Source: a virus | Length of the DNA stretch: 40,426 nucleotides | IMG/VR virus record: IMGVR_UViG_3300026519_000024 | Span: 1 to 40,426 of that record | Direction: 5' to 3' (one strand) | Part shown: one piece after another, positions 1 to 40,426 of the stretch | How the letters are laid out: every line of letters begins with the position of its first letter | Position numbering within the stretch: position 1 is the stretch's first letter | Notes under the pieces: generated by a model | The model's input: only the letters and a program-made list of their open reading frames with translations | Database searches by the model: none | What the model was told of the DNA's origin: nothing | Position numbers and translations under genes: made by a program

Positions 1-289
1 CTTGGCTATTGTGTTTTGTTTTGCCCTTGTTCCATGCCTCAGTGATGCCACCCGCCTTTCCACCTGCACGCATCGCCATTCTTGCATGCTCTTTGCAGTA
101 CTTTCTGAAGGTGAAACTGACATATCTGACCTCATTGTTGCAACTTTCGTGTGCACACGTTGGCTCCGCATCTAGCCCCAAGAGCAGCCCATAGGTATAT
201 TCCTTTGCCTTTAAGGAGTGCCCTGTCTGTAAGTGTGTAGCAAAAGCTCTTTTGTTATCAAATTCTAATTCACATATCTTGCACTTCAT
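1..289 (-). CDS. Zinc-finger, homing-endonuclease-like protein (partial, cut by left edge)
   Basis: An open frame starts at ATG 289-287 and stays open for 96 codons to the window edge, so the C-terminal part is missing. AAGAGG lies five bases before the ATG. The N-terminus is a C2H2-like finger (CKICELEFDNKRAFATH followed by H at residue 24). A second cysteine pair (CAHESC, about residues 45-50) and the stretch FRKYCKEHARMAMRAG follow, then ITEAWNKGKTK near the edge. An AWNKG(K/L)T motif behind Cys/His fingers is typical of phage NUMOD-containing homing endonucleases and related HNH or Vsr-like enzymes. The catalytic domain would lie outside the window, so the nuclease assignment is inference. 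The gene sits just downstream of the capsid gene, behind its terminator, with its own promoter, which fits a free-standing mobile gene. Confidence 0.7.
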   Translation of the reverse strand, partial: MKCKICELEFDNKRAFATHLQTGHSLKAKEYTYGLLLGLDAEPTCAHESCNNEVRYVSFTFRKYCKEHARMAMRAGGKAGGITEAWNKGKTKHNSQ

Positions 290-315
290 AAAAACCTCTT
301 CTGGTAATATGTTCT

Positions 316-344
316 ATTATAACACAAAAACTTGGTTTTGTAAA
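316..344 (-). promoter_or_regulatory. Sigma-70-type promoter for the left-edge gene
   Basis: On the minus strand a -35 box TTTACA (344-339) is followed by a 17-base spacer and a perfect -10 box TATAAT (321-316). The expected start of transcription is near 309, about 20 bases before the ATG at 289. It lies between the capsid-gene terminator and the zinc-finger gene, so this gene appears to be transcribed by host RNA polymerase independently of the late operon. Confidence 0.75.
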
Positions 345-362
345 GTAGTTATCACTGCTTAG

Positions 363-393
363 CGAAATAAAAAAGGCACCCTTCGGTGCCTTT
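363..393 (-). terminator. Rho-independent terminator of the capsid gene
   Basis: A perfect 9-base-pair stem (AAAGGCACC / GGTGCCTTT, arms 385-393 and 372-380) encloses a four-base loop (381-384). On the minus strand it is followed by a run of six T (complement of 369-374), then ATTT. It begins about 30 bases after the capsid-gene stop codon and ends the scaffold-capsid transcription unit. Confidence 0.88.
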
Positions 394-424
394 CTCTCTC
401 TAACTGGTTGTTTTTATTAGGGTT

Positions 425-2155
425 TTAGCCTAATAGATTTTGTACAATAACCAAGCCATATAAGTCCGGACGTACTAACTTCTTTCCGTATCTTGTCATG
501 ACGCCCTTTCTTGGGACGAAATCCTCGATACCGAAGATCGTGGGAGTTACTTGGAGTGGCACATAAGGAGCATAAACATATCCACTTTCAAGGAAGCTTG
601 ATCCTTTACGTCCTACCAAAATAACGTTACGAGGGAAATATGGGTCCACAAAAACATCCCATTTCTTACTCAAACTACCTGTCTTAACAGCGCCGATATC
701 ACCTTTACCTTCATCATGTACAACATTTGCACGGAAGCCACTAGTAAACTCAAGGATGTTAGAAACTTCTGGACTTACAACCACAAAGTTAGCACCACCT
801 CTAAGAGTCTTACGGTGAATCTGTGCAGAAACATCATTAATCGTCTCTACCAAAGTCTCATACCATTCAGACACAGTGCCAGTAAAGTCGGCACCAAAAA
901 GAGCCTCATTTGCTGAAGTGCTGATAGGAGTACCCAAATCACGGTTAAGGAACTTACCTGGACGACGTGACCAGTGATAAACAGCAGCCGATGCGCCTTT
1001 AATAAGGTCTTCCAAGAGTTCTTGGTCGATTTCAAGTGCAATCTGTTCCGATAAGATAGAAGTAAGCTCTACCTCAGCATCGAGATTGTGGTAAGCACTC
1101 AAATCTTGACCCAACTCAGGAGTCCATTTTGCTTTCAATTTCTTAGTCTTGGCAGTCACTTCGACTGAGTCAACTTTAATATCAATTTCAGGAATAGCAG
1201 CTTCACTTTCCAAGCCCCATTCAACAGTGCCAGCGATTGAACCTAGACCACCACCGCCTTGGAAATTATCATCCATTGCGAATGTAACATCTGGGGTGTC
1301 CAAAGCAATTGCAGCCATTTCATTTGGCGTCGAAGTACCAGCCAAATCAATGACAGCAACACGCAAGTGAGTGTAAGTATCACCTGTTTGCTCAACACCA
1401 GCAGCATTAGACTTTGCAGTCAAACGTCGAACTTGTGAGCCTGATGTGAGACCAGCAAGTGTCACGGAAACCAAGTCACTACGGTTAAATGGTTGACCAC
1501 TTGCTTCCAAAGCACTCAAGGGAGTGGTGAAGATAGCGGCAGTAGTAGTACCAGATACCAAGTCAGGATCATGACGAAGCAAAAGGTCAAGGTTGGCAGT
1601 TCCGACACCAGGAGCACCAACACCGAAAGTACCAGAAGCCACATTTGTGAGGGTAATATTGGTAGCCGAACCAGTAGGTGAGCTATAGCCGTTGTTCAAG
1701 TTGTAAAAACTCTTTTCAGCGCCAGCACCTTGAGAAAGGTCTACACCACCAGTGATTTGACTTGCAACCTTCGAACCACCGTACACTGACTCCTCAGCAA
1801 TACTACCTAAGCGTGAGCTATTAGTGGTAAAATCGAGGAAGAAGATCAAGCCTGATGGCAAGCTCATCGGCTGGACACTTACAAGCTCGTTGGCGATCAA
1901 GGCACCAAATACTCGTCTTACGATAGGAAATGCAACTGCTGCAAAACCTTCCACATCACCAGCTGCCATCGAAGAAGCTTCCCGAAGAAGCTCAGCTGCC
2001 TGGTTCTCTAACAATCGAGCCATATTGCCTTTGGCATGCTCCGATTCTAGACCTTCTAAAAGACCGGTTTCGGTCCATTTAGCGAGAAGCGCGTGGCTTT
2101 CCGCTGAGCGATCAACTTTAGTGATCCCTTCTGTTAGTTTTCTCAAAATACTCAT
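425..2155 (-). CDS. 23: Major capsid protein, T4 gp23-like
   Basis: This 576-residue protein is the main shell subunit. It shows hallmark gp23-family strings: KWTETGLLEGL (about 26-36), NMARLLENQAAELLREA (44-60), PIVRRVFGALIANELVSVQPMSLPSGLIFFLDF (from about 77) and a C-terminus ending in RPDLYGLVIVQNLLG. Length is close to T4 gp23 (about 520) and its diverged relatives. A gp21-type cleavage site (L/I-x-E) is present as LRE-A at residues 57-60, at the place where T4 gp23 is matured, so the propeptide is probably about 59 residues. The start has a strong Shine-Dalgarno (TAAGGAG, about 8 bases upstream). It lies directly downstream of the scaffold gene, as in T4, and is followed by a strong terminator. 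Confidence 0.96.
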   Translation of the reverse strand: MSILRKLTEGITKVDRSAESHALLAKWTETGLLEGLESEHAKGNMARLLENQAAELLREASSMAAGDVEGFAAVAFPIVRRVFGALIANELVSVQPMSLPSGLIFFLDFTTNSSRLGSIAEESVYGGSKVASQITGGVDLSQGAGAEKSFYNLNNGYSSPTGSATNITLTNVASGTFGVGAPGVGTANLDLLLRHDPDLVSGTTTAAIFTTPLSALEASGQPFNRSDLVSVTLAGLTSGSQVRRLTAKSNAAGVEQTGDTYTHLRVAVIDLAGTSTPNEMAAIALDTPDVTFAMDDNFQGGGGLGSIAGTVEWGLESEAAIPEIDIKVDSVEVTAKTKKLKAKWTPELGQDLSAYHNLDAEVELTSILSEQIALEIDQELLEDLIKGASAAVYHWSRRPGKFLNRDLGTPISTSANEALFGADFTGTVSEWYETLVETINDVSAQIHRKTLRGGANFVVVSPEVSNILEFTSGFRANVVHDEGKGDIGAVKTGSLSKKWDVFVDPYFPRNVILVGRKGSSFLESGYVYAPYVPLQVTPTIFGIEDFVPRKGVMTRYGKKLVRPDLYGLVIVQNLLG

Positions 2156-2174
2156 TTTATATCTCCTTAAAGAT

Positions 2175-3257
2175 TTATTCTTTTATTCCGGCTAAAGTCT
2201 TCCATCTTGTTTTCTCTGGATTGACTGTCTTTTGTTGTTTTCTTGCGAATGTAGTTTTACGCTTATTCAATTCTTCACTTAGTGATTTTGGAGGATTAAC
2301 CTTAGTTATACTTCCCACTGAGTCTTTAAGAGCTTCATAGACGCTTTTCGCCTCTTCAACAGTTCCGGTTCTAGTTATAGCTTCGACAATTTTTGTTTTT
2401 TGTCGCTCATTCAAGGAGACGCTCATAAGAACCTCATTAGAGTAAAGTAGCTTAGCATTTACGAGATTAATCTCGGTTAATGTTCCAGACAACTCTACAA
2501 TCTTATTCCTAAATGTAAGATTTCTCTCACTAAGGACTTTCTTCTCTTTAATTAGAGAATTATTTTCCGAAAGAAGTTTTTTATTTTCATTCAAAAACTT
2601 TCCTTCCAATTTCTTTGCTTCCGACAAGACGATTTTCTTGATCCGAGCCGCTTGTAATGCTTCATTCACTTTCGTCTCTTTGGGTTCTTTTTTAGCATCA
2701 TTGGGTCCTTCTTCTTTGTCATCTTCGTCTTTTTCGTCTTCTTCAACTTCTTCTCCAAGCTCTTTATCTGCCCCACCTTGAATCGGCTCGTTGCCGCTTG
2801 CGGCAAGCATTTCAGCTAAAGTTGCCTCGTCTAATTCCAACTCTTCATCGGAGCCATCTTCCATCCCTAAATCACCAGCCAACTCATCATGGGTGGATGT
2901 CTCCTCCTCTGCACCTGGTTCAGCTCGCAATTGGCGCTCCAAGGCATCAAAATCTATCTCTATCTCTTCTTCTTCATCCGGGCATGGGCAAAGCTTTTCT
3001 CCATCCGTGAAAGCAAACGGAACATCGACAGCATCTTCGCTCGGTCCTGCTGGTTCACTTTCTTCTTCATCCGTGCCCAAAAGAGAGGCTGCCTCCTCTT
3101 CATCGTCCAAGCCAGGCTCTTCCTGCTCTAACATAACATTTACCGCTTCTTTTATCTGCAGTGAATATTTTTCTAAAAGAGCATCCTCTGCACTCTTGAA
3201 TGCTGCCTCTTTCAAAGCTTTCGCATCCACGATTGCTTGCTTTAACATTTGCGACAT
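2175..3257 (-). CDS. 22: Prohead core scaffolding protein, T4 gp22-like
   Basis: A 360-residue, very acidic protein. I place the start at ATG 3257-3255 (MSQMLKQAIVDAK), preceded by AAAGGGG, rather than at an in-frame ATG 11 codons upstream. About residues 45-190 are dominated by Glu and Asp runs. From about 200 to 280 there is a charged coiled coil (LSEAKKLEGKFLNENKKLL and following), then SLNERQKTKIVEA, a string that recurs in scaffold proteins of diverged T4-like phages. The position between the protease/bS21 genes and the capsid gene matches T4 gene 22. Such proteins form the internal core on which gp23 assembles and are later degraded by the gp21 protease. Confidence 0.85.
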   Translation of the reverse strand: MSQMLKQAIVDAKALKEAAFKSAEDALLEKYSLQIKEAVNVMLEQEEPGLDDEEEAASLLGTDEEESEPAGPSEDAVDVPFAFTDGEKLCPCPDEEEEIEIDFDALERQLRAEPGAEEETSTHDELAGDLGMEDGSDEELELDEATLAEMLAASGNEPIQGGADKELGEEVEEDEKDEDDKEEGPNDAKKEPKETKVNEALQAARIKKIVLSEAKKLEGKFLNENKKLLSENNSLIKEKKVLSERNLTFRNKIVELSGTLTEINLVNAKLLYSNEVLMSVSLNERQKTKIVEAITRTGTVEEAKSVYEALKDSVGSITKVNPPKSLSEELNKRKTTFARKQQKTVNPEKTRWKTLAGIKE

Positions 3258-3285
3258 GTTTCTACCCCTTTTGAAATTGTTTTTC

Positions 3286-3313
3286 ATCATAAATAGTACT
3301 TTATAACGGTAAA
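3286..3313 (-). promoter_or_regulatory. Possible promoter for the scaffold-capsid unit
   Basis: Minus-strand TTTACC (3313-3308), a 16-base spacer, then TATGAT (3291-3286), about 30 bases before the scaffold ATG and after a hairpin that follows the bS21 gene. The spacer contains TATAAAGT, which is also close to the T4 late promoter core TATAAATA. Either reading would give the capsid unit its own promoter. Neither is a perfect match. Confidence 0.35.
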
Positions 3314-3320
3314 ACTCTCA

Positions 3321-3364
3321 TAAAACTAAAGCGCATGCTAATACAATGTATCGACATGCGCCTT
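3321..3364 (-). terminator. Hairpin, possible terminator after bS21
   Basis: On the minus strand a 10-pair stem (AAGGCGCATG with CATGCGCTTT, one G-U pair; arms 3364-3355 and 3337-3328) encloses a 17-base loop. It is followed by TTTAGTTTT. It begins two bases after the bS21 stop codon. The loop is large and the T tract interrupted, so it may be a partial terminator or an RNA-processing/stability element that separates bS21 from the scaffold-capsid mRNA. Confidence 0.5.
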
Positions 3365-3366
3365 GA

Positions 3367-3561
3367 TTATTCAACTTTATCCTTTAATTTCCTTAGTGTG
3401 CGTTGCCTTCTTCTTTCTGCGTCGCGCCTTACCGCAGACGGCTTAATAAAGTTCTTACGCTCCCTACATTCTTCTACAATTCTTGCATTCTTACACTTCT
3501 TTAAAAACTTTCTAATAGCCTTCTCAATGTGCTCACCCTTCTCCGGTCTTACCGCTACCAT
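3367..3561 (-). CDS. rpsU: Ribosomal protein bS21, phage-encoded
   Basis: This 64-residue, strongly basic protein has the bS21 layout. RPEKGEHIEKAIRKFLKKC (5-23) corresponds to the conserved N-terminal helix, RIVEECRERKNFIKPSAVRR (27-46) to the central region with the family's KPS motif, and a C-terminal Arg/Lys-rich helix follows. Bacterial bS21 is 55-71 residues. It sits on the small subunit near the anti-Shine-Dalgarno end of 16S rRNA and helps initiation. Phage copies are known from large and marine phages, where they are thought to enter host ribosomes. AAGAGG lies 8-9 bases before the ATG. The location inside the head operon, between protease and scaffold, is notable. Confidence 0.87.
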   Translation of the reverse strand: MVAVRPEKGEHIEKAIRKFLKKCKNARIVEECRERKNFIKPSAVRRDAERRRQRTLRKLKDKVE

Positions 3562-3576
3562 TTTCTACCTCTTTTG

Positions 3577-4005
3577 TTATTTTAGCTGCTTTATTATACC
3601 AAGTTTTGAAATATCAATTCCGGGGTCGCCTGGATCTCCACCTAATGGACCTGGCGGTGACATAGGATCAGCCTGAGCCATTATCGGTGCCACACCTTCA
3701 AAGATATTTACTCCCCCAATATTCATTCCGCTAATGCCTGCATATGCTTCATTAGCTATTTCCCTAAGTTCTTCTCTTTGCTGACTAGTTCGTTCTATCT
3801 TCTTTTTAGGAGGTGGAACCAGAGTCTTAACTTTACCCGGTCTAGGGGTTTGCCCTTCTTGGATCAAGGTGGGCATCATCCCCTTCATAACCTCAGACAC
3901 TATGTTGCTGACTACTCCACTCTCCAACAACAAACCGTGTATCCTCTCTTTGACGCATTCGTCTATAATAGGACCAAGGAACTTCTTTAAATCAGACTTT
4001 TTCAT
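3577..4005 (-). CDS. Hypothetical head-operon protein (142 aa)
   Basis: The start overlaps the protease stop by four bases (ATGA), with GGGAGAG upstream. The N-terminus (MKKSDLKKFLGPIIDECVKE) is an amphipathic helix containing an I-D-E sequence that would fit the cleavage preference of gp21-type proteases. A basic proline stretch (PPPKKKIERT, about 65-75) follows, and a Gly/Pro-rich segment (PMSPPGPLGGDPGDPG) lies near the C-terminus. No domain was recognised. Placement between protease and scaffold suggests a prohead core or internal head protein, by analogy with the small T4 core proteins gp67 and gp68. That role is inference only. Confidence 0.75.
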   Translation of the reverse strand: MKKSDLKKFLGPIIDECVKERIHGLLLESGVVSNIVSEVMKGMMPTLIQEGQTPRPGKVKTLVPPPKKKIERTSQQREELREIANEAYAGISGMNIGGVNIFEGVAPIMAQADPMSPPGPLGGDPGDPGIDISKLGIIKQLK

Positions 4006-4610
4006 TTCTCTCCCACAACATCATTGAGTAATCGATTGAGGCGATCACCTTTAGTAAAAATATTTGTTCTTCCCTTTGATTCTTTGAGAGCCATATAAGC
4101 GTTTTGCGTCGATGGTTCGCTGACCATGTCAAAACATAGTAAGGTGAAATCATCTTCTACCATAGTGGCACCAGCTGTTTCTATAACTGAACCCATACCG
4201 CGAGATGAAATACCCAGACTCACACCACCATTGATGAGTTCTTTAAGAATCTGCCCAGATGGCGTATTAAGGATCTTAATCTTCCCCATTACCTCATCGC
4301 CTTCCCACCATATCTCGGTCACTAGATGCGAAGCATTCTTGAGATTGATGACCGAATCCTCTGGGTGATCCAGTTCGCCGAGTGCTCGTCGTTCCAGCAC
4401 GAGTTTTTTATAATTCTCGATCTCTCTCTCAAGAATCCGCCTGCTGTAGATTCTTCCGTTACCATTTTTTGCATCGGCTCTCTGCATAATACCGGACAAA
4501 TAGACAGCTGCTCCGGTCTTTACTTCCAGCTTTTCCGCTTCAGATAAAAGGTCTCGGCAGACCCCCCCCTCACACAGCCCAAACCACTCTCTTAACAGCA
4601 ATTTATTCAT
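4002..4610 (-). CDS. 21: Prohead core protease, T4 gp21-like
   Basis: A 202-residue serine protease of the phage prohead protease family (herpes-assemblin-like fold). Visible motifs are NGNGRIYSRRILEREI (49-64), GELDHPE with the probable catalytic His82, SLGISSRGMGS with the catalytic Ser at 135 or 136, and LCFDMVSEPS with Asp161. The enzyme matures the prohead by cutting the scaffold and capsid proteins after (I/L)-x-E. The length matches T4 gp21 (about 212). It overlaps the next gene by four bases. A G8 homopolymer (C8 at 4562-4569 on the plus strand) encodes residues around Glu14-Gly15-Gly16 near the N-terminus and is a spot where sequencing or replication slippage would shift the frame. 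Confidence 0.93.
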   Translation of the reverse strand: MNKLLLREWFGLCEGGVCRDLLSEAEKLEVKTGAAVYLSGIMQRADAKNGNGRIYSRRILEREIENYKKLVLERRALGELDHPEDSVINLKNASHLVTEIWWEGDEVMGKIKILNTPSGQILKELINGGVSLGISSRGMGSVIETAGATMVEDDFTLLCFDMVSEPSTQNAYMALKESKGRTNIFTKGDRLNRLLNDVVGEK

Positions 4611-4612
4611 CT

Positions 4613-5074
4613 TTAGCGTCCCTTATGTTTAACTAGATCCCTTACGAACATAGCGATATCCAACATTTTCTCCTCAACGTCATACTGGACTGATTCAATC
4701 TTATCAGGGCTAAGGGTGGTTGTTTTTTCCATATAAGCCTTTAGAGGTGTCCACATCAAGTTGTAGATCTTTTCTGACTGTAATTCGCTCGAAGTCGCAG
4801 GAGCAAAGTCGTCGTCTTCTTCCTCCTCTAACATCCAATCAGGCATGCCTTCCTTGGAGGCTAGTTGCGCCTGGTGGGCTTTCTGGAATTCTTTTTCTTT
4901 AGCGGCTTCGGCATGAGTGTCTGCACCTGAATTCTGATTAGCCATATGATCTTTATAAGCATCACTCTGAGCTGCTTGACGCATCTCCTTGGCAAAATTT
5001 CCCTTCATTTCTCTCAAATAAGCCTTTATTTCGCTATTGATAGTTTTTGTTAATTTTTCTCTACTAATTTTCAT
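4613..5074 (-). CDS. Hypothetical head-operon protein (153 aa)
   Basis: Starts at ATG 5074 with AGGAG nine bases upstream. The N-terminus MKISREKLTKTINSEIKAYL resembles the MKITPKRLKEII start of the 66-residue protein at 13610-13810 and contains L-R-E at about 20-22, a possible gp21-type cleavage site. The middle is polar and Ala/Gln-rich, with an acidic patch (LEEEEDDDF, about 82-90), and the C-terminal half is predicted helical. No known domain was recognised. It ends three bases before the protease gene begins. A prohead-internal role is plausible from the neighbours and N-terminus, but not shown. Confidence 0.72.
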   Translation of the reverse strand: MKISREKLTKTINSEIKAYLREMKGNFAKEMRQAAQSDAYKDHMANQNSGADTHAEAAKEKEFQKAHQAQLASKEGMPDWMLEEEEDDDFAPATSSELQSEKIYNLMWTPLKAYMEKTTTLSPDKIESVQYDVEEKMLDIAMFVRDLVKHKGR

Positions 5075-5087
5075 TATTTAACTCCTG

Positions 5088-6518
5088 TTAAAAATTCCAC
5101 TGTGATTTTAATCGACCGGAGATAGAGCTAATGGAGATGCCAGGATCGGAATTGTACATAACTACCCTCCCTAACCTTCCAGTTGCCCAATCCCAACCAC
5201 CCAAGTTGTTCCAATCTTTTCCAATTGTTATTTCGCTGGGATCGGAGATTGTCACCAGAGAAGGTAAAGTACTCGGCTGTGCGCCATTCACCGAGACAAG
5301 CGGAGCCGTCGGGTCGGTCAAGTCAAAACATAAACTCTGCCAGCCGCTTATTGATGCGCCTGTCACAACCGTCGGAGAACCATCTCCTGATACTTGCTGC
5401 GACGTGTCTCTATCTAATATTGAGTTAGTTAAGTTCCCACCACCACTCTTCCAGTTAAAGAATATGCTTGAACCCGCTATATTTACCGCCTTATATACTA
5501 TCCCTATAATAATTCTATCCCACGTCGCAACACCTGAGCCTACCATTCTAATCACGTCCGTGGTATCGTTAAAGAGAACAGCTGGTGCTCCGTTATCACC
5601 ATCAGTCAAGTACAGTGGCTGATTTGCCGCAGCAGCCTGAGCTAGGTCCCAGTCAGTTCCGCCAGTTCCAGTGTTGGTCCAACTGCTTATCGAGGCACTA
5701 TTTGCTAATGCTAATTCCCTTGCGTCATAATCTATAAGCGATGCGGGCACCAGGCTCGTATCTCCTATCAGAAACGGAAAATCTTCTAAGATAGCAGCTT
5801 CTACTTTATCTTTAACAGTACCAGATACAATAAATAAGGTAGCTATCTCCAAATCAGGATTTGTGAAGGTGTTGGAATAAGTCTGAGAAGAGCCTAAATG
5901 CAGACCAATCATTTCGGCAACTCCCCTCGCAGCCGTTGCAGACGGAGCATATTTACCCCTTACGTCGGTTATGACGCTCCCATATTCCACAATCTGATAA
6001 GAAGGAATATTCTCAAACTGTTTTGTATTGATGCTGGTCGCTCCACCCGTCTTTGCGATCGCAGTGTTGGCTCTTGTCGAGGAACGAATGTAACTATATG
6101 AATCAACCGCTTCGTTGCCAGTGAACATGCTATATTCTTGCCCGCTCCCATCCACATTATATACGACCCCAATCGTAAACGGGGCAGTAATAGTCGTCAT
6201 ACCTGAACCCGAAAGAACATTCAAACCCCCCCTGGTACGTGATGCATTAGATGCCCTTAATACAGTGCCCAATTCCGGGTTATTGACGACGGTTCCGCCA
6301 GCACCATATTTCTCTGTCAAGTCATATTCTGGTCCGATAGAACCTTGGTTTTCCCAGAAAGATGAAGTCGTCAGAGTTGCCGGGTTGTACCACAGAAGTG
6401 GGTTTAGTTTACTGATTGCGGAGGTATCTTCATCTAGGAGACCCGACAAGTTAAAAAACCGAGACTCAAAATGACTCGGTATTCTCTGTCTGAACAACTG
6501 GTTTACTTTTTTTTGCAT
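5088..6518 (-). CDS. Head-side lectin-fold (ConA/LamG-like) protein
   Basis: A 476-residue beta-rich protein made of two similar halves. Each begins with a 'position plus W' pattern typical of concanavalin A-like/LamG folds: LNPLLWYNPATLTTSSFWEN (about 39-58) and DYDARELALANSASISSWTN (about 265-284). Each contains a middle strand ending in GIVYK or GVVYN, and the second ends with the LamG-like GRLGRVVMYNSD. The weak Shine-Dalgarno leaves the exact start uncertain, but no better start follows. Its place between portal-side genes and the prohead protease suggests a capsid decoration or head fibre that binds glycans. A tail-fibre role cannot be excluded. Confidence 0.7.
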   Translation of the reverse strand: MQKKVNQLFRQRIPSHFESRFFNLSGLLDEDTSAISKLNPLLWYNPATLTTSSFWENQGSIGPEYDLTEKYGAGGTVVNNPELGTVLRASNASRTRGGLNVLSGSGMTTITAPFTIGVVYNVDGSGQEYSMFTGNEAVDSYSYIRSSTRANTAIAKTGGATSINTKQFENIPSYQIVEYGSVITDVRGKYAPSATAARGVAEMIGLHLGSSQTYSNTFTNPDLEIATLFIVSGTVKDKVEAAILEDFPFLIGDTSLVPASLIDYDARELALANSASISSWTNTGTGGTDWDLAQAAAANQPLYLTDGDNGAPAVLFNDTTDVIRMVGSGVATWDRIIIGIVYKAVNIAGSSIFFNWKSGGGNLTNSILDRDTSQQVSGDGSPTVVTGASISGWQSLCFDLTDPTAPLVSVNGAQPSTLPSLVTISDPSEITIGKDWNNLGGWDWATGRLGRVVMYNSDPGISISSISGRLKSQWNF

Positions 6519-6529
6519 AACGAATCCGC

Positions 6530-6940
6530 TTAAACTGTCAGCCCAGAACCAGTAAGTTCGAACATCTCGACAGCATTAATGGTTGTCAAGTCTCCCACCA
6601 GCTCAAAGCTAGCATCAGCTGCGCTTGTCACCAACGACACGAAGACTTCTTTACAACGATGATACATCGTGATCGATTGATTGCTACCAGACAATGTCAC
6701 ATAATGATGCCCGCCAGAAACATTTGTACTAGCCAGGGTATTATAATGTATTTTTATTGCCACGCCCGAGACGTTTATTACGGTTATGGCTTTTGATATT
6801 TGCGGAAATTCAAATTTCATTTCCGCGTCATCCGTTGCGAAGTTAGCCGCTAAGATAGTGCTACCGGTAAGATATGGAATGCCGGAAACTTGATACGAAC
6901 CAACGTTTCCGACCCCCGCTCTTGCGTATGTAAATGTCAT
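6530..6940 (-). CDS. Probable small virion protein (136 aa)
   Basis: A beta-rich, Ser/Thr/Gly-rich protein with no signal peptide or membrane segment. The N-terminus (MTFTYARAGVGNVGSYQVSGIPYLTGS) is of a type I have seen in structural proteins of marine T4-like phages. The central region alternates hydrophobic and polar residues (AITVINVSGVAIKIHYNT), as expected of a beta sandwich. CAGGAG lies about nine bases before the ATG. It is 11 bases upstream of the lectin-like gene and probably works with it on the capsid surface, but no function can be read from the sequence alone. Confidence 0.7.
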   Translation of the reverse strand: MTFTYARAGVGNVGSYQVSGIPYLTGSTILAANFATDDAEMKFEFPQISKAITVINVSGVAIKIHYNTLASTNVSGGHHYVTLSGSNQSITMYHRCKEVFVSLVTSAADASFELVGDLTTINAVEMFELTGSGLTV

Positions 6941-6974
6941 TAATTCTCTCCTGACCTATATTGACTTTATTGAT

Positions 6975-6995
6975 ATTATAATGCCCTCACGGGCA
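6975..6995 (-). terminator. Short hairpin between head genes, weak terminator or processing site
   Basis: On the minus strand TGCCC-GTGA-GGGCA (6995-6982), a 5-pair stem with a GNRA-type tetraloop, is followed immediately by TTATAATAT. It lies in the roughly 100-base gap after the 105-residue membrane protein. The stem is short and the T tract weak. TATAAT overlapping its 3' side (6980-6975) could instead be a -10 box for the next gene, but no good -35 box was found. Confidence 0.35.
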
Positions 6996-7041
6996 CAGTT
7001 AGCTACCCTTGCAGCAGCGCCGTACTGTAGGAAGAAACCAT

Positions 7042-7359
7042 TTAATTGTTACTAGTGAATTTCTCATATTTAACTCCTTTGTCACCAAAGATCATGTTTA
7101 AAACATACGAAGTACCTGAACTTAGACTGCCGAGCAGTAACCCAGTTACTAAACTATATTCGTATGTAAATAGTGATGTAAAACTGTTTAGAGCCCATAA
7201 AATCCATCCAACATGGAAGCCCATGCACATTGGACAGTGAAACAATTCTCCCATACCATTGAACGATTCTTTGGGCGGTCTGATCTTATTAAAGATCGTT
7301 CCATAGACCAAGAATTGTGTTATTCCATAGGCACTCAAGATGAAGTACAGTAATTCCAT
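7042..7359 (-). CDS. DUF1360-like small membrane protein
   Basis: A 105-residue protein with an N-terminal hydrophobic helix (LLYFILSAYGITQFLVYGTIF). A cytoplasmic-type turn with two cysteines follows (ELFHCPMCMGFHVGW, about 38-52), then two further hydrophobic segments (about 50-65 and 70-90). The order 'Tyr/Thr-rich first helix, E-L-x-x-C-P-x-C-x-G-F-x-V' is the DUF1360 pattern found in bacteria and phages. Function is unknown. The start codon overlaps the previous stop (TAATG). A membrane protein between portal-linked genes and capsid genes is unusual. It might anchor early prohead assembly at the membrane, or may be unrelated to the head. Confidence 0.72.
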   Translation of the reverse strand: MELLYFILSAYGITQFLVYGTIFNKIRPPKESFNGMGELFHCPMCMGFHVGWILWALNSFTSLFTYEYSLVTGLLLGSLSSGTSYVLNMIFGDKGVKYEKFTSNN

Positions 7360-7937
7360 TAGGGACCTCCAATGCCGCCGCCCATGTATCTTCTGGGGGA
7401 GGGCGAAATGCTGCCCTTCTTGGCTGCGTGGGGTATCTCCCCTAGTTCGGTACTGTCTTCTACTTCAGGCTCCAATAGTCTTTCTTCTTCTTGCTCTTCG
7501 ATGGCTTTCTCATACATGAACTGAGGTCTTTCTTCTTCTATGAATTTACTAATAGCGAATAAAACTGTTTCATCAATCGGAAGCTCACTATTCGGAGTCA
7601 ATATTGTTGCTTCTAGCGAAGAATATACATTGCCGCCTTTTACTGACTCTTGTCCTATTATGCCCTTACGATACAGAAAATCGAATAAACGATTCTGGGT
7701 TGCGTAAATGGAGTCTTCCATCGATTCTTTAGCAAAAGAGATTATCTTCATTTGCTTCGCTAAAATTACAATGTCGATGTCCGGGTGATCCGTTACTATC
7801 AGTCTACCATCAAGCGCCTTTCTTACTTTAACTTTCGCCTTTGTGAGAGTTGGTGGCTGTGGTTTTGTAGGTTCCGTTATGGCAGCTTCTTCGCCCGGAT
7901 TAATGATAATATTAACTGTCATCAGCTTTTCCCTCAT
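7359..7937 (-). CDS. Conserved hypothetical protein of the portal region (192 aa)
   Basis: An acidic soluble protein. The core (residues about 35-125) includes VRKALDGRLIVTDHPDIDIV and AKESMEDSIYATQNRLFDFL, strings that recur next to portal genes in diverged T4-like phages as I recall them. A Glu-rich segment (IEEQEEERLLEPEVED, about 144-159) and a Gly-rich end (RYMGGGIGGP) follow. Two starts are possible. ATG 7937 has AGGAG only three bases away. ATG 7922 (MTVNIIINPG) has GAGGG eight bases away and may be the real one. The start overlaps the previous gene by about 10-26 bases. A role in head assembly is inferred only from position. Confidence 0.72.
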   Translation of the reverse strand: MREKLMTVNIIINPGEEAAITEPTKPQPPTLTKAKVKVRKALDGRLIVTDHPDIDIVILAKQMKIISFAKESMEDSIYATQNRLFDFLYRKGIIGQESVKGGNVYSSLEATILTPNSELPIDETVLFAISKFIEEERPQFMYEKAIEEQEEERLLEPEVEDSTELGEIPHAAKKGSISPSPRRYMGGGIGGP

Positions 7938-8763
7938 TTTCTCCTACTAATGCCTGGATCTTTAAGATATCGTTAATCATCCGGTCATCAATTGGAACTC
8001 TCGACATATTATTGAGCATCTCGGAGACCACATTACTTTGATGTTTCATAGAGCTATCATCCTTAACTTCGTCACTGAGAGTGATGGCTACCACTCCTTC
8101 TTTGAGGCGTGCAATCTCTTCATTGAGATGGGTCTTCAATAGAACACCGTTATCAGAAAACGACATAACATAATGTTCAATAGTTACCCTCTGTTCCGCT
8201 GAGAGCGTTCTGTCATATTGTTCATTAAAGCTTTTAACGAATGTTCTATAGGCTAAGTTGTCTATAGTCTCCAGTGTCGCGCCCTTTTCCTCGTCGCCTC
8301 TAGTCATATTCTCAATCAACTTATGTTCCAATAAGAACTTTTCCTTTATTGGAGTTGTGGCTGAGAATATTTGAGCTATACTAGCAAGGCTTTTATAACC
8401 GGGAACAAAATTAGTAAATGGTGTTCCGTTTAATATCTTGTTGACATCTCCAATCAACCTCGTCTGCTCATTGAATAACATCTTGTTGTCAATTAATTTC
8501 CTCTCATCTTTAACAACATCCAAAAACCTCACAGCTGCTTCCTTATCAAGAGAACGTGCCTCCAATAATGCGCTATAAAGCTCCTTCTCTTTATACAAAA
8601 GAGTATCCTTCCTGAAGTTTTTTTTGCAAATCTTTATGATCTCTTTTTGGCGAGAAGTATTTTCTTTCATGATGCTCTTCGTTAATTCACGCACCAACGC
8701 TTCATACAGAAAGAGGGTGTTTCTTTTCTTGTTATGCCTTTGTTTTATCTTTTTTTTCTTCAT
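7912..8763 (-). CDS. Conserved hypothetical protein downstream of portal (283 aa)
   Basis: A largely helical, charged protein. It starts with a very basic stretch (KKKKIKQRHNKKRNTLFLYEALVREL, residues 2-27; the segment KKRNTLFLYEALVREL recurs in related phages). The body is rich in Lys, Glu and Leu, and no known domain or membrane segment was recognised. The start lies 32 bases inside the 3' end of the portal gene, so the two are probably translationally coupled. Together with the next gene it occupies the place of T4 genes 67/68 between portal and protease, so a prohead core or portal-associated role is possible but unproven. Confidence 0.75.
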   Translation of the reverse strand: MKKKKIKQRHNKKRNTLFLYEALVRELTKSIMKENTSRQKEIIKICKKNFRKDTLLYKEKELYSALLEARSLDKEAAVRFLDVVKDERKLIDNKMLFNEQTRLIGDVNKILNGTPFTNFVPGYKSLASIAQIFSATTPIKEKFLLEHKLIENMTRGDEEKGATLETIDNLAYRTFVKSFNEQYDRTLSAEQRVTIEHYVMSFSDNGVLLKTHLNEEIARLKEGVVAITLSDEVKDDSSMKHQSNVVSEMLNNMSRVPIDDRMINDILKIQALVGENEGKADDS

Positions 8764-11700
8764 TATCCCTCTTCTCCATCTCTTCTACGAGTCGTTGCAT
8801 TTGCTTATTGATATCAAAAATCTTTTGTTCGCTGGTCTTCATATCACTGTCTTTTTCCATATTTCTCATTTCGTCGATGTAACTAGTTTCCCATTGTTCA
8901 TATATTCCATTTCCCATAGAAGCAATCTCTTGTGCTCCACTTCCCATTACGTTTCTCTTCGTTCCACTTGATTTTTCCTTAGCCCACTTAGCGTGGTTGT
9001 GCCGCTTGCGGGCACCGGCTCCCCTCCTATCTCCTCCCGTGTATTTGACAGGTTTATAGTTCTTGCCCTTCGATTTAGGGGTAGTTGTCAACTTATCATC
9101 TCTCTTGCCGGCTGGTGCCGCAAGAAGTGCACTATCATCAGCCTCGTTGTTATCTTCGTCATCTTCAGTAGTGTCACCAAGTTCTCCGACGCCAGCTTCT
9201 TCTCCGCCTGAGCCTAAATCCATCTCGTCGTCTGCCAAGCCCAAATCCATCTCGTCATCTCCCAGCGTATCGCTCCCCATTCCACCTAAGCTGCCGAGTC
9301 CACCTTCCTCTTCACTGCCCTCGACCACGGCGTCGAGCATCGCTTCAAACTTTCGATCATAGAACATCTCTCTCTGATTTCTTAAAAATTCTTCGTCGGT
9401 CAAATTGAAGAGACTCTTCGCCACCCAACGGCGTGAAAAATACCCCTCAGTAGCCGCTGATGCAACATCAAATCGTGTTCTCCAGTGCTCCAGATCTTGA
9501 AGCTCTGCTATCTTTGAGGGATTATTGAGTCTTAGCTTAAATGCCAGCAAATCGTCCCCTCGGAACCCTAAAGTATATAAATGTACAATACCAATCTTTT
9601 CTAACTCACCCACGATTGTACGTTGGAGGCGTTGAATTGTTCGTGCAAATCTTATGTCCTTCTGCGCTAGGGTGGTCTTGTCTTCTGATGCTCCATCTCC
9701 TCGCGAAAGGTATGACTGCGGTACCTTTAGAGCTGAGAATAATTTATCCCTTAAATATTTGACATCATCAATATCACCAGTATATTGCCCGCCGGGCAGC
9801 GGTTCAATCTTTGAAGATGTCTGCCCCCTGACCGGGATGAAATAATCCTCTTCAACACTTAAAGGATTATAACGCAAGTCAACTCGCCCGGTAGAATCGT
9901 TCACTACTTGGTTTCTCTTCATCTGTGTGATTGCTTTTTGCATATATTGTTCGACATCATTGGCTGCAATGTGCCCAACATCGATATAGAACACCCTTCG
10001 TTCTGGTGCCCTAACGATACGATACGCCATCATGGCGTCTTCTAGTAGTGTGAGTTGTCTCCAGATTCTTCTTGAAGACTCGAGGACGCTCGTTCCATAA
10101 GGCGCATATTTATCATTGCCGAGAATCCTAAAGTGAGCAACTTGCCAGTTCTCAAAAGTCATGCCACCACTGTTCCATTGATACTGCACATAATTTGGAT
10201 TCGTTTTATCTTCTCCTTCTAGTCTCTCTACTTCATGAGCCGGAAGACCAATAACATTCTGGATTCCTTCCTTCTCGTCAATATCGAGATACAAGAAGAA
10301 GTCTCCATATTTGCAGGTAGAGCGACACCACCCAAACAGATTGTAATTAACATTCATGATATTGCGATATAAATTATTCAATACTGTCTTTAGTTCTTCA
10401 TTGGGACAGTCAATACTAAGCATGTCTTCTAAAGAAGTGTGGGTAGTCATTTCGTCAGCGTAGACATCAAGACTCGAATTCGAGACTATCATGCCGTTTT
10501 CTAAGCAGTAATTCTCTAAATGTTCAACTGTCAAGTCATATACAGCCTCTGTCCTGCCGGTATTTCTAACCTCTATTACTTTATGATTACTATACATGTA
10601 ATCTCTCTTGTAAGCTGACCAACTTTGAAAACCAGCTGCCTGTAATCTACGTCGAAGAAATTGTGTCTTCTTTTCTATATCAGCGAATATACGATTACCA
10701 AAATCAAAATTGCGGGCAAACTCAACAAATGAATTGAATTTCAACCCCTCGACGAGGATCTGTTCAGTTGTTATTTCTCTATTGAACCTTCCATTATCAC
10801 TACCGACACGTCTTGTTCTCTCCTTTAGTGACGGTTCGTTGGCATATTTTAACTTCATTACCTCAGAATGATGCTTGGATTTCCATGCGCGCCATTCAGG
10901 ATCTGCCCACAATGACTTGGCATGGTGTGAAAAAATATTTGCCATTTTTTCTGCGTATTCCAAATCCTCTTTCCACCTCTTTTTATTCATCCTGGAGGTA
11001 TGCTCTGACATAAACACCTTACCTTCTTCTGAAGCTTGCCACCTTTTAAGTCCAGCTAGTGCACGCTCCCTGTAGGCGGAGTCATTCCACAATTCCTTAC
11101 AAGTGGTGGATCGCTTTTTATTAGTAGCAGGTGAAATGCCATGATGCTTCATATGTGCATCAGGAGCCATAACTTTCAAATTAACAGTCCTATTATCAGT
11201 CTTTATCTCATTAATATGATGTACATGATCGCTGCCGATATCTTTACTAAGTACATCCTCCATTATATAACGATGCGCTTGTTTGTATTTGCCCCGCTCT
11301 TCGGTACGCAGTTTGAGATATCCAGCTGAATTGGATCTATAGTCAAACTGGTTTAGACTTTCTCCAGGTTGCAACGTGCCAGCTTGTTTATATGTACCGT
11401 CTTTCATCATTATTCTATGATCAGCTGTACAGAATAGGCTCTTGCCATTATCGATAACAACTTCAATCAATTCTTTTACGCCAGTTATTCTTGGATGATG
11501 TGCGTTTCCAATCGTATAGCAATTACGATGATGATCCCATGACCATATCTCAAAATGCTCGTTATTGGCATATTTTCGTGCTAATTCTTTTATTTCTATA
11601 AACCCTTCTAGAGTAGCTACTTTAGTAGTACCATCTAGACAACCGATCTCTGGCGTAAATTCCATTTGATCAAAGTCCAAATAGCGTTCGCTTCGATTTT

Positions 11701-11941
11701 GGTTTGCCATCGCATTAGCTTGAATATGTTCAAATGGACTATAGCTAGCCTTCTTAAACCCTTGCCCACTAGCTGAGTCAAATCTATACTTATCTAATTT
11801 CTTTCTCTTTTCTTGGCGATAATTTTGTTGTCTGCGATTAACAATAGGACCAGAAAAGATCCTAGTTAATCTTTTGTATAGCTTATCTTCTGAATTTCTA
11901 GGGTTTCGTCCATTTTTCATATTTATTCGCCTTCGTGCCAT
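8732..11941 (-). CDS. 20: Portal protein, T4 gp20-like, interrupted by an intein
   Basis: The precursor is 1069 residues when started at ATG 11941 (MARRRINMKNGR). Removal of the intein (residues 101-488) leaves about 681 residues, compared with about 524 in T4. The extein shows gp20-family sequence: SSLDVYADEMTTHTS just after the splice point, IDCPNEELKTVLNNLYRNIM, NLFGWCRSTCKYGDFFLYLDI, YGTSVLESSRRIWRQLTLLEDAMMAYRIVRAPERRVFYIDVG, and VEEDYFIPVRG followed by LPGG. The extra length is a C-terminal tail with acidic Gly-rich repeats (two copies of DDEMDLG) and then a basic and helical end. The portal forms the dodecameric DNA-entry ring at the head vertex. The gene follows the terminase and overlaps the next gene by 32 bases. 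Confidence 0.93.
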   Translation of the reverse strand: MARRRINMKNGRNPRNSEDKLYKRLTRIFSGPIVNRRQQNYRQEKRKKLDKYRFDSASGQGFKKASYSPFEHIQANAMANQNRSERYLDFDQMEFTPEIGCLDGTTKVATLEGFIEIKELARKYANNEHFEIWSWDHHRNCYTIGNAHHPRITGVKELIEVVIDNGKSLFCTADHRIMMKDGTYKQAGTLQPGESLNQFDYRSNSAGYLKLRTEERGKYKQAHRYIMEDVLSKDIGSDHVHHINEIKTDNRTVNLKVMAPDAHMKHHGISPATNKKRSTTCKELWNDSAYRERALAGLKRWQASEEGKVFMSEHTSRMNKKRWKEDLEYAEKMANIFSHHAKSLWADPEWRAWKSKHHSEVMKLKYANEPSLKERTRRVGSDNGRFNREITTEQILVEGLKFNSFVEFARNFDFGNRIFADIEKKTQFLRRRLQAAGFQSWSAYKRDYMYSNHKVIEVRNTGRTEAVYDLTVEHLENYCLENGMIVSNSSLDVYADEMTTHTSLEDMLSIDCPNEELKTVLNNLYRNIMNVNYNLFGWCRSTCKYGDFFLYLDIDEKEGIQNVIGLPAHEVERLEGEDKTNPNYVQYQWNSGGMTFENWQVAHFRILGNDKYAPYGTSVLESSRRIWRQLTLLEDAMMAYRIVRAPERRVFYIDVGHIAANDVEQYMQKAITQMKRNQVVNDSTGRVDLRYNPLSVEEDYFIPVRGQTSSKIEPLPGGQYTGDIDDVKYLRDKLFSALKVPQSYLSRGDGASEDKTTLAQKDIRFARTIQRLQRTIVGELEKIGIVHLYTLGFRGDDLLAFKLRLNNPSKIAELQDLEHWRTRFDVASAATEGYFSRRWVAKSLFNLTDEEFLRNQREMFYDRKFEAMLDAVVEGSEEEGGLGSLGGMGSDTLGDDEMDLGLADDEMDLGSGGEEAGVGELGDTTEDDEDNNEADDSALLAAPAGKRDDKLTTTPKSKGKNYKPVKYTGGDRRGAGARKRHNHAKWAKEKSSGTKRNVMGSGAQEIASMGNGIYEQWETSYIDEMRNMEKDSDMKTSEQKIFDINKQMQRLVEEMEKRDNEEKKDKTKA
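10473..10484. repeat. 12-bp perfect palindrome at the intein C-terminal junction
   Basis: CTCGAATTCGAG spans the codons of the last intein residues (Ser-Asn) and the first extein Ser, centred within the final Asn codon. Because it covers the insertion boundary it may be related to the endonuclease target or be chance. The intein-free target would keep only the extein half. Confidence 0.6.
10478..11641 (-). mobile_element. Intein with HNH homing endonuclease inside the portal protein
   Basis: A 388-residue in-frame insertion. Block A starts at Cys1 (CLDGTTKVAT) and block B has the T-x-x-H pattern (CTADHRIM, Thr72-His75). Near the end block F reads VYDLTVEHLENYCLENG and block G reads MIVSN, with Ser as the +1 extein residue. 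Joining Gly before Cys1 to the +1 Ser restores PEIG-SSLDVYADE, a conserved portal segment. Between the splicing halves lies an HNH domain (DHVHHINEIKTDNRTVNLKV, about 138-157, plus His163/166). Tryptophan-rich helical repeats follow (ELWNDSAYRERA, SLWADPEWRAW), like NUMOD-type DNA-binding segments. The usual penultimate His of block G is replaced by Ser, which some active inteins tolerate. Both splicing and endonuclease residues look intact. Confidence 0.93.
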
Positions 11942-11987
11942 TTTTAACACTTCTAGTTATTTTTTATACTCGTTCTATTATTCGTCT

Positions 11988-13580
11988 CTATCCTTTATAA
12001 AGCCAGCCGTATTGGGCTCTCGCCAATTGCCTTGAATCATTAGTCAAGTCTAGCGACCTTTTATAACCCAATTGCCCAGGTATCTGATTGCTCATCTTGG
12101 TGCTTGCTACAAAGACAGAATCGAGCATCGCCTTGTTGTAATTGACATCCTTCACCGCCATATCGATTGCTGTATCTCTCACCCAACAAGCGATAGCGAG
12201 AGACATAACGAGGTCATCATTTTTATTCTTCTGAGCCTCTGGTCTACCATTTCGCCATACGAATGTCGCCAATTCCTCGGAGGTGCGACGCGAATTAAGC
12301 TTCACTTGCTTATTTCTAATAAACTCCTCTAATTTGGCAATTGAGATTGGGCGCGTTTTCATGGAGGTGGTAAAACCAGCAATTGAGCTGTTGTTGTTCA
12401 TGGCTTCTAGTTGAGTTATAGACTTATGACTTCCCTTCATCGAGAAGTACAGATTTGGATACTCTAGTTCGATAACCTTATCCAGGACAGAGACACCGAA
12501 GTTATTGTTTTCGATAACCAAAAGCGCATCGCCGAATTCTCGACCAACACCATCAAGAAATACAGAATACATATCTAAATTAACTTTACCATGATATTCC
12601 GCAACTTGCTCCATCGTTTCAATCTTAAAAACGTGAGCCGCTGAGTAGTCAACTGCATCGCCTCGCGCAACATCAGCGACTACCATGTAGGTATATTCTG
12701 GCTTATATTCTTCCCAAATCCAATAATTTCTGTCAAATCCAGTTCGATATTTAGGTTCTTTCACAGAAGAACGGATCCATTCAAGATCTTCAGGGCTTAT
12801 GACTCCTTCTCCAGACATATTGAAAGAGCATTCATGCTCTTGCGCCACATCACGACGGGAAAGATTTCGGCACGCTTGCTCAAACCAAACCTTGTCTCGT
12901 TCCGGGTGTACACTCCAAGGTAGTTCTAGATGATGAAAGTCGTTTGAACCGTTTTGCGAATTTACATATGTTTCATGAAACCAGTTTCCAACCCCATTAG
13001 GCGTTGAGAGCGCAATACATCTTCCTCCTGTAGATAACGTTGGATATATGCCCTTCCATAGGTCTTCAAGACCCTCAACAAAGGCTGCCTCATCAATAAC
13101 TAAAAGCGACAGAGCCTCAGATCTACCAGCGTCCGATGACGTAGACGAAGCTTTAATCCATGAACCGTTCGATAATTCGAAACTAGTCTGATTGTTGACA
13201 TTGATAGTGGCTATTTTAATCCAGTCTGGAAGGTGGTTTATCATAGCCTTCACCTTTCTTACTAAGTTAGCCGCCACTTCGAATTTAGTCGAAATAACGA
13301 CTACACTCTTTTCACGGCGAAACAAAAGCAGCCAGGCGATATACCCGGCTACGATCGTTGAGATCCCAAGCTGTCTCGCTTTCAATATAATATTGAAACG
13401 ATGATCATTAAAATCTTGTAGAAGATTTTCTTGGAAGTCATATGTCTTGAATGAAATCAGTCCTTTTTCAGGATGGCTGATCTTACAGTAATTCTTAATA
13501 AAGTAGACCGGCTCTCTGCCACATTTCTTTATTTCATTCTTGATTTTTTCTTTTGTAAGTCTATACCTTTTTACCATCAT
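11988..13580 (-). CDS. 17: Terminase large subunit, T4 gp17-like
   Basis: A 530-residue DNA-packaging motor. The N-terminal ATPase has a Walker A-like KARQLGIST (67-75), a Walker B with catalytic Glu in SLLVIDEAAF (158-167), and coupling motif III LSTPNG (191-196). The C-terminal RNase H-fold nuclease has MVVADVARGDAVDYSA with Asp303, LLVIENNNFG with Glu357, and NKNDDLVMSLAIA with Asp455/456. These acidic residues would bind the two metal ions. Length is slightly below T4 gp17 (610). Two consecutive ATG codons (13580, 13577) are possible starts; the Shine-Dalgarno (TAGGT) fits the second better. The portal gene follows after 46 bases. T4 genes 18 and 19, between 17 and 20 in T4, are absent here. 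Confidence 0.96.
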   Translation of the reverse strand: MMVKRYRLTKEKIKNEIKKCGREPVYFIKNYCKISHPEKGLISFKTYDFQENLLQDFNDHRFNIILKARQLGISTIVAGYIAWLLLFRREKSVVVISTKFEVAANLVRKVKAMINHLPDWIKIATINVNNQTSFELSNGSWIKASSTSSDAGRSEALSLLVIDEAAFVEGLEDLWKGIYPTLSTGGRCIALSTPNGVGNWFHETYVNSQNGSNDFHHLELPWSVHPERDKVWFEQACRNLSRRDVAQEHECSFNMSGEGVISPEDLEWIRSSVKEPKYRTGFDRNYWIWEEYKPEYTYMVVADVARGDAVDYSAAHVFKIETMEQVAEYHGKVNLDMYSVFLDGVGREFGDALLVIENNNFGVSVLDKVIELEYPNLYFSMKGSHKSITQLEAMNNNSSIAGFTTSMKTRPISIAKLEEFIRNKQVKLNSRRTSEELATFVWRNGRPEAQKNKNDDLVMSLAIACWVRDTAIDMAVKDVNYNKAMLDSVFVASTKMSNQIPGQLGYKRSLDLTNDSRQLARAQYGWLYKG

Positions 13581-13609
13581 TACCTAGTGTACACCGCCAA
13601 CATGTTTTT

Positions 13610-13810
13610 TTAAGTCCTATTGCGCTTTTCGGTAAAGTAGTATTTTTTTCCTAGAAGAAGGAACTTCTTGAGTTCCCTTTGAACTGTGTTGACTGATTCA
13701 TTCATTTCTTCCGCCTCAGCTTCACGAGGCTCCTCTGTAATCGATTCTTTGACGAACCTGCTAACCTCCTCAGCTATTATCTCTTTGAGGCGCTTTGGCG
13801 TAATTTTCAT
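13610..13810 (-). CDS. Small hypothetical protein with MKIT-type N-terminus (66 aa)
   Basis: Start chosen at ATG 13810-13808, which has a strong GGAGG eight bases upstream. A longer reading from TTG at 13825 would put the Shine-Dalgarno inside the gene. The sequence opens with MKITPKRLKEIIAEEVSRFV, an amphipathic helix. The I-A-E at about 12-14 resembles the end of the T4 capsid-targeting peptide (MKTYQEFIAE). A Glu-rich linker and a basic end (GKKYYFTEKRNRT) follow. No domain was recognised. It sits immediately upstream of the terminase gene. Confidence 0.65.
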   Translation of the reverse strand: MKITPKRLKEIIAEEVSRFVKESITEEPREAEAEEMNESVNTVQRELKKFLLLGKKYYFTEKRNRT

Positions 13811-13840
13811 TGTTTTTTCCTCCAAATAAAAAATTATATT

Positions 13841-14344
13841 CTACCACCCTCTCTTATCATTATTACCCAATTTAAGCCAATCCTTGACTGAACTTTCTAG
13901 TGAACGGGGCTTTTTCTTTGTCAGCCCCTCGATGTTCTTTATCTCGTAAACACACTGAGCTATCACCCAATTGCGTACTCGTGAAGCACTTTCGGTTCTC
14001 AAATCCATTTTTCCCTTTTGCTTGAGATTTAGGGAGTTCCCGGTTACCTTCTTATACTCTCTTTTTAGGTATTTTACCACATCATTAACCGTCTGTTCGA
14101 CCTCTTGCTCAAACTTAGGATCGTGCACTTCTTTCAAGGAGCACTCAGAGTGATAAACTAGAACCAAGTTATTGCCTTGGAGCTTCACCTTGAAGCCGTC
14201 AATGATTCTTCTGTCGTTTAGCTCAAATTCTTGTTCGCGCTTTAATCCGGTTTTGACCGGGGTACCGTCTTTGTCAAGTGCGCCATCAAAAGTATTAGCC
14301 ATTACTTGAGATATTCCCTGGACGACTTCAAGAGTTGTAGCCAT
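13841..14344 (-). CDS. Conserved phage hypothetical protein (167 aa)
   Basis: A soluble alpha/beta protein. It begins ATTLEVVQGISQVMANTFDGALD, and the central part has alternating strands (IDGFKVKLQGNNLVLVYHSE) followed by a helical, basic C-terminal half. No catalytic motif or membrane segment was seen. The start codon overlaps the previous stop (TAATG) with GGAGG just upstream, so translation is coupled to the Hc1-like gene. Position before the terminase gene suggests a head or neck role, but I cannot name one. Confidence 0.72.
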   Translation of the reverse strand: MATTLEVVQGISQVMANTFDGALDKDGTPVKTGLKREQEFELNDRRIIDGFKVKLQGNNLVLVYHSECSLKEVHDPKFEQEVEQTVNDVVKYLKREYKKVTGNSLNLKQKGKMDLRTESASRVRNWVIAQCVYEIKNIEGLTKKKPRSLESSVKDWLKLGNNDKRGW

Positions 14345-14541
14345 TAGTCCTCCACCACTTCTTTTCTTTCGGCTCTCGAAGTGAGAACGTCTTTTCTCAA
14401 TTGTTTAAGCATTGCTTCGACTACTCTTGCATCTTTTCGGAGACGTACCCCGGCTGAAACATTACCTGCGGTTGCTTTTTCCGCGTCTCTCCGCATGAGA
14501 ATCATTTCGTCTATAACTTCTTCTAATTTTCTAGCTAGCAT
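14344..14541 (-). CDS. Histone H1/Hc1-like small protein (65 aa)
   Basis: A short helical protein with the pattern ILMRRDAEKATAGNVSAGVRLRKDARVVEAMLKQLRKDV (about 14-52). It resembles the bacterial Hc1-type histone H1-like family, whose members read 'A-E-K-x(3-6)-G-N-x-x-A-G-x-R-x-R-K-x-x-x-x-L'. The overall charge is only mildly basic and the Lys/Ala-rich tail of chlamydial Hc1 is missing, so this is the short form. AAAAGGAG lies seven bases before the ATG. A DNA-binding or nucleoid-type role is possible. Overlap with both neighbouring genes indicates an operon. Confidence 0.65.
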   Translation of the reverse strand: MLARKLEEVIDEMILMRRDAEKATAGNVSAGVRLRKDARVVEAMLKQLRKDVLTSRAERKEVVED

Positions 14542-14911
14542 TTTTTTCTCCTTTTAAAAGCCATTTTTGCTCGCGCCCTTCAACATATTGAATATAACAT
14601 TTATAGCAGCAAGCAAACTTACACATATAAACGTCATCCCTTATTGTAAACGAGTATTCCTCGCAGGTCGGACACTTTCTTTCGGCAGTGTTGGTAAATA
14701 GTTTTTGCTTAATTAAAAACCCGCTTTTTTCGACCGCTGGCGCTTCTTTGACACCTTTAAGGTCATTAAGTTCCCTTTCGTCCCTTTCTTTTATATATTT
14801 CTCTTCCTTATCTTTGCTCCACTTCGAATACGGACTCTCAAGAGCCTCTTTTCCATATTTCTCCTCGACTGCCTTCTCCAATCCTGCAATATAATCTAAA
14901 CTTTTTATCAT
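14531..14911 (-). CDS. Zinc-ribbon-like hypothetical protein (126 aa)
   Basis: The N-terminal half is charged and helical (SLDYIAGLEKAVEEKYG at residues 4-20). The C-terminal half holds two cysteine clusters, CPTCEEYSF (about 79-87) and CKFACCYKCYIQYVEGRE (about 96-113), consistent with one zinc-binding ribbon or knuckle. Similar proteins occur in diverged T4-like phages without assigned function. AGAGG precedes the ATG by about six bases. It overlaps the Hc1-like gene by 11 bases. A nucleic-acid or protein-binding adaptor is possible, but nothing in the sequence decides. Confidence 0.72.
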   Translation of the reverse strand: MIKSLDYIAGLEKAVEEKYGKEALESPYSKWSKDKEEKYIKERDERELNDLKGVKEAPAVEKSGFLIKQKLFTNTAERKCPTCEEYSFTIRDDVYMCKFACCYKCYIQYVEGREQKWLLKGEKNAS

Positions 14912-14925
14912 CTTTTTCCTCTATC

Positions 14926-15381
14926 CTACAGTGGTACCAAGGTAGTTCTATTGATTTGTGTAGCGGCGAAGAAGATGGCAACAGAAGCGACTATTGCTAC
15001 TATGCTGCCTAATGCTAGACCGCCAGAAAACCAATATGAAGTATTATTATTTGGCATATCCTCTAATTGCTTATACAATCTTTTTATCTCTAATTCTTTC
15101 AGCTCCATAACATCCTTATACTTGATGTCCTGCGTGGCTATAATAATTTCCAGTTTCCTCTTTTCCAAAGAACTGGCTGAGGTTATCTTTTCTTTCTCAT
15201 ACCTTATATTCTCCTTGCAAAGAGCTTTTTGAACTCCTGCTTCAGCTAGCACCTTGGCTGCTTCACTGTTAGTTAGAAGCATTCCATCGAATGGAGCCGC
15301 CTCGCCACTTTTTATTACTGTTTGCGCGAAAGATGGTAAGGAAAGAGCCACAATTAAGGAAAATATAACAACTATCTTCAT
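14926..15381 (-). CDS. Exported, C-terminally anchored protein of the lysis region
   Basis: A 151-residue protein. An N-terminal signal peptide (MKIVVIFSLIVALSLPSFA, likely cut before Gln20) is followed by GEAAPFDGMLLTNSEAAKVL (about 26-45), a motif common in small phage proteins near holin genes. A charged coiled coil (about 60-110) and one C-terminal membrane helix (WFSGGLALGSIVAIVASVAIFFAA) complete it. This topology, periplasmic rod plus inner-membrane anchor, resembles spanin parts. However, there is no lipobox cysteine, so it is not a classical Rz1 or unimolecular spanin. The start overlaps the preceding gene by four bases (ATGA). Function in outer-membrane disruption is an inference from topology and neighbours. 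Confidence 0.72.
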   Translation of the reverse strand: MKIVVIFSLIVALSLPSFAQTVIKSGEAAPFDGMLLTNSEAAKVLAEAGVQKALCKENIRYEKEKITSASSLEKRKLEIIIATQDIKYKDVMELKELEIKRLYKQLEDMPNNNTSYWFSGGLALGSIVAIVASVAIFFAATQINRTTLVPL

Positions 15382-15737
15382 AACTCAAATTCCTCTTTTA
15401 TCTTACTGGCTAGGACTTTTGAGTCTTCAAGCTCCAACTTTCTTCTTTCTTCTCTGCTCTTTGTGAGAATATTCTCCAGAGCCAGCTTGTTGCGTCCTTC
15501 AATTTTTAGTGCTGTCTTTTTATATTCTGCCGTCGCTTCAGCCAGCTTTTCATCCTCTTCTTTCTGTAAATTCTCTATTTTTCTTATTTGTTGCAGAAAC
15601 CCATCACGGCTTTTTTTAATAATAGTAAACAATCTATTCGTGTCTCTTCCCTTTAGAAAATACATAAAGAATAATATCATAACGCCGAATAGTCCGGCTG
15701 CAAAGAAAAACCACTTTTTCTTAATCCACTCTCTCAT
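15378..15737 (-). CDS. Rz-like inner-membrane spanin candidate (119 aa)
   Basis: Start placed at ATG 15737 (MREWIKKKWFFFAAG), with a GAGGGGG Shine-Dalgarno. A longer upstream reading would run inside the holin gene. One N-terminal transmembrane helix (WFFFAAGLFGVMILFFMYFL, about 9-28) is followed by about 90 residues of Lys/Glu-rich coiled coil, the topology of an Rz-type i-spanin (N-in, periplasmic rod). Together with the holin-like gene upstream and the exported protein downstream it forms a plausible lysis cassette. No endolysin gene is recognisable in the window. Confidence 0.68.
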   Translation of the reverse strand: MREWIKKKWFFFAAGLFGVMILFFMYFLKGRDTNRLFTIIKKSRDGFLQQIRKIENLQKEEDEKLAEATAEYKKTALKIEGRNKLALENILTKSREERRKLELEDSKVLASKIKEEFEL

Positions 15738-15739
15738 CT

Positions 15740-15949
15740 CTACCCCCTCAAAAGGGCGACAGCATCGACAACTGCTTGTCCGCCAATATAAATAACGCTT
15801 ATGTTGACCCAATCAGAAGGAGGGACTAATCCAAAAAATAGTGCTGCAGTCGCCGTCGACCAGACTAACAGCTTCCTACTTACCAGTTTCGAGATATTCT
15901 TGTCTATGAACCCCCCCTGAACACGAACACTTTCATCTTCTTCTTTCAT
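15740..15949 (-). CDS. Holin-like small membrane protein (69 aa)
   Basis: A short hydrophilic N-terminus is followed by SKLVSRKLLVWSTATAALFF (20-39) and a second hydrophobic segment (NISVIYIGGQAVVDAVALL). The pattern 'VSRKLLVW ... YIGGQA-x-D' is widespread among small putative phage holins with two membrane segments. Such proteins form holes that release lysis enzymes to the cell wall. GGAG lies seven bases before the ATG. A G7 tract (C7 on the plus strand near 15911-15917) encodes Gly-Gly at about residues 12-13, an indel-prone spot. The start overlaps the previous gene by 17 bases. Confidence 0.68.
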   Translation of the reverse strand: MKEEDESVRVQGGFIDKNISKLVSRKLLVWSTATAALFFGLVPPSDWVNISVIYIGGQAVVDAVALLRG

Positions 15950-16109
15950 TCTCTAGCTCCTTCTCTATGGTCTCCATAAATATTTCAGTGTCAACCTTAG
16001 TTGAGCCAGAAATCTTAGCTAGGCAAAGGTATTCTTCTCTCACTTGGTTCCTCTCTTCTTCCGATTCACAGCCCTTAATAAGGGTCTTAAACACGTACTT
16101 AAAATTCAT
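15933..16109 (-). CDS. Small hypothetical protein (58 aa)
   Basis: Start chosen at ATG 16109 (MNFKYVFKTLIKGCES), with GGAGAA seven bases upstream. An alternative in-frame start eight codons earlier lies inside the preceding gene. The protein is helical, with acidic and basic residues mixed (SEEERNQVREEY; ending ENERRR), and has no signal peptide or membrane segment. It links the recombination gene (three bases upstream) with the holin-like gene (17-base overlap). No family was recognised. Confidence 0.6.
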   Translation of the reverse strand: MNFKYVFKTLIKGCESEEERNQVREEYLCLAKISGSTKVDTEIFMETIEKELENERRR

Positions 16110-16111
16110 TA

Positions 16112-19100
16112 TCAGTTCTCCACATGTGCACACTTGTCCACTTTATCGATATCAATCTGCAGGTCTACTATATCCTTTAGAGCATCTAGGTGAGAAATGA
16201 TCAACACCGTCTTGAATTGCGTCTTCAGCATTTCTATTATTCTGACAAAACCTTCCATGTTCTCTTCGTCTAACGCAGTTGCAGGCTCATCTAAGATAAA
16301 TAGATCGCCCTGTGGCAGATTGCTTATTTTAATAAGTGATAAACGTATAGCCATCGCCGAAAGCATCTTCTCTGCGCCAGATCCAAGTTCTAGTGGTCTA
16401 GCTTCGAATTTTGGATGCTTGATCAAAATGTCCAATTTCTTCCCATCTTCTTCAAAAAAAACTTGAAAATCAACGACATTGGCGAGGACTTTTGAGATCT
16501 CATTATTGATTGTTGGAAGGCTTCCTTTGATCACATCATAACTAATTCCATTACTATGCATTGAGCAGTTATACAGATCATAAGCAGAATATTGTACATG
16601 TAGATCACTCAATTCCCCTTGGAGCTCCTCTGCTACTTGTAGGCGGTGTTCCAGAGAGCCATGATTTTTATATAACTCAAGCAGTTCTTCTTCATAACTA
16701 GCCAATTCAGCTTCTAGGGTGCTTTTCGAACCCCTGCACTCTTCTTGCTTGACATATAAGGATTTTAATTTCTCAACCTCTTCTTTATTCGCTCTATAAT
16801 CAAACAAATCACTTTCTGAAGTTTTTATCTCTTTGTTGGTTTTATCGAGATTCATGCCGTCAATTGTCTCACTTGCCATCAGTGCGCTCAACTTTGTGCT
16901 CTCCTCTGTCGCACGCTCTCTAAGTTTCTCATATTCTTTTAATAGTTCACCATTATCAGGTCCAAGTAGGCGATCGATATTAGCTAAATTTTGGTAAGCC
17001 TCGTTGAGGATCGTCAATTTACCATCAGTAGTAACGCTTTCTTTGCTTGCTCGCTGAGCATCTGTTAAAAACATGCATCCTAAGAATCTATCTCCGCAAG
17101 GGACCTTCGCTAGCAACGACTGCTTTTTATTTTCTCTATCACGCTTAGCATCATACTTTTCTATTTCTCGTAAAATTCTCTGCAACTCTATAACGTTCTC
17201 TCTTTTCTGAGCCTGTTTTTCTTTCTCTTTTTCAATATCTACTTTCTGTATCAGGTCATTAATCTGAGATAAGACCGATTCTCTTCCTTCACTCTCCTTG
17301 CGGGAATCTTCTAGCCGCTTAGTAAGTATCTTTGCTAATTTTCTAGCTTCCTCTAGTTTCTGTTCCTCTTCCTCAAGGTTGAACACCCTTAGCTTCGGTG
17401 AGGCAGAAATTTCTTTAATTATCTCAAGTTCTTCTCCATCGAGAATACGCAGTTGTTCTCTTATATTATCACAGTATCCCTTTTGTTGCTTAGTTGCAGC
17501 AACATTCCATTCTAATTCACTGCTAACATTTCGCTCTTCTTGTTTTAGATCTCTGCGTTTCAACCTATCTAATGCACCCTTTATTTTTGCAGCATCCTCG
17601 GTTGCCAATTTATGCTTTTTTGCATAAATGTCCAAATCAAGAAACTTGCCTAATATTTCCTTTCTCTTTGTCGAACCTTCATTGATAAATGATAAGCCTC
17701 CCTCCTGACTCGTCATAGAGGTTAAGAGGAAATCTTCAATAGAACCAAAGTGTCTTCTTATTTCTTTGTCTGTCTCGTTCCTTGAGTTGCCGTTGAGCTT
17801 TGTTTCGCGACCTGTTGCAGCATCTTTCAGTAAGAATTGCACATCAGTCTTTGCTTCTTCTGTCTCCTCTCCTTTCAGCTTCTTTATATATTTTTCCGCA
17901 CTTCTCTCAATAGTGTAGATATTACCATCTACCTCTAACTTTACCATACCACAGCCATAAGATTCGTTTTGATTAATAATATCAACGTTCTTTCTCACAT
18001 TCTTGGAGGTAGAATTCTGAAGTGTCCAGAGGAAACTATCGATTATGCTTGATTTACCGGAGAAATTCTTACCGAAGATGCCGACCACACCCTTGAGCTT
18101 GTCGAAATTTAGCCTATTCCCTGTCCCGTAATTAAAGAGATTATCCCAAGTAAGCTCCTTTAAGCGCCATTTGATATTTCTGAGAGTGTCTTCTGATTGT
18201 TCAACTTCAGTATTATATTTTCTGTTCAACTCCAGAATTCTTTGCATCACTTCATCATCGACACGATAATCGTTCAGGTATTCCTTGATGAGCTTCTCTT
18301 GGACGGCAATATCTCTCATATCTTCAATCTCAAAGCCATCAACTGATTCTCTTACGGAATTCCTCGCAGTCCCCACTTTGTTGAAAAAGGTTAATGCTTC
18401 CGGCTTATAGCGCGATTCAGCGACCTCCAAAGCATTGCGAAGCTGTTCTAGAGTCACTTTACTGGTACCAACAATTCGCATTCGGCTGCCAGCTTGAACT
18501 TTTAGCTCAGGCAATATGCCGCTTTCTGGTAATTTAATTGTAATAAAGGGGGTCGGGTTTTTTATCTCCACGTGTCTAACTGTATAATCGCTCTTTGAGA
18601 TTATGTCCCAAATCAAAAATCCTTTATCGTCCGACTCTCCAAAGTTCTGCTGTACCGTGCTCCCTGGGTATCTGTATTTCTCGCTAGCACCGACAAATTG
18701 ATTTGTCTTATGAATATCGCCCAAGAGCGCGTAGTCACAACCTTCAAAAATGCTCTCGTCGTAATCCCCATTATCTAATGTGTAACCGGTGTCAGTTTTG
18801 ACTCCATTAATAGCACCATGGTATAACGCTATATTGATTTTTTCTGGGTCAGTTGGAGGAAGCCACTCGCCCTCCTCTTGTAATATTGACTTGATAATGA
18901 AAGTGATATCATCGTTAAATTTATACTCGCAAGAGTCTTTAAACAACTTTAAATTATTATGCCTCAAGGTCTCGACAATTGGTGTTATTGCGTCCTGTCG
19001 AGCCTTATTTTTGATGTTACAGTCGTGATTTCCCAAAATTATTATGGTAGGCGAAATGTCTGCCAAGTTTTTCAAAAAAGCCGCCGCCATTTCAAAATAT

Positions 19101-19285
19101 TCTGGACTTAACTGTGTCTTCGTATGTGCTAAATCTCCACAATGTACTATACAATCTGGCTGTGCTTGCTTAACTTCCTCATATAACTTCGCGAATACTT
19201 CTCTATATTCACTATGGTATTTTAGATTTTTTATATGTGTATCAGCAATATGCACGATACGACAACCTTCTCTCTTCTTTTCCAC
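16112..19285 (-). CDS. Fused Mre11-Rad50 (SbcD-SbcC) recombination nuclease, T4 gp47+gp46
   Basis: A single 1057-residue chain joins both subunits of the DNA end-processing complex. The N-terminal Mre11/SbcD nuclease has the metallophosphoesterase motifs HIADTH (12-17), CGDLAH (49-54), LGNHD (84-88), LYHGAI (154-159) and GDIHK (189-193), followed by a cap region to about 340. The Rad50/SbcC ATPase starts near 370 (IKWRLKELTWDNLFNYG) with Walker A GIFGKNFSGKSS (402-413). Two long coiled coils flank a variant zinc hook (VPCGDRFLGC, Cys730 and Cys737, not the usual C-x-x-C). The ABC signature is LELGSGAEKMLSAM (965-978) and Walker B is LFILDEPATALDEEN (995-1009). In T4 these are separate genes 46 and 47, needed for recombination-dependent replication. 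No stop or frame break lies between the halves. Confidence 0.95.
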   Translation of the reverse strand: MEKKREGCRIVHIADTHIKNLKYHSEYREVFAKLYEEVKQAQPDCIVHCGDLAHTKTQLSPEYFEMAAAFLKNLADISPTIIILGNHDCNIKNKARQDAITPIVETLRHNNLKLFKDSCEYKFNDDITFIIKSILQEEGEWLPPTDPEKINIALYHGAINGVKTDTGYTLDNGDYDESIFEGCDYALLGDIHKTNQFVGASEKYRYPGSTVQQNFGESDDKGFLIWDIISKSDYTVRHVEIKNPTPFITIKLPESGILPELKVQAGSRMRIVGTSKVTLEQLRNALEVAESRYKPEALTFFNKVGTARNSVRESVDGFEIEDMRDIAVQEKLIKEYLNDYRVDDEVMQRILELNRKYNTEVEQSEDTLRNIKWRLKELTWDNLFNYGTGNRLNFDKLKGVVGIFGKNFSGKSSIIDSFLWTLQNSTSKNVRKNVDIINQNESYGCGMVKLEVDGNIYTIERSAEKYIKKLKGEETEEAKTDVQFLLKDAATGRETKLNGNSRNETDKEIRRHFGSIEDFLLTSMTSQEGGLSFINEGSTKRKEILGKFLDLDIYAKKHKLATEDAAKIKGALDRLKRRDLKQEERNVSSELEWNVAATKQQKGYCDNIREQLRILDGEELEIIKEISASPKLRVFNLEEEEQKLEEARKLAKILTKRLEDSRKESEGRESVLSQINDLIQKVDIEKEKEKQAQKRENVIELQRILREIEKYDAKRDRENKKQSLLAKVPCGDRFLGCMFLTDAQRASKESVTTDGKLTILNEAYQNLANIDRLLGPDNGELLKEYEKLRERATEESTKLSALMASETIDGMNLDKTNKEIKTSESDLFDYRANKEEVEKLKSLYVKQEECRGSKSTLEAELASYEEELLELYKNHGSLEHRLQVAEELQGELSDLHVQYSAYDLYNCSMHSNGISYDVIKGSLPTINNEISKVLANVVDFQVFFEEDGKKLDILIKHPKFEARPLELGSGAEKMLSAMAIRLSLIKISNLPQGDLFILDEPATALDEENMEGFVRIIEMLKTQFKTVLIISHLDALKDIVDLQIDIDKVDKCAHVEN

Positions 19286-19298
19286 ATTTCCTCCCGTC

Positions 19299-20246
19299 TT
19301 AGATTATTCTCGAAACTTCATATTCCAGATACGAAACTGTATCCATCAATGGAGCTTCATTCTTCCTTTCGATAAATTTTTCTTTTGTCATTTCTCCTAC
19401 GTCTTCATACCCGCTCACATCTACCTTGTACATTTCGACATCGTATGAAAGAAGTGCTTTTATCAATTGTAGGGCTTTTTTCTCCGCATCTGGATCTAAA
19501 GCTACATATATCGCCGTATCATGCTTCACTATTTCCTGAAAGAGTTTCGAATTCTCGTTCAAAGAAGAGCCGAGTAGCGGCACGGAGTTGGTTGCCTTGA
19601 TGGCATCGAATGTACCCTCTGTTAATACTAAATCGTTTGCCCAATCTATGAACAGCTCGTTGAAGATAATGTCTTTACTGACATTTTCCGGCAGTTTATA
19701 TTTGCGCCACTCATCAGTATAGGTTCTGGCGATAAAGTAGTTTATCTTTCCGTCCTTGTTGAAAGATGGTATTATGACCCTTCCGGCATATTCCCCCGTA
19801 CTACAATAGCCTATTTTCCACTTGAGGATGTCTTCTCTACCTATCAATCTCTTTTTTAGGTACCTTAGTGGAGCAAGTGAAGTGAGCGGCAACTTCTTAT
19901 TTGCTAAGGAAATGAACTCTTTTGGCAACCCTAGGACCTGTTCTTTAACTACCTCGTCTGGTATCTTAAAGAGGTCATCCAACGAAGAGTCGGAAAAATC
20001 TACCTGCTCTTCTAGTTCTTCCCATCGCTGGCGAGCAAGGAAGCTTCCATATTTTTTGATCAATCTATAAATGTTGACTGAATTATATCCACAAACCCAA
20101 CACTTGAATGCCCCCTTTTTTATATTCACAGAAAGTTTTTTCTTGTGGTGTTCGCATTTTGGGCAAAAGAATAAAATTTCATCACCAGAGAAGTGATGTT
20201 TACCAAATATATCAACTAATATTGAACGTTTCTCTTCTTCGTGCAT
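19299..20246 (-). CDS. DNA primase, DnaG type (zinc finger plus TOPRIM)
   Basis: A 315-residue primase. An N-terminal zinc ribbon has CPKC (28-31) and CWVC (49-52) in the CHC2 style. The middle contains WKIGYCSTGEYAGRVIIPSF, and the TOPRIM domain has LVLTEGTFDAIKA (catalytic Glu210) and VALDPDAEKKA (Asp251, Asp253). It is shorter than bacterial DnaG (about 580) and lacks an obvious helicase-binding domain, as in T4 gp61-size primases. It makes RNA primers for lagging-strand synthesis. The start lies 35 bases inside the RuvC-like gene, so the pair is probably co-translated. A partner helicase is not in the window. Confidence 0.9.
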   Translation of the reverse strand: MHEEEKRSILVDIFGKHHFSGDEILFFCPKCEHHKKKLSVNIKKGAFKCWVCGYNSVNIYRLIKKYGSFLARQRWEELEEQVDFSDSSLDDLFKIPDEVVKEQVLGLPKEFISLANKKLPLTSLAPLRYLKKRLIGREDILKWKIGYCSTGEYAGRVIIPSFNKDGKINYFIARTYTDEWRKYKLPENVSKDIIFNELFIDWANDLVLTEGTFDAIKATNSVPLLGSSLNENSKLFQEIVKHDTAIYVALDPDAEKKALQLIKALLSYDVEMYKVDVSGYEDVGEMTKEKFIERKNEAPLMDTVSYLEYEVSRII

Positions 20247-20751
20247 TTAGAAAACCTGCATACGCAACCACATAACTGTCTGCCATATCAAAAAAATATG
20301 GCTTTGGGTTGCCCTTTGGAGTAAGTATAATTTTGAACCACGATGAATGATTGTCATGCATATATTGCATGACAACCTTCTTAGCCTTTGTCCCCCTTGG
20401 GACAGTTATTCCGCATGTTTTTCTAGCGGTCGTAGCTCCTATGTATTCTGGCTCGAGTCCAAAAATATCATACACTAGCCAACTGACCGTACCATTAAAT
20501 TTTGCTAGTGTCAAGATTGTTTTAGCCGAAGAGAATCCTGGTCTAAAAGCTTGCAAAGACTGTTCTATAAGAAACTGCTCTATCTTATACTCTGCTTTCA
20601 GTTCCTTTATTTTTTCCCTCGCAAACGATATTTTATCATAGAACGTCTTGCACTTGCGAAGATCCCAGTAGTCGTTCATCAAAACGACGCCATTATTATT
20701 AAGTATTGTAATACCAGTTATACTGGTGCTTATATCTAGACCACAAATCAT
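20212..20751 (-). CDS. RuvC-like nuclease (putative Holliday junction resolvase)
   Basis: A 179-residue RNase H-fold protein. The expected acidic residues are present: Asp5 in CGLDISTSITGI, Glu63 in FLIEQSLQAF, and Asp155/Asp158 in FFDMADSYVVAYAG. The segment KAKKVVMQYM (about 122-131) is also typical of RuvC-like proteins. RuvC enzymes cut four-way junctions. T4 uses an unrelated enzyme (gp49) for this, so a RuvC-type protein would be a replacement that resolves branches before packaging. AGGGG lies eight bases before the ATG. It opens the replication and recombination island after the tail genes. A more general branched-DNA or RNA-DNA nuclease is possible. Confidence 0.82.
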   Translation of the reverse strand: MICGLDISTSITGITILNNNGVVLMNDYWDLRKCKTFYDKISFAREKIKELKAEYKIEQFLIEQSLQAFRPGFSSAKTILTLAKFNGTVSWLVYDIFGLEPEYIGATTARKTCGITVPRGTKAKKVVMQYMHDNHSSWFKIILTPKGNPKPYFFDMADSYVVAYAGFLNARRRETFNIS

Positions 20752-20804
20752 ATGCTTCCCCTAGAATGCGTTGCAGGGTTATAGTAACATAATGAAAAGG
20801 AATT

Positions 20805-22604
20805 TTAAAATATATTAAATTCTGTAATGACACCAGTGATGGAAACTGTTGTGTGGAAGATAGGATAACAATCATCCACCAAAACTTCGCCGCTGTCGTC
20901 ATATACAAGCATGATATATGCTGCTTGAGTGCCGCTTTTTTGGACCCATGTGTTCGTAATGTTATATGCGAGAGCGTCATCAGATGCATTTCTTGCTCCG
21001 ACTGAGGTATGTAGGGAAGTGTACTCAAACTGAGTTAGAATATGAGTCTTGTTTGCATGAGGACCGCTAGCAAACTGCTTTGCGTGGAGTCCTCTCGCTT
21101 TAGAGGCAACCGAATCACTATTGGCAATCCTGGCTCTCCAAAGAAAGCCGCCGGTGATGGCATCCATGCCCACTAAAACACTTTGTTTCGACGCAAACGG
21201 AATAGCTGCTGTGCCCACGAAAGATGTTGTATTCGAGTCACTGCCGCCATATGAGCGAGCTAATGTTAAGAGCTTACCCTTGTTTGCATTCAGGGAACAA
21301 TTGCCCTGATATGCATAACCATTTGAGCCAATAATGTTGTCGGCAAATCCTAGCGAAAAGTTGCCAGTATTGCGCGGATCTCCATAATCTGACTTAGGGA
21401 TTCCCAATATGTTGACCCGTCCTAAGAGCCCATATACATTCGGGGCGTTACTACCATATGCAGTAGGATTTCTATTCAAGTTAGCTGTTGAGCCAGCACC
21501 AAGCCCTGGGGTTGCCCATGTCCAATATACTCTTGAGTCACTCACCACTGGTGAGCCGGGGTGAGAACGGGATGATGTAGCTCCAGTTAGGACATCGTCC
21601 TGTGCGACGGTAATACATTGCACTGGTTCCAGTTCAAGCGTATATTTTGCCAAATATGGTTGTTCGGCGTCACCTGCGCCGTCGGTTGTAAAAATTCTCG
21701 TCTTAAAAGTTCCCACCTTGTTCCTTCCGATATTTACATAGCCACCGTCGCTATCCCTTCTGCCGTTATACTGACATGAAAAGTGCAAATGCTCACCATC
21801 TGGATCTTCTACGATATAGGATGCCAGTGAATCCGCTTGTACTCTTGTCCAGACTGTGTTACTAGTCGTAACATCAAAGTTATCATTGACAACAATATTG
21901 AGACCGTTACCAGTAGCCGGGTCTATTTCGAGAATGAATGCGCTTCTTATGTGTTGTGCCAAGGTTACTTTAGTGGGGTAAGCTAATCCACCATATACAG
22001 TGCCGATTGCGGGTGATGCGCCGTTCCTTACAGTCCTCATTGTACCAGCCATGTATATTCTACCACCGATCACTTTAATATTCTGGAGTGAATTATCCAT
22101 ATAGCTAGTATCAGTTGGGGTTGAAGACCATTGGGTGGAGTGAGACCATTCATGGGCACCAGCCGCTGAGAACTTAGCCCAGAAAGACCACGTTTTGCCA
22201 GTTCCAGCTGGTTTGATAACGGTTGCAAGTGTCGCAGCATCCTTGTCTTTAAAGGTGACAGTTGTGTTTGTTACAGCTGAAGTTCCGCATACGATAAAAG
22301 AGCCATCTGGCAGTTTATCAAAGCCATATAGGTTCGTTTTTGCAGAGCCGTTTCCATTTGTTGTGATAACAAAAGCCAAAGACCCGGCTGGAGTATATGA
22401 ACAAAACAAGCCATAATCTATGCCCGCACCACCTGGATTTGTTACGTCGACAGTAGTTGGGCTCACTTCATCCTTTTCAGCAAATCCAGCTAGACTAATA
22501 TTTTGGTTATGCTGTGCCGTAAAGGCAAATGCGCCCGTCTGTTGGGCGGCAGCTTGCGTTCTCACTTTGCCCGCTAGCCTGTATTTTATTTTTCTGATCG
22601 CCAT
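20805..22604 (-). CDS. Large virion protein with beta-propeller-like repeats
   Basis: A 599-residue beta-rich protein. Recurrent blocks have a 'G-x-x-x-W/F-V-A-K-(F/I)-x-x-x-G-x-x-x-W' flavour, for example SFWAKFSAAGAHEWS (about 140-154), AFILEIDPATG, and ITGGFLWRARI. This is the style of SBBP or PQQ-type propeller blades. Other blades contain GGRIYMAGTM and DGSFIVCGTS. No catalytic residues were recognised. The start codon overlaps the previous stop (TAATG). As the last gene of the structural module it may be an adsorption or tail-tip protein that binds surface polymers. The propeller fold is inferred from repeats seen by eye. Confidence 0.72.
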   Translation of the reverse strand: MAIRKIKYRLAGKVRTQAAAQQTGAFAFTAQHNQNISLAGFAEKDEVSPTTVDVTNPGGAGIDYGLFCSYTPAGSLAFVITTNGNGSAKTNLYGFDKLPDGSFIVCGTSAVTNTTVTFKDKDAATLATVIKPAGTGKTWSFWAKFSAAGAHEWSHSTQWSSTPTDTSYMDNSLQNIKVIGGRIYMAGTMRTVRNGASPAIGTVYGGLAYPTKVTLAQHIRSAFILEIDPATGNGLNIVVNDNFDVTTSNTVWTRVQADSLASYIVEDPDGEHLHFSCQYNGRRDSDGGYVNIGRNKVGTFKTRIFTTDGAGDAEQPYLAKYTLELEPVQCITVAQDDVLTGATSSRSHPGSPVVSDSRVYWTWATPGLGAGSTANLNRNPTAYGSNAPNVYGLLGRVNILGIPKSDYGDPRNTGNFSLGFADNIIGSNGYAYQGNCSLNANKGKLLTLARSYGGSDSNTTSFVGTAAIPFASKQSVLVGMDAITGGFLWRARIANSDSVASKARGLHAKQFASGPHANKTHILTQFEYTSLHTSVGARNASDDALAYNITNTWVQKSGTQAAYIMLVYDDSGEVLVDDCYPIFHTTVSITGVITEFNIF

Positions 22605-23713
22605 TAGATATCCAATTTAAGTTTGAAGCTGTATGCATCCGCTTCTTTCTTTCTCACCGGGGTTGCGACCTTTGCTATGGCTATCAAGTTTTGCTCATTA
22701 TCATATATCCCTATCTTGGAAATATACGTTATTTTTTCAAAACTTGCCGAGGTCTCAGTCCACGGTGTCTTCGAGGTGTTTACGATCTCCAAGTTATCTC
22801 TTTCTCGATATATATTTGAGCTTGTAAAGGGAGAGCGAAGCTCTATCTGACCTCTTTGAATATAAGTGGGATTATTTGAATGATTCAGCTCGCCCTTTGG
22901 TGCATGAGTAAACATAGTGATTACTTGCACATCTTGTGTGCCCTGAAAATCAAAAGCAAAGCTTGAGGATGGTACAAGGTCTATCCCACTTGAGCCAGTT
23001 GTAAGAAAGTGTCTCCATGCGGGTGCGACACTTGCAGTTGTCTCAGGGACAAAATTATCAGTGTAAGAGTCGTGGAGATCCCAGCTGCCAGTGAGAACCA
23101 AGAAGCCTTCACGATAAAGGACCACCCCAGCAACACTACCCGAGCCAGGGCTCCCTTGTGGACCAACCTGGATAAGCTCTCCATTCCTATTCTCATCTTT
23201 CAATTCTGCTATGAGGGTGCCAGTTAAATAAAACTTGCACGCAATAGAGCCCTTCTTGATAGAGGAGCCATAATGAAGGGCAGAAAGCTCCACCAATCGC
23301 AATGCTTGTGAAGATTTATCGCCCAATGATGATGAATAACTGTAGTGTCGGCTCAGCGGAGCGTAATAATTAAGCGTATTTTTTAACGAGGTCATTTTGC
23401 CCCTACTGCTACCTGCCGGATTATAGTGAGAAGAAATATCAATTGTCTGTGGGTAGGAATTTCCTGTAATGATGCTCCCATATTGAAATTCCCCAAACGC
23501 GGTTGTCGTGACAGTCTTAAAGGCACCCATTGTCCCATCTTTAGTTATAAAAGGGTATGGTGCAACACTGCTCGTCAAGAACTCATTGAGTCTAACTTCG
23601 CCTCCTGTAACCCTGTCGTAATGTATAACACCGTTGCTAATGATGAACTCGCTTTGTGGGTGTGCCCGAACAGTGTTTGTGAACAAATCGCCTTCTTTGA
23701 ACTTTTTTAACAT
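22604..23713 (-). CDS. Virion structural protein, paralogue A (369 aa)
   Basis: Start chosen at ATG 23713 (MLKKFKEGDLF) with AGAGG six bases upstream; a TTG two codons earlier is less likely. The protein is beta-rich and contains a short collagen-like Gly-x-y piece (GPQGSPGSGS, about 200-209). Its C-terminus (NNPTYIQRG, YISKIGIYDNEQNLIAIAKV, then Pro and KLKLDI) closely parallels the C-terminus of the next upstream gene (ANPTYLSES, YITTVGMYSADNELLAVSKL, then Pro and RVRLDF). The shared end probably docks both into the same virion structure, such as the baseplate. The specific part is unknown. Confidence 0.75.
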   Translation of the reverse strand: MLKKFKEGDLFTNTVRAHPQSEFIISNGVIHYDRVTGGEVRLNEFLTSSVAPYPFITKDGTMGAFKTVTTTAFGEFQYGSIITGNSYPQTIDISSHYNPAGSSRGKMTSLKNTLNYYAPLSRHYSYSSSLGDKSSQALRLVELSALHYGSSIKKGSIACKFYLTGTLIAELKDENRNGELIQVGPQGSPGSGSVAGVVLYREGFLVLTGSWDLHDSYTDNFVPETTASVAPAWRHFLTTGSSGIDLVPSSSFAFDFQGTQDVQVITMFTHAPKGELNHSNNPTYIQRGQIELRSPFTSSNIYRERDNLEIVNTSKTPWTETSASFEKITYISKIGIYDNEQNLIAIAKVATPVRKKEADAYSFKLKLDI

Positions 23714-23750
23714 CAACAACCTCTTTGTATAAAATCCCCCTAGGAGAAAA

Positions 23751-24782
23751 TTAAAAATCCAATCTAACTCTGAGCACTAGCTCATTTGTTGGATCTTTTT
23801 TCAAAGGCTCGCTAAGTTTGCTGACGGCTAGAAGCTCATTATCAGCAGAATACATCCCAACTGTTGTTATATATGTCACTGGTGTATCGACACTATTCTG
23901 CTTTACACGAATCTTACTTTCAGATAAGTAAGTTGGGTTAGCACTATAGTTGAACTCATTGTGGTTTACTCTACAGAAATAAATCGTAGAATTCAGCTCA
24001 GTTGTGTTGTTAAAGTCTAAATCAGCAAAACGATTGCGGAAAGCATCTGCGATAACTTCGATTGTACTACTTGTCAATGCACTATCAATGCTACTTCCGC
24101 TCCCGTTGCTGCCACTAAATTCAATACCATTAAACACCGAAGCTGAGATTACTGCAATACCTGCTTGATAATAAATAAGTCCAAGCCCAGTATCAGCGGT
24201 TACATTAGCTGAACTTGTATATAGGGGGGCATACTCGCCAGCGGGCGAATTAACACGAAAGTCATTTGCCGCACCATGATCTCCGAGTAATTTTAAATTT
24301 GCCATAGGGGCTGCATATGTACTGCCAGTGCCTAACTGAAGGTCAAAAGAGTCCTTCTTAATTTCGTCCTTGGTCAAAAGACGTGCCAAATTAATGAAGA
24401 TCACCTCCTTTAGCTTGTTACCCCCTGCCAACATGTCGCCGTCGGCATCAAATTGCAAAATACCTCCCGTAATGTCATGTCCGACCAATACTTGAGCCAT
24501 CTGATTATACATGTTGATTTTTTTGGCGTTCTGGACTGTCGAAGAACTCGACAGAGCAGACGATGGTGAAATACCAACTGCGATATCAAAGATATGATTT
24601 GCTGACGAACTTAAATAAGGATAATCATATACTGATTGAAAAATGCCGTGAGCATAGTTCTTGATATTGTTATCACTATAAGTCGTATTAACGATGTTAC
24701 CTGTTACCGGAATACTTTCGTGCAGCAAAGTTCTGGTTGTAGTCACGTCATTGTTAATAAATGTTTTGAATGAAGTTGCCAT
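23751..24782 (-). CDS. Virion structural protein, paralogue B (343 aa)
   Basis: The start at ATG 24782 has AAAGGAAA upstream. The N-terminal part (NDVTTTRTLLHESIPVTGNI and NYAHGIFQSVYDYPYLSSSANHIFDIAVG) and the central Ser/Ala-rich beta region resemble structural proteins seen in diverged T4-like phages. The C-terminal domain (YSANPTYLSESKIRVK to RVRLDF) is homologous by eye to that of the gene at 22604-23713, so the pair arose by duplication or shares a docking domain. No enzymatic motif. Baseplate or tail-wedge placement is an inference. Confidence 0.75.
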   Translation of the reverse strand: MATSFKTFINNDVTTTRTLLHESIPVTGNIVNTTYSDNNIKNYAHGIFQSVYDYPYLSSSANHIFDIAVGISPSSALSSSSTVQNAKKINMYNQMAQVLVGHDITGGILQFDADGDMLAGGNKLKEVIFINLARLLTKDEIKKDSFDLQLGTGSTYAAPMANLKLLGDHGAANDFRVNSPAGEYAPLYTSSANVTADTGLGLIYYQAGIAVISASVFNGIEFSGSNGSGSSIDSALTSSTIEVIADAFRNRFADLDFNNTTELNSTIYFCRVNHNEFNYSANPTYLSESKIRVKQNSVDTPVTYITTVGMYSADNELLAVSKLSEPLKKDPTNELVLRVRLDF

Positions 24783-24806
24783 AATGTTTCCTTTTTATCT
24801 ATCCCT

Positions 24807-24822
24807 CACAGCTCTCGCTGTA
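24807..24822 (-). other. GNRA-loop hairpin between structural genes
   Basis: On the minus strand TACAGC-GAGA-GCTGTG forms a six-pair stem (one G-U) with a GAGA tetraloop, in the 63-base gap between the 302- and 343-residue protein genes. No T tract follows, so it is not a clear terminator. It may stabilise or mark an mRNA end. Confidence 0.35.
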
Positions 24823-24845
24823 GGTTAATAATGTTTATTTCTCTA

Positions 24846-25754
24846 CTATACCAACTTTATAAAACGCACCGGGATATCAAGGCGTGCGCCAGTTGTGGCA
24901 CCGGTCACTCTCACAATTGTATCTATTTTATTGATGGCTGTTTGATTTGGAGCGATCGTAGTTGCATTACCTAATTGGTCAAATAGGAAATCACTAGTAT
25001 TTAGCTCTAATGATGATTGAATCGAGAATTGCAGGATTGTTCCGCGTGGTCCTTCGATCGTCTGTGTCTGCTTCCGCTCTCTTTCTTCGTTTTCGAGAAC
25101 GTAATCAAGGTCAGTACCCAATGAGAAGAAGTAGCTCGCCATGTTGTCATCATCGATGAAAGATACTTTGGCGGCTCTTCCGCTGACGCGACTAGCTAGC
25201 TTTCCCAAGCGATTGTCTATTTCTACTATAAACTGAGTCTCTACTAGATCAGAGTCAATAGTGATACTTGGGGTAATTTCAGTAGTATCAAGACCCTGAT
25301 CACACCTTATATATGTTCCGCCCTTCAGGGTTTCACCCAGCATGACCCCGTCAACTAGTTGATTGTCTACGACACTTACAGTATCCTCAGTATTTTGGTC
25401 TACTGCCACAAAGAAGGCACCCGAGACATGCATAGAGGTCTTTTCGAATTGCTCATTAAGCTTCACAACAGGGAGGTATAATAAATTGGTGCGAGGAATT
25501 GACAGGAGGCGTGATTTCATTGAAGCTGCATTATCCGCAAATGCTTCTAGAATGGGTGTTTGAAGTATTTCTAGGTCATAATAGGCACTCCCTGAGGCAT
25601 TATTCCGATCATAGAGAGCATAGTCGATTTCATCATCTCCCAGTGCGAACTTGGCGATCTTGAAAGAGCCATCACCTTTGGCTAGTCGATATCGACCACT
25701 GTCTGTGAGCACTGCATCCAGTATTATGTCACCAGAGTTATCTAAAAATGCCAT
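24846..25754 (-). CDS. Virion structural protein with 'LTDxGR' N-terminal domain (302 aa)
   Basis: The N-terminus reads FLDNSGDIILDAVLTDSGRYRLAKGDGSFKIAKFALGDDEIDYALYD. This is a recurring opening in structural proteins of large diverged T4-like phages, as I recall the family. A similar but weaker version opens the 344-residue protein at 32660-33694 (LDIQLTQYGKQLLAKG ... FYAFYDDDIIYDSNY). The rest is beta-rich, without catalytic motifs. GAGGTGG lies five bases before the ATG, and its coding strand is the last codons of the HNH remnant upstream, so the two overlap functionally. Probably a tail or baseplate component; the exact part is not determined. Confidence 0.78.
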   Translation of the reverse strand: MAFLDNSGDIILDAVLTDSGRYRLAKGDGSFKIAKFALGDDEIDYALYDRNNASGSAYYDLEILQTPILEAFADNAASMKSRLLSIPRTNLLYLPVVKLNEQFEKTSMHVSGAFFVAVDQNTEDTVSVVDNQLVDGVMLGETLKGGTYIRCDQGLDTTEITPSITIDSDLVETQFIVEIDNRLGKLASRVSGRAAKVSFIDDDNMASYFFSLGTDLDYVLENEERERKQTQTIEGPRGTILQFSIQSSLELNTSDFLFDQLGNATTIAPNQTAINKIDTIVRVTGATTGARLDIPVRFIKLV

Positions 25755-25937
25755 TTATTCCACCTCAGTAATTTTATTACTTTTTTTAATATTTTCTATC
25801 GCATCTAAAGGTCTTAAATTTTCTAATGCCCAGCATTTTTTAAAATTAGGATCTTTCATGCTCTCATAAATAGTAGCGCCCTGTGGAATAACATGATCTA
25901 TGTTCCACGTTCTTTTATTCATCAACGATTGTAACAC
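25755..25937 (-). pseudogene. HNH homing endonuclease remnant (C-terminal half only)
   Basis: A 60-residue reading frame starts at GTG 25937 or ATG 25922, neither with a convincing ribosome site. It contains WNIDHVIPQ and DPNFKKCWALENLRPLDAIENIKKSNK. This is the second half of a common phage HNH nuclease type ('W-x-I-D-H-I-I-P ... F-x-x-C-W-x-L-x-N-L-x-P-L-x-x-x-x-N-x-x-K'). Full-length relatives have about 80-150 additional N-terminal residues carrying DNA-binding motifs, absent here. It fits exactly between two structural genes (10 bases from the upstream stop; its stop abuts the next ATG). It looks like a decayed free-standing homing gene whose end now supplies the ribosome site of the following gene. 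A short functional HNH protein is the alternative. Confidence 0.7.
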
Positions 25938-25947
25938 CTTTTGTTCA

Positions 25948-28629
25948 TTATTTAATTTTTTCCTCGTGCTTATGTGCGAATCTTACTTTAAAATCAATCT
26001 TCTTCCCAGTGGATCTCGAGGTAAGTCGTACTACAAAATCCTTTTCCCATACTTTGTCATCGACAACACCAAGGTGTAACTTTGATTTCAGCTCAGTTGC
26101 ACTTTTCGCTCCATCGAAACCTGATTTTTCCTCATCAATGAGGGTCTGCAGGACGTTGGGAACTAGTTGTATGTAACGGCGCATTTGTTTTGTCGCAGTA
26201 CGTTCCTGGGTACTAAATTCTACTACTTCTTTCAATAGAAAGATAGTCCCCCCTTCATTTATTAACTCTACCTTGATTATCGGTGTAGGATTAGAGAAGT
26301 TGTTGTGGCTGTCGAATGCCCTGAAGGTATAGTAATATTTCTTATTCGGTATCAGGGTATCGACATAACTTGCAGCTGTAGCTGATTGGAGCGTCTTAAA
26401 ATCGATGTCAGTGCGAATACTGGCTAATAAATTACCAGCAAAATCGCGGTAACTAGTGGGATGGATATCAGTGCGGTAAACTTCAAACGAGGTAGACTGG
26501 TCATCTGCCTTAAAGCGTATCGGTGCACCAAGTGCAACACCCCTTTGTTTCCTCAGATTATTAAAATACTTCTCTTCTCCATGATTTATGGTTATAGGAT
26601 TTGCCATAATGTTACCTACATTGCCGTTCATCAAGAATAACAACTTATTGTCTATATTTTTATATGGTATTATATTGATATCCGGCATAATGGGTGGATC
26701 ATCAACCACGACGCTATTAAAGGTATAATATTTATTCTCATATAACCTAATCGAAGGCTGCTGCTCCACCTTGAAAGTGGCATGTCTCACATAACTATCA
26801 ACATCTGGCTTGTCATACCTATATTTGTTTCCAATAACAAGCTGATATGCATAAACTACATAAGTGTATTTTTTATTATATTTCACTTGTGTATCAATAA
26901 ATCTTAACACATCTATCTCATTCGAATTAGGAAAATAGTGATTCTGTAACAGCTTGCCACTAACATCACCTTCATACTTTGCGACACGATATAATACTGT
27001 CTCTGAATATGCAAGCCTTCCCTCCAGGAGCGACTCAAATGTCCTAAACTTTTGCCTAATCAATCTCTGGAGTTTACCATAGAAGATAGTGAACATTAGT
27101 GATTTAAAAAATTTACTTTCTTTTCCGTCGAGGTGTTTCCTTCTATTTTCATATTTGCCTAAAAGTACAGAATCTTCTCCCGATATGCCAGTTCCAGTCT
27201 CCATAGGAGCCAATACGGTAGTTAAATCCCATGCACGTTTAGTAACATCCGAGAAAGCAGCTACCTTCTTGGGGTTTCCGTTGCCCAATTTCTGGATTAT
27301 TGTTTCTTCTGATTGCTGACAAGACTCCGTAAAGGAGTCCTTCCCACTAATCAGCTTTGCCATTTGTGCAACAAAAGAATCGCTTAAATTAGTATCTTTT
27401 AGGACTTGAGCAAAAGTTGTTGTCTTGTCGGTACTAAATTGCACGTCGACATACATCGGAAACATTTCGCGTTTATCGTTGAACTTCTTCAACATCTCGC
27501 TTTCGCCTATTGGCAACAAAACATTCGAAAACTTCTGTCTCAAATCCTCAATCACTGTGCGCGGAGCATTATTATATTGTCTCGCATATAGATCGTAATA
27601 TTGCCCAATAGGGTGCGTCTTGATATCGAACTTTTGTTGTCCTTCTTTTTTGGTGAAAAGACCATCCTCTACCTTAATGGTATCAGATAAGGTTATTAGC
27701 TCTCTAAAGTCTGGGTTCGGATTCTCACTCGTCAACTCTGAAAGAAAGGCATACATGTTCGGTAGCGTATTCTCCAGGACACCATCCTCACTAATCTTCT
27801 TTTCAAAAACTTCTGCAAAGAAATTATACTCAGCAGCCACTTCAGCCGATAAACCAGCCTGTGGAACATTCATTTTCTCTAATTCTTCTCGAGAAAAAGG
27901 CAAAGGCATTTCATATGCGTGATCGAAATAAAAGGTGTTCTTATCAATAGTAGCTTTTAAATCTTCAGCTATCGTGGCTCGCTTTGTAGTTGAGCCATTA
28001 TACCTGCCACCGCTAACATACGATTTCCAAAATTGCTTTGAATGCTTCTTCTCTGCATTATTGAAGGCACCCTTTGTCGAACTAATATCAACCCACTCTT
28101 CGGTTATCCCGAAATCGCTTGCTGTGTCAATATCAACCGGCGCTCGATAGTTTATAACATAAGGTGCCGATGCTTGGGTTGCATTGATAAATTCAAATTG
28201 TTTTTGCTTACTATCGATCGTCCAATAACTACCAACCCTGCCTCGCAAAGCATCTCTTACAAAGGTTTCATTATTTTCCGGAGCACTATTTTTCTCATAA
28301 TACTCCCTAGAGGGACCATATGACGATGACGGAATCACTCGGAGCATCCTACCAACAGAAACGATCTCAGTTTCGTTTCTGGGATGCTCTGACATCATCT
28401 CCGGCAGCACCACAAACTCTTCCGATTGTAATTCTTTTGTTTGTACCTCTTCTAGTATTTCGTCATCGGTTTGGATTATCTCTGGTCTTGTTTTATCTTT
28501 TCCTCTCCCTCGACGGCGCTTCTCGAATACAGCTAAAGCCTTCTTAGCTCCCTTTTGTTTTGAGGAGGCAATGCCACTCTTTGAAGCCAGTGTTCTTGCT
28601 ATTTCATTAAAATCTAATTTCTTTGCCAT
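25948..28629 (-). CDS. Large virion structural protein with FN3-like domain (893 aa)
   Basis: The N-terminus is basic and low in complexity (KKLDFNEIARTLASKSG, then KRRRGRGKDK). The long middle part has no recognised domain. Residues about 695-790 look like a fibronectin type III domain (TSFEVYRTDIHP ... YVDTLIPNKKYYYTFRAFDSHNNFS, with the Y-Y-F-R-A core strand). The C-terminus ends with charged strands (KKIDFKVRFAHKHEEKIK). The start overlaps the previous stop (TAATG) and is preceded by GAAGG. In neighbouring-gene context it is a tail or baseplate component. FN3 modules on phage tails often mediate weak carbohydrate contacts, which is general knowledge and not shown here. Confidence 0.78.
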   Translation of the reverse strand: MAKKLDFNEIARTLASKSGIASSKQKGAKKALAVFEKRRRGRGKDKTRPEIIQTDDEILEEVQTKELQSEEFVVLPEMMSEHPRNETEIVSVGRMLRVIPSSSYGPSREYYEKNSAPENNETFVRDALRGRVGSYWTIDSKQKQFEFINATQASAPYVINYRAPVDIDTASDFGITEEWVDISSTKGAFNNAEKKHSKQFWKSYVSGGRYNGSTTKRATIAEDLKATIDKNTFYFDHAYEMPLPFSREELEKMNVPQAGLSAEVAAEYNFFAEVFEKKISEDGVLENTLPNMYAFLSELTSENPNPDFRELITLSDTIKVEDGLFTKKEGQQKFDIKTHPIGQYYDLYARQYNNAPRTVIEDLRQKFSNVLLPIGESEMLKKFNDKREMFPMYVDVQFSTDKTTTFAQVLKDTNLSDSFVAQMAKLISGKDSFTESCQQSEETIIQKLGNGNPKKVAAFSDVTKRAWDLTTVLAPMETGTGISGEDSVLLGKYENRRKHLDGKESKFFKSLMFTIFYGKLQRLIRQKFRTFESLLEGRLAYSETVLYRVAKYEGDVSGKLLQNHYFPNSNEIDVLRFIDTQVKYNKKYTYVVYAYQLVIGNKYRYDKPDVDSYVRHATFKVEQQPSIRLYENKYYTFNSVVVDDPPIMPDINIIPYKNIDNKLLFLMNGNVGNIMANPITINHGEEKYFNNLRKQRGVALGAPIRFKADDQSTSFEVYRTDIHPTSYRDFAGNLLASIRTDIDFKTLQSATAASYVDTLIPNKKYYYTFRAFDSHNNFSNPTPIIKVELINEGGTIFLLKEVVEFSTQERTATKQMRRYIQLVPNVLQTLIDEEKSGFDGAKSATELKSKLHLGVVDDKVWEKDFVVRLTSRSTGKKIDFKVRFAHKHEEKIK

Positions 28630-28862
28630 TACTCGCCTTCCATCTTTTCTAATTTGTCATAATACTCTGGATCTTCCATTAGATGATCCATAGCAATCTC
28701 GGTTGCTATTGCTTTGCTTGTAGTGTGTTCTAATTCTACCCTGACGCCTCTTGCGAGGACACTAGAGGGGAAATCGGAAGGCTTCTTGGTATCCGCTAAC
28801 CCGCCAGGTATTTTGTCCTCACAGAGCCTCTTATTTCTTTTTTTCATGATTATTCTTATCAT
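28629..28862 (-). CDS. DUF5661-like small protein (77 aa)
   Basis: The sequence KIPGGLADTKKPSDFPSSVL (17-36) followed by GVRVELEHTTSKAIATEIAMDHLMEDPEYYDKL (39-71) is the DUF5661 pattern (P-G-G-L-A-D-K-x-x-P-x-D-F ... V-E-x-E-H-T ... E-I-A-x-D-H-L-x-E-D-P-x-Y-Y). The family is common in phages and function is unknown. The two His residues in E-H-T and D-H-L and the adjacent acids could bind a metal (inference). Start at ATG 28862 overlaps the previous stop by four bases; ATG 28847 (MKKRNKR) is an alternative. It sits inside the tail-structure operon. Confidence 0.82.
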   Translation of the reverse strand: MIRIIMKKRNKRLCEDKIPGGLADTKKPSDFPSSVLARGVRVELEHTTSKAIATEIAMDHLMEDPEYYDKLEKMEGE

Positions 28863-31800
28863 TTAATTATCTTTCCATCTTGGCATATTTCTTCCTCTAC
28901 CTTAGCTACTATAAGGGTTGAGTTAGTGCTCAATGTCCTAAACCCTATAGAGCTGGCGGCTGCTTCCAAGTTTTCTAATATTGTATTGCCTTCCACCACA
29001 TTGTTTCTTAAATATTCTGTCTCGATAGCTGATGTTTGACAATCGGTAGCAACCACTTCAATGGCTACCTTGACATCAGCCTGAATCTTCTCGCCCCGTA
29101 TTATTATCTCACTAGTTACTCTCTTTTCACCAACTGCAGCTGTGTTATCGCCGACTCTGAAGGTTTTTTCGATTCGCGCTCCTTGACTATCGGTTTCAAT
29201 TATTTCAATCTTAACAGGCGTGGTCTTGCTGCTTTCCTCACTATTGCCTACTTTATTAGTATCTACTTGTATAATATTCATTGTAGGAAGTGCAGCCCTT
29301 ATCTCGCCAATAATTTTATTAGTCAAGACCCCCGTCTCTACAATAATAGGAAAAGAGGAGCCAGACTTCTTTTGCTTCTTTGGAGTCAAAACAAAATATT
29401 CATCATAAGTAGCATAAGACAACCCCTTATTTCTCTTTAAACCCAGCGCGTCTTCTCTATATGGTCTCATTCTACACAAGATACCTTGCCCTACCATCAA
29501 ATCGTACTTGTCGTTTGTCAGTGTAGACCATATTGGTGCTTGTATAAGAAGGTTGCCATCTACATCTTTCTCATATCCATCAAGAAAATCAACCTTATTG
29601 ATCATCTTATAAGTAAGATCTATTTCAATGGTTGATTTTATCTTACCAGTAATGACAGAGGAGTCTATGTTTGCATATCTCTCGTCATTAACAAGACTAG
29701 AACCACCGCTCTGTAGGAACATGGCTTTTACTTGATTCGGGAATTCTTTAAATTGCTCCATCGTAACTGCTTTATTTAATCCACGGATCATTGTAGTACC
29801 ATCGTTAGCAGTCAGTACCTTTAGATTATTAACATTGGCAACTGCTTCGAAAGGAGCGCGCTTATTCTCGACTGAGGCTTGGGGTGCCCTTCTGGTCCTT
29901 CTATTTGCCCTTCTCGATGTCCTTTTTGAGACATCAGCGGTTCCATTCTGGATTGCCGGTGAAGCTAAAAGACTATAGAAAGGCAGCAAAGCCTCTGTTT
30001 CTTGTTCCTCGGTGCGCCCTTCTTCACTGACCGCCGATGCCGGCATTGTGTCTGGCATCTGACATAATGTTGTAGCTGCTGGTAAGAGTGTTAAAAGCTT
30101 TTGTGCTTTCAATAAAGTATAATCATCATCGTCCTTTATTGCCTCGACCCTCACCTTATCGATGCTAACTGAAAATCCAGCCACCGCGTTCGCCATAGCC
30201 CCTAGTGATGCAGCCCTGTTGCCCTTAATTGGATCGCTCTTGGCGGGAAGTTTTATCGGAGTTTCTGATGCTTTCGTCGCTGCCATCATGGAATATAACT
30301 GCTGGCTGATATCACTCTCTGATACCTCCCCTTCATTCATTCTCTGCACAAATCTTTTCTTTTTTGTCTTCTTTGGTGAGCTATTGTTTGCTCCATTAGA
30401 GTTCAACACAACAAATGATTTTGTCATTGTATCAAAGCGTGCAGGCATCAGGAAGGCGAAACTAGCTCCCCTGATTGAATCACCTTTGGTTATTTCTTTC
30501 CCTTGTGCAGAAATATTAATATCTGGTTGTGCCGTCTTAAAAAAACGGAGTGTTTCAGCATCAACGCGACCACTGAAGGCGTCTCCGCTCAAGGTGCGTA
30601 TTCCGTCATCGTTCCCTGTCTCGTCTTCACCAAGAGATAAATAATCTATCCCGATTCCCTTCATTACTTCACTATCGAATATTTGGGTAAAATGCTTCTG
30701 CAAGAAGAATGTCTTTTTTGGGGCAGAGCGAAGACTGGTACCAGCCATCTGAGAACTTCCCGATAGAAACTTCTTTGGGCTTGTACTCGTCACAGCTCCA
30801 ACTAATCTGCCTAGTGATGATGCCAAGTCATCAATCATGCCCATAACAGCTGCAACTCCTTGAGGATTGCCGGTGGTTGGGCTCGCAAAGGAATAGAGTG
30901 CGTTTAAGAGCTGGTATCTATTTTTCCTATCACTGATGTGGTCAGTAAAGATATCTAATATATCGGCGTAAACCACAATCGGGGCGATCCATGGTGCGCT
31001 CATCCTATCTTTGCCTTTGTATCTTTTTTGCATCTTCTCGATAAAGAATTGAGTAAAGCGGTTAGAGACAATATCGTAGTTGCCAGCTGTCACACCTTTA
31101 GTAACTGCCTGTTCATCAGGCTTTTCTATATGCGGATCCCTAACCTCAGCCAGATATTTAGACATAGAAGTCTTGCTGCATAAGGAATAGTAGGATGTTA
31201 GTTCGCTCTTAGCTAGGAGCAAATTATTTATTTTACTTTCAATAATCTCTACTGTTGCATCATCGATATCTAGTTCGATGACATATCGATAAAGACCATC
31301 TGTGACATCCGACATTGTCTTATCCATGCCGGTAAAATGCCTGACACCAAAAAATTCTTCGCTCTTTATTAACTCAACTTCTTTCAAAGAGCCGACCTTA
31401 TTATTGACAGGTGAGAAGCTTTTCCAGCTACTTTCTCCAGAATTAATAATAAGCTCCAGCGGCTCGTTGTCTGAAAAGGGTGCGATTCCGACTGGTGTAC
31501 CAGAGCTTGCGAGGCACCCGTTCTCTTTTATACGCTGTCTTAGTACCCTTAAACTGCGAATTTGGCTTCCCTTGATCAGTTCCTCTCTCAGGCGTGGCGT
31601 CTTTTCAATAAGACGCCCAAAGAGAGTATTCTCGATGATAACCTTTTCCATATCAACTGAAAAGAAAAACTTTGCATCCCCGTCTTTATCTCTAGCAAGC
31701 ATCATATCCGAGAATAGGCTTGTCTCCTGTTTCTGGAATACTTCGTCATTACTTTGTCTTTTTATTAAATTATTTCTGTTGGCAGCTTTCTCAAGAATAG

Positions 31801-32653
31801 AGAAATCAATCTCCAGCTTCTCGACTTTCTTTATATTTCTGAAGTCTTGAATCTTTGTATTGGTAACTACGCTCCTCTCGAGTTTTATCGAATTGGAGGA
31901 GGAGGGCGTGCCCGACATCCACTGCTGCCCATCTTTATAAACTGCTCCTTTCCAGATTGCGCCATCGTTGTGAAAAACAAACGTTCTCGCTACAATATCG
32001 AAGTCTTCAATAACTATTTCGCTAGCAAGTTTGCCTGCAAGCCTAGTAGAGTCAACATCAAACCCAAAGTCAATTGCCATAGCTGCTAGATCTATTTTTG
32101 TAACCGCAAAGTAAGATAGATGTTCTGGCTTTTCCCCGAGCAGTTCAAACTTTAAATTATAAGTAATATCATATACTTCGTTGCCGTTCTCTCCTGTCCT
32201 ACTTTTGTATTGAGTCAGTTTTGAGTCGGTGCCATCTATATCTTTTTTAACCGATATTTTTCTTACCTTCACGTTATCGTTAATAAGGCGATAAACCTCT
32301 TCTATACTGTCAACCCCTAGTGCAATAGCCGCAACTGACATTCTTGTATCTTTATCACTCACTAATATCGTGTTATCTATGAGTTCAAATGCATCGTTAC
32401 CTGATGTTATCAGAGAGGTTATCTTAGCTGATGTGCTTTGATAAACAGTTAAATTCAGATACTTCCCCATCTCTTTGCTTGAAAACCATGTCCCGACAAG
32501 ATCATCAGTAACTTGCTCTTTCATGATCAGGTTTAAATTTACCATTAGTCTGTCTTCTTCTGAAGCAGATGTCGTCTCTAATGTGATTTTCTCAATGCGA
32601 ACATCGGGAATCAATGAACCAATTACATCATCTTCTTTATTATTGTCAACCAT
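28859..32653 (-). CDS. Large virion structural protein (1264 aa)
   Basis: The protein opens with an acidic segment and SLIPDVRIEKITLETTSASEEDRLMVNLNLIMKEQV. The length and repeated beta-strand/linker pattern suit a tail or baseplate scaffold. A helical patch (DILDIFTDHISDRKNRYQLLNALYSF, split here by position, about 570-600) and a very basic patch (RTSRRANRRTRRAPQ, about residues 908-925) are visible. No enzymatic motif was recognised. GGAG lies eight bases before the ATG, inside the last codons of the previous gene. It is probably a baseplate or tail-fibre attachment protein; there is no way to tell which from sequence alone. Confidence 0.78.
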   Translation of the reverse strand: MVDNNKEDDVIGSLIPDVRIEKITLETTSASEEDRLMVNLNLIMKEQVTDDLVGTWFSSKEMGKYLNLTVYQSTSAKITSLITSGNDAFELIDNTILVSDKDTRMSVAAIALGVDSIEEVYRLINDNVKVRKISVKKDIDGTDSKLTQYKSRTGENGNEVYDITYNLKFELLGEKPEHLSYFAVTKIDLAAMAIDFGFDVDSTRLAGKLASEIVIEDFDIVARTFVFHNDGAIWKGAVYKDGQQWMSGTPSSSNSIKLERSVVTNTKIQDFRNIKKVEKLEIDFSILEKAANRNNLIKRQSNDEVFQKQETSLFSDMMLARDKDGDAKFFFSVDMEKVIIENTLFGRLIEKTPRLREELIKGSQIRSLRVLRQRIKENGCLASSGTPVGIAPFSDNEPLELIINSGESSWKSFSPVNNKVGSLKEVELIKSEEFFGVRHFTGMDKTMSDVTDGLYRYVIELDIDDATVEIIESKINNLLLAKSELTSYYSLCSKTSMSKYLAEVRDPHIEKPDEQAVTKGVTAGNYDIVSNRFTQFFIEKMQKRYKGKDRMSAPWIAPIVVYADILDIFTDHISDRKNRYQLLNALYSFASPTTGNPQGVAAVMGMIDDLASSLGRLVGAVTSTSPKKFLSGSSQMAGTSLRSAPKKTFFLQKHFTQIFDSEVMKGIGIDYLSLGEDETGNDDGIRTLSGDAFSGRVDAETLRFFKTAQPDINISAQGKEITKGDSIRGASFAFLMPARFDTMTKSFVVLNSNGANNSSPKKTKKKRFVQRMNEGEVSESDISQQLYSMMAATKASETPIKLPAKSDPIKGNRAASLGAMANAVAGFSVSIDKVRVEAIKDDDDYTLLKAQKLLTLLPAATTLCQMPDTMPASAVSEEGRTEEQETEALLPFYSLLASPAIQNGTADVSKRTSRRANRRTRRAPQASVENKRAPFEAVANVNNLKVLTANDGTTMIRGLNKAVTMEQFKEFPNQVKAMFLQSGGSSLVNDERYANIDSSVITGKIKSTIEIDLTYKMINKVDFLDGYEKDVDGNLLIQAPIWSTLTNDKYDLMVGQGILCRMRPYREDALGLKRNKGLSYATYDEYFVLTPKKQKKSGSSFPIIVETGVLTNKIIGEIRAALPTMNIIQVDTNKVGNSEESSKTTPVKIEIIETDSQGARIEKTFRVGDNTAAVGEKRVTSEIIIRGEKIQADVKVAIEVVATDCQTSAIETEYLRNNVVEGNTILENLEAAASSIGFRTLSTNSTLIVAKVEEEICQDGKIIK

Positions 32654-32659
32654 CTTGTA

Positions 32660-33694
32660 TTACTCCAGGCAGTCGTCAGCTAAGTCTTCTACCGTTACAT
32701 CTGAATCATATAGCCCCGATACGTCCACTGGTTTCTCACCTGCGGTAGAATTACAGTCAAGGAAATCGTTTGCATAAATGCCGTTCTTATCGCGTTCGGG
32801 CACCAATTTACACAAAGTTCTCTTGCTTATTTCATTGTCGACATGAACATTAAAAAAGTGCTCCACATAAGAGGAATCAATAATATTAGCAGGTCCGCCA
32901 ACATCTTCCTGATCTAGCAAGACCCCATTATCATCAACCATGCTTATTTTTTTATCGAAAAAAAGCGGTGTCAAAACCTCTTGGGATGTTTTAGGATCCT
33001 CTTCTTTTATAAATACCTCTATATCAAAGTTCTCGCCAAGAATAGCGGTGTTTTGCTCATCGATAGAAATTAGGATAAACTTTTCCCGTATTTCAATGTA
33101 AGAGCCATCCTTAAATCTTGTTGTTGCAAAATTCAAATCTGTCTCAGTTAGTCCACTATCCCCAGCGTCGCCAAATTCTACCTCCTCCGAGTCGCCAACC
33201 ACTGGCGAGGTCTTATAGACTGCCTCTTCGAGCGTTATCTGGGGGATTGGGAGAGTTGCGTGTTCTCCCTTCAAGAAGGATGTCGTGCCGGAGATCTCCC
33301 CACTCAACACGTTTACACTCCAACTAGGCGCATTTGCTGAAACGAGGGCGGAGTTACCTAGAGGAGTAGAAAGGGTGAAGTGCTTCTCTACCGTTTGTGG
33401 CATATTCTGCGAAAGCGGCTCTTGACTGGCAACAGATAATTGCTTTAACTTCTCAAAATTTGTCTCTATACCAGAGAAAACGTATTGAACCTTGCTTCGA
33501 GGAGTGTCGTTGCGCACCCGTTCTCCAGTATCGGAACGATGTTCGGAGAATCCACCATAATTCGAGTCATATATGATATCATCATCATAAAAGGCATAAA
33601 AATGCGGCTTGAAAAGCCCTTTAGCTAACAGCTGCTTACCATATTGTGTCAATTGGATATCAAGTACTTCTTCTTTTGGGACAAAAAATGTCAT
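32660..33694 (-). CDS. Virion structural protein (344 aa) with 'LxxYGKxLLAKG' N-terminus
   Basis: The first 50 residues (PKEEVLDIQLTQYGKQLLAKGLFKPHFYAFYDDDIIYDSNYGG) match a recurrent N-terminal domain in large diverged T4-like phages, as I recall it. They are distantly like the start of the 302-residue protein at 24846-25754. The C-terminal part is acidic and beta-rich, ending with GLYDSDVTVEDLADDCLE. The start codon overlaps the previous stop (TAATG) with AGAGG upstream. It directly follows the 1903-residue LamG protein gene, and the two are probably translated together and assembled as partners. Function unassigned. Confidence 0.77.
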   Translation of the reverse strand: MTFFVPKEEVLDIQLTQYGKQLLAKGLFKPHFYAFYDDDIIYDSNYGGFSEHRSDTGERVRNDTPRSKVQYVFSGIETNFEKLKQLSVASQEPLSQNMPQTVEKHFTLSTPLGNSALVSANAPSWSVNVLSGEISGTTSFLKGEHATLPIPQITLEEAVYKTSPVVGDSEEVEFGDAGDSGLTETDLNFATTRFKDGSYIEIREKFILISIDEQNTAILGENFDIEVFIKEEDPKTSQEVLTPLFFDKKISMVDDNGVLLDQEDVGGPANIIDSSYVEHFFNVHVDNEISKRTLCKLVPERDKNGIYANDFLDCNSTAGEKPVDVSGLYDSDVTVEDLADDCLE

Positions 33695-36600
33695 TACTTC
33701 TTACCTCTTGTTCTAATATTACGAGCGCGTTTTGCGATAGTATTCTCTCTCGCTTTTGCTGGACCACTTAGTTGTCTAGATTGAGCTACTTTCTGCGCCT
33801 TCTCGTTATTGCTATATTCCAATTCAACCTCGATCTTAGCTAATTCTACTAAGCTAAAGAAGTCATATGGATAATTATAGCTATATTCAGGTTTCTTTCT
33901 ACCAATCTCAAAATCAAATTTAAATCGCTTGTCGTCAGTAGTATCAGCCGTGATAGAAGAATAGTCCGACTCTGCCTTTTTCTTGACTTTAAAAACTAGC
34001 CATCTAAGATTCTCTGGCAACCCCTCTGCCCCAAAAAATTCAAACTCTCCGGTAGGGTGGGAAAATTCAATCTCATCCCTTTCGGCGGTCATAGCTATCT
34101 TTGGCATAACACCCTGCCAGATATCCGACAAATCAGCAGAATCCAGGTTATGCTTGAACTCGAACATATACATAACAAAAGGATCAATGTCGTCATACTG
34201 CATAAAATTGAACTCAGGGGGTAAGACATAACGAGATATGCTGTCGATCATCTTAGTGATTGAGGTACTATTAATCTCAATCTTGCTGCCGAGATCCCCT
34301 TTTTTGATAGCTGGGGCAGCATTACTAAAATTCTGACGCTGTCTTTTAAAAATATCCTTGTTGATTTTTATCAAATGATGACAGTTGATTTCTACAGTGC
34401 GCGCTTGGGGAGCATCTAAAAATGGTATTGCTATAATAGCTTCCGAAATTTCTTTCACGGCTGCAATTTGACCAACTTTTTTTGCTTCCCTTGCCATCCC
34501 GATATGCTGTAGTAGCGAAGCACTGGTTGTATCCACAAAGCCCTTGGAGCGTTGAGGGTAAGAGTCTTTTACTTCCAGATAGATTCCCTTGTTGCTGGGT
34601 ATTTCTCCATACCCAGACCACATTCCTCTCCCGAAGCCGCTGCCAGAAAAATCGTTCCCAACTGCGGCGAGCGAATGGACAGCCGATCCAGTTGTCACTA
34701 TTTCATTTTCTATGTCGCCCTCTTGTGAAGAGAAATCAAGTACTGGGCACTCCCATTTAGTGCTTATGCTCCAAGCGAGATTATCACTACCCTGTGAATC
34801 AGTCGAGCCTTTGCCAACAAATTTACCCGCAACTTCCTTCTGCAGATCAAACTCCAATGAAGGCTTCAACACTTTCCCTAGATAATTAACACTTGAATCG
34901 ACTGGCATTGCAGATTCAAGGGCGACGGAAGCCGAATAGTTATTCATGCCATTGAAGATATTTTCCACCTCTAACCCAGAGAATACTTCGTCTAGCGTGT
35001 ATTTCTTTGTGCCACTGGCTGGCTTGAAAGAAAGTCTTGCTATAGCTTCACCCTCGTGATAAGGCGGGGTATAAGGGGCGTATGCTGGGTCACAGTGAGC
35101 GCCTGGTGCCCAAGGCTCTGCCGAATAATCATAAATGCCAGGTACTGCTGGGTTCGAGCTCGATATATTAAATGGATACCCGAAGTATCTTCCGGTGGCG
35201 CGCTGCCCAAGCGCACCAGTCTCGTGGTATTGACCACGATACGACTCCATCATCACCAAATCATTGTCTTTCCTTAATACTACATCCATGTAATATGTTC
35301 TGTTTTCATCAAATACTTCCCACTCAGAAGATATCTTTGACGTAAAAGAAGTGAGTGACTCATCCTTCAAGAAAAACCTTGGAACCTCTGCCATAAAGTT
35401 ACTAATAGCCATTTCGTAACGAAAATCCCGCTTGTGGCTCCAAATGAAGAATGGTTGATAGTCATTAAGAAGAAAAGTCGAAAACTGGTATAGTGGGTAT
35501 GTCAAGAAAATGGCATTCTTGACTGTACCGCCTTCGATAACTATGCTATCTTGCTTCGGGATTCCCAAAGTCGGGTTTAGCAAGCTCTCAAACGGCATCC
35601 TCATTGACGCATTTTTATCAAAGAACCCTTTTGCTTTATAAGTCTTGTCTGTAGCTGGTGTCGTATTGTTGTTGTTACCTAAAACCGTTACCTGCCCAGT
35701 AGAGGTGCTGGGGTGAGAACCAGTAAAGACAGGAAAATCGACAGCTAAGCCGGACTTAATTGAGTTATACATAATACCTGGCGCAAAAAACGATTGCAAA
35801 AGTGCCTGGATTGGCGCTTCTTTCGCACCGGTAGTGACGACATCAGCTAATGTGAACGGGGGTTGGTCTATCGTCAGACCGGTATCAATATAGGTCCCTA
35901 TTGATGACGAAAAGAGACTTGCGAGTTGCACTGTTCGCTGAGAAGGATAAAAACCGTTTTGCGGCAATAACTTTTTAACGCCGCTGCACTTTAGTGTTAT
36001 TCTTGAAGCATTAGAATTTTCTTTGTTTTCTCTGGCAACCTTGTCGCCGTTCTTCAAGAGATCACTATGCGCATAAAGCGAATAGAAATCATCAGAGGAG
36101 GGAAGGGTTTCGCCCTTTGCACTAGATGATACGCTGGCTCCGTCGATAGAAAAGAGCTTCTTATTCTCCACTCTAAAGTTACCGCCATTATCCCTCACAT
36201 AATAGTCCATATGCTCAGAGATGTTATATTCCGGCACAATCGAATAATCAGGACCAATTACCCTTATATCTGACGAATAGTCTTCATACGAATCGTACCA
36301 AGGGTTTTTGCCAGATAGCTCAGAAGTTCTCCATTGCAATCCACTATCGAATGAAGAAGTGATACCCGAGGCACTGACCGTACCAGAGGTGTCATAATAC
36401 CAGCCATCGAGAAATGCCATGTAATGAACTTGTGGCTTTTGGTGATAGTTTTGAATAAAGACTCTTGCTTGCCACGTTCCACGACGAGTCTTTATCGTAT
36501 GAAACGTAGTCAACGCGCTGGTCGCGCTAGAGGAACCAATTCTACTTGTATGCCATTCTTGATTGTTTAGTTCACCACCATGCCCTGAAGCAATGACGCT

Positions 36601-39405
36601 TAGGACGGTTTCTCCGACCGCAGTATTTGATGCACTATATTGTTGATAAGTTAAATTACTAGATGATTCTAGTGGATATAATGATAAATCGCCATTGCTG
36701 TTGACTTCAATGGTCGAATTTTCTAGGTAAAATATCTTTTTTGTTATTAGGCTATAACCTTGGCTGTTCAATGCGCCACTGATACCCGAGGTTCTTTGCC
36801 TAATATTTTTCTTATCTCTCCAGAACGCACGTTGGCTTCCGAAGGTGCTATCATACCCGTCTCCGCTAAATCCAGGCATGTCAAGAATATAGCTTTTACG
36901 TCCCCTAGTTCTTCCAAGAAATGTATTCTCTTCTTTCGGAAAGATAACCTCATTATGATAAAAGCTCAGTAGTTTGCTGATTGGATTGTCCGCTTCACTT
37001 CGATCCGAGTCATACATAAATTCTTGCATACGATCATATATCTGTTCTTCATTTTTAACCAAATGGTGTGCTTTGTCTAACCCCTTGTTCGCCCAAAAAG
37101 CAAGATTATTGTTGTAGGTGTGCTTGATCTGGTGTCCAGAAAATTCGTCAACTGAGCCCTTCAGCAATACATTATGCCGCATTGGCTTGTATTTGGAGCT
37201 AACAGGAGGTTCAATAAAATTAGTAGATTCATTTGATCTTTTAGCTTTAACTAACTTTCTCTTACCCCTCTCGTCCAACAGGATCTCTCTTGGGGCATTT
37301 GCCACTGAGATTATGTTATTGTCTCGGAAGTATCTATTCACAGGATGTTCACCGGTGCGTACCTGCTTCCACGAAGAATGTTGATATGGACCATTATAAA
37401 GCGAAAAGTTGCTTAAATTAGAAATGTTCTCTATCGTAACATTTCTTCCCATTATAGCATCCCACTGGAAGCGTTCTATGACATTTTTAATGACCTTGCC
37501 GCTTCTTACTTCTCCTCCGATAAATGTAGTACCAGATAGTACACCATCATCATTTCTATCATAAGAATACCAGGCTACCACTTTTTGTGCTATTGATGGA
37601 GCGACATCAAAAATATACTGCTCAGTATTGCTGCGTGTATTATTATTGGCAATTGAGTGATAGTTATATGGTTTAGGAGGCAAAGAAACATCTTCTCCCT
37701 TCGAGGCACTATAGATTGACAAAACTTCTGTTGCTGTCAGGAGGTCATCATAGATACTAAATTCAGCTAAATTTCCATTCATTTGCACTAGAGATGATCC
37801 GCCTAACTTTGCGCCGCCAACAAAACACTCATTTTCAAATGGCAGCAAGGAACCCGCTGAGACAGTGTTGACCTTTAATGAAGAAGAAATACCATTGATG
37901 TATATTGTTGGCTCAATAGCCGCAGACATGTTGTAAGTCAACGCAGCGTGATGCCACTCATTTAATGATATTCCGGAAGAGCCAGTAGTTGAGTATTGAG
38001 CCCTAGTGGTGCTAAATTCTGTTCCTAGGAAAAGCTGAATTATACCCCCGCCGGCGTCTTGTAACGAAAACCTTCCTCCTGAAGAGCCAAAATCAAAGAG
38101 TCGTCTATATGGTTCGCCGAGAAAATCCTTCAACTTGAACCATATACTGAGAGAAACTCTTTTCGAGCCGCCAGTTCCTATGATCTTGTTCCAACGCTCC
38201 GCTCCTGGTCCTATGTCTATCGCGAAGGTTTCGCTTGGGTAGTCAGTAAACCCAGTATTGTTCTTTGAACCATCCATTGTAAAAACATTTCTATCTCTCG
38301 TGACAATATTCGTTGCTGGATCAATCTCGATAAACTTTTTTTCAATAGTATCAATACCAATGTGGTCAGCTAATGTTTCCACAGCCCCGTCCAATATTAA
38401 ACTACTGGTATTAAATGAGATGTCTGTAAATGCACCGCCACGATTAGTGAAGGCTCCGTCTCTCTGGTGCCCACCTAGCTCATAGGGCGTCGTTATTGCG
38501 GAGGCGGTTATCCAAGAGTAGCTTAGATCGTTCTGTGGCAGCTCGTGTTGCACATGCCAATTATCGTGTAGCTCATCCTTACTCGAGCCGGTCATCCTCT
38601 TCAAGGTATTCCTAGCCACTTTGTGGAAGTTTGGAATGCCGGCGACTGAGCTTGAACCAAATTGTCTAGTGTGAGAGGTCAATTGCGCTTGGAATGCCTG
38701 TCTTACCGTTTTATTTCTATAGGGCAGAGCATTATTGGGTGCATATTCCTCAGCTGCCGGATCAAGTACTCCTCGCGAGCTTACATCCGTTCCTCCAGGA
38801 GCGTTAAATCTTTCAACAATTATGTTTTTATTCGTAGAGCGCACCGGAAGTGTTCGCTCTACCTGAGCATCAACGATATATTGCGTCGTCAAGGAGGCAC
38901 TTATTCCCTCAGCTTCAACAAAATGCCTATTATTTATAGCTCTGCCGGAACTTTGTACAACTTCATAATCATGCGTATAATTTCCGTGCACCTTCGAATC
39001 TATAGTCGTTCGAATATTTGTTAAATTAACCGGTGCCTTTGCTGTATTACCTCGCAATAAAGATGCCCTCGGAGCCAAAGTATCAAATGTCTCAGGACCG
39101 AATAGGCGCATCTGTGCCGCCACTTTCAAGTCGATATGAAAAACTTCTGCCCGGGTCATAATGGTATCTGTCCCTCCATTGAGAGGGGCGTGCCTGTGCT
39201 GATTGCCGCCAACGTGTGCCTCGGTGAATGGTCCCTGTAACGGTTCGTTTTCAAAGAAACCATATGTATCTTGGTGGTAATTTGACACATCATAACCAGG
39301 TCCAAATGAAGACGATAACTCAGCCGCATAACCTGTTTTTATTGACGAACTATGTAGGGCAAATGGCAGTTTGCCTCTGGCGTTCACTTCTGTTGGATCA
39401 GTCAT
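33694..39405 (-). CDS. Giant LamG-containing virion protein (1903 aa)
   Basis: The largest gene in the window. An N-terminal part (about 1-400) contains NNALPYRNKTVRQAFQAQLT and HDNWHVQHELPQNDLSYSWIT, strings known from giant structural proteins of large marine phages. Residues about 415-565 are a LamG/concanavalin A-like domain: RVSLSIWFKLKDF, LNEWHHAALTY, TIYINGISSSL and NGNLAEFSIYDDLLTATEV. The long C-terminal remainder is beta-rich and ends in a basic tail (AKRARNIRTRGKK). GAGGAAT precedes the ATG by about six bases. LamG domains bind glycans, so a role in adsorption or side-fibre structure is likely. The protein may also be an internal or baseplate hub component. Confidence 0.85.
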   Translation of the reverse strand: MTDPTEVNARGKLPFALHSSSIKTGYAAELSSSFGPGYDVSNYHQDTYGFFENEPLQGPFTEAHVGGNQHRHAPLNGGTDTIMTRAEVFHIDLKVAAQMRLFGPETFDTLAPRASLLRGNTAKAPVNLTNIRTTIDSKVHGNYTHDYEVVQSSGRAINNRHFVEAEGISASLTTQYIVDAQVERTLPVRSTNKNIIVERFNAPGGTDVSSRGVLDPAAEEYAPNNALPYRNKTVRQAFQAQLTSHTRQFGSSSVAGIPNFHKVARNTLKRMTGSSKDELHDNWHVQHELPQNDLSYSWITASAITTPYELGGHQRDGAFTNRGGAFTDISFNTSSLILDGAVETLADHIGIDTIEKKFIEIDPATNIVTRDRNVFTMDGSKNNTGFTDYPSETFAIDIGPGAERWNKIIGTGGSKRVSLSIWFKLKDFLGEPYRRLFDFGSSGGRFSLQDAGGGIIQLFLGTEFSTTRAQYSTTGSSGISLNEWHHAALTYNMSAAIEPTIYINGISSSLKVNTVSAGSLLPFENECFVGGAKLGGSSLVQMNGNLAEFSIYDDLLTATEVLSIYSASKGEDVSLPPKPYNYHSIANNNTRSNTEQYIFDVAPSIAQKVVAWYSYDRNDDGVLSGTTFIGGEVRSGKVIKNVIERFQWDAIMGRNVTIENISNLSNFSLYNGPYQHSSWKQVRTGEHPVNRYFRDNNIISVANAPREILLDERGKRKLVKAKRSNESTNFIEPPVSSKYKPMRHNVLLKGSVDEFSGHQIKHTYNNNLAFWANKGLDKAHHLVKNEEQIYDRMQEFMYDSDRSEADNPISKLLSFYHNEVIFPKEENTFLGRTRGRKSYILDMPGFSGDGYDSTFGSQRAFWRDKKNIRQRTSGISGALNSQGYSLITKKIFYLENSTIEVNSNGDLSLYPLESSSNLTYQQYSASNTAVGETVLSVIASGHGGELNNQEWHTSRIGSSSATSALTTFHTIKTRRGTWQARVFIQNYHQKPQVHYMAFLDGWYYDTSGTVSASGITSSFDSGLQWRTSELSGKNPWYDSYEDYSSDIRVIGPDYSIVPEYNISEHMDYYVRDNGGNFRVENKKLFSIDGASVSSSAKGETLPSSDDFYSLYAHSDLLKNGDKVARENKENSNASRITLKCSGVKKLLPQNGFYPSQRTVQLASLFSSSIGTYIDTGLTIDQPPFTLADVVTTGAKEAPIQALLQSFFAPGIMYNSIKSGLAVDFPVFTGSHPSTSTGQVTVLGNNNNTTPATDKTYKAKGFFDKNASMRMPFESLLNPTLGIPKQDSIVIEGGTVKNAIFLTYPLYQFSTFLLNDYQPFFIWSHKRDFRYEMAISNFMAEVPRFFLKDESLTSFTSKISSEWEVFDENRTYYMDVVLRKDNDLVMMESYRGQYHETGALGQRATGRYFGYPFNISSSNPAVPGIYDYSAEPWAPGAHCDPAYAPYTPPYHEGEAIARLSFKPASGTKKYTLDEVFSGLEVENIFNGMNNYSASVALESAMPVDSSVNYLGKVLKPSLEFDLQKEVAGKFVGKGSTDSQGSDNLAWSISTKWECPVLDFSSQEGDIENEIVTTGSAVHSLAAVGNDFSGSGFGRGMWSGYGEIPSNKGIYLEVKDSYPQRSKGFVDTTSASLLQHIGMAREAKKVGQIAAVKEISEAIIAIPFLDAPQARTVEINCHHLIKINKDIFKRQRQNFSNAAPAIKKGDLGSKIEINSTSITKMIDSISRYVLPPEFNFMQYDDIDPFVMYMFEFKHNLDSADLSDIWQGVMPKIAMTAERDEIEFSHPTGEFEFFGAEGLPENLRWLVFKVKKKAESDYSSITADTTDDKRFKFDFEIGRKKPEYSYNYPYDFFSLVELAKIEVELEYSNNEKAQKVAQSRQLSGPAKARENTIAKRARNIRTRGKK

Positions 39406-39408
39406 TTT

Positions 39409-40426
39409 TTATTCCTCATCAGCACAATCTGTTAGTTGCGAGATGTCCCCTGCTTCTATTAATAAGTATCTCCCACTTCCAAATTTATTTATCACTTGTT
39501 TGGTATAGGATATTGTCTTTGGGTCATTATCTAAGATAGTAACTGCATCGGCTTGTACATTATACACGGTACTGAACGATCTATTAAGAGCTTGAAGCGA
39601 GATATCTAATATTTTTTTCCTGTCTGTATTTAGATCGATTCCCGTCTTGTTGTCTCGTTCCGCTCTGTTCTTCCACCAGAAGCAGTTCGTTTCTTCCGTC
39701 AGAGGAAGCGGAGCATGCCCGTAGCGCCAGTTATACTTGAGTTCCCCGATAGACTTGGCTGGACCGATTGGAATCTCTTGTTTAAGCTCTAAGGTCGGAA
39801 ACTTGGTCCAATATTTATTTCTTTCTAAGACGTGACTCTCGATGATATTTGATAAAGCCTGGCTCGAAAAGTTAGCAGAAGCTGGAATCAACTGTGAAAC
39901 CATTTGGTTTATCGCATCATCGACCCACCTATAGAATTCAGTATATTTTTCAAAATCTGGAGTATTTTCGATCTTCTCAAAAAACAAACTGCGCAAACTC
40001 TTGATTGTCTTATATTCGATATTGTAACGCTCTACTGGATTTCCGACTAATCTGTTGAACGTTCTGACAGTTCCGAAGAATTTAAGCATTTCACGAGAAA
40101 TTGCCTGGTTCATACTCTTTTCTAGCACGAAGAAGTGATTAACAGGCTTTGAATCGCGTGTAAACACTTCATCATCTTGTGATAAAATTTCAGTCAAATC
40201 ATCATTATTTAATGTTTCTGGTAGGCGATGCTCTGCACTATAGATGTATTCTCTCTGAATTACATCTCTGTCATTTCGCAAGAAAAAGTCACCTTTACCG
40301 GTGTGTTCTCGTTGCGTCACTTTTCCAATCCAGCCATAATTTCCTAAATCAGTTGACCCAGAAGTAACATCTTCGACAGAAAATGTAGCATCTGATGAGT
40401 TGAGCGGCGGCTGCCCGTCGCCATTA
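39409..40426 (-). CDS. Virion structural protein, partial (cut by right edge)
   Basis: The frame is open from the stop at 39409 all the way to the window edge. The GTG at 40320 is therefore not a trustworthy start: in-frame codons upstream of it encode Gly-Asn-Tyr-Gly-Trp-Ile-Gly-Lys directly before VTQREHTGKGDFFLRNDRD. At least 338 residues are visible. The C-terminal part includes helical stretches (YTEFYRWVDDAINQMVSQLI) and SIGELKYNWRYGHAPLPL, with NCFWWKNRAERDNKTG following. It ends three bases before the giant LamG gene. The N-terminus and hence the family cannot be judged; it belongs to the structural module. Confidence 0.75.
   Translation of the reverse strand, partial: NGDGQPPLNSSDATFSVEDVTSGSTDLGNYGWIGKVTQREHTGKGDFFLRNDRDVIQREYIYSAEHRLPETLNNDDLTEILSQDDEVFTRDSKPVNHFFVLEKSMNQAISREMLKFFGTVRTFNRLVGNPVERYNIEYKTIKSLRSLFFEKIENTPDFEKYTEFYRWVDDAINQMVSQLIPASANFSSQALSNIIESHVLERNKYWTKFPTLELKQEIPIGPAKSIGELKYNWRYGHAPLPLTEETNCFWWKNRAERDNKTGIDLNTDRKKILDISLQALNRSFSTVYNVQADAVTILDNDPKTISYTKQVINKFGSGRYLLIEAGDISQLTDCADEE

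Follow-up and report, generated by a model that had tools for sequence, protein, structure and literature searches.

What is a 388-residue insert doing within the portal protein of a T4-like phage, and how should its loss of two histidines that usually assist intein splicing be read? The window, by which we mean the whole stretch of DNA analysed (a 40,426-base IMG/VR virus record), gave a single Intein_splicing match, and the portal and its insert are encoded together in one open frame on the minus strand (11950-8732). In a profile search the product matched Portal_T4 (PF07230) with 236.5 bits against a cut-off of 22.9. Homologues beginning MA... indicate that translation probably starts at ATG 11941, from which the precursor is 1069 residues long and the expected spliced product 681; the length of 681 residues given in the initial annotation holds if this start is used. 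The surrounding genes, with the large terminase subunit (TerL) upstream, a head maturation protease and the major head protein, are those expected of a T4-type head module, and together with the Portal_T4 match above cut-off they identify the gene as encoding a T4-type portal (gp20). Elsewhere in the window, a single 1057-residue frame (16112-19285, minus strand) has an SbcD-like metallophosphoesterase part followed by an SbcC/SMC-like part, and is apparently a fusion of T4 gp47 and gp46 into a single gene.

The insert is stop-free from 11641 to 10478 on the minus strand and reads CLDGTTKVATLEG...VYDLTVEHLENYCLENGMIVSN, followed by the extein Ser. Its boundaries were established by comparison of the window with 80 portal homologues, fetched with the C-extein. 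In nearly all readable intein-free portals the end of the N-extein (...PEIA) and the start of the C-extein (SALDIYADE...) lie on adjacent codons; the exact junction falls between PEI(G/A) and S, across which the intein-free relatives are contiguous. Removal of the insert restores this portal segment, as the initial annotation had proposed, and the limits that it gave for a 388-residue intein (10478-11641) proved exact on alignment to intein profiles and to intein-free gp20 homologues. The insertion point, here called site a, lies inside a near-invariant segment, between DFDQMEYTPEIA and SALDIYADEMTT, and among 91 related portals examined, the residue that follows it is Ser in all 89 that have a recognizable motif. 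Alignment through intermediate phages equates site a with the position between D89 and N90 of T4 gp20, in the first part of the wing domain (residues 70-254), through which the portal mainly contacts the capsid (PMC4493910). As the insert splits a near-invariant motif of the wing domain, the unspliced portal should not work, and 388 additional residues at this point should be incompatible with the portal dodecamer.

Profile searches recognized the insert as an intein through PF14890 (Intein_splicing, E 3e-16, cut-off passed) and through the N-terminal and C-terminal intein models TIGR01445 and TIGR01443, both above their curated NCBIfam cut-offs (Table 1). An AlphaFold2 model built from a 12-sequence alignment had a mean pLDDT of 77, with the highest values in the Hint parts; a model built from only three sequences reached a pLDDT of just 47 and was set aside. 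The two Hint halves, one at either end of the 12-sequence model (residues 1-100 and 352-388), superimpose on solved inteins with Z of about 21 over 134-142 residues, the matches at this level being the NrdJ-1, Ssp DnaB, Npu DnaB and Mtu RecA inteins, with DnaE at Z 20; the comparison with 8ubs_A gave Z 21.4 and an rmsd of 1.6 over 138 residues. The model thus predicts a complete Hint domain. Between the halves lie, in order, the HNH domain (residues 104-179), Trp-rich repeats that are conserved across the site-a family and predicted with low confidence in the model, and a helix-turn-helix (HTH)-like segment. The HNH residues H141, H142, N150, N154 and H163 are invariant in seven aligned inteins. 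The window copy scores 19.7 bits with HNH_3 (PF13392), below the Pfam cut-off of 24.8, which the copy in a relative at the same site (L002) passes at 26.4, and PHROGs HNH families match the window intein, with PHROG 7545 giving the E-value in Table 1. Matches to ZorE in PADLOC reflect the shared HNH motif only, and a defence role was rejected.

Table 1. Positions of the portal gene, its intein and the intein parts in the window, and of gp20-type portal frames with several inteins in other records.
Feature	Position	Strand	Basis or remark
gp20-type portal gene (intein precursor)	8732..11941	-	Portal_T4 PF07230, E 6.3e-70
N-extein, C-terminal end ...MEFTPEIG	11642..11941	-	adjoins C-extein in intein-free homologues
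Intein, 388 aa, class 1 (Cys1 ... Ser-Asn)	10478..11641	-	site a
Hint N-terminal half	11342..11641	-	TIGR01445, E 1.6e-8; AlphaFold2 pLDDT about 90-97
Cys1	11639-11641	-	in Hint N-terminal half
Block B, T72-A-D-H75	11417-11428	-	in Hint N-terminal half
HNH endonuclease domain, H141-H142...D149-N150-R151...N154-L155...H163	11105..11332	-	PHROG 7545, E 5.6e-11
Trp-rich helical repeats, presumed DNA-binding linker	10772..11104	-	sequence and low-pLDDT AlphaFold2 helices
Helical HTH-like segment, presumed DNA-binding	10589..10771	-	AlphaFold2 helices
Hint C-terminal half: NHKV, block F VYDLTVEHLENY, Ser387-Asn388	10478..10588	-	TIGR01443, E 5e-4; alignments
C-extein	8732..10477	-	Ser+1 (10475-10477), then SLDVYADE; Ser+1 invariant, 89 portals
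Multi-intein gp20-type portal frame	L171:2969-6685	+	
Multi-intein gp20-type portal frame	L184:3753-8981	-	
Multi-intein gp20-type portal frame	L166:1313-4531	+	
Multi-intein gp20-type portal frame	L199:4771-8670	-	
Multi-intein gp20-type portal frame	L083:2728-6888	+	

The residues required of a class-1 intein are present: the nucleophile Cys1, the terminal Asn388 and Ser+1 are retained in the site-a carriers, and T72, H75 and Asp369 of block F vary little or not at all across alignments of 7 to 14 inteins. With the Hint fold of the predicted model, and an in-frame insert that has exact extein ends and is absent from homologues, these features mark the insert as a class-1 HNH intein of a familiar kind, for which splicing is predicted. 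Assignment to class 3 was rejected, given Cys1 and an Asp (Asp369) instead of Cys at block F position 4. The penultimate and block-F histidines, which are typical of class 1 without strictly defining it, are replaced by Ser387 and Glu376 (10514-10516). The initial annotation had described an intact-looking HNH intein with Cys1, the block B T-x-x-H, Trp-rich repeats, a final Asn preceded by Ser and an extein Ser, all of which we find, but it had missed the replacement of His by Glu in block F.

Three further portals carry the same HNH intein precisely at site a: L002 (intein 54% identical), L096 (51%) and L150 (50%), all from IMG/VR contigs with different metagenome identifiers. Cys1, T-x-x-H, the block-F Asp, Asn and Ser+1 are kept in all four copies. 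Pairwise identities among the four inteins are flat (48-54%) and those among their exteins range from 38 to 66%; in every comparison that involves L150, the inteins are closer to each other than are the host proteins. In a tree of 72 portals, which included the window, L002 and L096 and left out L150, the three carriers do not group together, each having a place of its own, and the carrier label requires three changes. At least 86 of the 89 related portals with a recognizable motif (89/91) are intein-free at site a. Within these 89 portals, to which the window is additional, only L002 and L096 hold an insert there, a third parsed case not being counted as a carrier. Searches with junction patterns returned mostly intein-free portals, ending in EIN or IIN before the Ser, and so add no carriers to the count beyond L002 and L096. 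Flat intein identities, variable extein identities and scattered carriers together form the pattern of a homing element, and the site-a intein is probably mobile. The ratio pN/pS across the intein is 0.40-0.46, values that are rough since pS is near saturation, and differs little between the Hint and HNH regions, pointing to purifying selection on both the splicing and the endonuclease parts. Inteins have a slightly lower pS than exteins in most comparisons; pS is saturated, and we set this aside as evidence of recent transfer. The HNH residues and domain, and a sporadic, host-decoupled distribution at one site, are those of an intein-borne homing endonuclease, and the comparison of sequences carries the signature of a homing element in which both functions appear to be still intact. 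No relatives of the window intein were found when 84,980 prokaryote species were scanned twice with strict peptide patterns, an absence that weighs little given the strictness of the patterns.

To place the two replaced histidines in context, we considered a sample of 56 viral inteins that share the block-F motif and have a parsed C-terminus. The penultimate residue is His in 43 and Ser in eight, making Ser the second commonest residue at this position, and a terminal Ser-Asn is also found in Npu DnaE, a fast intein. At the block-F position before Asn, the same 56 inteins have His in 45 cases and Glu in five. The pair of Glu and Ser occurs twice in this sample, in L002 and L150, both of the site-a family; it is likewise present in the window and in L096, so that the pair is found in 4/4 family members. 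As penultimate Ser is common and the pair is confined to the site-a family in this sample, the unusual feature of the window intein is the Glu/Ser pair, not Ser alone. Phage inteins with Gly, Lys or Ser at the penultimate position have been described, and in the one phage intein tested, exchange of the native Gly for His slowed splicing, while in other inteins the effect was opposite or nil (PMC5050341). The suggestion in the initial annotation that the penultimate Ser may slow C-terminal cleavage and so delay portal maturation is not supported by these observations, and the rate and timing of splicing cannot be read from sequence.

Taken together, these results make a class-1 intein that carries an HNH homing endonuclease, a selfish element resident in a gp20-type portal gene, the very probable identity of the insert. 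Splicing, DNA cutting and the following chemical steps are what we infer for it. The 1069-residue precursor would fold its Hint domain, and Cys1 would form the N-terminal thioester with the help of T72, H75 and Asp369; Ser+1 would then attack the thioester, and cyclization of Asn388 would release the 681-residue portal and the free 388-residue endonuclease. In co-infecting phages, the latter would cut intein-free copies of the conserved stretch that encodes this part of the wing domain, at a site that we place from the position of the intein only, and repair of the cut would copy the intein into the intein-free allele. What speaks against this reading is that both His residues that usually help Asn cyclization are replaced, by Glu and Ser.

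The same replacement could be taken to mean that head assembly and the maturation of the portal are timed by slow or conditional splicing, in which case selection on the phage would maintain the intein as a regulator. Retention of the Glu/Ser pair in all four family members agrees with this, as does the capacity of the penultimate position to tune the accumulation of precursor (PMC5050341). We nevertheless regard it as improbable: at least 86 of 89 related portals lack an intein at site a, and since most related portals do without it the phage does not appear to need it; Ser is a common penultimate residue among viral inteins, and in the published test His slowed rather than sped splicing (PMC5050341). 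A still less likely reading is that the insert is dead or tolerated, with no splicing at all, and that the portal works regardless or the phage is defective. Splicing is predicted here from sequence, and two canonical histidines are missing, but four diverged copies retain Cys1, TxxH, the block-F Asp, Asn and Ser+1, the frame is under apparent purifying selection, and the wing domain would be split at its main capsid contact. The window is a contig from an IMG/VR virus record, and assembly or binning might in principle have joined an unrelated HNH/Hint gene to the portal gene; the recurrence of the same junction in three more IMG/VR contigs with different metagenome identifiers, the frame kept on both sides and the exact intein ends refute this in practice, and we give it next to no weight.

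For an intein in a phage portal gene, the only precedent that we found in the open-licence literature is the portal (PORT) inteins of six cluster C1 mycobacteriophages (Kelley et al., 2016; PMC5050341). These phages belong to a group other than that of the window's T4-like phage, and mycobacteriophage class-1 inteins also often lack the penultimate His, having Gly, Lys or Ser instead (PMC5050341). The best match among isolated phages, and the best viral fold match (E 1.8e-21), is the intein of SP15_022 from Bacillus phage SP-15, which aligns over the full length (1-388) at 24% identity with the same order of Hint, HNH, helical repeats and Hint; its host gene encodes a hypothetical protein near terL and, unlike the window intein, it has the canonical block-F and penultimate His. 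The packaging machinery of T4-like phages is also host to the gp17/TerL inteins of phage Maynard and Campylobacter phage IBB_35, where the terminase rather than the portal carries the intein and the available text of the reports mentions no gp20 intein (PMC3868846, PMC3322345). A second set of inteins lies in the same portal family, in huge-phage-type portals, ten residues downstream of site a (LR756511.1, L127, L132, L134, L136, L084, L087, L159, L172 and L209). At this site b, where extein DEA precedes intein C...HN and extein CQKD follows it, the N-terminal Hint half is 43-51% identical to that of the site-a family, but the inteins are only about 230 residues long, lack the HNH domain, have an HTH-like middle and use Cys at +1 with a penultimate His.

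Among the matches listed, 63 distinct intein-bearing viral genes were picked by one block-F motif, a choice that makes the host shares indicative only: 15 were Portal_T4, 14 ribonucleotide reductase barrel and two another portal family. The gp20-type portal is a recurrent intein target, about as frequent as ribonucleotide reductase in this sample. The view in the initial annotation that portal hosts are less often described is borne out for the literature and fails for the sequences of uncultivated phages. Inserts of 17 portals, mapped onto the portal of the window, occupy 13 positions with clear boundaries, after residues 103, 109, 113, 204, 232, 245, 257, 259, 298, 311, 333, 337 and 370, and an additional position after residue 373, whose boundary is lost at a contig end. 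Several positions are common to different portals, and position 103 is used by the HNH family and also by a 154-residue mini-intein in L171. Some portals hold two inteins (L096, L199), three (L083, L166, L184) or four (L171, the fourth cut off); we found no gp20 portals with several inteins in the open-licence literature. In 50,697 phage records, portal inteins related to those of sites a and b were found only in LR756508.1 and LR756511.1, both uncultivated huge phages. We tentatively suggest that the site-a lineage, in which a fixed block-F Glu and the penultimate Ser have persisted through about 50% divergence, may have rebuilt its C-terminal cleavage around this pair, and that gp20-type portals may be an unreported hotspot in uncultivated phages.

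Several further inteins were seen in these records. At 1769-2194 (minus strand), L096 has a second intein in its portal, a mini-intein of 142 residues between YRIVR and SPERR, a site also used in L199, and the 201-kb L096 record has six Intein_splicing matches in all. The second portal intein of L184 (AFDTPIPLLDG...GVFVKN, followed by SS) has no Cys1 and has Cys at the block-F Asp position (DHYCMTV), and looks like a class-3 intein. Another intein lies in a small gene (L083:865-2646, plus strand) adjoining the triple-intein portal of the huge phage LR756508.1, and related HNH inteins occur in L086 and L089 in genes that, judged by eye, look actin/ParM-like.

Intein-bearing portals are likely to be annotated as oversized or hypothetical, and gp20-based diversity surveys can misread them. 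With its conserved Glu/Ser pair, the site-a family is a natural variant in which to study splicing chemistry without the two usual histidines. Inteins have mostly been discussed as guests of DNA-metabolism enzymes, whereas here a structural head protein was matched as often as ribonucleotide reductase in the sample. The portal thus lends itself to asking what leads inteins to particular insertion sites, and how phages tolerate a precursor that needs several excisions before the head can be assembled.
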